Shown: piece after piece, positions 1-64,000 of the stretch | Layout of the letters: the number at the start of each line of letters is the position of its first letter | How positions within the stretch are numbered: the stretch's first letter is position 1 | Assembly: GCF_033954455.1 (NCBI RefSeq) | Contig: NZ_CP121473.1 | Coordinates: forward strand, 2,032,501 to 2,096,500 | From: Thiorhodovibrio litoralis | GTDB lineage: Bacteria > Pseudomonadota > Gammaproteobacteria > Chromatiales > Chromatiaceae | DNA: 64,000 nt | Direction of reading: 5' to 3' | Notes under the pieces: model-generated | What the model saw: only the letters and a program-made list of their open reading frames with translations | What the model was told of the DNA's origin: nothing | The model's database searches: none | Translations under genes and position numbers: made by a program

Positions 1-747
1 GCGCGCGCTTTTGGCGTCAAATACATCCCGGAAGTCGTGGAGCGCATGGAGTATTACGATGGCGAGCGGCCGCTGTTCGATCTTTATGGCGTCGAGGACG
101 AGATCCAGAAATCCCTGCATCGCAAAGTGCAGCTCAAATCCGGCGGTCACCTGGTCATTGACCAGACCGAAGCCATGACCACCATTGATGTGAACACCGG
201 CGCCTTTGTTGGCCATCGCAATCTCGAGGAGACCATTTTCAAGACCAACCTCGAGGCCGCGCAGGCTATTTGCCGGCAGCTGCGCCTGCGCAATCTCGGC
301 GGCATCATTATCATCGACTTCATCGACATGACCGATGAGGAGCACAAACGCCAGGTGTTGCGTGCGCTTGAGAAATGCCTGGCCAAGGACCATGCCAAGA
401 CGCACATCACCGAGGTCTCATCCCTGGGGCTGGTGGAAATGACCCGCAAGCGCACGCGCGAATCCCTCGAGCATGTGCTGTGCGAGCCCTGTCCCTGCTG
501 CGGCGGGCGTGGCTCGGTGAAAACCGCCGAAAGCACGTGCTATGAAATTTTTCGCGAGATCATGCGCGAATCGCGCCAGTTCGAGGTCGAAACCCTGATG
601 GTGCTGGCCTCGCAGGATGTGATCGACCGCCTGCTCGACGAAGAGTCCGCCCACCTCGCCGAGCTTGAGGAATTCATCGGTCGCCCGATCCGCCTGCAGG
701 CGGAGACGCTCTATACTCAGGAACAATACGACGTTGTTTTGGTCTAG
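1..747 (+). CDS. rng: Ribonuclease G, C-terminal part (5' end outside window)
   Basis: The reading frame is open from the first base, so this is the C-terminal half of RNase G (about 248 residues here; the E. coli protein is about 489). RNase G is an endoribonuclease that matures the 5' end of 16S rRNA and decays some mRNAs. The RNase E/G catalytic core is visible: the TIDVNTG segment and IIIDFIDM supply the two metal-binding aspartates, and CEPCPCCGGRG is the zinc-link cysteine motif. The short tail after it lacks the long degradosome scaffold of RNase E, which favours RNase G. yhdP follows after 29 nt, the usual gammaproteobacterial order, so the two are probably cotranscribed. Confidence 0.95.
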   Translation, partial: ARAFGVKYIPEVVERMEYYDGERPLFDLYGVEDEIQKSLHRKVQLKSGGHLVIDQTEAMTTIDVNTGAFVGHRNLEETIFKTNLEAAQAICRQLRLRNLGGIIIIDFIDMTDEEHKRQVLRALEKCLAKDHAKTHITEVSSLGLVEMTRKRTRESLEHVLCEPCPCCGGRGSVKTAESTCYEIFREIMRESRQFEVETLMVLASQDVIDRLLDEESAHLAELEEFIGRPIRLQAETLYTQEQYDVVLV

Positions 748-776
748 CTGAGCCCTATCCTAGCTGAGCCTTATCA

Positions 777-3700
777 ATGAAGCGCTTCGCGCTCGCTGCC
801 ATTTTCCACACGCGGCGGTTTGCCGTCGTGACCGTGCTGGCGCTCGCCGCGCTGCTGCTCGTCGCCCGCGCTCTGGTGCCTTTTGCCGAGGGCCTGCGCG
901 GCGAGCTGGCGACCCACTTGGGCGACCTGCTTGGCATGCGGGTCGAGGTTGGCGCGCTGACGGTGCGCCTGGAGGGCTGGTCGCCGCGGCTGACGCTCAC
1001 GGACGTGAAACTGAGCGATCGCTTAAGTGATCAGGCCGAGTTCAGCGTGCGTGAGCTGCGACTCGACCTTGATCTGTTGTCCACCTGGGGTGCGCGTCGT
1101 CTGCGCATCGAGGGGCTGACGCTGGTCGGTGCCGATTTCGAGCTGCGCCGCGATGCCGAGGGACGCCTTCTGATCAGCGGCCTGCAAGGGCTCGGAGGCG
1201 GCAAGGATCCCGGTGCGCTGAAATTCTTCCTGCGTGAAGGGCACTTTGCCCTGACCGACAGCCGCCTGTATTGGACCGATAATTTCACCGGCGCGGCAAC
1301 CATCGTGGTGAACATCGACCAGCTGTTGGTGGTCAATCGCGAGCAGCAGCATCTGCTGCGACTCGAGGCCCAACTGGCGGCGGATGCCGACACTCGCGTC
1401 GGGGCGCGCGGGCGGCTGCGCGGCGCGGCCGATGACCTGAGCAGTTGGTCTGGTGAGCTCTACGTCCGTCTTGACAGCCGCCAGGACCAGATTCCGTTAC
1501 TGCAGTCGCGCCTGCCACGCGGTCTCGGACTGCAGCTTTCGGGCCTGCGGGTGGAGACCTGGTCGCAGTTGGACAGCGGCCAGCCGGTCGAGGTGCTGGC
1601 GCGGCTGCGCGCTGATGCGTTGCAAATCGAGCGCGAGCCGGGCGAGATCAATGCCGCCGCTGCCAATGCCCCCGCTGCCAATGCCGCCGCGACACCCGCA
1701 GCCGCATGGGAACTCGAAGGCGTGAGCGGCCTGCTGCAGTGGTCACGCCACGGAGCAAGCAGCCGGCTGCGGCTGGCTGATCTGCGCGCGCGCGGTTTCG
1801 GTAGCAGCCCGTTGTCCATCGGGCTGTTGCTTGCGCCGCTAGCGGATGCATCCGATGTGACCAAAACAGCGTCTGGTGCGGCTGACGCAGACAGCGGGAC
1901 ATCCGCTAACGGCGCTCAGGCACCATCTGGAGCAACGGCAAGCGCATTACCGGCAACCGCAGCACCGGCAACCCGGCACTTGCTTGGCGGAATGGGCGAC
2001 ATGGACCTGGCAGTTCTGCTCCGGCTCGCGCGCCTGGTGGTGCCCGAGCGGCTGGCTGAGCTGCCGGGGAATCTGGCGCTGGAGTCCACCCAAGGGCGCC
2101 TAGAGCGCCTGGTTTTCTCTCTCGATCTGCCCAGCACCGGATTCGTGCCTGCACGCTGGCGTGTGAAAGGTGCGCTCAACGGCATCGGCATTGAGCCCAA
2201 GTCCGGTAGACCCGGTGTGCACGGGCTGGCGCTTGAATTCGACGCCGAGCCCCAGCGGGGCTTCGCGGATGCGGACATGCGTTACGGCGTGCTCGACCTG
2301 CGTCCGCAACTGGCCGAGCCAACGCCGGTTAGACGCCTGAGCGCGCAGCTTGGCTGGCGTATCGAGCCAGCCGGTTCGCTGCGCCTGCAGGTGCCCGATT
2401 TCCGCCTTAGCACACCGGATCTGGGCGCCGTGCTTGACGCCGAGCTGTGCCTGCATCCTTCTGCCAGTCCCTATGTCGATCTGCACCTGCAGCTAACCGA
2501 TGCCGATGCCAGCGCGATCGGGCGCTATCTGCCGGTGCGGGTGCTCGATCCGCCGCTAGTCGATTGGCTCAATCGCGCAGTGCGGGGCGGGCGCGTGACC
2601 AAGGGTGACTTCCTGCTGAGCGGGGACATGGGGTATTTTCCGTTCGACGACAGCCAGGGTCGTTTCGTGATGGATTTGGAGATTGAGGATGCCACCCTGG
2701 ATTACTCCGCACCAGCCCCCGATAAGCATCCGAAACCACGCTGGCCGGCGCTAGAGGGGCTTGATGCTGAAGTCCGCATCGTCAACCGGCGGCTGGACAT
2801 CACCGCCTCGAGTGGGCGTTTTCTGGACAGTGAGCTGCTCGAAGGGTCGGCCAGCATGCCGAATCTCTGGCAGCCGGAGCGGATTATCATTAAGGCGCGC
2901 GGGCAGGGACCGTTCACCGACGGGCGCCTTATACTGCTCGAAAGCCCGCTCGAGCCCCAGCTCGGGTGGCTTGGGCGGGCCTTCGCGGTCGAGGGTGAGC
3001 TTGGCATCGCGCTCGAGCTTGGCGTGCCTTTCAGCCGAGATGCGGAGGTGGACTACAAAGGCGCGCTGCAATGGAGTACTCAGGCCAGTGCGCGTTTCGA
3101 TCCAGGGGAGGGGCTGGAACCCCTCGCTCTCAACGACATCCAGGGGCAGCTGGATTTTTCCAACGACGGCGTTGAAGCACAGGGCATCAAGGCGCGACTT
3201 GGCGAGCAGCCGATTGTTGTGAATGTGAGTACCCTGCCGGCCGATGCGCAAAATGCGGCCGCGCGCACCCGGGTGGAGATCCAGGGCCAGGCGCCCCTGA
3301 CGGTGCTGTCACAGGCCTTTCCCAGTCCGTTCTGGGATCTGGTGACCGGTGATCCGCACTGGCAGTTCGCGATCGATCTGTCGAACCAGGATTTTGCCAA
3401 CGCCAGCGCGCCCATCAATCTGGCACTCAGCTCGGATCTCAAAGGCGTCAGTCTTAACCTGCCGCCCCCTCTCGGCAAGGCGGCCGAAGCGCAGATGCCG
3501 GTGCGTCTTGACACGCAGCTTATCGGGCAGAGTCTCACCCAACCGGCGCTGCGACTGGGTCCGCTGCGGGCGCGCTTGGCGCTGAATCAAACTTCAGGAA
3601 AACCGCCGGCGCTGCAAAGCGCTGCCATCGCCTTCAACGCCGAGCCGCCGGCACCGCCAGGCGCGCGCGGATTAAGTCTCAGCGGTCGCCTGCCGTCGCT

Positions 3701-5036
3701 GGACCTGGGTCTGTGGCTCGACTGGTGGCAAGCCAATGGTGACAGACTGGGGCAGGGCGATCAGACCTTCGCGGTGCGCTCGGATGGCATCGAGATCGGG
3801 CGCCTGTCATTGGGAGAACTTCAGTTTCGCGATCTGACCGCCGCCTTTGCGCCAACGTCCGATGGCGGCATGCAGGTGCGCTTTCGCGCCAGCGACAACG
3901 CCGGCACCCTTGGCCTGCCGCCGGCGGGTTCCGGCGCACCGGTGCGGCTCGAGCTCGCCAACTGGCGCTTGGAAAACCCGGTAGCCAAGTCGCCAGGCGC
4001 TGCCCCTGCGACAACACCCAAGCCAGCGCGCGAAATGATCGACCCACGCCGACTCGGCCCGCTGGTGATCAGCATCGATGCGCTTGAATGGGGGGAGTAT
4101 CCTTTAGGGCACTTTGCGGTGCGTCTGGTCCCCGATAAGAGCGGCGTCAGCTTCCAAGACATGGAACTGGCCGGCCCCTTGATCCAGGCAAAAGGGCAGG
4201 GTACCTGGCGCGCCAATCCAATCGGCGGCTACACAACCGCGCTCAAGCTCGCGATCAACAGCCCTAATGGCGGGGATTTGCTGCGTGAGCTCAAACTCTA
4301 CCAGGGATTGGACGGCAGTCAGGCAGACATCACGGCTGATCTCCAATGGCTTGGCGATCCGGGCGCTTTCGGACCGGCCAGCGTGGCGGGCGAGGTGCAG
4401 GTTGATTTCAAGGCCGGGCGGCTGCTGGATGTCGACCCGGGTGTCGGGCGCGTTCTCGGCTTTCTCAACCCTGCCGCCATTCAACGGCGTTTGCGCCTGG
4501 ATTTTCGCGACGTGACGGATGAAGGTTTTGATTTCGACAGCGCGACTGGAGAATTCACGCTAGAAGAAGGGATTGCGCGAATACTGCGCTTCGAGTTGCT
4601 GTCCTCGACCGCAGATATTCGCATTCAGGGAGCCTCCAATCTGATCGAGGAAACCTTCGACCAGACGGTGATGGTCACGCCCAAGGTTGGCTCGGGCGTT
4701 GCGCTTGCGAGCGCTGTGGCCGGCGGCCCCTTGGTGGGAGCGGCGGTTCTGCTGGCGGATACGGTCGCCGGCGGGGCGGTCGATCGCCTGACGCAGCACC
4801 AGTACAAAATCACCGGCCCATGGCGCGAGCCAAAGGTCGAATCGCTTGGAATGACCGCTGATGACGCAGCTAAACGGGCGGTCTCCGACGCGGCGGCGGG
4901 GATCGCGCACGAGGCTGGTCTCGGCACATGGAGCGGGCGAGGTTCGCAAGCTGACAAGGCGTCGACCGCACCGCCCAAGGCATCTGTGCGACCGCAAGCG
5001 AGCGAGCCGGAGAACTTGTTTCTCGATAACTTTTGA
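777..5036 (+). CDS. yhdP: YhdP-family AsmA-like envelope protein
   Basis: A 1419-residue protein of the YhdP family (TIGR02099, AsmA-like). In E. coli YhdP is an inner-membrane protein spanning the periplasm that helps move phospholipids to the outer membrane. An N-terminal membrane anchor is seen at about residues 15-40 (VVTVLALAALLLVARAL). A long beta-rich body follows, and the conserved C-terminal AsmA/DUF3971-type region (GRLLDVDPGVGRVLGFLNPA) lies near residue 1220. It is longer than the E. coli protein (about 1266), partly because of Ala/Pro-rich low-complexity inserts near residues 290-310 and 360-400. The position between rng and nit/tldD supports the call. The ATG at 777 lacks a strong Shine-Dalgarno, so the exact start is moderately sure. 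Confidence 0.93.
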   Translation: MKRFALAAIFHTRRFAVVTVLALAALLLVARALVPFAEGLRGELATHLGDLLGMRVEVGALTVRLEGWSPRLTLTDVKLSDRLSDQAEFSVRELRLDLDLLSTWGARRLRIEGLTLVGADFELRRDAEGRLLISGLQGLGGGKDPGALKFFLREGHFALTDSRLYWTDNFTGAATIVVNIDQLLVVNREQQHLLRLEAQLAADADTRVGARGRLRGAADDLSSWSGELYVRLDSRQDQIPLLQSRLPRGLGLQLSGLRVETWSQLDSGQPVEVLARLRADALQIEREPGEINAAAANAPAANAAATPAAAWELEGVSGLLQWSRHGASSRLRLADLRARGFGSSPLSIGLLLAPLADASDVTKTASGAADADSGTSANGAQAPSGATASALPATAAPATRHLLGGMGDMDLAVLLRLARLVVPERLAELPGNLALESTQGRLERLVFSLDLPSTGFVPARWRVKGALNGIGIEPKSGRPGVHGLALEFDAEPQRGFADADMRYGVLDLRPQLAEPTPVRRLSAQLGWRIEPAGSLRLQVPDFRLSTPDLGAVLDAELCLHPSASPYVDLHLQLTDADASAIGRYLPVRVLDPPLVDWLNRAVRGGRVTKGDFLLSGDMGYFPFDDSQGRFVMDLEIEDATLDYSAPAPDKHPKPRWPALEGLDAEVRIVNRRLDITASSGRFLDSELLEGSASMPNLWQPERIIIKARGQGPFTDGRLILLESPLEPQLGWLGRAFAVEGELGIALELGVPFSRDAEVDYKGALQWSTQASARFDPGEGLEPLALNDIQGQLDFSNDGVEAQGIKARLGEQPIVVNVSTLPADAQNAAARTRVEIQGQAPLTVLSQAFPSPFWDLVTGDPHWQFAIDLSNQDFANASAPINLALSSDLKGVSLNLPPPLGKAAEAQMPVRLDTQLIGQSLTQPALRLGPLRARLALNQTSGKPPALQSAAIAFNAEPPAPPGARGLSLSGRLPSLDLGLWLDWWQANGDRLGQGDQTFAVRSDGIEIGRLSLGELQFRDLTAAFAPTSDGGMQVRFRASDNAGTLGLPPAGSGAPVRLELANWRLENPVAKSPGAAPATTPKPAREMIDPRRLGPLVISIDALEWGEYPLGHFAVRLVPDKSGVSFQDMELAGPLIQAKGQGTWRANPIGGYTTALKLAINSPNGGDLLRELKLYQGLDGSQADITADLQWLGDPGAFGPASVAGEVQVDFKAGRLLDVDPGVGRVLGFLNPAAIQRRLRLDFRDVTDEGFDFDSATGEFTLEEGIARILRFELLSSTADIRIQGASNLIEETFDQTVMVTPKVGSGVALASAVAGGPLVGAAVLLADTVAGGAVDRLTQHQYKITGPWREPKVESLGMTADDAAKRAVSDAAAGIAHEAGLGTWSGRGSQADKASTAPPKASVRPQASEPENLFLDNF

Positions 5037-5205
5037 TTGACTGCTTGAGACCGCCTGGGCGCGAGGACGGCTGTGCGCGCTGCTGCGGTGCGGCAAAGGT
5101 GACAATGGCTTGACCATGCCGCGTCCGATCGACGAAGCTTGGCGCATGCCTGTCGCGCGAGCACAGCAATCCCCGGCAAATGAAACCGACAGCGAGCCCT
5201 AGCCT

Positions 5206-6048
5206 ATGAGCAAGCCAATGCGCGCCGCGGCCATTCAGATGGCCTCCGGCCCAAGCGTGGATTCCAATTTGATCGAAGTCGAGCGCCTGATCAAAGAGGC
5301 GGCGGAGATGGGCGCTGCCCTGGTCGTGCTGCCCGAGAACTTCGCCTTCATGGGCAAGAAGGATCAGGATCAACTCGGCATCGCCGAGCCGCCGGGCAAG
5401 GGTCCCTTGCAGGAGTTTCTGTCTGGCATCGCCGACCGCCTGGGCATCTGGCTGGTGGGCGGCACCATCCCGCTGCAAGCCTCGGCACCCGATCGGGTTC
5501 GCTCCGCCGCGCTGGTGTTCGATGCCTCCGGCCAGCAGGTGGCGCGATACGATAAGATGCACTTGTTTGATGTCAGCCTGCCGGGCTCCGAGGAGCGCTA
5601 TCACGAGTCAGCCACCATCGAGCCCGGAGACAGCCTGACCGTGGTCGAGACGCCGCTGGGACGACTCGGCGTCGCGGTCTGCTACGACCTGCGCTTTCCC
5701 GAGCTGTGTCGCCAGATGCTGGACCAAGGCGTCGAGTTGCTGGCGATTCCCTCGTCCTTCACGGCGCTGACCGGCAAGGCCCACTGGGAGGTACTGGTGC
5801 GCGCCCGCGCGATTGAGAATCTGGCCTATGTCGTCGCCGCGGCCCAGGGCGGTTATCATCTCAACGGGCGCGAGACGCACGGACACAGCATGATCGTCGA
5901 CCCCTGGGGCGCCATTCTGGCGCAGGTCCCGCGCGGCAGCGGCTGCATTTGCTGCCCGATTGACCTCGGCTTCCAGCAGTCGGTGCGCCGCAGCTTCCCG
6001 GTGCTGGATCACCGGCGTTTGAAATGTCAGCTGGCTGCCGACACCTAA
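5206..6048 (+). CDS. Nitrilase-superfamily amidohydrolase (Nit1/YbeM type, probable deaminated-glutathione amidase)
   Basis: A 280-residue carbon-nitrogen hydrolase. The catalytic Glu-Lys-Cys triad is visible: E44 in [11 protein letters not shown]117 in YDKMHLFD and C159 in [12 protein letters not shown]. The YDKMHLFDV and [10 protein letters not shown] segments are typical of the Nit1/YbeM group, whose members hydrolyse deaminated glutathione, a repair reaction for a transaminase side product. The protein should be cytosolic because no signal peptide is present. It sits between yhdP and tldD, a conserved gammaproteobacterial arrangement. The substrate is inferred from family resemblance; a general omega-amidase role cannot be excluded. 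The preceding 169 nt contain no other gene I can support. Confidence 0.9.
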
Positions 6049-6128
6049 TGCAAAAATCAATCAGCCGGCAGCCGCCACGCGCGTTCATCGCGGGCCGGAC
6101 CTTCCCAACCACGGATTCCCTTTACCCA

Positions 6129-7583
6129 ATGCACGATACTCTCGCCCTTGCTCGCGACCGGATCTTAGCCCCGGTCGGCCTCGCAGAAAACGACCTTGAC
6201 CGGCTGATCGGCGCGCTGCGCAGTCCGCGGGTGGATGCCGCCGATATCTATTTTCAAAGCAGCCGACTGCAGTCGTGGACGCTGGAAGACGGCATCATCA
6301 AGGACGGGCATTTCAATATCGAGCGCGGCGCCGGGCTGCGCGCCATCAGCGGCGAGAAAACTGGCTTTGCCTATTCCGACGAGCTGGAGCTACCGGCGCT
6401 GACACAGGCCGCTGAAGCCGCGCGGGCCATTGCGCGGTCGCATGCCGACGGGCAGGTTGGCATTGTGGCAGGCGCGCTGCCTGGTGCCTCGGTCGCGCGT
6501 CGTTATCAGCCCATCGACCCGATCGACAGCCTGCCCGATGCGGACAAGGTCGCCTTGCTCAAACGCGTCGACGCCGAAGCGCGCCGCACCGATGCGCGGG
6601 TAAAGGAGGTCATCGTCAGTCTGGTCGCCGTGCAGGACACCATCTTGGTGGTGCGCGACGATGGCCAGATGAGCGCAGACGTGCGCCCGCTGATGCGGCT
6701 CAATGTCAACGTCATTGTCGAGCAGGACGGCCGCCGCGAGCAGGGCTCCATGGGCGGCGGCGCGCGGCGCGATCTCGGCTATTTGCTCGAGCAGGACCGC
6801 GCCCTTGGCTTCGCGCGCGAGGCCGTGCGTCAGGCGCTGCTCAAGCTCGATGCGGTGGACGCGCCCGCCGGCAGCATGACTGTGGTGCTCGGCAGCGGCT
6901 GGCCCGGCGTGCTCCTGCACGAGGCAGTCGGCCATGGGCTCGAGGGCGACTTCAACCGCAAGGGCACCTCTGCCTTCGCCGGGCGCATGGGCGAGCAAGT
7001 CGCGGCCAAGGGTGTCACCGTTGTGGATGACGGCACCATGGACGGCCGGCGCGGTTCACTCAGCATCGACGACGAGGGCGAGCCGACCCAGTGCACCACC
7101 CTGATCGAGGACGGCATTCTGGTCGGCTACATGCAGGACCGGCTGAACGCTCGGCTGATGAAAACCCGGCCCACCGGCAACGGACGGCGCGAGTCCTATG
7201 CCCATCTGCCCATGCCACGCATGACCAACACCTATATGCTTGCCAGCCAGTATGACCCGCAGGAAATCATCGCCTCGGTCGAAAAAGGGCTCTATGCCGT
7301 CAACTTCGGCGGCGGGCAGGTCGATATCACCTCGGGTAAGTTCGTGTTCTCCGCCAGCGAGGCCTATCTGATCGAGAACGGCAAAATTGGCCGTCCAGTC
7401 AAGGGTGCCACGCTCATCGGCAACGGACCCGACGTGCTCCGGCGCGTCAGCATGGTCGGCAATGATCTGGCGCTCGACCCCGGCATCGGCACCTGTGGCA
7501 AGGACGGGCAAAGCGTCCCGGTCGGCGTCGGCCAGCCGACGCTGAAGGTCGATAGCCTCACCGTCGGCGGCACCGAAGCCTGA
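6129..7583 (+). CDS. tldD: Metalloprotease TldD
   Basis: Zinc metalloprotease subunit of the TldD/TldE (PmbA) heterodimer, which degrades unfolded peptides and matures modified peptides such as microcins, and affects CcdA stability in E. coli. The frame is open further upstream, but the ATG at 6129 ([10 protein letters not shown]) gives 484 residues, matching the E. coli length of 481. The 35 extra residues from 6024 would overlap the nitrilase gene and show no conservation I recognise. The metal-binding HEXXXH motif is HEAVGH at residues 264-269, followed by [10 protein letters not shown]. The partner gene pmbA starts 15 nt downstream, so the two are very likely cotranscribed. Confidence 0.95.
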
Positions 7584-7598
7584 GGGGAGCCATTTTTA

Positions 7599-8975
7599 GT
7601 GAGTGACTTGATGAAGGATTCCATGACCACTGCCTGCACCATCGATCAGCAGGGCGAACAACTCGCCGGATTGCGCCAGACGCTTGAGGACCTCCTCGGC
7701 GAGGCCAAGCGTGGCGGTGCCAGCGCCGCCGAGGCGGTGGTGACCACCAGCACCGGGCTTGAGATCTCGGTGCGGCTCGGCGAAGTCGAGACGGTCGAGC
7801 ATACGCGCGACCACGGGCTTGGCATCACGGTCTATTTTGGCCGCCGCAGCGGCTCGGCGAGTACCTCGGACTTCAGCCCGGCGGCTGTGCGCGATGCGGT
7901 GCAGCGTGCCTGCAATCTCGCCCGCCATACGCAGGAGGACCCATGCGCCGGACTGCCTGAGGCGTCCATGATGGCGACCGAGGTGCTCGACCTCGATTTG
8001 CACCACCCCTGGGCGCTGAGCGTCGATGATGCCGCAGCGCTGGCCATCGCCTGCGAAGACTCGGCCCGCGCCACCGACCCGCGCATCGTCAACTCCGACG
8101 GGGCCAGCCTTTCAACCCATGCCGGCTTGAAAATCTATGGCAACAGCCATGGCTTCATCGGCGGCTATCCCAGCACCCGCCATGGCATCAGCTGCGCCGT
8201 GGTCGGTCGGCAAGACGACCAGATGCAGCGCGACTACTGGTGGACCAGCGCGCGTGCGTCAGAGGACCTGCAGGCAGCGGCTGAGGTTGGAAGCGAGGCG
8301 GCGCGGCGCACGGTGGCGCGGCTCGGCGGCCGACGCATCGGCACCTGCAAGGCCCGGGTGCTGTTTCGCGCCGATGTCGCCACCAGCCTGCTGCGCGGAC
8401 TGGTCAGCGCCATCAGCGGCGGCAACCTGTACCGCAAGTCGAGCTTCCTGCTCGATCAGCTCGGAGAGCACATTTTTCCATCCTGGGTGGAGGTCTTCGA
8501 GCAACCGCATCTCCCGCGCGGCCTGGCCAGCGCACCCTTCGATGGCGACGGTCTTCCCACCCGGGCCAAGCACTTCGTCACTGGCGGTGAATTGCAAAGC
8601 TATGTGCTCGATCACTACTCCGCTTGCCGCTTGGGCATGACCAGCACCGCCAACGCCGGCGGCCCGCGCAATCTCAGTATCGGCATGGGCGAGCTCGACC
8701 GCAACGGCATGCTGCGCGAGCTGGGCACCGGCTTGTTCGTCACCGAGTTGATGGGGCAGGGCGTGAACATCGTCACCGGCGACTATTCGCGCGGCGCCTC
8801 CGGCTTCTGGATCGAGAACGGCGAGATTCAGTACCCAGTGGAAGAAGTCACCATCGCCGGCAACCTCAAGACCATGTTCCAGAACCTGGTCGCCGTCGGC
8901 AACGACTGCGACTACCCCGGCAGCACCCGCACCGGCTCCTGGCTGATCGAGCGCATGACCATCGCCGGCGACTGA
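7599..8975 (+). CDS. pmbA: TldE/PmbA, partner of TldD
   Basis: A 458-residue homologue of E. coli PmbA (450 residues), the non-catalytic half of the TldD/TldE protease. Segments I recognise as family-conserved include YRKSSFLLDQLG, TELMGQGVNIVTGDYSRGA and the C-terminal FWIENGEIQYPVEEVTIAGN. The zinc motif of TldD is absent, as expected for this subunit. I chose the GTG at 7599 because GAGGGGAGC lies 9 nt upstream; an ATG at 7611 is the alternative and would remove four residues. It sits directly after tldD in one operon. Confidence 0.94.
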   Translation: MSDLMKDSMTTACTIDQQGEQLAGLRQTLEDLLGEAKRGGASAAEAVVTTSTGLEISVRLGEVETVEHTRDHGLGITVYFGRRSGSASTSDFSPAAVRDAVQRACNLARHTQEDPCAGLPEASMMATEVLDLDLHHPWALSVDDAAALAIACEDSARATDPRIVNSDGASLSTHAGLKIYGNSHGFIGGYPSTRHGISCAVVGRQDDQMQRDYWWTSARASEDLQAAAEVGSEAARRTVARLGGRRIGTCKARVLFRADVATSLLRGLVSAISGGNLYRKSSFLLDQLGEHIFPSWVEVFEQPHLPRGLASAPFDGDGLPTRAKHFVTGGELQSYVLDHYSACRLGMTSTANAGGPRNLSIGMGELDRNGMLRELGTGLFVTELMGQGVNIVTGDYSRGASGFWIENGEIQYPVEEVTIAGNLKTMFQNLVAVGNDCDYPGSTRTGSWLIERMTIAGD

Positions 8976-9031
8976 TAGAGAACCGCCGACCCGATCTTAA
9001 GGGCGCTTGTGAAACAGCCGGGACTGGCCAG

Positions 9032-9409
9032 CTAGGGTCTGAACACTTCAATCTCCAGCCCGTCGATCATGCGGTAGTGTTTATCTTTGGCGGTGACCAA
9101 GGTCGCGCCCAATGAAACGGCGGTGGCGCCAATCAGCGCGTCGGCCATTTGCAGACCGTGACTGAGGGCGTATGCCTCCATCAAGAAGATCGCTCTGCCA
9201 GAGATTTCTTGATCCAGTGGTTGGATATTTGCATTCCAGTAATTGAGCGACCTGCGCAAGAGGCTCAACTCCGCTTTGTCTCGTACCCCCTGGATCAGTT
9301 CCATGTAGGTGATCGCGGACAAGATAAACCCTCCCGCATGGTCAAGCAGATCCGCGGCCGTTGCATTGCCGCGAAGGTTCCAGATCAGGACATCCGTGTC
9401 GATGAGCAT
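9032..9409 (-). CDS. vapC: PIN-domain ribonuclease toxin (VapC-like)
   Basis: A 125-residue PIN-domain protein, probably the RNase toxin of a type II toxin-antitoxin pair. The acidic residues expected of the PIN fold are visible: D4 and D6 in MLIDTDVLIW, E37 in the TYMELIQG segment, D89 in MADALIGATA and D107 in TAKDKHYR. The start codon overlaps the stop of the antitoxin gene by one base (ATGA), so the two genes are translationally coupled with the antitoxin first. PIN toxins of this group usually cleave tRNA or rRNA; the target here cannot be read from the sequence. It ends 57 nt from the convergent pmbA end. Confidence 0.88.
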   Translation of the reverse strand: MLIDTDVLIWNLRGNATAADLLDHAGGFILSAITYMELIQGVRDKAELSLLRRSLNYWNANIQPLDQEISGRAIFLMEAYALSHGLQMADALIGATAVSLGATLVTAKDKHYRMIDGLEIEVFRP

Positions 9410-9657
9410 CAGGCGAAACTCCGCGGTTTGCGCATCGCCCGGACTTCTTCGTCAACATCGAGGCTTTCCCCATCGCTGGCATCGGCCCAAAGACCAAAGG
9501 CGGGATTGCGCTCTGAACGAGGGGCAGTCGGTGCCTCGAATGCCGTCAGCATTGCGCGGGGCTTGCCGCGAAAGGTGATGATCACCTGCTCACCGCGCTC
9601 AGTGGCGGCGATCAGCTCGCGGGTGTGCAGGCGAAGGTCTTTGGTTGTGGCTTGCAT
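9409..9657 (-). CDS. Phd/YefM-type antitoxin
   Basis: An 82-residue antitoxin. The N-terminal segment (ATTKDLRLHTRELIAATERG, then QVIITFRGKPRAML) has the Phd/YefM fold pattern: a DNA-binding dimer region, then a strand carrying the 'G-KP-A' motif. The C-terminal part (from about residue 50) would neutralise the PIN toxin encoded next. Its start codon lies 8 nt downstream of a perfect 18-bp-arm palindrome (9666-9703), the likely autoregulatory operator. Vap-type pairs are commonly named by the toxin, but the antitoxin fold here looks like Phd. Confidence 0.86.
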   Translation of the reverse strand: MQATTKDLRLHTRELIAATERGEQVIITFRGKPRAMLTAFEAPTAPRSERNPAFGLWADASDGESLDVDEEVRAMRKPRSFA

Positions 9658-9665
9658 TCTCAGAT

Positions 9666-9703
9666 CCCCATAGAGTTACACTTCAAAGTGTAACTCTATG
9701 GGG
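9666..9703. promoter_or_regulatory. Perfect palindromic operator of the phd-vapC operon
   Basis: Two 18-nt arms, CCCCATAGAGTTACACTT and its exact reverse complement, are separated by two bases. The palindrome ends 8 bp before the antitoxin start codon. There is no T-run on either side, so it does not look like a terminator. Phd/YefM antitoxins repress their own promoters by binding such palindromes, so this is the probable operator. Its length leaves room for two antitoxin dimers. Confidence 0.75.
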
Positions 9704-9904
9704 CGAGTGCTTCAAGCGTGACTGCGTGACGATCCAGCTGGCTGTTCTGATCCCGCCTCTTCTGGGCGGGTGTGAGTGGCGCGTTTTGGGCCGGGGTTCT
9801 GATCTGGCGGGATATGACAAATAAGCGAGTAGCGACCGACGCAAGTCCACAGCCTGATCCCGTGACGCGCCAATACGACAAAGCGGAAAATCTGCCTGCT
9901 GGTC

Positions 9905-9933
9905 TTGACCCAAAGAGCAAAAAGCGCTGTAAT
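9905..9933 (+). promoter_or_regulatory. Sigma-70 promoter of tRNA-Phe
   Basis: A -35 box TTGACC (9905-9910) and a -10 box TGTAAT (9928-9933) are separated by exactly 17 nt. A GC-containing discriminator follows, and the tRNA begins about 50 nt downstream. Each box is one base from consensus. This is the only plausible element in the stretch 9704-9986, where the open frames on both strands look spurious. Confidence 0.65.
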
Positions 9934-9986
9934 AGCAGGCTTCGGTCGCGGCGCAATTCCCCAGTGCCCACCCGTCATTTCTGCAC

Positions 9987-10062
9987 GCCCAGGTAGCTCA
10001 GTTGGTAGAGCAGTGGACTGAAAATCCTCGTGTCGGTGGTTCGATTCCGCCCCTGGGCACCA
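9987..10062 (+). tRNA. tRNA-Phe (GAA anticodon)
   Basis: A 76-nt cloverleaf. Acceptor arm GCCCAGG (9987-9993) pairs with CCTGGGC (10052-10058), followed by discriminator A and an encoded CCA (10060-10062). The D-arm region is TAGCTCAGTTGGTAGAGC. The anticodon loop reads CTGAAAA with anticodon GAA, and the T-arm contains GGTTCGATTCC. No integrase or repeated tRNA 3' end is seen nearby, so it does not appear to be in use as a phage attachment site in this window. Confidence 0.97.
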
Positions 10063-10280
10063 AATTTCAAGCGCTTTGGTCGCAGAGTTTTCGGCACCAG
10101 TTCTCGCAAACTCAGTAAGCTAGGGCCGTGCGTAGCTGATCAGGTTTCAGTGGCGGCTTCCCTTGGCGACTGATAGAATCCATCTCGGCGCCGGGTTTTA
10201 GTATTCGTGTCAGGCGGGTATTTGTTGGCGTTTTGCGGGCTTGATTCCTGCGCCCTGTTAACAAGCTGCAGGGGAGATCG

Positions 10281-10520
10281 ATGACTGAATACCACGACCA
10301 AGTTAGGAAGGTTGCCGCGAAGTTGAAGGAAATCGAGGGAGACCTCAAGAGTCCGAATTATTTGCATACGGACTTATACAACTATACCGATGGGACATTG
10401 AATTTGCGGATTGACGCAAGAATGGACCATGACGACATCCTTCGGTTGACGAAGGTCTTATGCTACCTCCGCAAGGTCATGATCGATCAGCCGCCGACGA
10501 CGTCAATTACCAGACTCTAG
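10281..10520 (+). CDS. Small hypothetical protein (79 aa)
   Basis: A 79-residue protein that I do not recognise. It has a strong ribosome-binding site (AGGGGAG, 10270-10276, 4 nt before the ATG), which argues that it is real. The composition is soluble and charged, with an N-terminal helix-like segment (QVRKVAAKLKEIEGDL), a middle rich in Tyr/Asp/Asn, and a second amphipathic segment around DDILRLTKVLCYLRKVM. No signal peptide or membrane segment is present. It stands alone between tRNA-Phe and a convergent membrane-protein gene. No function can be assigned. Confidence 0.6.
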   Translation: MTEYHDQVRKVAAKLKEIEGDLKSPNYLHTDLYNYTDGTLNLRIDARMDHDDILRLTKVLCYLRKVMIDQPPTTSITRL

Positions 10521-10586
10521 AATCCTCGACGCCTTCCCGGCGGTATTCCCCCTGCGGTAACCCCCCTTCGGTATTTCCGAAAGCAA

Positions 10587-11057
10587 TCAACTTTCCCCTC
10601 CCTTGTCGCCACTCTCTGGCTCAGAATCCTGCGCTGATGACGTGTCGGGGTTGTCTTCGGCTGAGGTGAAGGCGCTGCTGTAGAAGGTTTGCATCATCAG
10701 CGAGTATGCAAAGGCGCCGGCAAAGAAGAGCAGACTCAGAATATCGAAAATGGAAATGCGCCTTGGCCCGTCCATCACCAGCGCGATGGCGGCAACGCCG
10801 AGTGCGCCCATCACGACCGCCAGGGCGACGACCGGGGCGCAGCCGCTGGCAAAGCGCTGCATGCTTGGGTTTGGGCGCGGGGCGTCATCCGCGGGCGTGG
10901 TTGGGTCCAGCTTCTGCTGAGACCCGCCATGGTCGCTTACCTCCCTTGCGGCCTGTCTCTCAGTGCGCTGCCGCAGTACCTCGTTGCGACGCCTGAATGC
11001 AGCAAACAGGTACCAAATTCCAAAAGCTGTGAAAACGAGGCCGAGGATGGAGGGCAT
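10587..11057 (-). CDS. Putative membrane protein downstream of crtB
   Basis: A 156-residue hypothetical protein with three predicted membrane segments: about residues 3-20 (SILGLVFTAFGIWYLFAA), 73-95 (CAPVVALAVVMGALGVAAIA) and 103-124 (IFDILSLLFFAGAFAYSLMM). A polar, charged region (about 22-70) and an acidic Ser/Asp/Glu-rich tail separate and follow them. The start is 6 nt after the crtB stop, so it is very probably the third gene of the crtI-crtB operon. I recognise no family. A link to carotenoid membranes would be inference from position only. Confidence 0.65.
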   Translation of the reverse strand: MPSILGLVFTAFGIWYLFAAFRRRNEVLRQRTERQAAREVSDHGGSQQKLDPTTPADDAPRPNPSMQRFASGCAPVVALAVVMGALGVAAIALVMDGPRRISIFDILSLLFFAGAFAYSLMMQTFYSSAFTSAEDNPDTSSAQDSEPESGDKGGES

Positions 11058-11063
11058 GGGGTA

Positions 11064-12137
11064 TTAGCTGCTGACGGCGGCTGCCTGATTTAAGCCACCG
11101 GCTTGGGCGCGCTCGCGTTCTTCGAGCTGGTGGAAAAGGTCCAGCACCCAGAGTACCTTGCCGCTGACGGTGCCATCCGTCAGTTCCGGGTCTTCGATCG
11201 CCAGCGCATCGACCAAGAAGCGATTTTCTTCCAGTGGCTCGGCTGTGCAGACGGCTTTTATGGGTAGGGGCGTGACCGCCATGGCGCGCCCGAGCAGGGT
11301 CATCTTGCGTGCCGGACTGACGACTGCGCGCTGGGAGACTGAGTCATAGCCGTTGCGGGCGATTTCCTGGCCGATCTCGGCATAGAGCAGGCGGGCGGCA
11401 TAGATGCCCGGACGGCAGCTGGTGGGCAGCTTGGCGATGCCGGCCTCGGCGCGCTGGTAGAGCTCATCGGCGGTGTCGAGCATGCGTTTGACGACGTCGC
11501 GGATGACCTCGTTGAAGACCGGGCGTTGCAGCCATGCGTCGGGGTCCAGACCCGCCTCGCGCAGCCAATCAAGCGGTAGGTAGATGCGGCCGTTGCGCGC
11601 ATCCTCGCCGACATCACGGCAGATGTTGCTGATCTGCATCGCGGTGCCGAGGTCGCAGGCACGGGCAAGCACCGAGGGGGAGCGTACGCCCATGATGGCG
11701 GCCATCATGGCGCCGACGGCGGCGGCGACCCGCGAGGAGTAGGCATAAACGCCGGACAGGTCTTGATAGACCCGGCCTTCGGCATCCCATTCGAAGCCTT
11801 CCAGCAGCGCCTCGGGCAGCTCGCGCGGGATGTCGAAGCGCTCGATGGCACCGGCGAAGGCGCGGTCGGCCGGGTCGTTGATCGGCTCGCCCCGGTAGGC
11901 GCGGTCGAGGCGGTCGCGCAGGCCGGCGAGTGCCACCTGATGATCCTCGGGGTTGTCGTCAATGGCGTCGTCGGCCAGGCGGCAGAAAGCATAGAGCGCT
12001 GTGGCCGGTTCGCGCAGCCGTTTAGGCAGGAAGAAGGAGGCAGCGTAAAAGGACTTGGAGCCGTTGCTCAGAAGCTTGCGGCAGGCGAGCAGATCGGCCG
12101 GATCGGCGAAGCTGGAATCATTGATGAACAGAGGCAT
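11064..12137 (-). CDS. crtB: Phytoene synthase
   Basis: A 357-residue squalene/phytoene synthase that condenses two geranylgeranyl diphosphates into 15-cis-phytoene, the first committed step of carotenoid synthesis. Both Asp-rich substrate-Mg2+ motifs are present: LADDAIDD near residues 52-60 and the ADELYQRAEAGI segment in the middle, preceded by the family-typical DLGTAMQISNICRDVGEDA. Its start overlaps the end of crtI by 20 nt, so the two are one operon and probably translationally coupled. The stop is 6 nt from the next, membrane-protein gene. In purple bacteria this pair feeds spirilloxanthin- or okenone-type pathways; which one cannot be told here. Confidence 0.95.
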   Translation of the reverse strand: MPLFINDSSFADPADLLACRKLLSNGSKSFYAASFFLPKRLREPATALYAFCRLADDAIDDNPEDHQVALAGLRDRLDRAYRGEPINDPADRAFAGAIERFDIPRELPEALLEGFEWDAEGRVYQDLSGVYAYSSRVAAAVGAMMAAIMGVRSPSVLARACDLGTAMQISNICRDVGEDARNGRIYLPLDWLREAGLDPDAWLQRPVFNEVIRDVVKRMLDTADELYQRAEAGIAKLPTSCRPGIYAARLLYAEIGQEIARNGYDSVSQRAVVSPARKMTLLGRAMAVTPLPIKAVCTAEPLEENRFLVDALAIEDPELTDGTVSGKVLWVLDLFHQLEERERAQAGGLNQAAAVSS

Positions 12138-13686
12138 CGGGGACCACCGTATCGAGCACGCGCGCGGAAGAAATCACACCGGGTACACCGGCGCCGGGAT
12201 GGGTACCGGCACCGACGAAATAGAGCCGGTCGACTTCCTCGCTCAGGTTGTGGGGACGGAACCAGGCACTCTGAAGGAGAACAGGCTCCAGGCTAAAGCC
12301 AGCACCCATGGTCGAGAGCAGGCGTTGTTCGAAATCTTTGGGTGTGGTGACCCGGGAGACGGCGATGTTGTCGCTTAGCCCAGGCAGCACGGTATTTTCG
12401 AGATGTTTGGCGATGGCCGCGCGGAAAGGCTCGGCGCGTTCGGCCCAGTCGACATCGGCACCGAGGTGGGGCACCGGGGCGAGGACATAGAAGGTGTCGC
12501 AGCCCTCGGGCGCCACGGATGGGTCGGTGGCCGTCGGGCGGTGCAGGTAGAGGCTGAAATCATCCGCCAGCACTTTGCGATGGAAGATGTCATCGAGCAG
12601 GCCGCGATAGCGCGGGCCGAGCAAAATCGTATGGTGCTTAACATCCGGATATTGGCGTTTGGTGCCGAAATACCAGACGAAGAGCCCGTTGGAATACTGT
12701 GCTTTTTTCAGCTTGGCGTCGGTCCAGCGCTGGCGTTTCACCGAGGGTAGCAGGTGCTGGTAGGTCCAGGCCACCTCGGCGTTGCAGACGACGATCTCGG
12801 CCGGGACCGTCTCGCCATTGGTCAGGCGCACGCCGTTAGCGCGGGGCTTACCTTTGTTGTTGCCTGCGCTTTTGGCCGTGGTGATTTCTGCAGCCTCGGC
12901 GTTATAGCGGATGCTGCCGCCCTGGCCTTCGATCAGCTTCACCAGGCCTTGCACAATGGCTCCGGTGCCGCCGATGGCAGAATGCACGCCCCAATGGCGC
13001 TCCAGATACGAGATGAGCGCGTAGATGGAAGTGACCGAGAAAGGATTGCCGCCGATCAGCAGTGGATGGAAGCTCAAGGCTACGCGCAGGCGCTCGTCTT
13101 TGACGAAGCTCGAGACCATGCTGTAGACGCTGCGATAGCTCTGCAACGCGACCATTTTCGGGACGATGCGCGCCATGTCGGTCCAGTGCGTGAAGGGCAC
13201 ATGGCCAAGCTCCTCGAAACCGACGCGGAAGATGTTCTTGCTGGTTTTGATGAAGCGGTCATAGCCGGCGACATCCCCCGGCGCCAGGCGCCGGACCTGG
13301 TCGCGCATGGCCTCGGCATCGCCATTGGTATCGAAGATATCGCCATCGTCGAAGCGAATCCGATAGAAGGGGTCCATCGGGCGCAGGTCGATGTCATCCT
13401 GGAAGCGCCGGCCGCACAGGTTCCATAACTCTTCCAACAGGAAGGGCGCGGTGATGATGGTCGGCCCGGCGTCGAAGCTGTAGCCGTCGATGTGATGCAC
13501 ATAGGCGCGCCCGCCAGGGGCGTCGAGCTTCTCGAGCACGGTGACTCGATAGCCACGCGCGCCGAGGCGAATGGCTGCTGCCAAACCACCGAAGCCGCTG
13601 CCGATAACGACAGCCAGCGGTTTTGCCTGGGCTCCGGAGAGAGTTCCCGAGGAGGATGTTGTGGGGCTGGGCGCCGGGTTGCTCAA
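12118..13686 (-). CDS. crtI: Phytoene desaturase
   Basis: A 522-residue CrtI-type flavin-dependent desaturase that converts phytoene to neurosporene or lycopene. The N-terminal FAD-binding Rossmann motif (VIGSGFGGLAAAIRLGARG, about residues 27-45) and the following LEKLDAPGGRAY are clear. The C-terminal GAGTHPGAGVPGVISSA is the bacterial-type CrtI signature. The start is unusual: the frame opens just after an in-frame stop and offers only a TTG at 13686, with no good Shine-Dalgarno. No ATG or GTG precedes the Rossmann motif. A TGT-N12-ACA element sits just upstream (13705-13722). The operon continues into crtB. Confidence 0.95.
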   Translation of the reverse strand: MSNPAPSPTTSSSGTLSGAQAKPLAVVIGSGFGGLAAAIRLGARGYRVTVLEKLDAPGGRAYVHHIDGYSFDAGPTIITAPFLLEELWNLCGRRFQDDIDLRPMDPFYRIRFDDGDIFDTNGDAEAMRDQVRRLAPGDVAGYDRFIKTSKNIFRVGFEELGHVPFTHWTDMARIVPKMVALQSYRSVYSMVSSFVKDERLRVALSFHPLLIGGNPFSVTSIYALISYLERHWGVHSAIGGTGAIVQGLVKLIEGQGGSIRYNAEAAEITTAKSAGNNKGKPRANGVRLTNGETVPAEIVVCNAEVAWTYQHLLPSVKRQRWTDAKLKKAQYSNGLFVWYFGTKRQYPDVKHHTILLGPRYRGLLDDIFHRKVLADDFSLYLHRPTATDPSVAPEGCDTFYVLAPVPHLGADVDWAERAEPFRAAIAKHLENTVLPGLSDNIAVSRVTTPKDFEQRLLSTMGAGFSLEPVLLQSAWFRPHNLSEEVDRLYFVGAGTHPGAGVPGVISSARVLDTVVPDASVHQ

Positions 13687-13704
13687 AGTGTCAATTCACA
13701 TGGA

Positions 13705-13722
13705 TGTCAATCTGTCCTGACA
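13705..13722. promoter_or_regulatory. Candidate PpsR/CrtJ-type box upstream of crtI
   Basis: TGTCAATCTGTCCTGACA matches the TGT-N12-ACA pattern bound by the redox repressor PpsR/CrtJ in purple bacteria. It lies 18 bp upstream of the crtI start, next to a minus-strand TATACT (13723-13728) that could be the -10 box. The match is short and the presence of a PpsR gene in this organism is unknown, so the call is tentative. Confidence 0.35.
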
Positions 13723-13796
13723 GTATAGCAGCCCGAAAGCGTCTGCGACTACGGGTGGCAGTCGTTTTTGCAAGGATTTTTTGTTGCGCGTGGCAG

Positions 13797-15119
13797 TCAG
13801 GGCTTTGGAGCCTCGGCAATGCGCTCGCCCCAGGCGCGGGCTTCACTCAGCACTCTCTCGGGCTCAAGCGTGAGCGGCTCGCCGTCGCGAATCACCTGTT
13901 GTCCGGAAATCCACACATGACGCACCTGGTGGCTGCTTGCGGCATAGACGATCTGCGAGCAGGCGTTGTATAGCGGTTGAGTATGCGGGTCGCGCAGGTC
14001 CAGGGCGACCAGGTCGGCGGCTTTGCCGACCTCGAGCGAGCCGGTTTCCTCATCCATGCCGAGTGCGCGCGCGCCATTGAGCGTGGCCATGCGCAGTGCC
14101 GTTGCCGCCGGCAGGGCCGAGGCTGAGCTGGCCACGCCCTTGGCGAGCAGAGCGGCGGTGCGCATCTCGCCAAGCATGTTGAGGTCGTTGTTGCTGGCCG
14201 CACCGTCGGTGCCCAGGGCGACATTCACGCCGGTCTTGAGCAGCTTGGCGACCGGGCAGAAGCCGCTGGCGAGCTTGAGGTTGGATTCCGGACAGTGCAC
14301 CACGTGGGCGCCGCTTTGTGCCAGGCGATCAATCTCGCTGTCGTCGAGCTGGGTCATGTGAATGGCGACCAGCAAGGGGCTCAGCAGGCCGAGCCGGTCA
14401 AGCCGCGCCAGCGGGCGCTCGCCATGATCGCGCAGGGACTGGGTCACTTCGTCGCGGGTCTCGTGCAGGTGGATATGCACTGGCACCTGCAGCTCCTCGG
14501 CCAGAGTCGCGACCCGTTGCAGGGGCTCCTCGGAGACTGCGTAGGGGGAGTGGGGCGAGAAGGCGGTGCGGATTAGATGGTGGTCGCGGTAGCGCTCGTG
14601 CAGCGACAGGCCGCGGCTGACGTATTGCTCGGGGTTCTCGGCGTAGCGGGTCGGAAAATCGACCACGATCATGCCAATGAGCGCGCGCATGCCCGCCTCT
14701 GCCGCGACCCGGGCGGTGACCTCCGGATAAAAATACATGTCATTGAAGCAGGTAATGCCGCCGCGCAGCATTTCGAGCAGCGCCAGCCGGGTACCGTCGG
14801 CGACGAAGTCCGGATCGACCCAGCGCCCCTCGGCGGGCCAGATGTGCTCGTGCAGCCAGGTCATCAGCGGCAGGTCGTCGGCGAGGCCGCGCAGCAGCGT
14901 CATGGGCGAATGGGTGTGGGCATTAATCAGCCCGGGGATCAGCGCATGCCCTGCGAGCGTCAGGTTGGTCTGGGCCTGAATTTGCGCTTGTGCCTCGGCG
15001 CGCGGTAGCAAGGCGGCAATGCGCCCGCGTTCGATGGCAATACTGTGTTGCGCGAGGGTGCTGTCCTCGGCGTCGACCGGCAAAATCCAGTCTGCATGGA
15101 TCAGGAGTTCAACGTCCAT
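13797..15119 (-). CDS. mtaD: 5-methylthioadenosine/S-adenosylhomocysteine deaminase
   Basis: A 440-residue amidohydrolase of the MtaD/TrzA/ATZ family that deaminates methylthioadenosine or S-adenosylhomocysteine to the inosine derivatives. Metal ligands of the TIM-barrel are visible: HTH in LINAHTHSPM (H68, H70), HIHLHE near residue 215, and the late Asp in GTDGAASNN. The length fits MtaD (about 430-440). It is divergent from mtnA (177-nt gap), the isomerase of the methionine salvage pathway, which supports an MTA-related substrate. Related enzymes act on other amino-purines or pterins, so the exact substrate is moderately certain. Confidence 0.88.
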   Translation of the reverse strand: MDVELLIHADWILPVDAEDSTLAQHSIAIERGRIAALLPRAEAQAQIQAQTNLTLAGHALIPGLINAHTHSPMTLLRGLADDLPLMTWLHEHIWPAEGRWVDPDFVADGTRLALLEMLRGGITCFNDMYFYPEVTARVAAEAGMRALIGMIVVDFPTRYAENPEQYVSRGLSLHERYRDHHLIRTAFSPHSPYAVSEEPLQRVATLAEELQVPVHIHLHETRDEVTQSLRDHGERPLARLDRLGLLSPLLVAIHMTQLDDSEIDRLAQSGAHVVHCPESNLKLASGFCPVAKLLKTGVNVALGTDGAASNNDLNMLGEMRTAALLAKGVASSASALPAATALRMATLNGARALGMDEETGSLEVGKAADLVALDLRDPHTQPLYNACSQIVYAASSHQVRHVWISGQQVIRDGEPLTLEPERVLSEARAWGERIAEAPKP

Positions 15120-15296
15120 TCAGGCCTCATTGGGAGCTATCTCGAAGGGGAAATGCGATGGCCGATCCGCGGGGGATTCTGGGGTCTTCGCCGTCTCATG
15201 CTGCCCGGGAATCGGCGGGCTTGAGCGAACCGGTTAAAAGATTAACAATGGCGCGCCGCGGGATCGGCCCGCTACTGTGCCATAAGGGTCGCAAAC

Positions 15297-16364
15297 ATGG
15301 AAACCACAAACGCCTTGGTCGCTCATCCGGATCACGCGGTGCTCTGGCAGGACGAGCGCCTGTATCTGCTCGATCAGCGGCTGCTGCCGGAGCGCACAGC
15401 CTTCATCACCTGTGAGAGCGTGCAGCAGACCGCCGCGGCCATCACCGACATGGTGGTGCGCGGCGCGCCAGCCATTGGCGTGGCGGCGGCCTATGGGGTG
15501 GTGCTCGCGGCGCGTGCGCGGGTGGCGGATGCCGGCAATCACTGGCACGAGCGCATCGAGGCCGACCTGCAGCAACTCGCCGCAGCGCGCCCAACGGCGA
15601 TCAATTTGTTCTGGGCCATTGAGCGCATGCGCGCCTTTATGGCCACGCTGGATCATCTCGACCCGGTGCCGGCGCTGCTGGCCGAGGCCAAGCGCATCCA
15701 TGCCGAGGATATTGCCGCCAACCAGCGCATTGGTGAGCTCGGGGTGGCGCTTATCAAGGCCCCAACCGCCGTGGTCACCCACTGCAATGCCGGCGCCCTG
15801 GCCACCGGTGGCTATGGTACCGCGCTCGGTGTGGTGCGCAGTGCCCATGCTGCCGGCAAGATCACTCGCGTTTATGCTGACGAGACCCGACCCTGGATGC
15901 AGGGCAGCCGCCTGACCGCCTGGGAGCTAATGGAGTCCGGCATTCCAGTCACCCTGCAGGCCGACGGCGCCGCCGCCAGCCTGATGGCCGGGGGCGAGAT
16001 CGGCTGGGTCATCGTCGGCTCTGATCGCATCGCCGCCAATGGTGATGTGTGCAACAAGATCGGCACCTTCGGCCTGGCGATTCTGGCGCGACATTTCGGG
16101 GTGAAATTCATGGTCGCGGCACCGACCTCGACCATCGACCTGTCCGTTGCCAGTGGCGCGGAGATTCCGATCGAAGAGCGCGCGAGCGATGAAGTGCTGT
16201 CCTGCGGCGGCAAGCGCCTGGCGCCTGAAGGGGCGGTGGCGCGCAATCCGGTGTTTGATGTAACGCCAGCCGCGCTGGTCGATGCCATCGTGACCGAGCG
16301 CGGCGTGGTTGAGAAGCCGGACGCGCAGAAGATCGGCGCTCTGATGGAGCGAGACCGCGATTAA
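15297..16364 (+). CDS. mtnA: Methylthioribose-1-phosphate isomerase
   Basis: A 355-residue MtnA, which isomerises 5-methylthioribose-1-phosphate to methylthioribulose-1-phosphate in methionine salvage. It has the eIF2B-alpha-like fold with catalytic C163 in [18 protein letters not shown] and D243 in [13 protein letters not shown]. The [16 protein letters not shown] segment near residue 52 is also characteristic. The start ATG has AAGGG about 8 nt upstream. No other salvage gene (mtnP, mtnB, mtnC, mtnD) lies in the window, so the rest of the route is elsewhere or takes a different form. Confidence 0.95.
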
Positions 16365-16396
16365 GCCTTGGCCGATTGCGCAGGTGGAAGGGGCGA

Positions 16397-16843
16397 TCAG
16401 ACCTCGAGAATGTAGGCCATTGTCTTATAGAAGAACTCCATCCATTGTTCTTCGTTCTGGAAATGGACGTACTGTGCGCGACCGCTATAAGGCTCCCGCG
16501 CCGAAGTGTACTGAAGCGTGCCATCGCCAGCGAAGTCGACCGAAAAGCTCCGGTACCCACCGGGCACCATGAGTTTGATGCCATGCGGAGCTTGCGGACC
16601 GCCGAGCACCTCGGCGATCAGGCCCGCTAAGCGGTCGTTGCGGCGGTCGAAATCAGTCGGCCAGATCTGCTTGAGCAGATCGACTTTGACAAATTCGTTC
16701 TGGATATCGCGAAAGGCCGTGAGGAGTGGCTCGGCGGCCTTGGCACGAGCGGCTGCGCTTGAGTCTTTCGACTCTTTTTGCTGCATCTGAGACTCGCCGC
16801 CCTGTTCAGCCTTTTGGCGAATTTTACTCAGAGTGTCGTTCAT
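16397..16843 (-). CDS. Hypothetical protein (148 aa)
   Basis: A 148-residue soluble protein that I do not recognise. The first 40 residues are hydrophilic and Gln/Ala/Lys-rich (QQKESKDSSAAARAKAAEPL), probably disordered or helical. The remainder looks like a compact domain, with a helix (LLTAFRDIQNEFVKVDLLKQ), a beta-rich middle (YRSFSVDFAGDGTLQYTS) and an aromatic C-terminus. A GGAG motif 8 nt before the ATG supports the start. It is convergent with mtnA. The 232 nt upstream (16844-17075) contain no gene I can support. Confidence 0.6.
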   Translation of the reverse strand: MNDTLSKIRQKAEQGGESQMQQKESKDSSAAARAKAAEPLLTAFRDIQNEFVKVDLLKQIWPTDFDRRNDRLAGLIAEVLGGPQAPHGIKLMVPGGYRSFSVDFAGDGTLQYTSAREPYSGRAQYVHFQNEEQWMEFFYKTMAYILEV

Positions 16844-17075
16844 CCTTTTCGCTCCGGAAGGGGCGTTGGTCGGTTTCTGCTGCCTTTACCCTAGTGACAG
16901 GGTGTCATGGTCCAGGCTGCCCAGGATCATGAGCCTTGGTCTGATGCATCGCGCGGCGGACGGCAGCGTTCGGGGAGACGGCGAGCCGTCACAGACCTGC
17001 GTTCTCTGCGATTCTATAGGGGAGTATAACGCGAGCGTCCCCGAGTAAGGAAAATTCACCAAAGTGCTTCTCCGT

Positions 17076-18494
17076 TTAATGCGCAAGGGTTTCTGCCATA
17101 CGCCGGGACTCGCCTTGTCGGGGAACGGCATTTGCCTCAAAAAGTGGTAAGCCGATCAGTGCCTTGCCATCTGGGCTGACGTCGGTCAGGACGACGGGGG
17201 CGATGCGGTTTTGCCACCCGCTGGCCTGCGTTGTCTGGCTCGTCTGAAGACGCACCGGCAAATAGTTGAGCGTGTAGCCAAAAGCCGTCTCGCCGCCCGA
17301 ATCGGACAGTTCGCGTTCGAAGAGTACAGTGTCGGTGCGTCCGAGCTGCGCTCGCAAGGCCTCGGTCTTTAACCTGTCGGCGAGTTGTTGCAGTATCCGC
17401 ACGCGCTCGCGTCTGATGTTCTCGGGCAACTGGTCAGGCATCTCGGCAGCGCGAGTGCCTGGGCGGCGGGAGTAGTTGAAGATATGCAAGTGGCCGAAAC
17501 CAATCTCCGCGACAGTGTCCAGAGTTTGGTGCCAATCGTCATCGGTTTCGCCAGGAAAGCCGACGATGATGTCGCTGGTGAGATTGAAATCGGGGATTGA
17601 TGCGCGCGCCTGGGCAATCAGCGCGCGGTAGGCTGCGGTGTCGCAGCGTCGAGCCATGTGGCGCAGGATGCGATCGGACCCGCTCTGCAGCGGCAAGTGC
17701 AGATGCGGCGCGAGTCGCGGGTTCTCGAACAGGCGCCAGAAGCGATCATCCAGACCCCAGGGTTCGACCGAGCCCAGGCGCAGCCGTGGGATGTCGGTAT
17801 CGCACAGCACAGCCGCGATCAGATCCTCGAGCCGATAACCGAGGTCAGCGCCATAGCCCGCGGCATGCACGCCCGTTAGCACGGCCTCCTGAACGCCGAC
17901 ATCCGTTGCGGTGCGCACCTCGGCGACAATGTCTTCCAGCCTGCGGCTGCGTTCGCGCCCGCGTGCGATGGTGGTCACGCAGAAGGTGCACTGGTAACGG
18001 CAGCCGTCCTGTATCTTGACGAATGCCCGTTGGCGGCCGCGCGCAAACAGGGGATTGACCGCCTCGGTTTCTGCCGTGGCGGGCATGACCGGCAGGGCCA
18101 GCTCAAGCTGCGCGATCTCCACCAGCCGATCCTTCTCGGCATTGGGGATCAGCAGGTCGATGGCGCTGAGGTCAATCCCGGAGTGATCCACCCCCGCTTC
18201 GTCCAGCGCCGTGGCGCAACCGCTGACGATCAGGCGCGCGCGTGGATTCTGGCGCTGCACCCGTCGCAGGAGTTGGCGCGATTTACGCACGGCCTCGGCA
18301 GTGACGGCGCAGGTATTGACGACCAGCAGATCGACCGGAGGATCGCCCGGCTGTTCGGCGTCTTTGTCCTCACGGCAGGACTCATTGCAGGCCTGTCTGA
18401 TGGGTTGGTGGCCGAGCGCCTGGAATTCTCGCGCCCAGCGCTGGACTTCGGCCTCATTGAGCCGACAGCCAATGGCTTCGAGTCGAATGCGCAT
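17076..18494 (-). CDS. mtaB: tRNA t6A37 methylthiotransferase MtaB
   Basis: A 472-residue radical-SAM methylthiotransferase that adds a methylthio group to t6A37 of ANN-decoding tRNAs. The N-terminal UPF0004 domain supplies cluster cysteines C10, C62 (VVNTCAVT) and C93 (VSGCAT). The radical-SAM motif is C165-x3-C169-x2-C172 in DGCRYQCTFC. A C-terminal TRAM-like region follows. The VNTCAVTAEAVRKSRQLLRR segment is MtaB-like rather than MiaB-like. There is an unusual Cys/Asp/Glu-containing insertion near residues 35-55. It follows the Hsp20-like gene by 25 nt on the same strand. Confidence 0.9.
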   Translation of the reverse strand: MRIRLEAIGCRLNEAEVQRWAREFQALGHQPIRQACNESCREDKDAEQPGDPPVDLLVVNTCAVTAEAVRKSRQLLRRVQRQNPRARLIVSGCATALDEAGVDHSGIDLSAIDLLIPNAEKDRLVEIAQLELALPVMPATAETEAVNPLFARGRQRAFVKIQDGCRYQCTFCVTTIARGRERSRRLEDIVAEVRTATDVGVQEAVLTGVHAAGYGADLGYRLEDLIAAVLCDTDIPRLRLGSVEPWGLDDRFWRLFENPRLAPHLHLPLQSGSDRILRHMARRCDTAAYRALIAQARASIPDFNLTSDIIVGFPGETDDDWHQTLDTVAEIGFGHLHIFNYSRRPGTRAAEMPDQLPENIRRERVRILQQLADRLKTEALRAQLGRTDTVLFERELSDSGGETAFGYTLNYLPVRLQTSQTTQASGWQNRIAPVVLTDVSPDGKALIGLPLFEANAVPRQGESRRMAETLAH

Positions 18495-18519
18495 GGAGTC
18501 AGAGCCCTGAACGCTGTGA

Positions 18520-19197
18520 TTAGCGTCGCGGCAGGATCAGCACCACCGCGTTTTCGTCGTTGCTGCGCGTCATGGCGCTGAGATCGGCATCCGGTGGGAC
18601 ACCAATGCGGCGCTGAAAGCCGCCGCTCGAGAAGCTAAAGCTGCGACGATACCCGGCCCCGTCCTGGCTGTGTTGCTCCGAGCGGCTGACGCGCTCCCTT
18701 TTGCTGCTGATCAAAAGGCCACGACCGCGTGGTTCGATCTGAATGTCCGCGGCCTTCTGATCGGGGGCGAGCCGGATTGTAAGTCGGTACCCCTGGTCGG
18801 TGATGTCACGCACCAACTCGGGCATAGAGCGGGAAAAACGCGCGGCGCCTTGGGTGTTAGCAGCCCGACTGCGGCTCGGTCCATAGCCCGCATAGGCGCT
18901 GGGCGGGTAGGGCGTTTGGCTGGGGTACTGGCCATGGTATTGACTGGGGTATTGGCTTGGGTACTGGTTAGAGTATTGGCCGGGAATGGGCCCTGGGCCA
19001 TAGCCGTACCACTGGGATGGCGGAATGGGCGCAGCGGTTTGATCAGGTGCGCCTGTCGCCGGGACATTGTCTGAGGGCGACTGCGCCAAGCTTTCGGTCA
19101 GGGGGAATGCGAGGAGGGCGCCGATCAAACACGATGAAAGCAGGATGCCTGTCATCGGACGATGGCCTGACCTGCGGTGGTGAAGGTTGGCGGTCAT
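18520..19197 (-). CDS. Exported Hsp20/alpha-crystallin-like protein with YPSQ repeats
   Basis: A 225-residue protein. I start it at the ATG at 19197 because AAAGGAG lies 8 nt upstream; the frame extends 15 codons further but without such a site. The N-terminus has a basic stretch then a hydrophobic core ending in an Ala-x-Ala-like site (LLAFPLTESLAQS), a probable Sec signal. A low-complexity Tyr/Pro/Gln/Gly linker with YPSQYPSQ-type repeats follows (about residues 65-105). The C-terminal 90 residues resemble an alpha-crystallin domain: alternating strands YRLTIRLAPDQ, GLLISSKRER and RRSFSFSSGGFQRRIGVPPD, ending in VVLILPRR. Most bacterial Hsp20 proteins are cytosolic, so an exported form is unusual. 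Its role may be periplasmic chaperoning (inference). Confidence 0.72.
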   Translation of the reverse strand: MTANLHHRRSGHRPMTGILLSSCLIGALLAFPLTESLAQSPSDNVPATGAPDQTAAPIPPSQWYGYGPGPIPGQYSNQYPSQYPSQYHGQYPSQTPYPPSAYAGYGPSRSRAANTQGAARFSRSMPELVRDITDQGYRLTIRLAPDQKAADIQIEPRGRGLLISSKRERVSRSEQHSQDGAGYRRSFSFSSGGFQRRIGVPPDADLSAMTRSNDENAVVLILPRR

Positions 19198-19290
19198 GGG
19201 CGGTGCTCCTTTGGAAGCTGCAGGATTCTGGTTCTTAGGCACTGGAACGGAATCTTTGCGAGTGCCAAACGATTCTCTCGATGGTCTCGA

Positions 19291-19845
19291 TTATAGCCGC
19301 GTGGCATCTTTTGATGAGGTGTTTGCAGCGGTCATGCGGCGCACCAGTACTTTGCTGGCCTGGTCGATGAGGCCAGCGTCAAGCAACCAGTCGCGGGCAT
19401 CCTCGGCGTCTTGCTCGAACCAGGCCCGGGTGCTGCCAAGGCGAAAGGAATAACCCCAGGCATCCATGTCGGCAAAGAGCCGGGCGCGCGGGATACCGAG
19501 CAATTGCTCGCCGATGAGAATCTGCAGCATGCAGACGGCGTTTTCCTCCGCCACAGTGCCGCCGGCGTCGGTGTGGAGTGTCGCGCGGCGTTGCTCATCC
19601 ATGCAAATGAAGTGACAGGCCTCGTGCAGCGCGGAATGCACCGGGGTGTCAGGTCGCACCAGCAACTGGTTGCCGACCAGGCCAGCCTCGGGGGCGCCCC
19701 AGTAAGAACCGGGAATCTCGGCTTTGGCCGCCAGTTCTCGCACGACTAGGCCGTAACCAGCGAGTGCCGTGGCAATTCGGGGGCGCTCAGCCGCGCCGAA
19801 GCACAATACTTCGGCCGGACTGGCGGGCGCGCGATTGCTGGCCAT
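19291..19845 (-). CDS. Conserved small HEXXH protein downstream of speE
   Basis: About 184 residues from the ATG at 19845, nine nt after the speE stop, so probably cotranscribed. The longer open frame reaches back inside speE and its first 60 residues look like shadow sequence. The motif HEACHFICMDEQRR (near residue 75) fits HEXXH, the zinc-metallopeptidase signature. A second conserved-looking stretch, GGTVAEENAVCMLQILIG, has an acidic residue in the place of a third zinc ligand as in gluzincin-like folds. No signal peptide or membrane segment is present. Peptidase activity is inference; I recognise no named family. Confidence 0.65.
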   Translation of the reverse strand: MASNRAPASPAEVLCFGAAERPRIATALAGYGLVVRELAAKAEIPGSYWGAPEAGLVGNQLLVRPDTPVHSALHEACHFICMDEQRRATLHTDAGGTVAEENAVCMLQILIGEQLLGIPRARLFADMDAWGYSFRLGSTRAWFEQDAEDARDWLLDAGLIDQASKVLVRRMTAANTSSKDATRL

Positions 19846-19853
19846 CGCACCAC

Positions 19854-20723
19854 TCAAAGCACTGTCGGAGGCTTGGCCATGGCCTCGACAAAGAACTGGG
19901 GCGCGGCCAGGGATGCTTGGTGCATCGCTGCGTTGTAATACTTGGTGGCAAAGCCGGGCGTCTGCGCTGCCTCGCGGCGCCAGTCCGCGAGCGTGCGGTC
20001 CTTGGATGCCATGGTGGCACTCCACCAGCCGGAGGGATAAATGGCCTGCGGAAAGAACAAAGTGCGCTGGTCGGCAAAGCCTGCTTCGTTGAGATCGGCA
20101 TACATGCCACGGATGATGTCCATATTGTAGAGCGGCGATTCGCTTTGCTGCACCAGCAGGCCACCGGGTGCCAGCGCCGCCAAGCAGTCGCGGTAAAAGT
20201 CCGCGGTGAACAGCCCCTCGGCCGGACCGACCGGATCGGTGCTGTCGATGATGATCACATCCAGGCTCGCCTTGTCGACCTGGCGAATCCAGGCGATGCC
20301 GTCTTCAAACAGCAATCGGGCGCGTGGGTCCTGGTTGCTTTCGGTCAGCTCGGGGAAGAACTGCTCGGCCACCCGGGTCACGCGCTCGTCGATATCGATC
20401 TGCATCGCCAACTCGACATCCGCATGCTTGAGCACTTCGCGCAAGGTGCCGCAGTCGCCGCCACCGATGATGGCGACATGACGCGGTGCCTGATGCGTGA
20501 AGAGCACCGGGTGGGACAGCATCTCGTGGTAGAGGAAATTATCCCGGCTGCTCAGCATGGTGAAGCCGTCGATCACCATCAGGTGGCCGAAGCCTTCGGT
20601 GTCATACACCTCAATGCTCTGGTAGGGCGACTGCTCCTCATGCAGCTTGCTCTTGATGCGCAGTGAGAAGGCGCTGCCGGAGTTGTCGGCGATCTCGGTG
20701 AACCATTGCTCAGGATTCAGCAT
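19854..20723 (-). CDS. speE: Spermidine synthase
   Basis: A 289-residue aminopropyltransferase that makes spermidine from putrescine and decarboxylated S-adenosylmethionine. It shows the spermidine-synthase signature VAIIGGGDCGTLREVLKH with the acidic residue at the end of the next strand (MQIDIDERV), plus the LDVIIIDSTDPVGPAEGLF catalytic segment. The substrate-binding YHEMLSHP segment is also present. The length matches E. coli SpeE (288). The methylthioadenosine it releases is the substrate of the mtaD/mtnA genes about 5 kb away, a functional link though not an operon. No speD is seen in the window. Confidence 0.95.
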   Translation of the reverse strand: MLNPEQWFTEIADNSGSAFSLRIKSKLHEEQSPYQSIEVYDTEGFGHLMVIDGFTMLSSRDNFLYHEMLSHPVLFTHQAPRHVAIIGGGDCGTLREVLKHADVELAMQIDIDERVTRVAEQFFPELTESNQDPRARLLFEDGIAWIRQVDKASLDVIIIDSTDPVGPAEGLFTADFYRDCLAALAPGGLLVQQSESPLYNMDIIRGMYADLNEAGFADQRTLFFPQAIYPSGWWSATMASKDRTLADWRREAAQTPGFATKYYNAAMHQASLAAPQFFVEAMAKPPTVL

Positions 20724-20796
20724 GATGTTTCCAGTGATCGGTGGTCGGTGAATGCTTTAACAGTTGCCGCGGCGGCGCGTTTTCGGCTTGAGAGTA

Positions 20797-21129
20797 TCAG
20801 CGCGGATAATGATCATCGAGATTTGCGGGGCAGAGCACGTCGCGCATGATTCCGATCAGCTCCAGCAACTGACCGTTACGGATGCGATAGAAAATGCGGT
20901 TGGCGTCCTTGCGGGCAATGACGATGTTCTTGTTGCGCAATTGCTCAAGGTGCTGGGAAATGTTGCTCTGCGAGGTGCCCGTGCGCTCGACGATTTCACC
21001 GACCGAGAGCTCTTGGTCCCCGAGCGAGCAGAGAATTTTCCAGCGCAGCGGATGCGCCATGGCCTTGAGCGCGTTGGCGGTCAGGGTGGTATTTTCCGGG
21101 CTCGGATGTTGTTCTGGTTGTTCGCTCAT
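20797..21129 (-). CDS. ArsR-family repressor with SqrR/BigR-like cysteine pair
   Basis: A 110-residue winged-helix repressor. The ArsR core is clear: ALKAMAHPLRWKILCSLG, the recognition helix TSQSNISQHLEQLRNKNIV and the wing ARKDANRIFYRI. There is no metal-binding ELCVCDL motif in the recognition region. Instead there are two cysteines only: C34 in WKILCSLG and C100 in RDVLCPAN, 66 residues apart. SqrR of Rhodobacter capsulatus senses persulfide through C41 and C107, also 66 apart and in equivalent structural positions. A sulfide/persulfide-responsive repressor is therefore likely. GGAGGG 10 nt before the ATG supports the start. Its targets are not evident locally. Confidence 0.8.
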   Translation of the reverse strand: MSEQPEQHPSPENTTLTANALKAMAHPLRWKILCSLGDQELSVGEIVERTGTSQSNISQHLEQLRNKNIVIARKDANRIFYRIRNGQLLELIGIMRDVLCPANLDDHYPR

Positions 21130-21214
21130 GTTGTTCAGCCCTCCTACCGGGTGCCGGGACCTGGAGGTTGTTTCGCCCGGCGCGGATAGCCATCCATCAA
21201 TGCGTGTCTTGCCT

Positions 21215-22189
21215 TTAGGGCGCGACGGGTGCTGCCGCCAAGGCGAACTCGTCCGCGCGTTCCGCGTTGTCCAATCCTTGTTCGTGCTCCTGTGGCGCGT
21301 CTTCCTCAGGCAGGCGAATATACCCTGTCATGTTCTTGGCGATACAGATAATGTCGCTGATGCGGTTGTTCGGGTCCAGCAAAGCGGTACGCGAGAACAG
21401 GATGGGCACGCGCAAGCCGTCTTTCGCGATGAAGCGCGCGTCGATCTTGCTTAGCGCGCCGGTGCGGATTAGCGCCTCCAGCCAGGTGCCCATGAAGGCG
21501 CCAGCTTCCTCGTCGCCATCTTCTTCGAAGACATCGCCAATGGCCATGCCGTTCAAATCCTCTGCGCTGTAGTTGAGCATAGCGCAGGCGGCCGGGTTGG
21601 CGAACTTGATCTCGCCTTCAGGGTTGAGCACCAACAAGGCCTCGCCCATGTGGGTGATGATGCGCTCGTTGTATTGTTTCTCGCGCTCGAGCGCGGCGGT
21701 GCGCTCGGCGACTTTCTGTTCCAGCACGCGATTGAGACCGCGCTCTTTCTCGATGAGCCGAAAATAGGTGCTGATTTTGTTGATCAGCAGCAGATCGTCG
21801 ATCGGCTTGAGCAGATAATCGACCGCACCCACGGCGAAGCCGCGTTGCTGGAATTCTTCCGACTTAAAGGCCGCGGTCAGGAAGATAATCGGAATATCGC
21901 GCGTGCGCTTGCGCAGCTTGAGCAAGGAGGCGGTCTGAAAACCGTCCATCTCGGGCATCTGAACATCAAGAATAATCAGGTCGATATCGCGCTGGTCAAG
22001 GGTGATGTCGATGGCCTCGCGCCCGCTCGTGGCCTCCAGCACCTCGGCATCCAGGTGCTTTTGGATCAGGGTGCGCAAGGTGTAGAGGTTGTGCTGATGG
22101 TCGTCGACGATCAGGACCTTGTAACCAGGTTTCACGGGCATGGCGGTGGCGTTGCTTGATGTTGGATCGGGGAGCGGAGCGGGATTCAT
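21215..22189 (-). CDS. Response regulator: receiver plus PAS, no DNA-binding output
   Basis: I start at the ATG at 22189, 16 nt after the stop of the kinase gene, giving 324 residues; the frame is open a little further back into the kinase gene. An intact receiver domain (about residues 22-145) has the acidic pair in VLIVDDHQHN, phospho-acceptor D75 in LIILDVQMPEMDG, the Thr in IFLTAAF and Lys in YLLKPIDD. A coiled-coil linker (RVLEQKVAERTAALEREKQY) and a PAS domain (about 165-290) follow. There is no helix-turn-helix, GGDEF or kinase domain, so output must pass through a partner. It is probably cotranscribed with the upstream histidine kinase. Confidence 0.88.
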   Translation of the reverse strand: MNPAPLPDPTSSNATAMPVKPGYKVLIVDDHQHNLYTLRTLIQKHLDAEVLEATSGREAIDITLDQRDIDLIILDVQMPEMDGFQTASLLKLRKRTRDIPIIFLTAAFKSEEFQQRGFAVGAVDYLLKPIDDLLLINKISTYFRLIEKERGLNRVLEQKVAERTAALEREKQYNERIITHMGEALLVLNPEGEIKFANPAACAMLNYSAEDLNGMAIGDVFEEDGDEEAGAFMGTWLEALIRTGALSKIDARFIAKDGLRVPILFSRTALLDPNNRISDIICIAKNMTGYIRLPEEDAPQEHEQGLDNAERADEFALAAAPVAP

Positions 22190-22205
22190 CACCCAGGGAC
22201 GCGCG

Positions 22206-24665
22206 TTAGCCGGAAGCACCTTGCTGCCCGCTTGGATCACCGGGCGCGGACGACTGATCAGAGGAGTCGCGCGCGGCGGATGTTGGGCTGACAAGGCGAT
22301 CGATCAGCGCGATTAGCTCGTCGGCCGCCAGCGGTTTGCCGCAAAAGGCGGCGGCGCCGGAGGCCAGATAGCGTTGCGCGGCCGGATCATCGCGCGGCCC
22401 GGTGACGATCAGCGGCAGCTGCGCGCAGGCTGGATCTTCGCGCAAGCGCGTGATGCTATCACAGGTGTCCGCAGGCTCGGCCAGCGCGCCAAGCATCACC
22501 AGCGCGCAGGCAGGGTCTTCCTGCAGAGTTTCGAGCGCCTCGTCGACGTCGGCGGCGGTCTGCACGCGCAGCCCGAGGTCTTTGAGATCGTCGGTCAGCT
22601 CGAGCAGGCTCTCGATGTTGCGCTCAAGCAGCAGCACCCAGCCGTCGCCCAGGTCGGTTCGGGCATGGCCGGTTTGGTTATGGTCGGACGCCGGGAGCTC
22701 GGAGGAGTCGTTCGTGTCCCGGTCCTCAATCGCGGGTGCCAGATGCGTGCTGATCGGCGCCTCGTGGCTTTCGAGGATTTCGACCGAGGCGATGTCTCCG
22801 GGGTCGAGCGACAAGGGCAGCGCTAGGGTGAACCGGCTGCCTTGATTGAGGGCGCTGTCGACGGTGATTTTTCCCTTCAGCAGCCCGGCCAGCTCGCGGC
22901 TGATGGACAGACCCAGCCCGGTGCCGCCATAACGCCGGCGGGTCGAGCCATCCGCCTGCTGGAAGGCGTCAAAGATAATCTCTTCCTTGCCAGGCGGAAT
23001 GCCTATGCCGGTGTCGCTGACGCTGATGGCGAGCGGGTAGTGCGCGTCGCTGTGGGCCTCGGCGGTGAGCAACACCTGGCCGTGATGGGTGAACTTGGCG
23101 GCGTTGGAGAGAAAGTTCTTGATAATCTGGCGGATCTTGTCGCGATCGCTGTAGAGACGGGTCGGCGCGTTGGAGGCGATTTCCAGATTGAGCCGCAGCC
23201 CTTTGGAGGTGAAAATCGCCTCGGTCAGGTTGACCAGTTCCTCGAGCATGGAGGGCAGGTCGACCCATTCCAGGCTCATGGTGACCTGGCCCGCCTCGAT
23301 GCGCGAAATATCCAGGATGTTGTCGATCATGCCGCGCAGATCGGTGCTCGCCTCATGAATCACCTGCGCCTGGCGGCGCTGTTCGCCCTCGAGACCGGAT
23401 TCCTTGTCCGCCAGCATTTTCGATAGCAGCAGGATGGCATTCAGCGGCGTGCGCAGCTCGTGACTGACGTTGGCGAGAAATTCTGACTTGAAGCGGTTGG
23501 AGCGCTCCAACTCGCGGGTATGCTGGCGCTCCGCGGCGATGTGCTCGGCATGCGAGCGGGACAGGGCGCTGAGCTGTTCGCCAAGCTCGCGCACCTCAAA
23601 GGGGCCGCGCCAGTGCAAATCCAGTGGCTTTCCTTCGCGCAGTATGTGCTGCACCCCGGCGGTGAGCTCGCGGCCGAAGCGCTCGGCACGGCGTGCGATC
23701 GCCCGCGCCATCACCATTACCACCATGACCAGCACCAGCACAATGGACAGCACGCGCACGATCAGCGTGTTGCGAAAATCAGCGATGGGGGAGGAATCCA
23801 CCGGCCGTCCCACCCACAGTGGCAGCGCGTCTTCGGTCAGGAACATGGGCACCCAGAGGTAAGGCTGGCCAGTGCTGGACTTCGATAAGGCCAGCTTGCC
23901 TTCGGCAAACAGTTGCTCGAGACCGGGAAAATCCTCAAAGGCCTCGGCCCCGTTGCTAATCGGCTGGCCAGGCTTGAGATAGCTGCCGCTGTGGTGCACC
24001 CACAGGGTGTTGCGATAGAACTGCGCCAGACCGCCGACATCCACGGTCATCAATAAGAGCCCGGGTGTTGCTGCGCCGGCTTGAGTCGGTTCGCCAATGG
24101 GGCTTGCAAGCTGCAAGGTGAGCAACTGGCGCGGGTCGCGCGAGGCGGCATAGGGGTTGACCCGAATCCGGCTGACCATCACCTCACCGGGCGCAAGCTT
24201 GCCTGCGGCATTGATGAAACCCTGATTCGGCGGCGCGGGTGGGGTCTCGGTGGGGTGCCACTCCAGATCCTGCGCATCGCGCTCGAGCCAGAAGCGCTCA
24301 TGGCCGAGGTGATCGAGAAACAGAATCTGAATGATGTCGCCTTGGTCCGACAGCATCTGATTGATCCAGCTGGTGTAGCGCGCGCGTGCCAGATCAACCT
24401 GCTGCTCGCTGGTGCCAGGGCCGGTGCCGGTACCGAGCAAAATGCCTGGGTCCGGCAGCTTGGCCAGCAGCCGGATGATCTCGTCGCGACTGGCCAGGTG
24501 CTGGTCGAGATCGCGAAAATCCGCGCGCAGATTTTGCAGATAGGCCTTCTGGAAAAACATGGCGGTGCGTTCCACCACCAGCGGCAGATTGATCACCACC
24601 GCCAGCGTCAGCGGCGCCAGGCCAAACAGCAGCAGCAGGGCAAGGATGTAAAAGCGCAGCTTCAT
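22206..24665 (-). CDS. Membrane hybrid-like histidine kinase with degenerate receiver
   Basis: An 819-residue sensor kinase. It has TM1 at about residues 5-27, a periplasmic sensor of about 270 residues resembling Cache/CHASE-type input domains, and TM2 at about 301-322. A cytoplasmic linker leads to HisKA with H402 in FLANVSHELRTPLNAI. The HATPase has N, G1 and G2 boxes (NFLSNAAKFT, VSDTGIGIP, YGGTGLGLSISR). The C-terminal 120 residues have a receiver fold pattern but lack the phospho-acceptor: ALVMLGALAEP has Gly at residue 726 where Asp is expected, and the acidic pair is also missing. It likely signals to the receiver-PAS protein encoded next. The ligand is unknown. Confidence 0.9.
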   Translation of the reverse strand: MKLRFYILALLLLFGLAPLTLAVVINLPLVVERTAMFFQKAYLQNLRADFRDLDQHLASRDEIIRLLAKLPDPGILLGTGTGPGTSEQQVDLARARYTSWINQMLSDQGDIIQILFLDHLGHERFWLERDAQDLEWHPTETPPAPPNQGFINAAGKLAPGEVMVSRIRVNPYAASRDPRQLLTLQLASPIGEPTQAGAATPGLLLMTVDVGGLAQFYRNTLWVHHSGSYLKPGQPISNGAEAFEDFPGLEQLFAEGKLALSKSSTGQPYLWVPMFLTEDALPLWVGRPVDSSPIADFRNTLIVRVLSIVLVLVMVVMVMARAIARRAERFGRELTAGVQHILREGKPLDLHWRGPFEVRELGEQLSALSRSHAEHIAAERQHTRELERSNRFKSEFLANVSHELRTPLNAILLLSKMLADKESGLEGEQRRQAQVIHEASTDLRGMIDNILDISRIEAGQVTMSLEWVDLPSMLEELVNLTEAIFTSKGLRLNLEIASNAPTRLYSDRDKIRQIIKNFLSNAAKFTHHGQVLLTAEAHSDAHYPLAISVSDTGIGIPPGKEEIIFDAFQQADGSTRRRYGGTGLGLSISRELAGLLKGKITVDSALNQGSRFTLALPLSLDPGDIASVEILESHEAPISTHLAPAIEDRDTNDSSELPASDHNQTGHARTDLGDGWVLLLERNIESLLELTDDLKDLGLRVQTAADVDEALETLQEDPACALVMLGALAEPADTCDSITRLREDPACAQLPLIVTGPRDDPAAQRYLASGAAAFCGKPLAADELIALIDRLVSPTSAARDSSDQSSAPGDPSGQQGASG

Positions 24666-24737
24666 CCGGAATCAGCCCGAAGCCAGAATCCTAAAAAAGG
24701 TGGGAGCGAGACTGGGCGCTCTGGCAAGCAAGACTGC

Positions 24738-25238
24738 TCAGAGCCGACGACGGATGTCTTCCAGTAATCCGGCAGCCGCTGTTTCGACCAGATCCAGCAC
24801 CCGGTCGAAGCCGCTTGGACCGCCATAATAGGGGTCGGGTACCTCCCGCACCGACGCATTCGGGGCGAAGTCCATAAACATCCGCAGTCGGCTGGTTAGT
24901 CCTGGTGGGCACAGCTCTCTCAGGTCGCGGAAGTTGTCCCGATCCATCGCCAGCACATAGTCGAACGCATGAAAATCCTCCACCGTCGCGCGCCGCGCCC
25001 GAATATCGCCGAGCTCGATCCCGCGCAGCTGCGCAGCCTGAGTGGCGCGCGCATCGGGCGGTTCGCCAACATGGTAGGCATGGGTGCCGGCGGAATCGAT
25101 GGTGATCCGATCGGCGAGTCCCGCCTGTCGGACCAGATGGCGAAAGACGCCCTGCGCCGTTGGTGAGCGGCAGATATTGCCCATACAGACGAAAAGCACG
25201 CGCACGGCGTCTGCTCGGTTGTTGGTGGTGTCGGTCAT
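24738..25238 (-). CDS. Low-molecular-weight protein tyrosine phosphatase
   Basis: A 166-residue LMW-PTP. The catalytic P-loop CX5R is C18-MGNIC-R24 within VLFVCMGNICRSPTAQG, and the general-acid Asp is in VPDPYYGG near residue 137. It hydrolyses phosphotyrosine or related phospho-substrates in the cytosol. In some bacteria it pairs with a BY-kinase in polysaccharide export, but no such kinase or capsule gene is nearby. This divergent type without a kinase may instead act on phospho-arginine or small molecules. A GGGGAG motif precedes the ATG. The kinase gene upstream on the same strand direction ends the local cluster. Confidence 0.92.
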   Translation of the reverse strand: MTDTTNNRADAVRVLFVCMGNICRSPTAQGVFRHLVRQAGLADRITIDSAGTHAYHVGEPPDARATQAAQLRGIELGDIRARRATVEDFHAFDYVLAMDRDNFRDLRELCPPGLTSRLRMFMDFAPNASVREVPDPYYGGPSGFDRVLDLVETAAAGLLEDIRRRL

Positions 25239-25668
25239 GAGGCTCCCCTGTGCTCATTCAGTCCTGATTCAGTGATGGTTTGCGGTCGTCGGCCAGCGCG
25301 ATTGCACTCACTCGCAGGTCATCGAAAATTTAGCACGATTTCCCGATACCAGGGGTGGGCGAGAGTATTAGCATTGGCTGCCGGATATGCTGCATGAGCA
25401 TCCTGGTGCCCAGCCAATCTTCACGCAGACTACCGGATTGGATCTGGCCCATGCACCCGATTGCAGCGCATCGCTAACACTGCACAATAATGGTGCGCTT
25501 GCGCGGCCGGCGGGCAGGGTTTGTGCGAGTAGGGAGTTTTACTTTGCCATGACATTTGTGCAGCGGAGCCTCACCATTTTAGCGCTCGTGCAGGCGCTTG
25601 TTTGATGAAGCACAAAAAATCCGAAATTTCCTGTCGCTCGTGCTGTCGTTGTCCCCGGCGCAAAGACT
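25239..25668. other. Non-coding stretch upstream of the candidate sRNA
   Basis: About 430 nt between the phosphatase start and the sigma-54 promoter. No reading frame here has a credible start, ribosome site or composition. It should hold the minus-strand promoter of the phosphatase gene and, on the plus-strand side, enhancer sites for the small RNA. Apart from the NtrC-like site at 25481-25496, a direct repeat CGCTCGTGC occurs at 25583-25591 and 25635-25643, upstream of the promoter. Confidence 0.5.
25481..25496. promoter_or_regulatory. NtrC-type enhancer site
   Basis: TGCACAATAATGGTGC contains the dyad GCAC-N7-GTGC, the core of the NtrC binding pattern known from glnA-type enhancers. It lies about 200 nt upstream of the predicted sigma-54 transcription start, a normal distance for an enhancer. 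Only one full site is evident. Confidence 0.5.
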
Positions 25669-25684
25669 TGGCACGCTATATGCT
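25669..25684 (+). promoter_or_regulatory. Sigma-54 (RpoN) -24/-12 promoter
   Basis: TTGGCACGCTATATGCTT carries the invariant GG (25670-25671) and GC (25682-25683) separated by exactly 10 nt, with the full TTGGCAC -24 element. Transcription is expected to begin near 25695. The only feature it can serve on the plus strand is the small RNA, since kdsB is convergent. Confidence 0.65.
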
Positions 25685-25694
25685 TAACTAATAT

Positions 25695-25786
25695 CGACGG
25701 ACTCTTTTCCTCTCTCTCCGCCGAGCTCCGTCTTCCAACCTCCTCAGTGGTGAATCGCCCCGGGCGCATGCTCGGGGCATTTTTTT
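25695..25786 (+). ncRNA. Candidate sigma-54-dependent small RNA
   Basis: Predicted transcript of about 92 nt, bounded by a sigma-54 promoter and an intrinsic terminator. The 5' hairpin pairs GACGGA-CTC (25696-25704) with GAG-C-TCCGTC (25723-25732), nine base pairs with one bulged C. It closes an 18-nt loop TTTTCCTCTCTCTCCGCC that is all pyrimidine except one G. A single-stranded linker containing ACCTCCTC, complementary to Shine-Dalgarno sequences, follows before the terminator. There is no credible reading frame. The architecture fits an Hfq-type antisense regulator that blocks ribosome binding sites, probably induced under nitrogen limitation if the NtrC site is real. I recognise no known family. 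Confidence 0.6.
25757..25786 (+). terminator. Rho-independent terminator of the small RNA
   Basis: GCCCCG (25757-25762) pairs with CGGGGC (25773-25778) around a 10-nt loop, followed by A and seven T residues. The T-run is on the plus strand only, so it does not terminate kdsB on the other strand. Confidence 0.8.
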
Positions 25787-25860
25787 CATCATTCAGCACC
25801 CGACAAGGCGATTGTCGCTGCGAGATTGCCCAAGATGCTTTCCTGGGATGCTTGTGGCCA

Positions 25861-26664
25861 TTAGCCTTGGCTGACAAGCCCCAGCCACTCCAGCACGGCG
25901 GGGATGTCATCTCGGGTATCCACCCCGGGGCCCAGGGGCGCACAGGCCTCCTCGACTTGAATCCGCTCGCCATTCCACAACACGCGCAACTGCTCGAGTG
26001 ACTCGATTTGCTCCAGCGGAGCCGGCGGCCAGGCGAGAAAGCGCTCCAGAAAGCCGACGCGATAGGCATAGAGGCCGATATGGCGCTGAAAATGGATGCC
26101 AGGGGGCAGGTGGGCGCGCTCGCCAAGGAAAGCATCGCGATGCCACGGGATGGGCGCGCGGGAGAAATACAGCGCCTGGCCATTTGCGTCCGTCACCACC
26201 TTAACCACATGCGGGTCGGAAAGGGCTCGTGCTGCGTCGATCGGCGTCGACAGGGTGGCCATGCCCAGCGCGGGGTGGGAGTCGAGCGCGCCGGCCACCT
26301 GGTTGATCAGTGCCGGTGGCACGCAGGGCTCGTCGCCCTGCAGGTTAACCACGATGGTGTCCGACTCCCAGGCGCGCAGGCGCATGACCTCCCCAATGCG
26401 ATCAGAACCGCTCGGGTGTTGCGCAGATGTCATCACGGTCTCTGCGCCGAGTTCCCGGCAGACACCCGCGATACGGTCGTCGTCGGTGGCTATCAGTACC
26501 TCGCTGGCGAGGCTGGCGCGGGCGCGTTCCCACACATGGGCGATCAGCGGTTTGCCGCCAATGTCGACCAGCGGCTTGCCGGGCAAGCGTGAGGCTCCGT
26601 AACGGGCGGGTATCACCACTTTGAAGGGCGAATTGGGAGAAGCGGAAGACGTTTTCGGGTTCAC
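25861..26664 (-). CDS. kdsB: CMP-KDO synthetase (3-deoxy-manno-octulosonate cytidylyltransferase)
   Basis: A 267-residue KdsB that activates KDO with CTP for lipopolysaccharide core synthesis. I chose the GTG at 26664: it overlaps the lpxK stop as GTGA, the same coupling used along this operon. The longer frame upstream lies inside lpxK and has no family sequence. The nucleotide-binding motif VVIPARYGASRLPGKPL is at about residue 13, and VNLQGDEPCVPP and the TALED-like SLEQLRVLWNGERI stretch are also present. It is the last gene of exbB-exbD-msbA-lpxK-kdsB. The E. coli protein has 248 residues. Confidence 0.95.
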   Translation of the reverse strand: MNPKTSSASPNSPFKVVIPARYGASRLPGKPLVDIGGKPLIAHVWERARASLASEVLIATDDDRIAGVCRELGAETVMTSAQHPSGSDRIGEVMRLRAWESDTIVVNLQGDEPCVPPALINQVAGALDSHPALGMATLSTPIDAARALSDPHVVKVVTDANGQALYFSRAPIPWHRDAFLGERAHLPPGIHFQRHIGLYAYRVGFLERFLAWPPAPLEQIESLEQLRVLWNGERIQVEEACAPLGPGVDTRDDIPAVLEWLGLVSQG

Positions 26665-27785
26665 GCGGATGACTCCGGGGGCTTGGGGGAGACATGGGGC
26701 GACGGGCGCTGGTGGGTCTGTTCCAGGGCGACGAGTTGGGGTTCGAGCGCCTGGAGGAAAGCCTGATTGGGCACGGCCGTCGCCGGCAGATACCAGTGGC
26801 GCAGGTCGGCGAAGGCGCGGCACTTGAGCGCGTCCTTTTCGGTCATCAGCACGGGGCCGGCGGGCCAGTGTTTGCTGTCTTCGCGGCTGAAGGCATGGTG
26901 GTCGGGGTAGGGTAGGCGGGTGATACGCAGGCCGTTGTATTCGAGCAGCGCGAAGAATTGCTCTGGATTTCCGATGCCGGCTACCGCTGCAACGGGGGTG
27001 CCGACGAACTGCGCCAGGGCGCGGGTTTGCCTGGGGTCCGAGAGGTTGATGGCGCGCTGCGGGCGCAGTGCCATATTGGGGCGGCTGTCGTCGCTGCCGC
27101 CATTGGTCAGCAGGATGTCGGCGCGACGGGCGCGGGAGACCGGCTCGCGCAGCGGACCGGCCGGCAGACAGCGGCGATTGCCAAAACCGCGCCGGCCATC
27201 GACCAGCAGAATCTCCAGGTCGCGCCTTAAGCGGTAATGCTGCAAGCCATCGTCGGCCAGGAGCAGGTCGCAGTCGCAGTCTTGGAGCAGACGCCGGGCC
27301 GCGGCGACCCGATCGGCCCCGGCCATCACCGGGCAGCCTGAGCGGTTCGCGAGTAGCACGGGTTCATCACCATAGTCGCGCGGGTCGCCATCAACAGGGA
27401 CGCGTCGGGGCTGATCGCTGCCTTGGCCGCCGTAGCCGCGGGTGAGGATGCCCGGGCGCCAGCCGCGCGCGCGCAGATGCTGCGCAAGCCAGAGTACTAG
27501 CGGTGTCTTACCAGTGCCGCCGACAGTGAGATTGCCCACCACGATGACAGGTGTCGCGATCTGATCTTCCGCCGCCGGCGGCTGGCGCCAGCGCCGCCGC
27601 CATAGGGCGGCGCGGGCCTGGGCAATGGCGCAGTAAAGCCAGCCAAGCGGTGACAGCAGCCAGACAAGCGGGTGCCCCGGACCATACCAAAGGGCCTGGA
27701 GTTGCTGGCTCGGGAAGCCTTGCCGACTCCGCCGGTGGGTGCCGGTAGTCCGCAACGAGAACGGGAATCCTGTGCGGTTGCTCAT
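26661..27785 (-). CDS. lpxK: Tetraacyldisaccharide 4'-kinase
   Basis: A 374-residue LpxK that phosphorylates the 4' position of the lipid A disaccharide at the inner membrane. The Walker A motif VVGNLTVGGTGKTPLV is near residue 82, an N-terminal hydrophobic segment (WLLSPLGWLYCAIAQARAAL) anchors the protein, and LLLADDGLQHYRLRRD is the conserved catalytic-site region. The start overlaps the msbA stop (ATGA) and the stop overlaps kdsB. It is a little longer than the E. coli enzyme (328), with an extended N-terminus and a Pro/Ser-rich tail. Confidence 0.95.
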   Translation of the reverse strand: MSNRTGFPFSLRTTGTHRRSRQGFPSQQLQALWYGPGHPLVWLLSPLGWLYCAIAQARAALWRRRWRQPPAAEDQIATPVIVVGNLTVGGTGKTPLVLWLAQHLRARGWRPGILTRGYGGQGSDQPRRVPVDGDPRDYGDEPVLLANRSGCPVMAGADRVAAARRLLQDCDCDLLLADDGLQHYRLRRDLEILLVDGRRGFGNRRCLPAGPLREPVSRARRADILLTNGGSDDSRPNMALRPQRAINLSDPRQTRALAQFVGTPVAAVAGIGNPEQFFALLEYNGLRITRLPYPDHHAFSREDSKHWPAGPVLMTEKDALKCRAFADLRHWYLPATAVPNQAFLQALEPQLVALEQTHQRPSPHVSPKPPESSA

Positions 27786-29545
27786 GCCGCGGGCGTATGA
27801 CTGAACTGCAAGCGCCGCAGGCGCGCATAGTAGCCGTCGCGGGCGAGCAGCTCGGCGTGCGAGCCCTGCTCGACGATGCGCCCGCGGTCAAGCACCACCA
27901 CGCGGTCGACCTGCTCGATGGTCGAGAGCCGGTGGGCGATCACCAGGGTGGTGCGTGCCTGCATCAGTGCATGCAGGGCGGCCTGGATGTGGCGCTCGGC
28001 TTCGGTATCCAGCGCTGAGGTGGCTTCGTCGAGAATTAAAATGGGCGCATCCTTCAGCATGGCGCGGGCAATGGCCAAGCGCTGGCGCTGCCCGCCGGAG
28101 AGCAGCACGCCGCGGTCGCCGATCAGGGTGTCGAAACCCTGCGGCAGGGCGCGGATGAAATCCAGCGCATGGGCGCCCTCGGCCGCCCGCTCAATTTCTT
28201 CTGGCGAGACCCGACCGACGCGCCCATAGGCGATGTTGTTGGCGATGGTGTCATTGAACAGCACCACCTCCTGGGTCACCAGCGACATCTGCGCGCGCAG
28301 GTTGGCCAGGCGCAGCTCGCGGATGTCGATGCCGTCGATCAGAATGCCCCCGCTGCAGGGCTCATAGAAGCGCGGCAGCAGGTTGGCAAGTGTGGATTTT
28401 CCGCTGCCGGAGCGCCCGACCAGGGCGACGCTCTCGCCGGCGGCGATGGACAGGCTCAGATCCTCAATCACCAGGCCCTTTTCGGTGTCGTAGCGATGGC
28501 TGATGTCGACATAGTCGATGCGCCCCTGCGCGCGCTCCAGGGTGCGGGTACCGGTATCCGGCTCGGGCGCGACGTCGAGGAGTTCGAACAGACTCTCGGC
28601 GGCGATGATGCCCTGCTGAAGGTGGGAATTGACCGAAGTGAGGCGCTTGACCGGCGGCAGCAGCAGACCCATGGCCACCACAAAGGACATGAAGCTGCCG
28701 ACGGTGATGTTGTCGCGCAAGCCCTGCATGGTGGACAGATAGACCACGATGCCAATGGCCACGGCGGAGATGAGCTGCACCAAGGGAACGCTGATGGCCT
28801 CGGTCGCGACCATTTTCATCTGCAGGGCGCGGGTTTTTTCGTTGACCTGACGGAAATGCTCGCGCTCATCCTGTTGACCGCCGAAGGCCTTGATGACCCG
28901 GTGGGCGTCTATGGCCTCTTGGGCGACATGGGTCAGGGAGCCGACCCGCTCCTGAATGCGCTTGCTGTAACGGCGGAACTTCTTGGTGGCGTATTTGATG
29001 GCAAAGGCCGTGGTCGGGCCGATGAACAGAAAAATGGCCGCGAGCTTGGCGTCCAGATACAGCATGTAGGCCAGCAGCGCGATCGCGGTGAAGCCGTCGC
29101 GCACAATGGTGGTGATGGCTGAGGTGGTGGCCCTGGCGACATTGTCGACGTTGTAAGTCAGCTTGGCGAGGATTTGCCCCGAGCCATGGGTGTCGAAGTA
29201 GCGGGTTGGCGCGCGCAGCAGGTGCTCGAACATTTCCTGGCGCAGGTCGGTCACCACGCGCCGGCCGACCCAGCGCAGGCAGTAAGTGTTAATAAAGCCG
29301 GCAATGCCGCGCACGATGAAAAGCCCGACCAGCAGCAGGGGCATCAGGCGCACGGTGTCCGGATCGCGCTCGACAAAGCTGCCGTCGAGCAGCGGCTTGA
29401 TCATGGCCGCGAACAGGGGCTCGGTTGCCGCGAATACCAGCATGCCGCCTATCGAAAGCCCGAACATGCGCCAATAAGGTTTGGCATAGCCAAGCAGACG
29501 CGCGTAGATGGTCCGCGCGCTGACCATGGGGTCGCCCTGGCTCAT
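27782..29545 (-). CDS. msbA: Lipid A/phospholipid flippase MsbA
   Basis: A 587-residue ABC half-transporter with six membrane segments in the first 320 residues, then an ATPase domain. The Walker A is VGRSGSGKSTLANLLPRF, the signature is LLSGGQRQRLAIARA, and Walker B is ILILDEATSALD. The length and operon context (lpxK directly downstream) identify MsbA, which flips core-lipid A across the inner membrane. Both ends overlap neighbouring genes by 4 nt. Confidence 0.95.
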   Translation of the reverse strand: MSQGDPMVSARTIYARLLGYAKPYWRMFGLSIGGMLVFAATEPLFAAMIKPLLDGSFVERDPDTVRLMPLLLVGLFIVRGIAGFINTYCLRWVGRRVVTDLRQEMFEHLLRAPTRYFDTHGSGQILAKLTYNVDNVARATTSAITTIVRDGFTAIALLAYMLYLDAKLAAIFLFIGPTTAFAIKYATKKFRRYSKRIQERVGSLTHVAQEAIDAHRVIKAFGGQQDEREHFRQVNEKTRALQMKMVATEAISVPLVQLISAVAIGIVVYLSTMQGLRDNITVGSFMSFVVAMGLLLPPVKRLTSVNSHLQQGIIAAESLFELLDVAPEPDTGTRTLERAQGRIDYVDISHRYDTEKGLVIEDLSLSIAAGESVALVGRSGSGKSTLANLLPRFYEPCSGGILIDGIDIRELRLANLRAQMSLVTQEVVLFNDTIANNIAYGRVGRVSPEEIERAAEGAHALDFIRALPQGFDTLIGDRGVLLSGGQRQRLAIARAMLKDAPILILDEATSALDTEAERHIQAALHALMQARTTLVIAHRLSTIEQVDRVVVLDRGRIVEQGSHAELLARDGYYARLRRLQFSHTPAA

Positions 29546-30096
29546 TGCGGTCGCGGCGGGCTTTCCCCTGCCATCTCTTCTGGTCGGGCTGAAGGTGACT
29601 CCTGCCTGGAGTTTGATGGTTCCGGCGCTGTCGTTTTGCCCACCTCGGCACTGCCCGGGGAGTGGACGGCGGCAAACGCGAGCTGGGTCAGCCCGAGCTG
29701 CTGGGCCGCGTCCAAGACGCGCATCACGGCTTGGTGCGGGGTCTGCGCATCGGCCTCGATCAGCAGCGATTCGCTTTGCGCGGATTCAGCGGCTTCCCGC
29801 AGCGCTTGCGTCAGCTGCTCGGTCATTGTTTCATCGGAGGCTGCCTGATCCGTGGCCAACTCCAGGGGCTGCTCGGCGATGAAATAATGGCTGTCGCGGT
29901 CGATACTGACGACCAGGGGCTCTTTCTCGGTCTGCTCTGCCGGTTGGCCATCGGCTTCTGGCAGTGCGATCGGCAGCTCGCGCGCTTGCTCGAAGGTGGT
30001 CGAGATCATGAAAAACAGCAACAGCAGAAAGACGACGTCGACCAATGGGGTCAGATTGAGCTCCGGCGGTTGCGGCGGCAGTGGGCGCAGATTCAC
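29542..30096 (-). CDS. exbD: ExbD/TolR-family biopolymer transport protein
   Basis: A 184-residue protein with one N-terminal membrane helix (residues 17-36) carrying the conserved proton-pathway aspartate D20 in LTPLVDVVFLLLLFFM. A periplasmic domain and a Glu/Ser/Pro-rich C-terminal tail follow. ExbD works with ExbB as a proton-driven motor. The partner is encoded directly upstream with a 4-nt overlap, and msbA follows with another. The association with msbA-lpxK-kdsB suggests work on envelope assembly rather than TonB-linked uptake, but no TonB is in view to decide. Confidence 0.9.
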   Translation of the reverse strand: MNLRPLPPQPPELNLTPLVDVVFLLLLFFMISTTFEQARELPIALPEADGQPAEQTEKEPLVVSIDRDSHYFIAEQPLELATDQAASDETMTEQLTQALREAAESAQSESLLIEADAQTPHQAVMRVLDAAQQLGLTQLAFAAVHSPGSAEVGKTTAPEPSNSRQESPSARPEEMAGESPPRPQ

Positions 30097-30743
30097 GGCA
30101 GTGGGCCTTCTTCATCCGGCTCGCGCTCGCCCTTCATCACCTCCACTAGGCGCAGGGATTGCTCCTCCATGCCGATTGCCAGTCGCGTCACCCGGCTGTT
30201 GAAGTAGCGATGGAACAGCAGGGCCGGAATGGCGACCGACAGCCCGGCAGCCGTCGTTAGCAACGCCTTGGAGATACCGCCGGCCAGCACGGTTGGGTCG
30301 CCCACGCCGGCCTGCATGATGACGCTGAAGACATCGATCATGCCAATCACGGTGCCGAGCAGCCCGAGCAGCGGCGCGACCGAGGCAACGGTGCCCAGCA
30401 TGTCGAGATAGCGCTCCATTTCCGCCACCACTTGGCGGCCGGTGTCCTGAATGCTCTCCTTCATGATTTCGCGCGAATGCTCGCGATTGACCAGCCCGGC
30501 CGCGAGCATGCGCCCGAGCGCCGAGTCCGAGCGCAGGGTGGCAATGCGCTCGTCGTTAAGCGCTCGGTCGAGATGCCATTGCCAGATTTGCTCCACCAGA
30601 TCGCCCGGCATAATCGCGCTGGGCCGAAGCGCCCAGAAGCGCTCCAGCACAATGGCGAGAGTCGCCACCGAGCAAAGGGTAATGGGCAGCATCAGCCAGC
30701 CGCCGGCGCGGAACAGGTCGATGATGGGGGTCATAACAGGCAT
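30093..30743 (-). CDS. exbB: ExbB/TolQ/MotA-family proton channel protein
   Basis: A 216-residue three-helix membrane protein: an N-terminal helix (about 15-35), then two helices around residues 115-140 and 160-185. The family segment MLGTVASVAPLLGLLGTVIGMID and the GISKALLTTAAGLSVAIPALL stretch with its polar Thr residues are clear. It forms the motor complex with ExbD and is the first gene of the five-gene envelope operon. The 188 nt up to mnhG contain short direct repeats but no gene. Confidence 0.92.
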   Translation of the reverse strand: MPVMTPIIDLFRAGGWLMLPITLCSVATLAIVLERFWALRPSAIMPGDLVEQIWQWHLDRALNDERIATLRSDSALGRMLAAGLVNREHSREIMKESIQDTGRQVVAEMERYLDMLGTVASVAPLLGLLGTVIGMIDVFSVIMQAGVGDPTVLAGGISKALLTTAAGLSVAIPALLFHRYFNSRVTRLAIGMEEQSLRLVEVMKGEREPDEEGPLP

Positions 30744-30931
30744 GGTCGTGGTGGTTTGTCGGCGAGGGGTTCAGCGAGCTTTAGCGCGCGCCACTGCGAA
30801 AGCGCGCACTCAGGCGAGCATGATAGCCGATTGGAGGAGGCAATTGGTTCGCCGGTGGTTTGCAGACGCCGGTGTTTACCGGACTGAGCGCTGTGCTGAC
30901 CGAGCTGAGCCCTGTGCGCAAGCCGGTCACA

Positions 30932-31270
30932 TCAGCCGGCGGCGGAGTGCCGGGATGCCTGCTGAGGCGTCTTGGCAACCGAATAGACTTTTCGGTGCAG
31001 GGCCGCCTTGGCGAGCAAATGGGCGCTAACTGGGGCGGTGATGAACAGAAACAGCAGGACGAGAATCTCGTGCAGGCTGATGCTGTCGGTGGAGGTGCTG
31101 AAGTACAGGCCCGAGGCGATCAGCATGCCGCTGATGCCGAGGGTGGTTGCCTTGGTGGGGCCGTGCAGGCGGGTGTAGAAGTCCGGCAGGCGCAGCAGCC
31201 CGATGGAGCCGATGAGCGCAAAGCTGGCTCCAATGAGCACGAAGGCGGAAACCAAAATTTCGATCAGCAT
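30932..31270 (-). CDS. mnhG: Na+/H+ antiporter subunit G
   Basis: A 112-residue MrpG/MnhG/PhaG protein with three membrane helices (VSAFVLIGASFALIGSIGLL, a middle helix around ATTLGISGMLIASGLYF, and ILVLLFLFITAPVSAHLLAK). The LLRLPDFYTRLHGPTKATTLG segment is the family signature. It is the last gene of the mrp operon, separated by 72 nt from mnhF. The Mrp complex exchanges Na+ for H+ and supports growth in saline or alkaline conditions. Confidence 0.93.
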   Translation of the reverse strand: MLIEILVSAFVLIGASFALIGSIGLLRLPDFYTRLHGPTKATTLGISGMLIASGLYFSTSTDSISLHEILVLLFLFITAPVSAHLLAKAALHRKVYSVAKTPQQASRHSAAG

Positions 31271-31342
31271 GGGCTGGGGTTCTCGGCGTTAAACGCGGAT
31301 TCTGGGCTTTGAAGGTGTGTTATTGATTGAGCTTTTTGGGGA

Positions 31343-31615
31343 TCACTCGATGATATCGCCGCGCAGCTGGTATTTGCACAGGGCGGCGGTCCCGACAAAT
31401 CCCATCATGGCGATGATGAGCGCAATCTCGAAATAGGCTTGCCGATCAAAATGGATGCCGAGCAGCACCAGCAGTGCGATGGTGTTGATGTACAAGGTAT
31501 CCAGCGCCAGGATGCGATCGGAGGTGTCCGGGCCGCGCATCAGTCGCCACAGGTTGAGCAGCAGGGCCAGTGTCATCATGGCAAGGGCAATCTGCACGGT
31601 GATGGTCAGTATCAT
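31343..31615 (-). CDS. mnhF: Na+/H+ antiporter subunit F
   Basis: A 90-residue MrpF with three membrane helices. The ATG at 31615 overlaps the mnhE stop as ATGA, giving a standard-length protein beginning MILTITVQIALAMM; the 17 extra upstream codons belong to mnhE sequence. LWRLMRGPDTSDRILALDTL is the conserved MrpF segment. Confidence 0.92.
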   Translation of the reverse strand: MILTITVQIALAMMTLALLLNLWRLMRGPDTSDRILALDTLYINTIALLVLLGIHFDRQAYFEIALIIAMMGFVGTAALCKYQLRGDIIE

Positions 31616-32223
31616 CGGAAAATCTCCAGCAGCGGGGCCTCGTAGCGTTGCTTCAGGTGGCGGCACAGGGCGGCTGCGTCCTCGGCGTCGATGCTATGCA
31701 CCAGCAGGATGGTGCCTGCGTGCGTTCCGACTCGCGCGTCAGATGCTGGCCCAAACCTAGAATCTGCATCAGCCCCAAGGCCATTCCCCGTGCTGTCCCC
31801 TCTCGTGCTGCGGCCATCCCTCTTCGCCGGCTGTATCACATCGGCCGATACTGTGCCCGGCGTCAGGGAGATAACGCTGGCTAGCACCGTGATGGCGAAG
31901 GGGTCGGTTAATTCCAGCGGCAGCTCAACGAAGGCCGGGTGCAGGCGTGTGCGCGGCCCGAGAATCAAAAGTGCGACTTGCAGATTCGCGATCAGGATAT
32001 CGACAAACAGCTGCACCAGGTAGGCGAGCAGCTTGAGCGGTTTGCGCAGACGCGGGCGCTCTGGCCAGAAATTGGCCGTCACGCGCGACAGGCTCAGTGC
32101 CAGCAGGCTGCCGAGCAGCAGATTACCAGGGCCGATGCTGTTGTTCAGCAGCAGCCAGATGATCAGCAACGTCAGGCTGAGCAGCGGATGCGGCACCCAG
32201 CTGTGCAGCAGGCGTTTCAGCAT
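31612..32223 (-). CDS. mnhE: Na+/H+ antiporter subunit E with linker insertion
   Basis: A 203-residue MrpE. The N-terminal half (helices at about 13-35 and 60-90) and the LTDPFAITVLASVISLTPGTVSAD signature, together with HSIDAEDAAALCRHLKQRYE at the C-terminus, are typical. Between them, residues about 132-172 form a polar, Asp/Gly/Arg-rich insert that the roughly 160-residue family members lack; the usual proteins go directly from the signature into the HSID segment. The insert is in frame. It overlaps mnhD and mnhF at its ends. Confidence 0.88.
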   Translation of the reverse strand: MLKRLLHSWVPHPLLSLTLLIIWLLLNNSIGPGNLLLGSLLALSLSRVTANFWPERPRLRKPLKLLAYLVQLFVDILIANLQVALLILGPRTRLHPAFVELPLELTDPFAITVLASVISLTPGTVSADVIQPAKRDGRSTRGDSTGNGLGADADSRFGPASDARVGTHAGTILLVHSIDAEDAAALCRHLKQRYEAPLLEIFR

Positions 32224-33746
32224 CAGTGGTGGCCTCCGGACTCTCTGACCACCACGGGCGTGCTTTGACGCATGGCGGTGACATAGGCCTGTGCATCGAA
32301 TGTCTGTTCAGCGGTGTCGCGGGTCCAGTCAGTGATGCTGCCGCCGAAGATAACCAGCACTGGGCTCGTCGCCAGCAGTGTGGTGGCAATCAGCCAGGGC
32401 TGTCGACTGGGTTTCTCGGCTGCGGCGACCGGACCGCGCCAGAACACCAGAATGCCGGCGCGAGTGAGCGTCATCACCAGCAGCAGACTCGACAACAAGA
32501 CAAGCGTCCAAACCGGAATGAGCGCGCTGTGATCCTGCGCGGCGATCAGCAGCAGCACCTTGCCCACCAGCCCGCTGAACGGGGGCATGCCGGCCACGGC
32601 AATTGCTGCCAGAAAGAACACCCAGCCAAGCTGATGCGATGGCGGTGGGCGCTTGCCTTCACTAAGCCGAGTGCTGCCGTCGCGCGCGCTGGCGATGCGC
32701 TCGGCAAGCAGAAAGAGCCCGCCGGTGACCAGAGTGGTGTGCAGCAGATAGTACAGGCTCGCGCTCAGGCCCGCCGGGGTGCCAAGGGCGATGCCGGCGA
32801 TCAGGGTGCCAACCGAGACCACCACCAGGTAGGCAATCAGCTCGCGCAGATCGTCGCTGGCCATGGCGCCCAGGGTGCCAATGGCGATGGTGGTCAGTCC
32901 GGCGGCCAGCAGCCAGGGCGATGCCCAGGCGAGCATTGGCGTCTCGCCCAGGCCATAGACCAGCGTCGTCAGGCGGATGATGGCGTAGATGCCGACCTTG
33001 GTTATGATGGCGAACAGGGCTGCGACTGCGGCGGTGGCGGCGGCATAGGTGCCCGGCAGCCAGAAGTGCAGCGGAATCAGCGCTGCCTTGAGCCCGAAGA
33101 CGGCCAGCAACAGCATGGCCGCAACCCGCGCGAGATGCTGATCCGCAGCCGGCAGGGCGGCGATGCGCGCGGCCAGGTCCGCCATGTTCAGGCTGCCGGC
33201 GGCGGCGTAGAGGGTGCCCAGCCCGATCAGGAACAGCAGCGAGCCGACCAGATTGAGCGCCACATAATGCAGGGCGGCACGGGTACGCTCGGCACCGCCG
33301 CCATGGAGCAGCAGGCCGTAGGAGGCGATCAGCAAAATCTCGAAGGCGACGAAGAGATTGAACAGGTCGCCGGTCAAAAATGCGATGTTGATGCCGAGTA
33401 GTTGGAACTGAAACAGCGCATGAAAATGCCGCCCGGCGCGGTCGCTGCCGGTGATGGCATAGGCCAGCGCGAAGGTCGCAAGCAGCGCGGTCAGCGCCAG
33501 CATCAGGGCCGCGAGGCGGTCGAGTACCAGGGAAATGCCATAGGGCGCTGGCCAGTCGCCGATCAGATACACTTGAATGCCGTTGCGCTGCCCACTCCAC
33601 AGCAGCGCGGCGGCGATGCCGAGCAGGGACAGTGTCGCCAATGCACTCAGTGCCCGCTGGATGCGCAGCGGCGCGCGCCATAGGATCAGCAGCAGCGCAC
33701 CAGTGACGAGCGGCAGCGCGATGGGCGCCATCAGCAGCTGGCTCAC
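32223..33746 (-). CDS. mnhD: Na+/H+ antiporter subunit D
   Basis: A 507-residue, many-helix MrpD, homologous to the proton-pumping NuoM/NuoN subunits of complex I. Family features include the FVAFEILLIASYGLLLHGGG glutamate-bearing helix, the AALIPLHFWLPGTYAAA lysine-region helix and FAIITKVGIYAII. It ends by overlapping mnhE by one base and begins by overlapping mnhC by four. A proton-translocation role within the Mrp complex is known for the family. Confidence 0.94.
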   Translation of the reverse strand: MSQLLMAPIALPLVTGALLLILWRAPLRIQRALSALATLSLLGIAAALLWSGQRNGIQVYLIGDWPAPYGISLVLDRLAALMLALTALLATFALAYAITGSDRAGRHFHALFQFQLLGINIAFLTGDLFNLFVAFEILLIASYGLLLHGGGAERTRAALHYVALNLVGSLLFLIGLGTLYAAAGSLNMADLAARIAALPAADQHLARVAAMLLLAVFGLKAALIPLHFWLPGTYAAATAAVAALFAIITKVGIYAIIRLTTLVYGLGETPMLAWASPWLLAAGLTTIAIGTLGAMASDDLRELIAYLVVVSVGTLIAGIALGTPAGLSASLYYLLHTTLVTGGLFLLAERIASARDGSTRLSEGKRPPPSHQLGWVFFLAAIAVAGMPPFSGLVGKVLLLIAAQDHSALIPVWTLVLLSSLLLVMTLTRAGILVFWRGPVAAAEKPSRQPWLIATTLLATSPVLVIFGGSITDWTRDTAEQTFDAQAYVTAMRQSTPVVVRESGGHH

Positions 33747-34078
33747 CGTTCCTCCCCGCCGCGACGGTCATCGACGCGGTCTGTGCCCAAGTCATTGAGC
33801 GCGCGCAGCGCCAGCACCAGCATAAAGGCGGTCATCGCAAAGCCGATGACAATGGCGGTCAACACCAGCGCCTGGGGTAAGGGGTCGGCAAAGGGGCCGC
33901 CTTCGTTAATCAACGGGGCCTGATTCGTCGTCAGCCCGCCGGAGGCGAACAACAGCAGATTGGTCGCGTAAGACAAGAGCGTCAGCCCCAGCACGACCGA
34001 GAAGCTGCGCGCGCGCAGCAACAGGTAGACCCCGCCGCCGATCAGTAGCCCGATGCAAAGCGCGATCAAGGCTTCCAT
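33743..34078 (-). CDS. mnhC: Na+/H+ antiporter subunit C
   Basis: A 111-residue MrpC, homologous to NuoK, with three membrane helices. The LGLTLLSYATNLLLFASGGL segment and the DPLPQALVLTAIVIGFAMTA helix are characteristic. It overlaps the mrpAB gene by 13 nt and mnhD by 4 nt, implying coupled translation through the operon. Confidence 0.93.
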   Translation of the reverse strand: MEALIALCIGLLIGGGVYLLLRARSFSVVLGLTLLSYATNLLLFASGGLTTNQAPLINEGGPFADPLPQALVLTAIVIGFAMTAFMLVLALRALNDLGTDRVDDRRGGEER

Positions 34079-37065
34079 GTCGCGCCTCTTGCTTCTGGTG
34101 TGGCGAGCGCTTGAGCATGCACCTGCGCAATTGGCGCCGGGGCTGCAATGCCCGTGTCAGTGGGTGCGACTGCGCCGGCCTCGGCATCGGGTCGCGGTCT
34201 GCGCACGTGGTGACGATGCCCGCTCAACCGTCCGAGGTTATCGAGAATCAGCATCACGGTGCCAAGGACAACCAGAAAGACGCCGGCGTCGAAGGCCATG
34301 GCGCTGGCGAATTCCACCTCGCCAAGCAGTGGCACCTCGCCATGCCAGAACGCGCTGGTGAGGAAGGGCCGGCTAAAGAGCATCGCGGCCAGACCGGTGG
34401 CGAGCGAGATGATCAAACCCGAGCCGATTAGCAGGGTGTAGCTCAGGCGCAGGCGCTCGGCCGACCACTGCTGGCCGCTGGCAAGCTGCTGCAATATCAG
34501 CGCGATACCGGCGACTAGGCCGGCGATGAAGCCGCCACCGGGCTCATGGTGACCGCGCAGCAGCATGAACACTGCCACCAGCAGCGCCATTGGCAGCAGC
34601 GGGCGCGAGAGCATGGCGAGAATGATGGGATGTGCGTCGGGCGACCAGCGCCGACCACGGGGATCGCGTCGCGGCGTGCGCAGGCGGATGCCGCGCAGCA
34701 TGGCGAAGATACCGGCAGCGGCGATAGCGAGCACCGTGATTTCCCCGAGAGTGTCGAAGCCGCGAAAGTCGACCAGAATGCCGTTGACCACATTGCCGGC
34801 GCCCGCCGCGGGCTTGGCATATTCCAGAAAATAATCGGAAATATTCGGCGTCTGCGCGGTCATGATGGCGAAGGATAGCGCGGCAGCGCCAAGGCCGGCG
34901 GCGACGGCGAGCATGACATCACGCGTGCGCCGCCAGCGTGAGATCGGGGCAACATCCGACTGCGGCAGAAAGTAGAGCACCAGCAGCAACAGGATGGTGG
35001 TGACCACCTCCACCGAAAGCTGCGTCAGCGCCAGATCAGGTGCCGAGAAATGCACGAATGCGAGGCTAAGGATCAGTCCGATGACGCCAATCAGAATGGT
35101 CGCCTGCAGGCGTTGACGGCGCAGACCAACCACGCCGATCAGCGCCACCGTCAGGATCACGGCGCCGCCAATGGTCGGGAGATCGAGCGGACTGAGCGTG
35201 GAATCGGTAATGAGCCCAGGCAAGGCGCCAGGTTCAAGGCTCATTAGCGTCGGGATGACGGGTAACACGGCCAAGACCAGCGCCGTGAGCAAGAGCCAGG
35301 CGGCCGAGCGCTGCAGGGATGCCCGGGCTGGCCGCGGCATACGCGCGCGCGCGAAACGCTGCAGGCCGGCCGCGGTGCGCTGGAACACCGAGGCGCCGCT
35401 CGCGGGCGGGAAGATGCGATCATGCGCATTAAATAGTAGGTGCCGCATCCGATACAGCAGCAAGCCGCCGATCAGGGCGATGAAGCTCATCAGCAACGGA
35501 AAGGAAAAGCCGTGCCAGATGGCGAGATCGTACTTGGGTTCGAAGCCGAGCATGCTGCGCACGCCAAGATCGAGCAGCGGTCGCACGGTCTGCTCCGGGA
35601 AGATGCCAACCAGCAAACACAGGGCGACCAGAATCTCGACGGGAATGCGCATCCAGCGCGGCGGCTCGTGAGGCTCGTGCTCGAGGTAGCAGGAGCGACC
35701 GCCGAAGAAAACGTCGTGAATGAAGCGCACCGAGTAGGCCACCGCGAAGATACCGCCGGCGGTGGCTGCGAACGGCAACATCCAGTCCAGATGCCCAAGC
35801 CACTCATGATGCACCGTCTCGGCAAAGAACATCTCCTTGCTCAAAAAGCCATTGAGCAGCGGCACGCCGGCCATGGCGGCCGCCGCCACCATGGCCAAGG
35901 TGCCGGTGATGGGCATGAAGTGCCACAGCCCCGATAGCCGGCGCATGTCGCGGGTGCCGGTCTCGTGGTCGATGATGCCGGCCGCCATGAACAGCGATGC
36001 CTTAAAGACCGCATGGTTCATCGCGTGGAAGAGTCCGGCCACCGCGCCCAGCGGGGTGCCGAGCCCGAACAGAAAGGTAATGAGCCCCAGGTGGCTGATG
36101 GTGGAGTAGGCCAGCAGACCCTTGATGTCGTGCTTGAAAATGGCGAAATAGGCACCGAGCAGGAAGGTTGTCAGGCCCACGCCGCCGACCAGATAAAACC
36201 AGATGTCGGTCTCGGCAAAAACGGGAAAGAAGCGCGCGAGCAGAAAAATCCCGGCCTTTACCATGGTGGCAGAGTGAAGATAAGCCGATACCGGCGTGGG
36301 CGCCGTCATCGCCGATGGCAGCCAGAAGTGGAACGGAAACTGTGCCGACTTGGTGAAGGCGCCGAGCAGAATCAGCAGCAGAATGGGGAGATAGAGCGGG
36401 TCTTGTCGCACCTGCTCGCCCGCCGTCAGAACCTCCGACAGCGAAAAGCTGCCGGCGACCGAAGCCAGCAGCAGAAAGCCCGCAAGCAGGCTCAGCCCGC
36501 CGCCGGCGGTAATCACCAGCGCCATGAGTGCGCCACGTCGTGCCTCGATGGAGCGCGGGTCGAAGCCGACCAGCAGAAAAGACGTCAGGCTGGTCAACTC
36601 CCAAAAAAGCACCAGCAGCAGTAGATTGTCCGAGAGCACAATGCCGAGCATTGCGCCCTGGAATAGCAGCAAAATGGAGAAAAAGCGCGCGACCTGATCC
36701 GATTTGGCGAGATAAAAGCGGGCGTAGAGAATCACCAGCAGCCCGATTCCCAAGATCAGCAGCACAAACACCATGGCCAGCCCGTCGAAGCGCAGCGCCA
36801 GCGTCAGGCCGATCTGCGGAATCCAGGGGAAGGCGACATGCACCTCGCCCCCGGCGAAGACATCTGGCGTATGGCTGATTGCGATAATGAGTGCAGTGGC
36901 ACTCACCAGCGCCGCCGCATAGGCCGCCGCTGCGCCGCAAGCCGGTCGCGGCGCCACCCAGACCGCAAAGCGCGGCAGCAGCGCGCCGACGAAAGGTATC
37001 GCGACAATCCACGCGAGAAACATGCTGGGCGGATCAGACACGCAGCAGCCTGTCACTCGGATCAA
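34066..37065 (-). CDS. mnhA: Fused Na+/H+ antiporter subunits A and B
   Basis: A 999-residue fusion of MrpA and MrpB, as in the proteobacterial PhaAB arrangement. The N-terminal 500 residues form the NuoL-like channel (LLLLVLFWELTSLTSFLLVG, SAQFPFHFWLPSAMTAPTPV, HAVFKASLFMAAGIIDHE). The NuoJ/NuoH-like C-terminal part of MrpA follows. The last 150 residues contain the MrpB domain (RGHHEPGGGFIAGLVAGIAL). A cytoplasmic tail rich in Ala/Pro/His ends the protein. It is the first gene of the mrp operon; the promoter lies in the 92 nt before it. Confidence 0.93.
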   Translation of the reverse strand: MIRVTGCCVSDPPSMFLAWIVAIPFVGALLPRFAVWVAPRPACGAAAAYAAALVSATALIIAISHTPDVFAGGEVHVAFPWIPQIGLTLALRFDGLAMVFVLLILGIGLLVILYARFYLAKSDQVARFFSILLLFQGAMLGIVLSDNLLLLVLFWELTSLTSFLLVGFDPRSIEARRGALMALVITAGGGLSLLAGFLLLASVAGSFSLSEVLTAGEQVRQDPLYLPILLLILLGAFTKSAQFPFHFWLPSAMTAPTPVSAYLHSATMVKAGIFLLARFFPVFAETDIWFYLVGGVGLTTFLLGAYFAIFKHDIKGLLAYSTISHLGLITFLFGLGTPLGAVAGLFHAMNHAVFKASLFMAAGIIDHETGTRDMRRLSGLWHFMPITGTLAMVAAAAMAGVPLLNGFLSKEMFFAETVHHEWLGHLDWMLPFAATAGGIFAVAYSVRFIHDVFFGGRSCYLEHEPHEPPRWMRIPVEILVALCLLVGIFPEQTVRPLLDLGVRSMLGFEPKYDLAIWHGFSFPLLMSFIALIGGLLLYRMRHLLFNAHDRIFPPASGASVFQRTAAGLQRFARARMPRPARASLQRSAAWLLLTALVLAVLPVIPTLMSLEPGALPGLITDSTLSPLDLPTIGGAVILTVALIGVVGLRRQRLQATILIGVIGLILSLAFVHFSAPDLALTQLSVEVVTTILLLLVLYFLPQSDVAPISRWRRTRDVMLAVAAGLGAAALSFAIMTAQTPNISDYFLEYAKPAAGAGNVVNGILVDFRGFDTLGEITVLAIAAAGIFAMLRGIRLRTPRRDPRGRRWSPDAHPIILAMLSRPLLPMALLVAVFMLLRGHHEPGGGFIAGLVAGIALILQQLASGQQWSAERLRLSYTLLIGSGLIISLATGLAAMLFSRPFLTSAFWHGEVPLLGEVEFASAMAFDAGVFLVVLGTVMLILDNLGRLSGHRHHVRRPRPDAEAGAVAPTDTGIAAPAPIAQVHAQALATPEARGATWKP

Positions 37066-37157
37066 AGCAGCCCGGATGCCGCGAACGGGCTAGCGGACTC
37101 ATCATGGGGCTCGGTCCGGGATAGGCGCAAGGCCGGGGATAATGCGGAAGGCTCGGC

Positions 37158-37367
37158 TCAAGCGGGATGATGCTGCTTGCGCAGCGCCTCGGCTTCGTCC
37201 TCGCTCAGGGCGCGCGCTTCGTCCTCAAGCATCACCGGTATGTCATCGCGGATGGGGTACGCAAGGCGTCCGGAAATGGAGATGAGCTCGGACTTGTCCT
37301 TGTCGAAGACCAGCGGTCCCTTGGTGACCGGGCAGACGAGGATTTCCAGCAGGCGTTTGTCGATCAT
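37158..37367 (-). CDS. ycaR: Trm112/YcaR-family small protein
   Basis: A 69-residue YcaR-like protein: [18 protein letters not shown] followed by [21 protein letters not shown]. Only one of the zinc-type cysteines is kept (C12). In E. coli ycaR lies between lpxK and kdsB; here those two genes are fused by a 4-nt overlap and ycaR is about 11 kb away, so the gene has moved. The function is unclear; Trm112 relatives stabilise methyltransferases. The 212 nt between it and selO contain nothing I can support. Confidence 0.88.
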
Positions 37368-37579
37368 GATGGCAATGGCTCCGGTGAGCGCGGCAGTGAA
37401 CGCGGGACGGCGATTCTGACCTGTGCCAGATCAGTTCGTCCAGAGGGAGCGCAATCATAGCAAGACGCGGCAGGTGTCGGCGACTGTTCGCGGCGGACAA
37501 TGATGTCGACAGGTGCCAGCTAACGCCGCTGGTGATGGGCCGATTTTTGACGCCGGCGTAGTACTTCTGTGATGTCCTC

Positions 37580-39064
37580 TCAGGTGCCGCAGAACGTATA
37601 CTGCACCACTTCCTGCGGGGTTGGCGGGGCACGATAGCCCGCGTTGGCCTCGGTGTCCTTCCAGGGTTGTTCGACTGCCGCGAGCAGACGCTCGAATGGC
37701 CCCAAATCGCTCTCAGTCGCTGCATCCAGCGCCTGCTCGACATAATGATTGCGCGGAATCACCGCTGGGTTGGCGTGGCGCATGATTGTTGCGCGCTCGG
37801 CGTCCGTCAGAGAGTCGCGGCCAAGGCGCAGGCGCCAGCGCGCAAACCAGGAGCCTTCGGCGTGTGTGTCGATCTCGCTCCGGATCTCCGAGCCAAGCTC
37901 GCGGCCGAGTGCCTCGCCGTCGTCTTCAAGCGCGGAGCAGAGCGCGCGGAAGCTGTTGGTGAAGTCCGCCTGCTGTCGTTCCAGCAGTGAGAGAAACTCC
38001 TGAATCAGCGCCCGATCTTCCGCCTGGGGCTCGGGCAGGCCGAGCTTGCGCCCGAAACGCTGGAGCCAGGCCTGGTCAAAGGACGCTTGAAAGTGATCGA
38101 GTGCCGCCGTGGTCCGCGCCGCGGCCGGCGTCGGCTCCAGCTCCAGCAGGGGAGTCAGGGAAAATGCCAGGCTGGTGAGGTTCCAATGGGCGATCCGCGC
38201 TTGATTGCCGTAGGCATAGCGGCCGCGGTAGTCGATGGAGCTGAACACCGTGGTCGGGTCGTAGCCATCCATAAAGGCGCAGGGGCCGTAGTCGATGGTC
38301 TCCCCGACAATGGACATGTTATCGGTGTTCATCACACCGTGAATAAACCCAATGCTCATCCATGCCGCGATCAATTCGCCCTGACGCGCGGCTATGGCGT
38401 CCAGCAGCCCACCGTAAGGCTGCTCGGCGTCGAGCAGAGCCGGATAATGGCGCGCGATCACATAGTCAGCCAAGGTCTTGAGCGCGTCCTTGTCATCTCG
38501 GGCGCGAAAATACTCGAAGGTACCGACACGGACATGGCTGCGCGCGACGCGGGTCAGAATGGCCCCGGGCAGCGGGCCCTCACGAAAGACAGACTCGCCG
38601 GTCGCCACCGCTGCAAGCCCGCGGGTGGTGGGAATTCCAAGCCGATGCATGGCCTCGCCGATCAGATACTCGCGCAGCACCGGACCCATCCAGGCGCGCC
38701 CGTCGCCGGAGCGTGAGAAGGGTGTGCGCCCGGAGCCTTTCAGCTGAATGTCGCAGCGGGTCCCGTCCACCGCCACCACTTCCCCGAGCAGAATGGCGCG
38801 GCCGTCGCCAAGCTGGGGCACGAAGGAGCCGAACTGATGCCCGGCGTAAGCCATGGCCAGCGGCTCCGAGCCTTCGGGCAGGCGGTTACCGGCAAACACA
38901 GCCGTGGCTTCCTCCGTGCGCAGATCGCTCGGCTCAAGCCCAAGATAACGCGCGAGATCGTCGTTGAGCCGCAACAGAAGCGGCTGCCTGACAGGCTCAG
39001 GCGCCACACTGGCGAAGAAGCGCTCGGGAAGCCGTGCGTAAGTATTGTCGAATGCGAACATCAT
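37580..39064 (-). CDS. selO: SelO/YdiU-family protein adenylyltransferase (AMPylator)
   Basis: A 494-residue SelO pseudokinase-fold enzyme that transfers AMP to Ser, Thr or Tyr of proteins. The inverted-nucleotide-binding segment is visible: MAYAGHQFGSFVPQLGDGRA, then DIQLKGSGRTPFSRSGDGRA with the Lys and Arg residues. MNTDNMSIVGETIDYGPCAF carries the metal-binding Asn and Asp. The C-terminus ends QYTFCGT, the conserved redox cysteine near the end (Sec in some eukaryotes). The length matches the family (about 480). In E. coli the protein is linked to oxidative-stress responses. Confidence 0.94.
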   Translation of the reverse strand: MMFAFDNTYARLPERFFASVAPEPVRQPLLLRLNDDLARYLGLEPSDLRTEEATAVFAGNRLPEGSEPLAMAYAGHQFGSFVPQLGDGRAILLGEVVAVDGTRCDIQLKGSGRTPFSRSGDGRAWMGPVLREYLIGEAMHRLGIPTTRGLAAVATGESVFREGPLPGAILTRVARSHVRVGTFEYFRARDDKDALKTLADYVIARHYPALLDAEQPYGGLLDAIAARQGELIAAWMSIGFIHGVMNTDNMSIVGETIDYGPCAFMDGYDPTTVFSSIDYRGRYAYGNQARIAHWNLTSLAFSLTPLLELEPTPAAARTTAALDHFQASFDQAWLQRFGRKLGLPEPQAEDRALIQEFLSLLERQQADFTNSFRALCSALEDDGEALGRELGSEIRSEIDTHAEGSWFARWRLRLGRDSLTDAERATIMRHANPAVIPRNHYVEQALDAATESDLGPFERLLAAVEQPWKDTEANAGYRAPPTPQEVVQYTFCGT

Positions 39065-39117
39065 TAACAGGAGGCCTCTGATCGAACGGGGGTGCCCCTG
39101 GGGGAACCCTCACAACA

Positions 39118-39708
39118 TCATGCTGACAGGCGCGTCATTGCAACACTGAAATCATTGCGCAGGTAGCCTTCGCGGAAGGCAACCCCGGCGCCGAGTTGCT
39201 CGGCCCATTGTCGAACCTCGTCGGGATGGCGGCAGTTGAAGACATCAGCCTCATCATCGCGACCGCGCAGCAGATTGAAGACAAATCCCTGGTGGCTGGC
39301 GGCGAAACAGCGTTCGATGAAACAGTAGGTCTCGTATTTTGTGAGGGTATTCATCGCTCCGCTGCACAGATAATAGTCCGCCTGTGGTAAGGGATCGGCC
39401 AGTGCATCGAGAAGATGGATATCCGCGCCAGTGCGCTCGCGCGCTTCGCTGACCATACTTTCGAGTGCATCGATGCCGATGTAGCATCCAGGCAGGTCCT
39501 GATTGCGGGCCAGGTATTGGTGTAGATCGCCAAACCCGCAGCCAATATCGGCTAGCGTCAGGGCGCTGATGTCCTCGGGTAAGAGCGCCCGTAGCGCGTC
39601 GAAGCGACATTCCTGGGTGCGGCGGGAATTCCAGTGAACCCCCTCCGCCGTGGTACCGTGGAGATCAATGGCTGCTTGATAGAATTCCTGGGTATCGACG
39701 CGTGGCAT
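39118..39708 (-). CDS. Class I SAM-dependent methyltransferase
   Basis: A 196-residue Rossmann-fold methyltransferase. Motif I is LTLADIGCGFGDLHQYLA (about residues 55-72), then the acidic strand end in CYIGIDALESMV. DIHLLDALADPLPQADYYLCSGAMNTL is motif II/post-I. No target-recognition domain is visible, so the substrate is unknown. It stands between selO (same strand) and divergent hemF, with a gap of 185 nt to the hemF start. Confidence 0.8.
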   Translation of the reverse strand: MPRVDTQEFYQAAIDLHGTTAEGVHWNSRRTQECRFDALRALLPEDISALTLADIGCGFGDLHQYLARNQDLPGCYIGIDALESMVSEARERTGADIHLLDALADPLPQADYYLCSGAMNTLTKYETYCFIERCFAASHQGFVFNLLRGRDDEADVFNCRHPDEVRQWAEQLGAGVAFREGYLRNDFSVAMTRLSA

Positions 39709-39893
39709 AAGGTGGTGTCAGTCTCTTGTCAGCACAAAGCGTTTGCTGGTCCGCTTAAATCCCATTTTCTTTGCGCGGTCATGACAAAGTCACTGCGCTT
39801 TTGGGGCGCGATCACCGGCTGCCTGGGTATAGTACCATCGGCACCTCAACTTACCGGGACACTGGTCCTCCCCAACGCGACACCGAAAGCCGC

Positions 39894-40826
39894 ATGACCG
39901 ATCAACCCGACTCCAAAGCCGTCGAAGAGTATTTGCGCGAGCTGCAGACCCGGCTCTGCGATGCGCTGGCGCGGGCTGATGGCGGCGGTTCCTTCGGAGA
40001 TGACTGCTGGACGCGCGAGGACGGCGGCGGCGGGCGCAGCCGGGTGCTCGCGGAAGGCGCGCTCTTTGAGAAGGCCGGGATCAATTTCTCCCATGTCCAT
40101 GGTGTGGCCCTTCCGGCGAGTGCCAGCGCGGCGCGGCCTGAGCTTGCCGGGCGAGGGTTTTCCGCCATGGGCGTGTCTTTGGTGCTGCACCCGCGCAACC
40201 CCTATGTGCCGACCACCCACATGAATGTGCGCTTTTTCAGTGCCGAGAAGCCGGGTTGCGCGCCTGTGTGGTGGTTCGGCGGCGGCTTCGACATGACGCC
40301 CTATTACGGCTTCGAGGAGGACGCGCGCCACTGGCATCAAAATGCACACGCGGCCTGCGACGGCTTTGGCGGCGATCTGTATCCCGAGCTCAAGGCCGCC
40401 TGCGACCGGTATTTTTACCTCAAGCACCGTGCCGAGGCGCGCGGCATCGGCGGGCTGTTTTTCGATGACTTTAACCACTTAGGCTTTGCGCGCAGCTTCG
40501 CTTTCATGCAGCGCGTGGCGGAGCATTTTCTGCCCGGGTATCTGCCCATCGCCGAACGCCGTCGCGACCATCCCTGGGGCGAGCGCGAGCGCGCCTTTCA
40601 GCAGATGCGCCGGGGTCGCTACGTGGAATTCAATCTGGTGTATGACCGCGGCACCCTGTTTGGGCTGCAGTCGGGTGGGCGCACCGAGTCCATCCTGATG
40701 TCCCTGCCACCGAGCGTGAGCTGGCACTACGACTGGCACCCGCAGCCAGGCAGCCCGGAGGCGCGGTTGACGGAGTTCTTTCTGGTGCCGCGCGACTGGC
40801 TCGCGGGAGAGACGCAAGAGACCTGA
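39894..40826 (+). CDS. hemF: Oxygen-dependent coproporphyrinogen III oxidase
   Basis: A 310-residue HemF that oxidatively decarboxylates coproporphyrinogen III to protoporphyrinogen IX using O2, in haem (and bacteriochlorophyll) synthesis. Conserved segments: [62 protein letters not shown] and the C-terminal [21 protein letters not shown] chose the ATG at 39894 (MTDQPDSK); the frame continues upstream for 41 codons without family sequence. An aerobic enzyme in a probable anaerobic phototroph implies tolerance of oxygen. It converges with the next methyltransferase gene after 26 nt. Confidence 0.95.
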
Positions 40827-40852
40827 GCGTCGCCTGCCTCAAGCGCGACATC

Positions 40853-41443
40853 TCAGTCGCGATAGGCTAAGGCGACCGTGTAATGCGAGCCCTGCTTAAG
40901 CTTGTCGTAATTGCCGAAAATCTCTTGCAAATAGCGCTTCATGAACTGCCGCAGTCCATTGATGGTGACGACATAGAGCGCACCGCCGGGCTTCATGCGC
41001 GCACGGGCATCATGCAGCCAGAGTGTCAGCAGCTCCTTGCCGACCTTTGCCGGGATATTGCTGGTAATCAGGTCGAAGCGGCGCTGTGGATCGATCTGGT
41101 CGAATCCGTTGGTCAAAACCGCCTCGGCATTGCCTAGCCCATTGAGCGCGATATTCCTGCGGGCAAAGTCCACTGCGACGAAGTCCTTGTCCGCCAGCAG
41201 CACCCGACCCTGAGGGGCGAGACGCGCGAGCGTCAGCCCGATGGGGCCATAGCCGCAGCCGAGGTCAAGGCAGTCCGCATCTGGTGCCACCGCAATGCGT
41301 TCGAGCAACAACCGGGTACCGGCGTCGATTTCGCGTGGGGAGAACAAACCCCAGGTCGACTGCAGACGCAGCGGCTGACCCGCCAGCTCGGTATCGAACT
41401 CAATGGGCCGGCGCAAACCGGCGAGCTGGGCCTGATCGGTCAT
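40853..41443 (-). CDS. RsmC-like class I methyltransferase
   Basis: A 196-residue methyltransferase of the small-domain RsmC/RlmG type. Motif I is DCLDLGCGYGPIGLTLARLA, followed by LLADKDFVAVDFARRNIALNG. The catalytic region reads ITSNIPAKVG, an 'NIPA' variant of the NPPF/NPPY motif that N-methyltransferases of RNA guanine use. GGALYVVTINGLRQFMKRYL and a C-terminal strand complete the domain. RsmC proper carries an extra N-terminal domain that this protein lacks, so the target is uncertain. It does not appear to be in an operon. Confidence 0.8.
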   Translation of the reverse strand: MTDQAQLAGLRRPIEFDTELAGQPLRLQSTWGLFSPREIDAGTRLLLERIAVAPDADCLDLGCGYGPIGLTLARLAPQGRVLLADKDFVAVDFARRNIALNGLGNAEAVLTNGFDQIDPQRRFDLITSNIPAKVGKELLTLWLHDARARMKPGGALYVVTINGLRQFMKRYLQEIFGNYDKLKQGSHYTVALAYRD

Positions 41444-41580
41444 GGCGTATCCTGTGCGGTGGGGATCACGGGAAAATAGCTAAACGGGCGCGACATTGAC
41501 GGGATTGCAGGTGTCGCAGAACCTGAAGTCAAAGACTACTTCGGATGTCAGCGGATCTCGGCGGGTTTCGGGCTGGGGCG

Positions 41581-41598
41581 TTGTCACCATTCTTTAAC
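41581..41598 (+). promoter_or_regulatory. Candidate Pho box upstream of phoB
   Basis: TTGTCACCATTCTTTAAC shows the 7-4-7 layout of a PhoB site: repeat TTGTCAC, spacer CATT, weaker repeat CTTTAAC. A CATAAACT that could serve as -10 begins at 41607, at about the spacing used by PhoB-activated promoters. Only the first repeat matches the consensus CTGTCAT well. It would mediate autoregulation of phoBR. The rest of the 264-nt gap 41444-41707 shows nothing clear. Confidence 0.4.
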
Positions 41599-41707
41599 CA
41601 AAGGGCCATAAACTAAGGCACCCTGACTGCCTTGCTTCCGGCCAGCGGTGTCGCAGGACCCGGTGCAAGGTTATCCCCTTAAGCACATGTTGCCCGATGG
41701 TGCCCCC

Positions 41708-42388
41708 ATGCCGACCATCCTCATTGTTGACGACGAGCCTGATATTCGCGAACTGATCCGCTTCACCCTTGAGGAGGCGGAATTTCGCGTCCTCGAGGCG
41801 GCGCATGCCGATGAAGCGCGCAAACAGCTTGGCGAGTCGCCCGACCTGATCCTGCTCGACTGGATGCTGCCCGGGCGCTCCGGCCTTGAGCTGGCGGCGC
41901 AATTGAAACAGAACGCTCGCACCAAGGCCATTCCCATTATCATGATCAGCGCCCGCGGCGAGGAAGAAGATCGCGTTAAAGGGCTCGACACGGGTGCTGA
42001 CGACTATATCGCCAAGCCCTTCTCGCCGCGTGAGATGATCGCGCGCATCAAGGCGGTGCTGCGCCGCAGCCAGAGCGAGCAGCAACAGGATGCTATCGAA
42101 ATCGGCGGACTGCGCATCGACCATCTCGGTCATCGGGTCAGCGCCGCTGGCCAAGCGCTCACCATCGCGCCGACGGAATACAAGCTGTTGCACTTTTTAA
42201 TGACCCACGCTGACCGCGCCTTCAGCCGCTCTCAGTTGCTCGACCGCGTCTGGGGGGACCAGGTGTATGTGGAGGAGCGAACCGTCGATGTGCATGTGCG
42301 GCGACTGCGCAAAGCCCTTGAACATACCGGGCACCAGCATTTGTTGCAGACAGTGCGCGGCGTGGGCTATCGGTTCTCCGACAAATGA
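41708..42388 (+). CDS. phoB: Phosphate regulon response regulator PhoB
   Basis: A 226-residue OmpR-family regulator. I use the ATG at 41708 (MPTILIVDDEPD), which gives the E. coli length; upstream in-frame starts at 41648 and 41687 have no family sequence. The receiver has D8/D9 and phospho-acceptor D51 in LILLDWMLPGRSG, with K in YIAKPFSPREM. The C-terminal winged helix has LTIAPTEYKLLHFLMTH and the recognition segment VEERTVDVHVRRLRKAL. phoR follows with a 4-nt overlap. A phosphate-transport cluster downstream supports the PhoB assignment over other OmpR members. Confidence 0.92.
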   Translation: MPTILIVDDEPDIRELIRFTLEEAEFRVLEAAHADEARKQLGESPDLILLDWMLPGRSGLELAAQLKQNARTKAIPIIMISARGEEEDRVKGLDTGADDYIAKPFSPREMIARIKAVLRRSQSEQQQDAIEIGGLRIDHLGHRVSAAGQALTIAPTEYKLLHFLMTHADRAFSRSQLLDRVWGDQVYVEERTVDVHVRRLRKALEHTGHQHLLQTVRGVGYRFSDK

Positions 42389-43962
42389 GTCAGTCCAGCA
42401 TCAACCAACCTGATCAGCAACCTGACCAGCAACCCGACCAGCAACCGGACCCAGGCAGCTCCAACCCGCCTGGTAAGACCGTAGCCGGCGGTCGTGGTTT
42501 TGTCTGGCCGCACCTGGCATTGCATCGCTGGCTGACACGGCCCAGCAACAGCTTGGTGCGCGATACCCTGGTCGAGCTCGGCCTGCTGCTGCTCTTGCTC
42601 TGCGCCGCCGGCGGTTTGTGGCTGGGTGTGGGCTTTCAATGGGGTAGCGCGCTGCTGCTTGCGCTGCTGCCCTATCTGGGGCGCCATTTGATCCTGCTCG
42701 GGCGGCTGGTGCGACTGATCCGCAAGCACCATCGTCTGGTGCCTCCTTTCCCACTCGGGCTCTGGGGCGAGGTCTATCGCACCATCGCCCGTTATCAGCA
42801 ACGCGGGCGCAAAGGGCGCAAGCGCCAGCTGCGCTTTACCCGACGCTTTCGTGAGGCGGCCAACTCAGTGCCCGATGCGCTGGTCGTGCTCGACAAGGCA
42901 CGCCGCATCGAATGGGCTAACCCGGCCGCCGCGCCCTTAATGAATGTGCAGTTTCCGCGCGATGAAGGCCGCCAACTGACGGAAGTCTTTCCGCATGAAT
43001 CCCTGAACGACTACATCGTCGCGGGGGATTACAGCCGCCCGATCGATATGATGCCGGAGCACAATCAGTCCCTGATGCTGTCAGTACGACTCACCCCCTT
43101 TGGCGAGCGCAAAAAGCAGCGCCTAGTGGTCGGGCGTGACATCACCAAGGTGTACCACCTGAACATGATCCGGCGCGACTTCGTCGCCAATGCCTCGCAC
43201 GAGCTGCGCACGCCGCTGACTGTCATCACCGGGTTTCTCGAGCGCCTGAGCGACTCGGCGCAAACGCCGCCAGGGCATCGCCGCCCCCTCGCGCTGATGC
43301 GCGATCAGGGCGAGCGCATGCGTTCGATTATCGAGGATCTACTCACGCTCTCGCGCCTGGAGATGGACAATCGCACCACCCAGATCACGGCAGTCGACAT
43401 CCCCGCGCTGGTTGAGGCTATTGTTTCCGAAGCACGCATCCTGTGCAACGATAGCCATCCAATCACGCTGGACATTGACCCTGAGCTGAGTCTGCTCGGC
43501 AATCAGAACGAGCTCTACAGCGTCCTCTCCAATCTGGTGTTCAACGCCGTCAAGCACACTCCGGCCGGCACCCAGGTGCAAATTCGCTGGAGGGAATGGG
43601 GAAGCAGCCCCTGCTTTTCGGTGCGCGATAGCGGACAGGGGATCGCGGCAGAGCATCTGCCGCGCCTGAGCGAGCGCTTTTACCGAGTCGATAAGGCGCG
43701 CTCGCGCGAATCAGGAGGAACCGGGCTGGGTCTGGCGATCGTCAAGCATGTGCTCAATCGCCATGACGCCCATTTGAGAATTGCCAGCGAGCTTGGCACC
43801 GGAAGTACCTTCAGCTGCTATTTTCCGCCGGCTAGTCGCCTGCGCCCGGAAGCACTCGGGGCACCGGTTGCCGCGAGGGTTGCCGCAGGGGTTAGTGGGG
43901 AGGTTGCTGGCGGGATTGCTGGGGAGGTAGCTAGGGGAACTGCTGCCGGCGACAGAGGTTAG
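42385..43962 (+). CDS. phoR: Phosphate regulon sensor kinase PhoR
   Basis: A 525-residue PhoR histidine kinase. There is a membrane region at about residues 62-110 (two hydrophobic segments with no large periplasmic loop, as in E. coli PhoR) and a PAS domain near 155-255. HisKA has H272 in FVANASHELRTPLTVI, and the HATPase has NLVFNAVKHT and ESGGTGLGLAIVKH. The N-terminal extension has tandem QQPD repeats (from a 12-bp DNA repeat), and the C-terminal tail is an Ala/Gly/Val low-complexity sequence; both are unusual for PhoR. It overlaps phoB by 4 nt (ATGA). Confidence 0.92.
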   Translation: MSQSSINQPDQQPDQQPDQQPDPGSSNPPGKTVAGGRGFVWPHLALHRWLTRPSNSLVRDTLVELGLLLLLLCAAGGLWLGVGFQWGSALLLALLPYLGRHLILLGRLVRLIRKHHRLVPPFPLGLWGEVYRTIARYQQRGRKGRKRQLRFTRRFREAANSVPDALVVLDKARRIEWANPAAAPLMNVQFPRDEGRQLTEVFPHESLNDYIVAGDYSRPIDMMPEHNQSLMLSVRLTPFGERKKQRLVVGRDITKVYHLNMIRRDFVANASHELRTPLTVITGFLERLSDSAQTPPGHRRPLALMRDQGERMRSIIEDLLTLSRLEMDNRTTQITAVDIPALVEAIVSEARILCNDSHPITLDIDPELSLLGNQNELYSVLSNLVFNAVKHTPAGTQVQIRWREWGSSPCFSVRDSGQGIAAEHLPRLSERFYRVDKARSRESGGTGLGLAIVKHVLNRHDAHLRIASELGTGSTFSCYFPPASRLRPEALGAPVAARVAAGVSGEVAGGIAGEVARGTAAGDRG

Positions 43963-44005
43963 CGGCACGCGATCGGCCCAACGCCGCCCCAACTGCGAGC
44001 CAATC

Positions 44006-44248
44006 TCAGGCCATCACGTCAAGCAGGGTACCAACCATCTCATCGGCGGTGCGAATCACGCTTGCCGATGCCTCGGTCGAGCGCTCCCCAACGCCAAGAT
44101 TGACCATCGGTGTGGCTAGGTCGCTGCTCCCGCCGTTCGCCGTGGTCTGCTGGGCAATATCGCTCGCCGCGTTTGTCACCATCTGATAGCCGCGCTGCAT
44201 GCCGGTCAAGCCAGCACCCATCAGCCCAACACTGGTATCGCCGCCCAT
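44006..44248 (-). CDS. Small protein resembling flagellar rod/hook-type tails (80 aa)
   Basis: An 80-residue protein with a strong ribosome-binding site (GGAGGAAAC directly before ATG), so very likely real. It begins GLMGAGLTGMQRGYQMVTNAASDIAQQTT and ends STEASASVIRTADEMVGTLLDVMA. These two ends resemble the N-terminal 'GMQ...ANNIAN'-type helix and the C-terminal helix of flagellar rod/hook family proteins joined without the middle. No other flagellar gene is near. It is also possible that this is a family of small secreted or regulatory proteins. The function is unknown. Confidence 0.6.
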   Translation of the reverse strand: MGGDTSVGLMGAGLTGMQRGYQMVTNAASDIAQQTTANGGSSDLATPMVNLGVGERSTEASASVIRTADEMVGTLLDVMA

Positions 44249-44295
44249 GTTTCCTCCACCTCGCTTATTCCAGCCCGAGTCTTAATGGATGTTTT

Positions 44296-44324
44296 GCGTG
44301 AAAGCGACTGTGGCGCATTCACGC
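44296..44324. repeat. Inverted repeat GCGTGAA-N15-TTCACGC
   Basis: Two exact 7-nt arms are separated by 15 nt in the 282-nt gap between the small rod-like gene (minus) and the DUF47 gene (plus). There is no T-run, so a regulator binding site is more likely than a terminator. No other element stands out in this gap. Confidence 0.35.
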
Positions 44325-44530
44325 TGGAGCCAAATTTCCTATTGGATGCCCTTTAAGTGTAGTTCCCCGGGGGCGAGCGCAACGCCAGTGCCGCAAGGAA
44401 ATGCGAACCCGATCACAGAATTTCCGCCCGCTTTCCGCCCCCTTTCCGCCCGGAGTAGCTGTTTGCCAGCCAACATAATCGGCTATCCTGCTCAAGCCCG
44501 GCCCGCTCACGACACAGGAGATCCTTGTCC

Positions 44531-45211
44531 ATGCAAGCCATTCCACCACTCTCGGCGCTCTTTGCGCGATCTCCGTTCAAGCCCATGCGGCAGCACATGG
44601 CTGTAGTCCATGATTGCGTGGGTCTGGTTCCCGGGCTGTTCGAGGCGCTGATCGACGGCGATGCGGCGGCGCTGCTGGCCGCGCGCGAGGCAATTGACGC
44701 CAAGGAGAGTGAGGCGGATGCCATCAAGAACGATGTGCGCTTGCACTTGCCCAAGAGCCTGTTTCTGCCGGTCGACCGACGCGACCTGCTGGCCATCCTG
44801 GAGGTGCAGGACAGCATCGCCGATGTGTCCCAGGATATCGCCGGGCTTTTGACCCAGCGCGAACTGAAGGTGTTGGAGAGCATGCGCGTGGGCCTGCGGG
44901 AGCTGGTCCAGCGCTGTGTTGAGGCCTGTGGTCAGGCGCGGGCTATTATCGATGAGCTTGACGAGCTGATCGAGACCGGCTTTCGTGGACCGGAGGCTGC
45001 GCGGGTGGAGGCAATGATTGCGCAGTTGAATCAGACCGAAACCGAAACCGACGCACTTGGAACCCGCCTGCTGCAAACACTTTTTCAGCACGAGCAAACC
45101 ATGGACCCGGTATCGGTGATGCTGTGGTACCAATTGATCCAATGGATCGGCAATCTGGCGGATAATGCCGAGAAGGTGGGGGACCGCCTGCTGCTGCTGA
45201 TCGCACGCTGA
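44531..45211 (+). CDS. DUF47/PhoU-like protein partnered with Pit transporter
   Basis: A 226-residue member of the DUF47 family (TIGR00153), all-helical and PhoU-related. SPFKPMRQHMAVVHDCVGLV at the N-terminus and KSLFLPVDRRDLLAILEVQDSIADVSQDIAG in the middle, with its conserved acidic metal-site residues, are the family marks. The ATG at 44531 is preferred; a TTG at 44525 is nearer to the AGGAG but would add only two residues. DUF47 genes usually precede pit genes and are thought to regulate their phosphate flux; pit starts 104 nt downstream. PhoB control is plausible given phoBR nearby. Confidence 0.9.
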   Translation: MQAIPPLSALFARSPFKPMRQHMAVVHDCVGLVPGLFEALIDGDAAALLAAREAIDAKESEADAIKNDVRLHLPKSLFLPVDRRDLLAILEVQDSIADVSQDIAGLLTQRELKVLESMRVGLRELVQRCVEACGQARAIIDELDELIETGFRGPEAARVEAMIAQLNQTETETDALGTRLLQTLFQHEQTMDPVSVMLWYQLIQWIGNLADNAEKVGDRLLLLIAR

Positions 45212-45315
45212 TGTCGTCTCTAACCGCAATCGCCGGCTGCTTTGCTAGCTGGTCGCTGGCTGGCTCATCTGGCCGCCGCGTCTGTCTCCGCATGTGACTG
45301 GGTTCTAAAACAACC

Positions 45316-46581
45316 ATGGAAATCATCGCCACCCACGGCACCCTCTTTCTCGTCCTTGCCATTGTCTTCGGGCTCTACATGACCTGGGGGATTGGCGCCA
45401 ACGATGTCGCCAATGCCATGGGCACCTCGGTCGGCTCCGGGGCCATCAGCATCCGGCAGGCAATTCTCATCGCGGCGATTTTTGAGTTTGCCGGGGCTCT
45501 GATCGCGGGTGGCAATGTGACCGCGACCATCCGCAAGGGCATTATCGATCCCGGACCCATCGCCCAGACGCCCGAGTTGCTGGTCTACGGCATGCTCGCG
45601 GCGCTGCTCGCCGCCGCCATCTGGCTGATGATCGCGACCAGCCGTGGCTGGCCGGTGTCGACCAGCCATACCATTGTCGGCGCCATTGTTGGCTTTGGCG
45701 TGGCAGGTATTGGTGTCGATGCGGTGCAGTGGGCGGCTATCGGGCAGATTGCCATCAGTTGGATTCTCTCCCCACTGCTAGGCGGACTCATCGCCTGGCT
45801 GCTGATGCTGAGCATTCGCGAGCTGATCTTTACCAGCGACAATCCCTTCTTGAGTGCCAAGCGCTGGGGGCCGTTTTACCTGTTTCTGGTCGGCTGGGTC
45901 GTCAGCCTGGTCTCCCTGTTCAAGGGACTCAAGCATCTCGATCTGCATCTGACCAACCTCCAAAGCCTGATGGTCGCCACGGTGATCGGTCTGCTGGTCG
46001 CCATCGCCGGCAAGCTGATGATCGATCGGGTGCAACCCAACGTCTCGGCTGATCGTGACTTCCATTTCGCCAGTGTCGAGCGCGTCTTTGCACCCATGAT
46101 GCTCTTTACCGCTTGTGCGATGGCCTTTGCCCATGGCTCCAACGACGTGGCCAATGGTATCGGGCCGATGGCGGCCGTGGTCTCGATTGTGCAAAGTGGC
46201 GGTCAAGTCGGGCAAGAATCGGCGCTGCCACTGTGGATTCTGGGGCTTGGTGGGATTGGCATTGTGGTCGGCCTGGCAACCATGGGCTATCGGGTGATGC
46301 AGACCATCGGCGTGCGCATTACCGAGCTGACCCCGACGCGCGGCTACTGTGCCACCCTGGCGGCGGCCGCCACCGTGGTGCTGGCCTCAAAAACCGGGCT
46401 GCCGGTGTCGACTACCCATATCGCGGTCGGTGCCGTAATGGGGGTCGGACTGGCGCGTGGCATCGGCGCGCTGGACATGCGGGTGATTGGCAATATTTTC
46501 GTGTCCTGGCTGGTGACCCTGCCGGCCGGTGCCCTGCTGGCGGCGATCTTCTTCTTCATCTTTAAGGCGATTTTCGGTTGA
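45316..46581 (+). CDS. pitA: Low-affinity inorganic phosphate transporter
   Basis: A 421-residue PiT-family permease with about ten membrane helices. Both PiT signature repeats are present: WGIGANDVANAMGTSVGSGA in the N-terminal half and AHGSNDVANGIGPMAAVVSI in the C-terminal half. A cytoplasmic loop lies between. It carries phosphate as a metal-phosphate complex or with H+/Na+. It pairs with the DUF47 protein before it. The length is shorter than E. coli PitA (499) but typical of this DUF47-linked group. Confidence 0.93.
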   Translation: MEIIATHGTLFLVLAIVFGLYMTWGIGANDVANAMGTSVGSGAISIRQAILIAAIFEFAGALIAGGNVTATIRKGIIDPGPIAQTPELLVYGMLAALLAAAIWLMIATSRGWPVSTSHTIVGAIVGFGVAGIGVDAVQWAAIGQIAISWILSPLLGGLIAWLLMLSIRELIFTSDNPFLSAKRWGPFYLFLVGWVVSLVSLFKGLKHLDLHLTNLQSLMVATVIGLLVAIAGKLMIDRVQPNVSADRDFHFASVERVFAPMMLFTACAMAFAHGSNDVANGIGPMAAVVSIVQSGGQVGQESALPLWILGLGGIGIVVGLATMGYRVMQTIGVRITELTPTRGYCATLAAAATVVLASKTGLPVSTTHIAVGAVMGVGLARGIGALDMRVIGNIFVSWLVTLPAGALLAAIFFFIFKAIFG

Positions 46582-46641
46582 AGCCAAGCCGCAGTCCAAC
46601 CGCTTGCGCTCAGGCCCGCTTGATCCGGGAGGGGCTTACCC

Positions 46642-47400
46642 TTGCCCGCTAGCCCGCAGACGGCCTCTGAGCATAAGTCCGGGTGTCGCGTCACATCCCT
46701 GCCGGGCCTGCTGCTCGAGCCGGTGACCGAGGTGCGCGTGGTCCGCGAGGTGCCGCTCGCCCAAGCGGTTCGCTTCAGCCAGATTATCGTGACCGGCCCT
46801 CCGGGTGCGGGCAAATCCACGCTGGTGCGTCAGCTCGGCGGCTGGCCGGAGGAAGGTTTTGTCGACCTGACCCGGCGCGGCTGGTGGCGGGCGGAAACCC
46901 TGGCCATGCGGCCCCGGGAAGTGCATCTGGGCTTACCCTTCTTGGGCCATCAAGCTGCCATAGCGTTGTTCGACGATGCCTGGCAGCGCGACTGGAAGAC
47001 CCTGGTGCTCGATCCGTCGCGGGTGCAGCTGCCGCGCCCCAAGCGCCATTTGTTTTCCGTCGACTGGCTGGGGCGCTTCGTCTTTGAGTTCCTGCTGCCG
47101 CCGCCCGAGCGCATCTACGCTGATCGCTGCGTGCGAGCCCGGGAAGGGACGCATCCGGTGGATGAACGCATCGACCTTGAGCAGATCCGCACCCAGGTCG
47201 CCCTCTACTGCGCCGTCCTGGCGCTGTTTCACAGACACGGCATGCAGGTCTATGTGCGGCAGCGGCTTCTTGGTCGACCGCTGCGGTTGTGCGGCCATTC
47301 AGGCGATCAAGCAGGCGATCAAGCAGGCGACCAGTCAGATGGCCAATCAGGCGATCAGGCTGGCGCCCAATCAATCAGGAGCGACCATGCTCGCGCCTGA
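46642..47400 (+). CDS. P-loop NTPase of the phosphatase/PstS-like operon
   Basis: A 252-residue protein with Walker A TGPPGAGKSTLV at about residues 51-62. I use the TTG at 46642 because GGAGGGG lies 7 nt upstream; no good ATG precedes the P-loop. The middle is rich in aromatic and basic residues (DLTRRGWWRAETLAMRPREV) and the C-terminus is a GDQAGDQ-type low-complexity stretch from a 12-bp tandem DNA repeat. No sensor or kinase-family motif is recognised, so a small-molecule kinase or regulatory ATPase is possible. The stop overlaps the next gene by 14 nt. Confidence 0.7.
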   Translation: MPASPQTASEHKSGCRVTSLPGLLLEPVTEVRVVREVPLAQAVRFSQIIVTGPPGAGKSTLVRQLGGWPEEGFVDLTRRGWWRAETLAMRPREVHLGLPFLGHQAAIALFDDAWQRDWKTLVLDPSRVQLPRPKRHLFSVDWLGRFVFEFLLPPPERIYADRCVRAREGTHPVDERIDLEQIRTQVALYCAVLALFHRHGMQVYVRQRLLGRPLRLCGHSGDQAGDQAGDQSDGQSGDQAGAQSIRSDHARA

Positions 47401-48919
47401 AGCCAGCAATAAATTTCTACGCTTCTTCTATGAGCTGATTCAGGACATGGAAGACAGCGATGAACAGGCGCTTGAGGCCGTCCTGCCCCTCGGTGAGAAA
47501 AAGATCCGCGTGCCCGAGCCCAAAGTGCCGCTGCAAATCCACCTCGGCGGCGAGGATGGCTGCACCCTGGAGCTCAGCCCGGAAATCGTCGTCACGGCCG
47601 ATGGGCAGTTTGTCCATAACGGGCAGTATTTGCTGTTTGACCCAGCGCGGTTTTTCTCCTCCGTCAGCGGCTTTTTGCGCTTGCGGCGGGGCGCCTCGCT
47701 CACCCTGGGGCGCAAGAACCCGGCTCAGCAGCAACTGCTCGACTACCCCGATGGCGTGGCCGACAAGCACCTGCGGCTGAAGCTGAACGAAAAAGGGCTG
47801 TCGTTCAAGAACCGCGCGCCGAGCCGGGGCGTGAGCATCGCGCCGCTGACTGATCGTCAGTCCATCAAGCGCATGGCGCGATGGCGCCAAGACAAGCTCA
47901 GGGCGCTCGCCGATCTGCTGCAGGCGCCGATCGAGGAGCCCCCGCGCGCGGCCGCGCTCGACTTGCTCGAGCAGGTGATTGCGATCATGCGCTGCGAGCC
48001 CCATCGGTTGGCCGGCCGCGACGACCGCCCCGGCAGTGTCTTGCGCCTGCCAAGCCAGGCGATTCCGATCATCGTCGGCGACCTGCATGCCTGCATCGAC
48101 AACCTGCTGGTGGTGCTGACCCAAAACGACTTTCTCGACGCGCTCACGCAGGGCCGCGCGGTGCTGATCCTGCTCGGCGACGCCGCACATCCCGACGAGC
48201 CAGGTCGGGAAGCCGAGATGGAAACCTCCATCTGGCTGATGGATTTGATCTTTCGCCTCAAGGTGCGGTTTCCGGATCGGGTGTTCTATCTGCGCGGCAA
48301 TCACGACAGCTTTGCCGAGGATATTGCCAAGGGCGGCGTCCCGCAGGGGCTGGTGTGGGAGCAGGCGCTGCACGACAAGCGCGGCAAGCGCTACCGCGAT
48401 GCAATGCACCGCCTCTACAACCGGCTACCCTACATCGCCTACTCGGCGGATTACATCTGCTGCCATGCCGGCGCGCCGACCATGAAATATTCGCGCGCGG
48501 ACCTGATTAATGCCCGCCGCAAGCCGAAGCTCCAGCTCCAGCTTACCCGGCTGCGTCCGCGCCATTCCAATAAGCCCGACGGTTATGGCGCCAGCGATGT
48601 GCGTCGGCTGCGCAAGCATCTCGACGTGACCGCGCAGACGCCCTTCATCGTCGGCCATACGCCGCGCTCGGCCGACGAGGCGGTGTGGAGCGACGCCGGT
48701 GGCATCAAGCAGCATTTCGTGCTGTTTGGCGCGAATCCCAATAAAGTCGGCGTGCTCACCCGCTCAGGCGCAGAGATGCTGCCGCTGACCTATCCCGTCG
48801 AGCCGCTGATGGCAGTGTATAACCGGTTAGTGCGCACCGGCCGCTTTGAAGCCGCGATGGGCGACTGCGACGACAATCACCTAGAAGAGACCCTGCCCGA
48901 CCATCAGGAGGAACCATGA
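47387..48919 (+). CDS. PPP-type metallophosphatase with FHA-like N-terminal domain
   Basis: A 510-residue protein starting at the ATG 47387, with AGGAG 5 nt upstream; the frame open further back is shadow of the preceding gene. The C-terminal half is a PPP/calcineurin-like phosphatase: GDLHA (231-235), ILLGDAAH (GDxxD degenerate, 261-268), RGNHD (303-307), CCHAGAP and VGHTPRS supply the two-metal site. Residues about 70-155 resemble an FHA domain: LTLGRKNPAQQQ, then DKHLRLKLNEKGLSFKNRAP, where FHA has GR, S-x-x-H and NG motifs. It may dephosphorylate proteins or nucleotides in phosphate sensing; this is inference. It overlaps both neighbours. Confidence 0.72.
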   Translation: MLAPEASNKFLRFFYELIQDMEDSDEQALEAVLPLGEKKIRVPEPKVPLQIHLGGEDGCTLELSPEIVVTADGQFVHNGQYLLFDPARFFSSVSGFLRLRRGASLTLGRKNPAQQQLLDYPDGVADKHLRLKLNEKGLSFKNRAPSRGVSIAPLTDRQSIKRMARWRQDKLRALADLLQAPIEEPPRAAALDLLEQVIAIMRCEPHRLAGRDDRPGSVLRLPSQAIPIIVGDLHACIDNLLVVLTQNDFLDALTQGRAVLILLGDAAHPDEPGREAEMETSIWLMDLIFRLKVRFPDRVFYLRGNHDSFAEDIAKGGVPQGLVWEQALHDKRGKRYRDAMHRLYNRLPYIAYSADYICCHAGAPTMKYSRADLINARRKPKLQLQLTRLRPRHSNKPDGYGASDVRRLRKHLDVTAQTPFIVGHTPRSADEAVWSDAGGIKQHFVLFGANPNKVGVLTRSGAEMLPLTYPVEPLMAVYNRLVRTGRFEAAMGDCDDNHLEETLPDHQEEP

Positions 48920-49959
48920 GACCCACCCGCCTACCCATGCTGCTGGCGCTGTTCACCATGACGGCGCTGCCCGGCGCATTCTGCCAGGCGCGCGATTATC
49001 CCTGGGCGGTTGGCTCCTCGACCGTGTTTCCGTTCGCGACTGTCGTGGCCGAACAGGTGGGGCAGGATCAAGACTTCAAAACGCCGCGGATCGAGGCCTG
49101 GGGCAGCGGCGGCGGGGCCAAGCTCTTTTGTCACGGCCTCGGTGCCGACGAGGTCGATGTCGCACTCATGTCTCGCGAGATGACGCCTGAGGAGCTGTCC
49201 TGGTGCCAGACGCACGGCGTCGGCGAGTTGCTACAGCTACGCTTTGGCAGCGACGGGATCACCTTGGTCACGCCCGGGGATCTGTCGCTCGAGCTGAGCC
49301 GAGAAGACCTCTATCTGGCCCTGGCGCGCGAGGTGCCGGACCCAGCCGATACCGATGCCGATACCGGGACCTTGATCGAAAACCCCTATCAGCGCTGGAA
49401 TCAGATCAACCCCGCCTTGCCTGAGGCGCCAATCCAGGTCTACGGCCCGCCACCCACCTCCGGCACTTACGATCTGCTGATCAAGCTCGCGCTCGAGCCG
49501 GGATGCCGCCGCGTCCCGCAGCTCAGCGCGCTCGAGTCCAGTGACCCCGAGCGTTTCCGCACCGCCTGCGGCGCCATCCGCGAAGACGGTCAGTATGTCG
49601 CATCGGGCGAGAACGACAATCTGATCGTGCGCAAAGTGGCCGGCTCAAACGCAGCGGTCGGGATTCTTGGCTTTAGTTACTACGACCAGAACCGCGACCA
49701 GCTCAACGCCGCCACCATCGACGGCATCGCCCCAGACTTAGACAGCATCTACACCGGCCACTACCCGCTGTCCCGCCCACTGTTCATCTACGTCAAATCC
49801 GAGCAACTCGCAGGAATACCAGGACTACGCCGCTTTCTCGAAGAACTGCTCAGCCCGGCAGCAGCAGGAGAGGAAGGTTACCTGGTCGACCATGGCCTGG
49901 TCCCACTACCAGAGCAGGAGCGGGCCGACAATGCCCAGCGCATCCGCGCAATGAAGTGA
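48916..49959 (+). CDS. Orphan PstS-like phosphate-binding protein
   Basis: A 347-residue periplasmic solute-binding protein of the PstS family. A signal peptide (LLALFTMTALPGAFCQA) is followed by the phosphate-binding WAVGSSTVFPFATVVAEQ and GSGGGAKLFCHGLG segments and DVALMSREM, the typical Ser/Thr/Arg-lined ligand site. The SGTYDLLIKLAL segment is also family-like. Its ATG overlaps the phosphatase stop (ATGA) and has an AGGAGG site. No pstC, pstA or pstB follows. So it either serves a transporter elsewhere or acts as a sensor with the operon's phosphatase and NTPase (inference). Confidence 0.88.
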   Translation: MRPTRLPMLLALFTMTALPGAFCQARDYPWAVGSSTVFPFATVVAEQVGQDQDFKTPRIEAWGSGGGAKLFCHGLGADEVDVALMSREMTPEELSWCQTHGVGELLQLRFGSDGITLVTPGDLSLELSREDLYLALAREVPDPADTDADTGTLIENPYQRWNQINPALPEAPIQVYGPPPTSGTYDLLIKLALEPGCRRVPQLSALESSDPERFRTACGAIREDGQYVASGENDNLIVRKVAGSNAAVGILGFSYYDQNRDQLNAATIDGIAPDLDSIYTGHYPLSRPLFIYVKSEQLAGIPGLRRFLEELLSPAAAGEEGYLVDHGLVPLPEQERADNAQRIRAMK

Positions 49960-49967
49960 GCTGTCCT

Positions 49968-50015
49968 TGGCGATCCCTTCGTCATTGCCAAAACGTGACA
50001 CGCCATCATCAAACG
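49968..50015 (+). pseudogene. Relic of a Phd-type antitoxin gene
   Basis: The stretch GGCGATCCCTTCGTCATTGC and its continuation read G-D-P-F-V-I-A-K-T then a stop, H-A-I-I-K. This matches the GDPFVITKAGRPMVK segment of the intact antitoxin at 55497-55736, including several identical codons, with an internal stop. No start or remaining domain is present. It is a short degenerate trace, possibly of the toxin-antitoxin cassette that occupied this border. Confidence 0.4.
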
Positions 50016-50030
50016 CTCTGAAAAAGCAAT

Positions 50031-50270
50031 TCAAGCGGCACATTGCAGCAAATTGACAAAGTCTCTTCCCGATGTCACCGGGGGAAGTGGCTTGTTATCT
50101 GCTTTGTACAGCGTGATGATTTCTTCAACGAGTTGGCATAATGTTTCAAACGTTTGCTGTTCATCATCGCCATGACAGCCACCATACATTAAACCAGGAC
50201 AGCTTCCGATATAGCACTGATCTTCTTCTGACCACTCAACAATCTTGGCATAGCGGGCGCTATCTTTCAT
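50031..50270 (-). CDS. hicB: HicB-family antitoxin
   Basis: A 79-residue HicB antitoxin with the partially degraded RNase-H-like fold: YAKIVEWSEEDQCYIGSCPGL, GGCHGDDEQQTFETLCQLVEEIITLY. It overlaps the upstream hicA stop by 4 nt in the usual toxin-first order. The C-terminus is short and no ribbon-helix-helix or HTH domain is visible, so autoregulation may be weak. HicB neutralises the HicA mRNA interferase. Confidence 0.88.
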   Translation of the reverse strand: MKDSARYAKIVEWSEEDQCYIGSCPGLMYGGCHGDDEQQTFETLCQLVEEIITLYKADNKPLPPVTSGRDFVNLLQCAA

Positions 50271-50464
50271 CTCTTTGAATCCTCGATGGCTTTTTCGACG
50301 GCTCTCACCAAATAGCGTTTGGCGTCGTCTCCGGGCTTGCCCGGCAAGGTCATTGGCTTTGCCACATTAGGATGAACATAATTGCGATGACTTCCCTTGC
50401 CACCCCGATTGCAAAACCCGGCTTTTTCGAGCTGCGCTGCTAATTCACGAATTTTCGGTGGCAT
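50267..50464 (-). CDS. hicA: HicA-family mRNA interferase toxin
   Basis: A 65-residue HicA toxin with a double-stranded-RNA-binding-like fold. The catalytic histidine H26 sits in GGKGSHRNYVHP, the family signature. It precedes and overlaps hicB by 4 nt. HicA cleaves mRNA to stop growth. This is the first of several toxin-antitoxin modules in the 50-64 kb accessory region. Confidence 0.9.
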   Translation of the reverse strand: MPPKIRELAAQLEKAGFCNRGGKGSHRNYVHPNVAKPMTLPGKPGDDAKRYLVRAVEKAIEDSKR

Positions 50465-50568
50465 TGCATATTGTTTCCTCGATCAGTCGGCGGACGTTAG
50501 TTTGCAGGTCATCTTGCCGATGTGTAAAGACTCGTGAGACCCGGCAGCTTGGCGGTCATTCGTCAGTT

Positions 50569-50904
50569 TCAGTGCAATGCCGCGAGCGCCGCCTCGGGAG
50601 CTTTGTCCAGGACGGTGAGCAGGGATTTGGCCGCACCTGTGGGGCAACGCTTGCCCTGCTCCCAGTTGCGGATCGTCTCCAGCGGAACGTCAATGCGTTC
50701 GGCGAAGGCCGCCTGACTCAACCCGAGACGCTTGCGCACCCGGCGCGCGAACTTGGCCGCATCCAGCATGGCGTCTGCTTCATCGGCCTCAATGTGCTGG
50801 GCAATAGCATCCTCGCTGGTGGCATCCACCCGCGCTGGATCGATGGGTCCCGGCAGCATCGCCGCTGGGGCTGCGGGATCAAGTGTCATGCGCACAGTGG
50901 TCAT
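50569..50904 (-). CDS. HTH antitoxin of the BrnT cassette, copy 1
   Basis: A 111-residue antitoxin with an XRE-type helix-turn-helix: RKRLGLSQAAFAERIDVPLE then TIRNWEQGKR (about residues 57-87). The N-terminal region (about 1-50) is acidic and Pro/Ala-rich, likely the toxin-binding part. It differs from copy 2 at two residues only (P20 versus R, R54 versus C). Its partner toxin in this copy is disrupted, so it is an orphan, though it could still bind the promoter of the intact copy or neutralise its toxin. Confidence 0.78.
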   Translation of the reverse strand: MTTVRMTLDPAAPAAMLPGPIDPARVDATSEDAIAQHIEADEADAMLDAAKFARRVRKRLGLSQAAFAERIDVPLETIRNWEQGKRCPTGAAKSLLTVLDKAPEAALAALH

Positions 50905-51127
50905 AGTGCTGGCTCTCGCGTCAGTTAGCTTTTTGGGCCGAGATGATGCGGATGACGTCCTGTCTGGGAGTGTAGACCACCACGAACAAGCGCTTTTCGA
51001 TTCAGCCCATCAGCTGGTAGCGTGCTTCACCATAGCTGTGGTGGGTATCGGCCTGAATCAGGCGATCCGGGTCGAGGAAGGCTCTGGCTGCGTACGCGAA
51101 GTCGAACCCGCGCTCGCCGAAAGCAGG
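50879..51127 (-). pseudogene. brnT toxin pseudogene, copy 1
   Basis: Equivalent to the intact BrnT gene at 56054-56353, but the codon for Arg in MGRIEQRLFV is TGA here (CGA in the intact copy). There is also one extra base near 51116 relative to the intact copy, and the first codons are missing because homology stops at 51127. The toxin therefore cannot be made from this copy. It follows the same 26-nt overlap with the antitoxin gene as in the intact cassette. Confidence 0.75.
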
Positions 51128-51386
51128 CACAAGTGTAATGAGCCTGGCCGCCGAACGGGAGCTGATTGGAGGGCTGCAGGTGGCCTCTCTAATTTAATGA
51201 TAGGGTGAAAATGCTTGGCCCTTATCCAGGATGGAGCTGAAAAATGATGCAAGTCATTGTTTATTCGTAGCCGACCTGGGGTGAAAGCAATTTTACGAAT
51301 CTATTTTTCATCACAAAATCAAAGCGCTACCGACAGCGCAAATGCCTCACGATCCCGAAAAAAATCGGCAAGTCGAGGTGAACAGG
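51128..51386. other. Non-coding stretch between the repeat and the cytochrome operon
   Basis: No gene is supported here. The sequence is noticeably AT-richer than the surroundings, with runs of A and T and a short CATTGTTTATTCG stretch. It should contain the 3' end of the cytochrome operon transcript (genes come in from the right on the minus strand), but no hairpin followed by a T-run is visible. Confidence 0.5.
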
Positions 51387-52214
51387 TCAAAGGCGCAGCG
51401 TTAGCAGACCAAGATTGATGATTGCAAACACCAGCAGGAAGACACCCAAGCCGATCACGGCATAGCCAGTGGTGAAGAACAGGATTCGCATGGGCCATGG
51501 CGCTGGCGCCACCAACAGGTCATCGAGACGCCCCTCGGCCTCAAGGCGCGCAACCCAAGCCGGATGCTCCTCGCGCATGTGTTCGAGACTAGCGCTGCCC
51601 TCGAACATGGTCGCACTAAACGGAAAGACCCGTGGACGCCAGTGCTCGATAAAGAAGTGGATGGTGAAGATGTGCGCCATGGCCAGCAACGCCTCAATGC
51701 GGTGCACCCACAGGGCAACATTCAGCATCCAGCCTGGCATGTATTCGCTGCTGAGCACCGGGTTGTAGAGCATCAGACCGGTCACGCCGACAATGATCAG
51801 CCCCCACCAAACGGCCCAATAATCGAATTTCTCCCACCAACTCCAGCGGTCGAACTGCGGCGCCCGCCCTAGGCCGAGCATCCAGGCGAGGTGGCGGAAG
51901 AAGTCCTTTAGATCCCGCCATTGGAACATCAGCGTATCCGGGCTCAGCAGAGATTTCGGAAAACGCCTCCAATCCACGCACGCCAGCGTGTAGAGGATGT
52001 GAGCCGCGAAACCCGCCAAGAGCACCAGACCGGTGATCTTGTGCACCTGTAGCACGAACGGATAGCCGCCAAAGGGTGCGGCCAGCAGCTTGCCCCAAGC
52101 GGTCTCGATGAACATCCAGGCGAGCCCGGTCACCGACAAGATCATGAAGGTAATGATTAGCCCCAGATGAAACAGCATCTGCGTCGCCGTGAAGCGTTTG
52201 ACGTGCTCAGCCAT
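51387..52214 (-). CDS. Cytochrome b (FdnI-like membrane subunit)
   Basis: A 275-residue di-haem cytochrome b with four or more membrane helices, similar to formate dehydrogenase gamma (FdnI) and thiosulfate-reductase type subunits. The first helix (MLFHLGLIITFMILSVTGL) and HKITGLVLLAGFAAHILYTL carry histidines for haem. VHRIEALLAMAHIFTIHFFI is the last haem-binding region. I use the ATG at 52214 because GGAGGAGG lies 8 nt upstream. It overlaps the triheme cytochrome gene by 8 nt. It should exchange electrons between quinones and the multihaem partners. Confidence 0.85.
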   Translation of the reverse strand: MAEHVKRFTATQMLFHLGLIITFMILSVTGLAWMFIETAWGKLLAAPFGGYPFVLQVHKITGLVLLAGFAAHILYTLACVDWRRFPKSLLSPDTLMFQWRDLKDFFRHLAWMLGLGRAPQFDRWSWWEKFDYWAVWWGLIIVGVTGLMLYNPVLSSEYMPGWMLNVALWVHRIEALLAMAHIFTIHFFIEHWRPRVFPFSATMFEGSASLEHMREEHPAWVARLEAEGRLDDLLVAPAPWPMRILFFTTGYAVIGLGVFLLVFAIINLGLLTLRL

Positions 52215-52887
52215 CTTGCGATCCTCCTCCGGCACCGCGCGCCCTGCCTTGGCCTAGTCCCAGCAACTCGCGCACACCCCAGAGCGTCACCAAGGGCAGG
52301 AACAGGGCGAACACACCGCCGGCCAGAATGACCATAAACCAGACCGCGTAATGGATCAGCGGAAACGCCTCGCGGGTCGCTGCCGCCAGTGGCGCCGGCT
52401 CGTGAACGACATAGGTGGCAAAGGATGCGGAGGCGCCCTGATGACACTTGGCGCAGACATAGGCATGCCGCCGAATGGGATTCATCGGCGAATAGTAATG
52501 ATGGATGCCGGAAATGGGCTCGCCGCGATGGCATTGCACGCAACTGACATTGCCGCGAGTGCCGTGCAGGCTGTAGCGCTGTTGCTCGTGGCAACTCACG
52601 CAGGACTGCCCAGCATAGCCCGCCACGCCGGCATGGGCATCGCTGCTGAAGCTGCCGCGCCTGATGTCACCGCCGCCAGGCCCGAGGCCCCACAACCGGC
52701 TCGCCTGCTCGGCCCGGTAGATGCTATAGGCGCCGGGCAGCGTATCCTGGTCGCGGAAATAGCCGGTGCTGGCAGCCTCATAAGGATGCGGCACGTCGGC
52801 CGCCGGCAATTCCGGCACCAGCACGAGCCACAAGGCGGCGCAGAACAGGCCCGACAGCCGTCGGCGGGCTGTCGATTGCAGATTCAT
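52207..52887 (-). CDS. Membrane-anchored triheme cytochrome c
   Basis: About 226 residues from the ATG at 52887. The frame is open 24 codons further, but that part overlaps the upstream gene; no strong Shine-Dalgarno decides. A signal peptide (LSGLFCAALWLVLVPELPAADV) leads to a periplasmic domain with three CXXCH haem sites, CVSCH, CVQCH and CAKCH. A C-terminal membrane helix (LIHYAVWFMVILAGGVFALF) and short cytoplasmic tail follow. It probably carries electrons between the FdnI-like cytochrome b and the octahaem protein encoded upstream. Confidence 0.85.
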   Translation of the reverse strand: MNLQSTARRRLSGLFCAALWLVLVPELPAADVPHPYEAASTGYFRDQDTLPGAYSIYRAEQASRLWGLGPGGGDIRRGSFSSDAHAGVAGYAGQSCVSCHEQQRYSLHGTRGNVSCVQCHRGEPISGIHHYYSPMNPIRRHAYVCAKCHQGASASFATYVVHEPAPLAAATREAFPLIHYAVWFMVILAGGVFALFLPLVTLWGVRELLGLGQGRARGAGGGSQDG

Positions 52888-52918
52888 GGCGAAACCGGGC
52901 TTGCGCGCCTGAATGTGT

Positions 52919-54202
52919 CTAACCCTGATCGGCCGCAGACGGTGCGGCTTCGGTGGCACTCCCGGCGGCCGGGGAGCGCTTCGTCAGCTCGTCGTAGCGC
53001 CGCTGCAAATCCTCAAGATCATCATCCTTGTGCTTGTGGCAAGTCTGGCAAGAATTGGGGATATCCGGATTCGCCAGCGTATCCTTCGGCAGCAGTGCGA
53101 CGAAGACATGGCTGTGGATATCACCCGACTCGGCGCTTTTGGCGATGCGCGGCATATGGCAGGCGACGCACTTCGCCGAGGAATGGATGGCATGCGGGCC
53201 AACGGTGTTCACCATGGTGTGACAGGAGAGACAGGTCTGATCGCCGGAGACCTCCCGCGTTTGCCCCCGTACCACCGGATTACCGAGTTGGTGGACGTAG
53301 TGACAGGAGTTGCAGGTCACGCCCTCGCGATAGTGGGCCGACTGCTGCCAGTCGATGTACTGCTGGTGATGGCCCTTGGAGAATTCGTTCGCGTAGATAT
53401 GCTTGACGTCGCCACCAGCATAGGAGGTGGAGTCGTAATAGGCGGTTAGCGCCTGACCGGGTCGGTAGCCAACTGGCCATCCCGCGCCGGACACCTTGGT
53501 GGACTTGCCGCGATTGTGGCAGGAACCGCAGATCTGCACCGCAACGCCAGCGGTCAGCTTGCTGGGATTGATGATGGTCGCGCGCTTCTCAAAGATCTCG
53601 GTCTTCGGCAGTGCCGCATGATGGGAACCGGGCCCGTGACAGGCCTCGCAGCCGACGCCTGGCTCATTAAAACTATTTAGTTCGAGGTCCACCCCGGTGG
53701 CGTGACAACCGCCGCACTTCAGAAGCCAGGGACGCTGGTCCCAGTCGTTATCGTGATAGTTGACCCAGCGGCCAGTCTCGGCATTGAACTGGACTGGGGC
53801 GATATACAGGGTGCTGTCCTTCTCAACCAGATAGCGCTGCTTCCACTGGCTACCGATGGTGTAGAGGATATCCTCGACGGCGGGGATATGGACCTCGTCC
53901 ACCGGAACCTTGAGCTGGTCTTGAATCTTGCCGAGATCGACACGGATCGCCTCGGCGTCGATCTCAGTGATGAAGGCATCTTGATTGGCGCGGGCATCCT
54001 GGAGCATGCGGCTGTGCAGCGTGCGCTGCCAGGCGTCATAGTGTTCCAGATGGCAGGTGCGACACACCTCCGAGCCTACGTAGGTGTTCGGCTCGGCGAG
54101 AAGCTTTTTAGAGTCGACCGGGTCTGCCGCCCAAACGCCCTCACCGGACACTAGCGCCAAGAGCATGGCGACCGCCTGAGCCGCCCCGTAACGGATGCCC
54201 AT
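52919..54202 (-). CDS. Periplasmic octahaem cytochrome c
   Basis: A 427-residue exported multihaem protein, first gene of the operon (GAGGAG before the ATG). The signal peptide ends near VWAADP. It has eight CXXCH motifs, starting at C47, C163, C185, C225, C297, C324, C345 and C385. No CXXCK or other variant site is seen, unlike octahaem tetrathionate reductase or hydroxylamine oxidoreductase-type catalytic haems. The spacing with a long haem-free stretch (52-162) and the C-terminal KCVACHMPRIA and NSCQTCHKHK segments resemble cytochrome c-554/NrfA-like folds. The substrate is unknown; an electron relay or a reductase is possible. It ends with an acidic/Ala tail. Confidence 0.85.
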   Translation of the reverse strand: MGIRYGAAQAVAMLLALVSGEGVWAADPVDSKKLLAEPNTYVGSEVCRTCHLEHYDAWQRTLHSRMLQDARANQDAFITEIDAEAIRVDLGKIQDQLKVPVDEVHIPAVEDILYTIGSQWKQRYLVEKDSTLYIAPVQFNAETGRWVNYHDNDWDQRPWLLKCGGCHATGVDLELNSFNEPGVGCEACHGPGSHHAALPKTEIFEKRATIINPSKLTAGVAVQICGSCHNRGKSTKVSGAGWPVGYRPGQALTAYYDSTSYAGGDVKHIYANEFSKGHHQQYIDWQQSAHYREGVTCNSCHYVHQLGNPVVRGQTREVSGDQTCLSCHTMVNTVGPHAIHSSAKCVACHMPRIAKSAESGDIHSHVFVALLPKDTLANPDIPNSCQTCHKHKDDDLEDLQRRYDELTKRSPAAGSATEAAPSAADQG

Positions 54203-54440
54203 CCCACTCTCCTCTGGTTGTGGTCAGTCGTGAAATCCCGCGCTCACGGCGGGCCGACTGCCGGTTTTTATTTTCATGCCCGCGCTCTATCGGCGACACA
54301 TCCAGCATCGACCGCACGGCTATCAAATTTTCGGCATTCCTACCATAATCTCTCACGCCGTGCAAGCCCGCGATACGATGAGGCATTTGCGCTGGAGTGT
54401 CCCGTCCCGTGTGATTTTTTGCCAAAGAGTAACCGTCATT

Positions 54441-55316
54441 GTGATCGCTCGCCTGCTTGACATTATCGTGCCCGTTTATGGCATCGTGCTGGTGGGTTTT
54501 TTGTATGCGCGCCGCCATGCGCCTGACTTGCGCGCGGCGAACCGGCTGAATCTGGACATTTTTACGCCGGCTTTGCTGTTCGATGTGCTGGCGGCCAAGA
54601 CGTTTCACCCAGGAGCCTATCTGCTGCTCGGGCTGTCCGGGACGCTGGTGGTGTTGGGCTCGGGTCTGATCGCCTGGGGCGCGAGCCGGGTGCTGGGCAT
54701 GCAGGCGCGCACCCTGGTGCCGCCGATGATGTTCCTGAATTCGGGCAACATGGGGCTACCGTTGGCGGTACTGGCCTTTGGCGAGCCGGCTCTGGGGGCT
54801 GCCGTGGTGCTCTTTATGGTCGAGAACCTGCTGCACTTTACGCTCGGCGTGCGCATTCTCGACCGCCATCTTCGGTTCTCCGAACTGGCGCGTATGCCCT
54901 TGGTTTTGGCCTGCGTGTTGGGCATTCTTGCCTCTCTCACTGAGCTGCGCCCGCCACCAGCGATAGGCGAGGGCATTCATCTGCTCGGGCAGATCGCGAT
55001 TCCGCTGATGCTGTTCGCGCTTGGCGCGCGCCTGACCGAGGCGGATCTCACCCATTGGCGAGCCGGGCTGCTCGGCGCCTTATTGCGCCCGGTGAGCGGT
55101 CTCCTGCTGGCCATGCCGCTGCTGTGGCTGCTGCCACTGCCGCCCGCGCAGCAAGGTTTGCTGGTGCTCTTTGCCGCGCTTCCGCCGGCGGTGCTGAATT
55201 ATCTGTTTGCCGAGCGTTACGACCAGCAGCCGCAGGTGGTCGCGGCGATTGTCATTTGGGGCAATCTCGCAAGTTTGTTGGTGATTCCCGCCGTGCTGGC
55301 GCTGGTGCTGCCTTAG
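54441..55316 (+). CDS. AEC-family (auxin efflux carrier-like) transporter
   Basis: About 291 residues with some ten membrane helices: IIVPVYGIVLVGFLYARR, TPALLFDVLAA, MMFLNSGNMGLPLAVLAFGE (the family's conserved 'N-GN-GLP' motif) and LFAALPPAVLNYLFAERY near the C-terminus. The GTG at 54441 gives a start matching family members; ATG at 54378 or 54276 would add non-conserved residues. AEC proteins export or import carboxylates and amino-acid derivatives; no substrate can be named. It is divergent from the cytochrome operon. Confidence 0.85.
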   Translation: MIARLLDIIVPVYGIVLVGFLYARRHAPDLRAANRLNLDIFTPALLFDVLAAKTFHPGAYLLLGLSGTLVVLGSGLIAWGASRVLGMQARTLVPPMMFLNSGNMGLPLAVLAFGEPALGAAVVLFMVENLLHFTLGVRILDRHLRFSELARMPLVLACVLGILASLTELRPPPAIGEGIHLLGQIAIPLMLFALGARLTEADLTHWRAGLLGALLRPVSGLLLAMPLLWLLPLPPAQQGLLVLFAALPPAVLNYLFAERYDQQPQVVAAIVIWGNLASLLVIPAVLALVLP

Positions 55317-55332
55317 GTGTCGATGCGTTAAC

Positions 55333-55366
55333 AAAAAGACGCCTAATAAGTCAAAATTGTCTTTTT
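55333..55366 (+). terminator. Possible terminator after the AEC gene
   Basis: AAAAAGAC (55333-55340) and GTCTTTTT (55359-55366) are exact complements around an 18-nt loop, ending in five T residues, 17 nt after the AEC stop. The stem is AT-rich and the loop long, so termination would be weak; the structure could act on both strands. Confidence 0.35.
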
Positions 55367-55496
55367 ACCCTTCATATTTAAGAAGGCCTAAGCACACTTC
55401 AAATGATTTTCGAAAGCATTGTCTTTGGGGGCTGCGTGATGGGGAGGGATCGCCGACCTAGACTGAGTTCATCGGGTTTAGTTTGATGGCAAGGCT

Positions 55497-55736
55497 ATGC
55501 ACACTGTTAACATACACGAAGCAAAAACTTATCTATCCCAGCTTGTTGAACAAGCGGCCGGCGGCGACCCCTTCGTCATTACCAAGGCGGGACGCCCGAT
55601 GGTCAAGGTGGTGCCCCTCGGCGAGCCTGTTGTTCCGCAGCGCCTTGGCTTCATGGCGGGACAGATCAGTCTTCCCGATGATTTCAACCGAATGGGTGAG
55701 GCTGCCATCCTGGCTCCGTTCGCAGAGCAGTCGTGA
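55497..55736 (+). CDS. Orphan Phd/YefM-type antitoxin
   Basis: A 79-residue antitoxin of the type VNIHEAKTYLSQLVEQAAGG then DPFVITKAGRPMVKVVPLGE, the classical Phd/YefM DNA-binding half. The C-terminal part (LGFMAGQISLPDDFNRMGEA) normally wraps a PIN toxin. The toxin should begin at the overlapping GTG (55733) but is interrupted after about three codons by repeat copy 2. A sequence segment like this antitoxin also survives as a relic at 49968-50015. The 180 nt upstream are AT-rich. Confidence 0.85.
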   Translation: MHTVNIHEAKTYLSQLVEQAAGGDPFVITKAGRPMVKVVPLGEPVVPQRLGFMAGQISLPDDFNRMGEAAILAPFAEQS

Positions 55737-55741
55737 GGCTG
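55733..55741 (+). pseudogene. First codons of a deleted PIN toxin gene
   Basis: GTGAGGCTG overlaps the antitoxin stop as GTGA and reads M-R-L, the usual beginning (MRLLLDTH) of PIN toxins paired with this antitoxin type. The next bases belong to repeat copy 2, which starts at 55741. The inference rests on a few bases and on the family pattern. Confidence 0.35.
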
Positions 55742-56301
55742 TTTCAGTGCAATGCCGCGAGCGCTGCCTCAGGAGCTTTGTCCAGGACGGTCAGCAGGGA
55801 TTTGGCCGCACCTGTGGGGCAACGCTTGCCCTGCTCCCAATTGCGGATCGTCTCCAGCGGAACGTCAATGCGTTCGGCAAAGGCCGCCTGACTCAACCCG
55901 AGACGCTTGCGCACCCGGCACGCGAACTTGGCCGCATCCAGCATGGCGTCTGCTTCATCGGCCTCAATATGCTGGGCAATAGCGTCCTCGCTGGTGGCAT
56001 CCACCCGCGCCGGATCGATGCGTCCTGGCAGCATCGCCGCTGGGGCTGCGGGATCAAGTGTCATGCGTACAGTGGTCATAGTGCTGGTTCTCGCATCGGT
56101 TAGCCTTGCGTGCCGAGATGATGCGGATGACGTCCTGTCTGGGAGTGTAGACCAGCACGAACAAGCGCTGTTCGATTCGGCCCATCAGCTGGTAGCGCGC
56201 ATCACTATAGCTGTGGCGGGTATCGGCCTGAATCAGGCGATCCGGGTCGAGGAAGGCTCTGGCTGCGTAGGCGAAGTCGAACCCACGTTCGCGAAAGCAG
56301 G
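55741..56301. repeat. Direct repeat, copy 2 (about 560 bp, BrnT/HTH cassette)
   Basis: Matches 50566-51127 in direct orientation. Here the left border falls directly on the start of the lost PIN toxin. The toxin gene is complete in this copy and continues past the right repeat border to 56353, so this copy looks like the source and copy 1 the truncated derivative. Confidence 0.85.
55744..56079 (-). CDS. HTH antitoxin of the BrnT cassette, copy 2
   Basis: A 111-residue XRE-type antitoxin, with the same layout as copy 1: an acidic N-terminal region, then the helix-turn-helix RKRLGLSQAAFAERIDVPLE. It has Cys at residue 54, where copy 1 has Arg. The gene overlaps the end of the intact brnT by 26 nt, so the two are coupled, toxin first. 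BrnT partners are usually BrnA ribbon-helix-helix proteins; an HTH partner is a known alternative arrangement. Confidence 0.82.
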   Translation of the reverse strand: MTTVRMTLDPAAPAAMLPGRIDPARVDATSEDAIAQHIEADEADAMLDAAKFACRVRKRLGLSQAAFAERIDVPLETIRNWEQGKRCPTGAAKSLLTVLDKAPEAALAALH

Positions 56302-56353
56302 CGTCGCTTTTCGCCTCATCCCATTCGAACTTCATCGAAAGACTGTAGCCCAT
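56054..56353 (-). CDS. brnT: BrnT-family toxin
   Basis: A 99-residue BrnT RNase-like toxin. KFEWDEAKSDACFRERGFDF, then DTRHSYSDARYQLMGRIEQR, LFVLVYTPRQDVIRIISARKAN is the family pattern, with the C-terminal IRIISARKA strand-helix well conserved. The ATG at 56353 has GGGAG 8 nt upstream; the ATG at 56335 would give the more usual N-terminus MKFEWDEAK. BrnT inhibits translation by RNA cleavage and is neutralised by the antitoxin encoded next. Confidence 0.88.
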   Translation of the reverse strand: MGYSLSMKFEWDEAKSDACFRERGFDFAYAARAFLDPDRLIQADTRHSYSDARYQLMGRIEQRLFVLVYTPRQDVIRIISARKANRCENQHYDHCTHDT

Positions 56354-56569
56354 TGGCCTACTCCCGGCAAGGCGGGAGGTGCGTCATCACACCCGCATGC
56401 CGACATCCGCAGCAGTGCGCGGCGCTTTCTGTGCGGGCCGGATCTTGGTAGCCGGTGCGATCTGGTCGGCCTGGAGGTGGATTGCGTGCGGGAACTCGCC
56501 GAGCGGGGTGGGTGATTGGCGCTGATGCCGGACGTGGCGGAGCGTCCGACAGTGCCAGCACCCGCGACG

Positions 56570-56740
56570 GTTGCTTGAGCCGGGCGCCGACCTGGTCGCT
56601 CTCGCGCATATAGAGTACCGCCCGGTCGGGATTGTTCGGATCGCGTCCGTGCAGCAGGTAGACGCCCGTGCGCCCGATCAACACGTGGCCGGTCCAGTTT
56701 ATGATCTGGGCAGTGATAAGGCCGGTGAATTTTTAAGCAT
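56570..56740 (-). pseudogene. Relic of a GIY-YIG/DUF4357-type nuclease gene
   Basis: On the minus strand, MLK then (after a one-base frameshift in a run of A) FTGLITAQIINWTGHVLIGR and TGVYLLHGRDPNN, AVLYMRESDQVGARLKQ are recognisable. These resemble the N-terminal part of GIY-YIG nuclease family proteins that carry DUF4357. The expected stretch between VLIG and RTGVYLL is missing and the sequence after LKQ degenerates. It lies just downstream of the HNH gene of the defence operon and is probably an eroded accessory gene. Confidence 0.5.
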
Positions 56741-56786
56741 TTGGCTTTGGTCCTGAGCGTTGTCAATCCCAACAATAGTCGCCTGG

Positions 56787-57686
56787 TCACGAGGCTAACC
56801 TTAGCAACTGGCGGTCGTCCAGGAAACTCAAACACCAGCGCACGATGGACGAGAGCGGAGCATCCGCGCTGGCCATCTTTCTGATCTCCCGTGCATGGTT
56901 GCGCAGCCGCTCCTGCGCCGTGGGGTTCGGGCCGGAGGCACAGCGCTCCTTTGCGCGATGGTAGCCGTCCACCTCGCGGAGCACCGCTTGCCATTTGGCG
57001 CGGCGTGCCTCGGTCAATGCCTCATGCTCGTTGAGCTTCAGCCGTTGGATGGAGACGTCCGCGCGTTGTGCGTTCCAGTCGTCTGATACCTCGGGCGACA
57101 CGATCGCGTTGCCCTCTTCGTTGAACGCGATCAGCTCAACATCGACGGGGTCGGTCGGATCGAGGAAGTAGCGGCTTTCTGACTCCTCGCATTGATGGGC
57201 ATAGCAAGAGCGCACAGACCCCTCGCGCAGCGGAAACCAGCCACCCTTCTTGCTGTTGCCGACGCTGCCGCAGATGCGGTAGTTGCTGTAGTCGAACGCG
57301 AGCCACCAATAGCCGTCCTGCGTGCTGCCGTCCAGGTCCTTGGCCTCGGACTTCGGACGGAAGTGCTCGACGTGATAATGAGAATAGATGTCCTTCGACT
57401 CCGAGAACCAGCACTTGCCGTGGGACAGTGCAAGCAGCCAGGGCTTCAACCGAGCCCAGTGACCGCTCTTGTCGCTGATAAAGGCATTGCGGGCCTTGAT
57501 CCTCTCTTTGGCCGCGTCCTGGTCTCCCGCTTGCCGCAACGCATCTGCTGCTTGCGTCAGCGCCTCGACCTGCGCCAACAGCTGCGCGGACTTGTTCAGC
57601 CACGCCTGCCAATCATCCTGGCTCCAAGGCTCCCAGCCGGGAAAGGCATCCGTCGGCCTCTTGTTGTCGAAGTCGATCCATCTCAT
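56787..57686 (-). CDS. HNH-type nuclease, PtuB-like (Septu partner)
   Basis: A 299-residue protein with an HNH-type core at about 90-152: KCWFSESKDIYSHYHVEHFR (C92, H108), PK at 111-112, DYSNYRIC (N135) and SVGNSKKGGWFPL. This is the layout of HNH proteins that pair with AAA ATPases in Septu-type phage defence (PtuB). The usual second zinc cysteines are not present (CWFS instead of CXXC), as in one branch of these proteins. The gene overlaps the ATPase gene by 4 nt and is last in the hsdM-hsdS-ATPase-HNH operon. It would be the DNA or tRNA nuclease effector; the target is unknown. Confidence 0.75.
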   Translation of the reverse strand: MRWIDFDNKRPTDAFPGWEPWSQDDWQAWLNKSAQLLAQVEALTQAADALRQAGDQDAAKERIKARNAFISDKSGHWARLKPWLLALSHGKCWFSESKDIYSHYHVEHFRPKSEAKDLDGSTQDGYWWLAFDYSNYRICGSVGNSKKGGWFPLREGSVRSCYAHQCEESESRYFLDPTDPVDVELIAFNEEGNAIVSPEVSDDWNAQRADVSIQRLKLNEHEALTEARRAKWQAVLREVDGYHRAKERCASGPNPTAQERLRNHAREIRKMASADAPLSSIVRWCLSFLDDRQLLRLAS

Positions 57687-59380
57687 CGCCGATTGTCCTC
57701 CGCCAGCACCTCGCTGATGATACGCTCGGCGATGGCATCCTGATCCGCCATCTGCTCGGGCGTGAGGGTGGGCTGGTGGAACTGGGTGTGCTGGGCCATC
57801 TTGCGCACGAACAGCGCGTAGTACGGGTCTTTAAAGTCTTGCGCGAAGCCAAGCTCGGAGAGCTCCGCGCTCAGGCGCTGCATTTCGGCGGTCTCCGCCG
57901 GCGTCCGGTCATCGCCCCTGGCGTAGAGCAGGTTGCGCCGGTCCAGCCGCCGCAAGGTCTCGGTGTCCACGGTGGAGCGCAGGCCGAACAGGTCGCTCTT
58001 TAGCAGGCCTGCGATGCCCATGCCTTGTGGGTCCACGACTGGGTGCTCCACTGTCACGGCCCCCTGTCGGTTGGGCGTCAGAATAGACACCTGCTCCCGG
58101 CGCAGGCTGCCGATCATCATCGGGTCGTGGGTGGTGACGATGATCTGGGAGTCGCCCTTGATGGGGCCGTCGGGCTGCTGGTGCAGGACCTGCTCCACGC
58201 GCTCGAAGTAGCGCAGCTTCCACAGCGGGTTCAGGTGGGTGTCCGGCTCGTCGAGCAGGAACAGGCATTCGTCCTGGTGAGTCAGGCGCATCAGGCCAAG
58301 CACGGTCAGCAGTTGCAGCTCGCCCTCGGAGAGTTGATCGAAGGTCATCAGCCCGTCGGCGTTCTCATGGCGGACGAACAGGTGCAGGTCCTCCAGCAGG
58401 TCCGCGATATAGGCGCCCTCCAGGAAGCGGAAGAAGCGGTAGGAGTCGCCGACCTGATCCTTCAGCTCGATGAGCTTCTCCCGGGAATCCAGAAACAGGT
58501 ACAGCAGGGCCTGCTCCTCGACCCGGCCGCGGAAGTCGATGGTCTGCTCGGCGGTGTGGTCGATGGGCGCCACGGCCAGCTCCCAAAGCTTCTCCAGCAG
58601 TTCCTCGGTAAAGCGAGTACTGTCGTACCAGAAGCGCGGACTGCCTTGGCGGATGTCCTCGGGGCTCAGGGTATCGCCGCTCAGCCGCCAGGGCTGCTTC
58701 AGCACGAACAGGGCCGAGTCCAGGTCGACGATGCGCAGATCGTCCAGGATCTCCTTCAGCGGCTTCTCGGGCGCCAGCAACAGCGACAGCAGCACCAGCT
58801 TGGCGTGGGGATGGCGGCAGTAGAACAAACGCCGGACCAGGGCATCGGAGGCGGCGGTGTCCTCGAAGCCCGTGCGGTCGTCGGTTGGCGCATCGAATTC
58901 GTTCAGGTTGTCGACGAAGGACCGTTGATGGTCCCGGAACAGGGCCTCCAGCCGCTCGTTCTTGCCCGAATAGTAGGCAAAGACATTGGACGGCAGATAG
59001 CGCCGAGCCTTGCCGCGCTCCACTTTGCCCGTGTCCGGGTGCTCGCGGTGCATGTCGCTGAGTATCCAGGGGTCGGCCTCTTCGCCGTCGATCCGCACCC
59101 GCGGGGGCTGGCCCGCGCTAGCCTGGATCGACACCGCGTGGCCGCGGCACTCGTAGTCCAGGGCATAGTCGAAGCCGGGCGCCTGGTTCAGGTCCAAGTC
59201 GCGGAAGATGCTAACGATGGCCTCCAGCAGGTTGGACTTGCCGGAGCCGTTGGGGCCGATGATCGCGTGGCTCCTCAGGCGCTGCGTCTCGCCCGCGCTG
59301 TCCGTCACCGACTCGGTGAAGCAGATCCCCAGGTCGCGCAGGTTACGGAAGGCGCCCAGCCAAAGCCGCTGCAGATGCAT
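57683..59380 (-). CDS. ABC/SMC-type AAA ATPase, PtuA-like (Septu partner)
   Basis: A 565-residue ATPase, starting at the ATG 59380 that overlaps the hsdS stop by one base (TGATG). It has Walker A GPNGSGKSN at 42-50, the ABC-like signature FDQLSEGELQLL, Walker B CLFLLDEPDTHLNP and the switch His in IIVTTHDPMM. The domain order matches AAA-ATPases of the PtuA/RloA/OLD-like defence group, which control a partner nuclease. A helical insertion (about 110-330) sits between the Walker A and signature motifs, with an acidic C-terminal tail. The next gene encodes the HNH partner. Confidence 0.82.
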   Translation of the reverse strand: MHLQRLWLGAFRNLRDLGICFTESVTDSAGETQRLRSHAIIGPNGSGKSNLLEAIVSIFRDLDLNQAPGFDYALDYECRGHAVSIQASAGQPPRVRIDGEEADPWILSDMHREHPDTGKVERGKARRYLPSNVFAYYSGKNERLEALFRDHQRSFVDNLNEFDAPTDDRTGFEDTAASDALVRRLFYCRHPHAKLVLLSLLLAPEKPLKEILDDLRIVDLDSALFVLKQPWRLSGDTLSPEDIRQGSPRFWYDSTRFTEELLEKLWELAVAPIDHTAEQTIDFRGRVEEQALLYLFLDSREKLIELKDQVGDSYRFFRFLEGAYIADLLEDLHLFVRHENADGLMTFDQLSEGELQLLTVLGLMRLTHQDECLFLLDEPDTHLNPLWKLRYFERVEQVLHQQPDGPIKGDSQIIVTTHDPMMIGSLRREQVSILTPNRQGAVTVEHPVVDPQGMGIAGLLKSDLFGLRSTVDTETLRRLDRRNLLYARGDDRTPAETAEMQRLSAELSELGFAQDFKDPYYALFVRKMAQHTQFHQPTLTPEQMADQDAIAERIISEVLAEDNRR

Positions 59381-61350
59381 CAGTCCGCCTCCACGTCGCG
59401 CATCCGCGCCGGCTCCGGCTCGATGATCCAGCCCGCCGCCATTTCGGTCTTGAGCTGTTGGTAGAAGGCGTCGATGGCCAGACCCGAGCGCTGCCACAGG
59501 GCCTTGGCGGACAACGCGCCGTCCTGCTCGGCAAGCAGCGCGGCCAGTGGCTCGTCGGCGCCCGGCGTGCGGTTCTGCTCGCGGTTCATCTCCAGGCGCG
59601 TCACCAGCTCGGTCTTTGGGGCTTGCATGGGCTTAGACTCCTGGCTGGCGGTGCCGGTGATGGCGTCAACGGCGGCTTGGGCGAAGGATTCGGCCACCGA
59701 TGCACGCTTCTCTCGTTTAGCCGCAAGCCTATCTACGACGACAAAGAGTTGTTCCACGAGCGCAACGATTCGGTTCTGCTCTTCTAGCGGCGCGACAGGC
59801 AAGAGCAGAGTTTCTACCCCACCGACTCGGAGGTGTTTGACGGTCGCGCCTATCGGCTTATCCTGAACGCGATCAAGCAACCCTGGCTCCATCAGCGAGT
59901 ACAGCAGAAACTTGGGATTCATCGTCTCCGGAACGGTCCGGATCAGCATCATTCGCTGGCCCATACAGATCTTCACCCCGTCCGGGATGATGCAGACCTC
60001 GCCCATCGGCGCCTCGCGCGTGATCAACAGATCGCCCGACTCGGGCGGGCATCGAGCGCTCCAGCGCTCATAGGTCGCTTCCGCGACAAACTTGGGCTCA
60101 AGAAAGTTCATCTCGCCGTTTCGGATGTTGGTTGTTCGAATCAGGCGAATTCCCGATGTCGTATACGGGGCGGTCTTGTTGTGACAATCGACCACAAGCG
60201 CCGTCGCCTGCATGAGCGTGGCCCAGGTCCAGCCCACTGGCAGTGCTGGCAGTTCGGCCGGAAGACGTTGCTGACGCTGCTTCTTGCGCTGCGTCTTGGC
60301 CTCCGTTGCATTCGGATAATCTTCTCCGAGCAGCCGGTCGCGAGCGGTCGCGATTCTTGTGAGTAACTCTGGCGCCGATTCCGCCCGAGGGTCTTGCCGC
60401 GTCAACTTTCCAAACGCTGCGAGTCGAAGAATGCTCCGGCGCACGGCGAACGGATCGACTTCACCGGCTTTCCGAAATACCGCGTCAAGCGCGGTCTCGT
60501 CTGCGATTTCGGTCAGCCGGCTATTGGTTGCATCTGAGAGGAGCGGAAACAGGCGACGGTTTGCCTGCTGCTGCGCCTCCAGCTTGTCGCACAGCGCCAT
60601 CAGCTCATCCACTTTGGCGACGATGCGTTGTTGCTCCTTGCTCGGAGGCAGTGGAAAGGGTCGGGTCGCAAAGTAGTTGCTTGGCAGACGCTTCTGACCA
60701 GCCGTGCCAGTCATATGCTCAATGCCGGCGGTTCTGAAGTATGGGGACCGAACAAACAGATAAACGAAACTGGGTTCGATTCCCACAAGCGGACGAAAGA
60801 CATGCAGTTCGGTTGTTCCCGCACCAAATCCATTGGCTAGATCCGAAACGACCGCTGCCTTGCCGTTCTCGAAGCAGGGCGTGATCTTAGCGACGACGAC
60901 GTCGCCATCCGCGATGTGCGTATAACCCTTTTTCATTTCGACCCAAGGCCGTTCTTCACCATCGATTGCGACCCGGTGCATCTCCGAGATCGCACTCATT
61001 GGGGCGAAGGTGCCGGTGGCTTGATCTGACTGATCATTCTTTGGACTGATTTCGCCGATGTCGACGAGGCGGGTCCGAACCCAACTCGGTGGAATTGCGG
61101 GCAGGTCGTCTGCATAGGCACCTGACAACCCTTCGGGCTTCGGTGATCTCTTAAACTCGCGGCGCTTGATTCTCTCTGAGCGCAAAGCTTCTATCGATCG
61201 GAGCAGTGTTGCGCCGTCGCCTTCGGCTGGTTTCTGCGGACAAAGCGAACCGGTCACGGCGAGGAAGTAGACGAGTTCTCGCAAGCGCTTCACCCCATTC
61301 GGCGCCTCCACCACATACCGAAAATTCTCTAGGAACTCCGCGACCCTCAC
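59380..61350 (-). CDS. hsdS: Type I restriction-modification specificity subunit
   Basis: A 656-residue HsdS with two target-recognition domains, each followed by a helical spacer. The first ends at KEQQRIVAKVDELMALCDKLEAQQ and the second at EEQNRIVALVEQLFVVVDRL. Typical TRD boundary segments are PPSWVRTRLVDIG and LPVGWTWATLM. It is longer than usual (about 400-450) because of an N-terminal helical stretch (about 1-90) and a C-terminal extension of about 90 residues with a winged-helix-like pattern (LAALLAEQDGALSAKALWQR). The gene overlaps hsdM by 4 nt and the ATPase by 1 nt. Confidence 0.92.
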   Translation of the reverse strand: MRVAEFLENFRYVVEAPNGVKRLRELVYFLAVTGSLCPQKPAEGDGATLLRSIEALRSERIKRREFKRSPKPEGLSGAYADDLPAIPPSWVRTRLVDIGEISPKNDQSDQATGTFAPMSAISEMHRVAIDGEERPWVEMKKGYTHIADGDVVVAKITPCFENGKAAVVSDLANGFGAGTTELHVFRPLVGIEPSFVYLFVRSPYFRTAGIEHMTGTAGQKRLPSNYFATRPFPLPPSKEQQRIVAKVDELMALCDKLEAQQQANRRLFPLLSDATNSRLTEIADETALDAVFRKAGEVDPFAVRRSILRLAAFGKLTRQDPRAESAPELLTRIATARDRLLGEDYPNATEAKTQRKKQRQQRLPAELPALPVGWTWATLMQATALVVDCHNKTAPYTTSGIRLIRTTNIRNGEMNFLEPKFVAEATYERWSARCPPESGDLLITREAPMGEVCIIPDGVKICMGQRMMLIRTVPETMNPKFLLYSLMEPGLLDRVQDKPIGATVKHLRVGGVETLLLPVAPLEEQNRIVALVEQLFVVVDRLAAKREKRASVAESFAQAAVDAITGTASQESKPMQAPKTELVTRLEMNREQNRTPGADEPLAALLAEQDGALSAKALWQRSGLAIDAFYQQLKTEMAAGWIIEPEPARMRDVEAD

Positions 61351-63119
61351 GACCCGGATGCCTCTGCCTCGATCCGATGCGCCAACGCCTTCGCCAGTTC
61401 GTCCCGAAGCTGGTTTTGGGTCTGCTCGATCTCGGCCAGGAGCTGCTTGTACTTGGCCAGCAGCACGTCGGGGTCGTGACTCTCCGCCTCCGGGGCGTTG
61501 GGGTTCTTCAGGTCCAGGTTGTAGATGGGCCAGTAGTGGCGGTCGCCGGCGGCCTGGGCCTCCTTGGCCTGCTGGCGCAGGGTGTCTATGCGCTCGGTGA
61601 GCGCGGTGACCTGGTCCTCCACCGGCTGGCGCTTGGCGGGATCATTCTCGCCGCGGATGGAGGCGCGCAGGGTCTTGGCCTGCTCGTTGAGGTCGTTGGC
61701 CTGGTTATTCAGCTGGCCGGCCTGGTCCCAATGGGGCTGGGCCTTGGCAATGGCCTCGGCCTTCAGGGTTTTGAAATCCACCCGCCAGGCCTGCTCGGTC
61801 TCGACGCGGTCTTGGAAGCCGTCGGCCTCGCTGCCCCACCAGTCTTTGATGGGTTGCAGCTCGTCGATGCGCAGGGGCTTGGTCTTGGAATAGCTCTTGA
61901 CGCCTTGCGGGTAGCGGTGCTCGTAGAACCAGATGTCATCCGTGGCGCGGCCACGGGTGAAGAACAGCAGGTTGGTCTTGATGCCGGTGTAGGGGTTGAA
62001 GACGCCGTTGGGCAGGCGGATGACGGTGTGCAGGTGGCACTTGTCCAGCAGCTCTTCCTTGATCTTGGCCTTGATACCCTCGCCGAACAGGAAGCCGTCC
62101 GGCAGTACGACGCCGGCGCGTCCGCCGCCGGTTTGATCTGGCTCTTTCAGCAGCTTGTTCACAATCAGGGTCATGAACATGTCGGCGGTTTCGCGGGTGG
62201 GCAGCAGGTAGTCGTTGCCGACGGTGTCGTCTTCCATGCCGCCGAAGGGCGGGTTGGTGATGACGCAGTCCACGCGCTCGCGCTTGGACCAACTATTCCA
62301 GCCGTGGGCCAGGGTGTTGCGGTGCTCGATCATGCTCGGCACCTCAATGCCGTGGAGCATCAGATTGGTGGTGCAGAGCAGGTGCGGCAGCTGCTTCTTC
62401 TCCATGCCGCGAATGCATTGGGCGATGGCGCGGCGGTCGTCGGGGCCGGAGTGCGCGTCGAGCTGGGCCTCAATATGGGCGATGGTGGCGGTGAGGAAGC
62501 CGCCGGTGCCGCAGGCGGGGTCGAGCACGGTCTCGCGCCCGGTTTCTCGGTTGCCCAGGCGTGGGTTGACCCGGTCGACCATGAATTCGGTGATGGCGCG
62601 CGGGGTGTAGAACTCGCCGGCGTTGCCGGCGCTGCGCAGGTCGTTTAAGACTTGCTCGTAGATGTCGCCGAGCTGGCCGCGGGCCTTGAGGTCGTGGAAG
62701 TCGATGGCGGCTTCAAGCTTTTCGATCACGCCCAGCATCAGGGTGCCGGACTTCATGTAGTTGTTGGCGTCGACGAAGACCTCGCGCACCACCTTGGCGG
62801 CGGGGTTGCCGGCCACGGGTAGTTCCTTGAGGCCGGGGAAGACAGTGTTGTTGACGTAGCCGATCAGGTCTCCGGCGGGGATCTGTGGCTTGTCGTCGAT
62901 GTAGGCGGCCCAGTTGCGCCAGCGGCAGTCCTCCGGGATCGCGGAGCGATAGGCGCGGCCTTGAGTCTCGGCGTCGTCCTGCCAGCCGTCTTCGCACTGG
63001 TCGAAGATCTTCAGAAACAGCATCCAGGAGAGCTGGCCGATGCGCTGGGCGTCGCCGTCGACGCCATCGTCCTTGCGCATGATGTCCTGGATGGATTTGA
63101 TGGTGGTGCTGAGGTTCAT
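61347..63119 (-). CDS. hsdM: Type I restriction-modification DNA methyltransferase subunit
   Basis: A 590-residue HsdM N6-adenine methyltransferase subunit. SAM motif I is DPACGTGGFL at 200-209 and catalytic motif IV is NPPF at 289-292. An N-terminal helical domain (about 1-165) and a C-terminal coiled-coil tail (EQAKTLRASIRGENDPAKRQ) that docks onto HsdS are present. Its start overlaps the upstream PIN toxin stop by 4 nt (ATGA). No hsdR gene is in the window; it may lie beyond 64 kb or be lost. Confidence 0.94.
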   Translation of the reverse strand: MNLSTTIKSIQDIMRKDDGVDGDAQRIGQLSWMLFLKIFDQCEDGWQDDAETQGRAYRSAIPEDCRWRNWAAYIDDKPQIPAGDLIGYVNNTVFPGLKELPVAGNPAAKVVREVFVDANNYMKSGTLMLGVIEKLEAAIDFHDLKARGQLGDIYEQVLNDLRSAGNAGEFYTPRAITEFMVDRVNPRLGNRETGRETVLDPACGTGGFLTATIAHIEAQLDAHSGPDDRRAIAQCIRGMEKKQLPHLLCTTNLMLHGIEVPSMIEHRNTLAHGWNSWSKRERVDCVITNPPFGGMEDDTVGNDYLLPTRETADMFMTLIVNKLLKEPDQTGGGRAGVVLPDGFLFGEGIKAKIKEELLDKCHLHTVIRLPNGVFNPYTGIKTNLLFFTRGRATDDIWFYEHRYPQGVKSYSKTKPLRIDELQPIKDWWGSEADGFQDRVETEQAWRVDFKTLKAEAIAKAQPHWDQAGQLNNQANDLNEQAKTLRASIRGENDPAKRQPVEDQVTALTERIDTLRQQAKEAQAAGDRHYWPIYNLDLKNPNAPEAESHDPDVLLAKYKQLLAEIEQTQNQLRDELAKALAHRIEAEASGS

Positions 63120-63559
63120 TGGGTCGTATCGGTGGTGCCGGTTGCGGAGACCGGCTGGTCGAAGGGCAGGACTTCCAGCCCGGGGACGCGGCTGAAGTCG
63201 CCCACGTCGGTGGTCAGTAAGGCGTGGCCGCTGGCGAGCGCGGTGGCGGCGATGTAGGCGTCGTTGGCACCCAGGGTGAGACCTTTCTGGCGCATGGCGG
63301 AAACCAGCTCGGCGTGGACACGAGCAATCTCCAAGGTGACGTCGAGGATGGGCAACGCGGCAAGCATGGTTTCCACCGATGCAGAGCGACAGATGCGCCG
63401 GCCTTCCGACGCCGAGCGATGCACGCCCACCAACAACTCCGATGCCGTGACGACACTGATGGCGGCATCGCCGTAATTCTGCCAGGGTGAGAAATCCAAC
63501 GCTGCGCTGGTGCTGCGCTCGACACGGATCAATACGCCGGTATCGATGATTAGGCCCAT
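63116..63559 (-). CDS. vapC: PIN-domain toxin coupled to hsdM
   Basis: A 147-residue PIN protein. I start it at the ATG at 63559 (MGLIIDTGVLIRVERS) with GAGG 9 nt upstream; the open frame upstream overlaps the antitoxin gene region and lacks domain sequence. Acidic site residues are visible: D6, E43 in TASELLVG, D in GANDAYIAATA and D in LTTDVGDFSRV. It overlaps hsdM by 4 nt, so toxin and restriction genes share one transcript. The antitoxin lies 76 nt upstream. Confidence 0.85.
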   Translation of the reverse strand: MGLIIDTGVLIRVERSTSAALDFSPWQNYGDAAISVVTASELLVGVHRSASEGRRICRSASVETMLAALPILDVTLEIARVHAELVSAMRQKGLTLGANDAYIAATALASGHALLTTDVGDFSRVPGLEVLPFDQPVSATGTTDTTQ

Positions 63560-63635
63560 CGGTCTCTGCCTCGGAGATGTCTTGGATCGATGGCCCGAGT
63601 TGGACGGATGCTGGGTGGGTGCCGGGCCGGGGAGA

Positions 63636-63908
63636 TCAGTCTTCCCAGGGGTCGCGATCCGGCACGATGGCGGATTGCGCATCGGCGATATCGCGCTCGA
63701 AGGCATCGGCATCGTCGCCGAGCTTCGGGATTTGGGCAAAGATGTCGTTCAGCTCCGAGACCTTGACGCGCTGCGGCGGTCCGGCGGGTACCAAGCGGGC
63801 GATGCGGCGTCCGCCCCGGGTGAGCTCGAAGCTGGCACCCTGGTAAGCGACCCGGTTTAGCATATCGGACAACTGTCGGGCGGCTTGGGTGACCTTGACT
63901 TGTTCCAT
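63636..63908 (-). CDS. vapB: Phd-type antitoxin of the hsd-linked PIN toxin
   Basis: A 90-residue antitoxin from the ATG at 63908. VTQAARQLSDMLNRVAYQGA then FELTRGGRRIARLVPAGPPQ shows the Phd/YefM DNA-binding pattern; the acidic C-terminus (DDADAFERDIADAQSAIVPD) would bind the PIN toxin. It is the first gene of the defence operon within the window, so it probably sets the promoter activity of the whole toxin-hsd-Septu transcript. Confidence 0.82.
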   Translation of the reverse strand: MEQVKVTQAARQLSDMLNRVAYQGASFELTRGGRRIARLVPAGPPQRVKVSELNDIFAQIPKLGDDADAFERDIADAQSAIVPDRDPWED

Positions 63909-64000
63909 GATGATTGGTCCGGGGTGCTTGTTCTGAGCTGTTGGGCGATGAGCAACTGCCAATGGGACATTTTGGGCAGCAGATAATCAGATAATCAGCG

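Follow-up and report, generated by a model that had tools for sequence, protein, structure and literature searches.

A candidate nitrogen-regulated small RNA gene in Thiorhodovibrio litoralis and related Chromatiaceae

Few small RNAs (sRNAs) driven by NtrC and sigma-54 are known. The sRNA from the glnA 3' UTR of Enterobacteriaceae is known as GlnZ. In the accessible part of the report on it, this Enterobacteriaceae glnA 3' UTR product is described as nitrogen-responsive, with sucA repressed in nitrogen limitation (PMC9731577). In Pseudomonas aeruginosa the sRNA NrsZ is induced by NtrB/C and RpoN in nitrogen limitation; according to the portion of the source available, it is 226 nt long, adjoins ntrC, carries the motif ACAGGCAG and has rhlA as a target (PMC9308961). 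NfeR1 (alpha-r14) of rhizobia is likewise linked to nitrogen and exposes an anti-Shine-Dalgarno motif in unpaired regions, and the available sections give it three hairpins with CCUCCUCCC, a sigma-70 promoter and repression by NtrC (PMC10746234). NcS25 of Burkholderia was considered as a relative and rejected, since the accessible text reports no upstream sigma-54 motif and unchanged levels in nitrogen depletion (PMC10117139). For purple sulfur bacteria, no published sRNA driven by NtrC and sigma-54 was found in the literature searched, which included few subscription journals.

Here we describe a locus at 2.058 Mb of the Thiorhodovibrio litoralis genome (5,466,623 bases, single contig) which very probably holds the gene of a trans-acting small regulatory RNA belonging to the nitrogen-starvation regulon, with predicted induction by phosphorylated NtrC (NtrC-P) and sigma-54, Hfq-type action and base-pairing through a conserved core. 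Within the window, i.e. the whole analysed stretch of 64,000 nucleotides, direct reading of the plus strand gives the palindrome, sigma-54 box, predicted start, 5' hairpin, core and terminator with its T7 tail in this order (Table 1), and recovers in place every element of an sRNA gene that a preliminary description of this DNA had claimed. The minimum-free-energy fold yields the same hairpins, and the window transcript comprises two hairpins and a terminator. Transcription of the phosphatase gene diverges from that of the sRNA, and transcription of kdsB converges with it, the true kdsB start lying further inside its longest open frame. At gathering score, Rfam matches the window only once, at a tRNA gene (9987-10059, plus strand).

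Table 1. Predicted features of the sRNA locus, in positions of the window
Feature	Position	Strand	Basis or remark
LMW (low-molecular-weight) protein-tyrosine phosphatase gene, flanking	24738..25238	-	context; identity read from translation
Putative NtrC-type enhancer palindrome, GCAC-N7-GTGC	25482..25496		centre 206 nt ahead of predicted start
Predicted sigma-54 (-24/-12) promoter TTGGCACGCTATATGCTT, GG-N10-GC	25668..25685	+	sequence; conserved box
Predicted sRNA, 92 nt	25695..25786	+	start inferred 12 nt past the C of -12; homologs via covariance model R1
5' hairpin SL1	25696..25732	+	minimum-free-energy fold; covariation; 18-nt loop 25705-25722 with one purine
Ultraconserved core ACCUCCUCAGUGGUGA (window: ACCTCCTCAGTGGTGA)	25738..25753	+	loop UCCUCAGU closed by a 3-bp stem, ACC/GGU; candidate site of target pairing
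Intrinsic terminator	25757..25786	+	GC stem 25757-25765/25770-25778, T7 25780-25786
kdsB, flanking	25861..26823	-	context; longest open frame; identity read from translation

Comparison of 55 homologous loci favors the main reading of the preliminary description, an sRNA gene with a sigma-54 promoter and an NtrC site. A GG-N10-GC box resembling TTGGCAY-N6-TGCTTA lies 45-61 nt (from its C) ahead of the core in 54/55 loci. All 54 boxes score at least 16/19, with 0.46/55 expected in random sequences matched for dinucleotide composition when unspecified positions are scored as matches, and 18.3/55 expected for any GG-N10-GC. The TTGGCAC-type promoter proposed earlier (TTGGCAC...TGC with GG-N10-GC spacing at 25670-25683) is thereby supported, and a -24/-12 promoter at the distance appropriate to an NtrC/sigma-54-activated sRNA is found in all these 54 loci. 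At the 55th locus, that of genome G167 (the sequence there is that of Thiocystis minor), the box is intact and displaced by an insertion of ~110 bp between box and hairpin, as judged by alignment to its congener G152, which lacks the insertion; CATC stands on either flank. This insertion (L118/L009) ends in a CRISPR-repeat-like GC hairpin and ATTGAAA; L009:3000-4400 of Thiocystis minor was searched for a repeat array and had none.

The NtrC core which had been placed about 200 nt upstream is likewise conserved. The exact palindrome occurs between -350 and -40 in 46/55 loci, compared with 0.55 expected in dinucleotide-matched random sequence, so that a putative enhancer as predicted for an NtrC-activated sRNA is present upstream in these 46 and the exact form is missing in 9; when one mismatch is allowed, 52/55 loci have it against 12.1 expected. 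Its centre falls at -148 to -156 in 31 of the 46 loci and at -141 to -177 in 40. The remaining 6 palindromes are further upstream. One of them is that of the window, whose position at -206 is not the customary one and, like the 9 loci lacking the exact form, counts against the main reading; all three genomes of this genus have the site at -203 to -206, G001 with one mismatch. No general peak for a second tandem NtrC site emerged from the 46 loci, 7 of which reach 6/8 matches at +31.

The alignment used for covariation held 55 transcripts (53 distinct rows), with the structure drawn from one member. Standard pairs occupy 84.8% of the cells of the three-helix structure, compared with 80.4% in shuffles and 44-52% in slid versions. 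Pairs altered on both sides number 13/21 versus 8.1 in shuffles (1/500 shuffles as high), and cells altered on both sides 65 versus 24.9 (0/500 as high), figures which should be read with the caution that the shuffles ignore shared ancestry. The check for covariation proposed in the preliminary description thus came out in its favor, and so did that for conservation, since relatives keep promoter, NtrC site, hairpin and terminator. The three helices contribute differently: the core stem is kept via G-U changes (99.4% of cells paired), the terminator has 92.4% of cells paired with 4/8 pairs altered on both sides, and SL1 has 9/10 pairs altered on both sides in some row and 73.6% of cells paired, in a 5' region that aligns poorly. 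Independently of any alignment, 50 distinct 5' parts gave a mean folding z of -1.88, and 39/50 were below -1.

Family members are about 77-95 nt long. The core ACCUCCUCAGUGGUGA, which in the window includes ACCTCCTC (25738-25745), is identical in 48/55 loci. The 18-nt loop with a single purine, emphasized previously, is present in the window and is near-pure pyrimidine in some genomes, but as a family trait it did not hold up; what is conserved family-wide is the stem and the core rather than the pyrimidine loop.

We also looked for the same arrangement elsewhere in the genome of T. litoralis. Scanning 1.66 Mb (1.6 Mb of chromosome plus the window) with a 13-position consensus from the literature gave 370 GG-N10-GC sites scoring at least 10/13, the sRNA promoter being one of 5 sites at 12/13. 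Five of the 370 have an exact palindrome within 320 nt upstream: those of the sRNA, of glnA (two palindromes) and of ntrB, and two inside open frames. By chance ~2.5 such combinations would be expected, and a looser scan of the same 1.66 Mb (607 sigma-54-like sites, 35 palindromes) gave 5 where ~4 were expected. The count is therefore near chance, and the within-genome argument rests on which genes were found. glnA and ntrB, identified here from their translations and adjoined by ntrC at 309066-310433, are textbook NtrC targets, and the assignment of the sRNA to sigma-54 and NtrC is strengthened because these two genes of the same genome share its arrangement. Moreover, NtrC, RpoN and Hfq each exceeded curated cut-offs in 26/26 carrier genomes tested, of 56 carriers. 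As regards an Hfq-dependent sRNA, a predicted Hfq gene in all 26 (own genome included) combines with the T7 tail, which is consistent with that class.

In the searches made here, carriers of the sRNA were found in part of one family. A DNA search gave a match in 8/55 genomes, own included; a second match in G023, of 25 nt, is without promoter and terminator. A covariance model built from 10 transcripts matched 75/194 family genomes at E <= 0.01, and 56/194, in which core and sigma-54 box were both seen, are counted as carriers. The other 19 comprise five terminator-only matches (G180, G010, G070, G059 and G127, rejected as carriers), G016, whose copy is a probable diverged ortholog, and 13 others left out. 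A second match in G139 (L159) was rejected and a second one in G153 (L151) left out of the count, and G006 is a carrier outside the 55 loci used for the promoter, palindrome and alignment counts. Genome G153 has two diverged copies (L146, L151), and both of them come with a sigma-54 box and with an NtrC palindrome in exact form; its assembly shows 6% contamination, and the copies are thus possibly from two organisms. Of 80 named loci fetched through the phosphatase, two have the core (Thiocystis minor and Thiorhodococcus mannitoliphagus). In an order-wide search all matches among those listed belong to the same family, 132 genomes being without a match, and a class search of 369 genomes at E <= 0.001 matched 8: the own genome and 7 terminator-type matches without core or correctly spaced box.

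Among family genomes, carriage is strongly associated with photosynthesis genes. Matches of the bchL/bchX type (NifH-family photosynthesis proteins) were found in 50/56 carriers and 26/138 others, shared ancestry being uncorrected, and nifH itself in 47/56 and 42/138, a weaker association. The sRNA is carried by 3/26 genomes with nifH and no bchL/bchX-type match, 6/13 with the reverse combination, 44/63 with both and 3/92 with neither; the split was inferred from match number and score at E <= 1e-50, and a partial nifH of G189 was counted as present.

The genomic surroundings are less constant than the gene. A KdsB or phosphatase motif lies near 40/55 homologous loci (KdsB 30, phosphatase 25; 2.1-4.8 kb examined per locus) and neither at 15/55. 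Six of these 15 (L141, L144, L145, L148-L150; ~4 kb each examined), from two genera, keep both the box and the exact palindrome, and that they do so in other surroundings is an argument for promoter and palindrome serving the RNA. By our own reading, KdsB and phosphatase enclose two further proteins in some genomes, one of them small, Gln/Arg-rich and apparently secreted, the other OsmC-like. At L136, L142 and L146 the gene of such a Gln/Arg-rich protein is upstream on the minus strand, divergent from the sRNA; its cluster, of which no member was seen in the window, takes in 20/57 loci, some of which are possibly wrong frames.

According to our hypothesis, nitrogen shortage would lead phosphorylated NtrC to bind GCAC-N7-GTGC and to activate RNA polymerase carrying sigma-54 where it sits on the -24/-12 box. 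The resulting RNA of ~92 nt would end at the intrinsic terminator, whose U tail suits binding to Hfq, the presumed partner of the RNA. SL1 would shield its 5' end. The invariant core, kept open as a small loop, could then pair with target mRNAs and would most likely block or alter the translation of a few of them. A more specific joint reading, which we think unlikely, is that purple sulfur bacteria use one ultraconserved RNA to couple their phototrophic energy metabolism with nitrogen starvation: whenever NtrC is active, the core loop, in its similarity to the end of 16S rRNA that holds the anti-Shine-Dalgarno, would silence a few constant target mRNAs, probably of photosynthesis or sulfur oxidation.

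The core is complementary to AGGAGGU, the Shine-Dalgarno consensus. The pairing with Shine-Dalgarno regions suggested in the preliminary description gained no support, insofar as no conserved target and no significant preference of the core for translation starts were found. CTGAGGAGG-N-ATG had 13 matches in 5 carrier genomes, and the 11 listed are in unrelated genes save one duplicated inside G002; with ATG or GTG and 40 carrier genomes, nothing was conserved among the matches listed, as judged on the matched strings. GAGGAGGT-N-ATG gave 57 matches in 3 genomes, of which 30 were translated, with no conserved single genes; the repeats were multi-copy sequences within or between G001 and G000, plus one pair in G002. 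When 1469 open frames from 1.6 Mb of the T. litoralis genome were scored for duplexes, candidates emerged from that genome alone, and the leaders of glnA and ntrB pair weakly with the sRNA (-14.8 and -13.7 kcal/mol). Core pairing was no better at translation starts than mid-gene (+0.18 kcal/mol; mean of shuffled seeds +0.64), and 4/40 shuffled seeds were at least as good in what is a weak test with crude first-ATG starts. An earlier apparent start preference was rejected, since the starts had been picked by energy and hence introduced a bias.

These negative or non-significant target searches are the reason why a sponge role is retained as a rival: the RNA could be real and under NtrC/sigma-54 control, but instead of pairing with mRNAs by its core it would behave like CrcZ towards Hfq/Crc and serve as a decoy, be it for Hfq, for a different sRNA or for some RNA-binding protein. 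Besides the lack of a conserved mRNA target, the identity of the core in so many loci, more than expected for a multi-target seed, would suit such a role. There is also a precedent in CrcZ, which binds and sequesters Hfq and whose expression depends on RpoN, as stated in the accessible part of the source, where its length is given as 407 nt (PMC9308961). The family RNAs are short by comparison, however, and have one conserved loop without a repeated motif, and the complementarity of the core to the Shine-Dalgarno consensus suggests mRNA pairing. On balance a sponge seems rather improbable to us.

Other alternatives concern the promoter region. The activator might be another than NtrC, a view fed by the 3 to 10 NtrC-type proteins (E <= 1e-100) that each of the 26 tested carriers holds, or the palindrome might serve the divergent phosphatase gene alone. 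Against these views, glnA and ntrB share the palindrome, it is exact in the six loci without phosphatase or KdsB motif, and no minus-strand sigma-54 box scoring at least 10 accompanies it in the window. We regard this pair of explanations as quite improbable. Single motifs are frequent in a G+C-rich genome, as the 607 loose sigma-54-like sites illustrate, and one might suspect a chance assembly without any gene; that idea is already contradicted by covariation, by near-fixed spacing and by the tens of genomes in which all the elements are conserved, and we give it practically no credence. The preferred reading is still an NtrC-induced, base-pairing sRNA of phototrophic Chromatiaceae. If true, diazotrophic phototrophs would control nitrogen at a post-transcriptional level too. 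For the candidate there are now coordinates of promoter and enhancer, a covariance model, a set of 56 carriers and a strong association with photosynthesis markers.

As to known RNAs, the sRNA locus had no Rfam family at gathering cut-off, an outcome in favor of the preliminary description, and the proposed dissimilarity to Qrr and GlmY/GlmZ also stands, neither being among the 12 matches that Rfam gives for it at E <= 10. The best match, RF02278 (Betaproteobacteria toxic sRNA), reached 25.8 bits (E 0.0022), short of the cut-off of 50 bits for membership. RF02278 and its sub-threshold relatives in Gammaproteobacteria are likewise short RNAs in which a hairpin containing CCUCC immediately precedes a GC terminator, and differ in hairpin and core; among 20 such loci a sigma-54-like box was seen within 140 nt in 1/20 and an exact NtrC palindrome in 0/20. 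RF02278-like RNAs were detected in 50/185 genomes of the class at E <= 0.001, 1/185 above cut-off, with none in the own genome. The two kinds of RNA may have a remote ancestor in common: the diverged copy of G016 (L152, ~1960-2100) has an RF02278-like core, CCTCCTTGGTGG, together with GG-N10-GT and a pair of NtrC palindromes, spaced by 32 bp and each with one mismatch, and genes resembling those of phosphatase and OsmC are nearby. RF02278-like RNAs below cut-off are common in Gammaproteobacteria (L167-L186), and Rfam may define the family too narrowly. At L185 the core is similar to that of Chromatiaceae, and a sigma-54-like box is present.

With NfeR1, as far as its source describes it, the sRNA shares the nitrogen link and the anti-Shine-Dalgarno motif, whereas NfeR1 is transcribed from a sigma-70 promoter and subject to repression by NtrC. 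Membership in alpha-r14 was rejected, as CCUCCUCCC is absent from the window transcript with its two hairpins and terminator. GlnZ, in the accessible account, is released from the glnA mRNA, whereas the candidate is an independent gene with its own promoter. A homolog of NrsZ was rejected as well: ACAGGCAG occurs in 0/55 transcripts, the predicted RNA has 92 nt, and the sRNA and ntrC lie far apart at the positions given above. Unlike NrsZ, as portrayed in the part of its source available, the present RNA of ~92 nt adjoins kdsB and has an unrelated core; like NrsZ, it would be controlled by NtrC and sigma-54, as predicted here from sequence.
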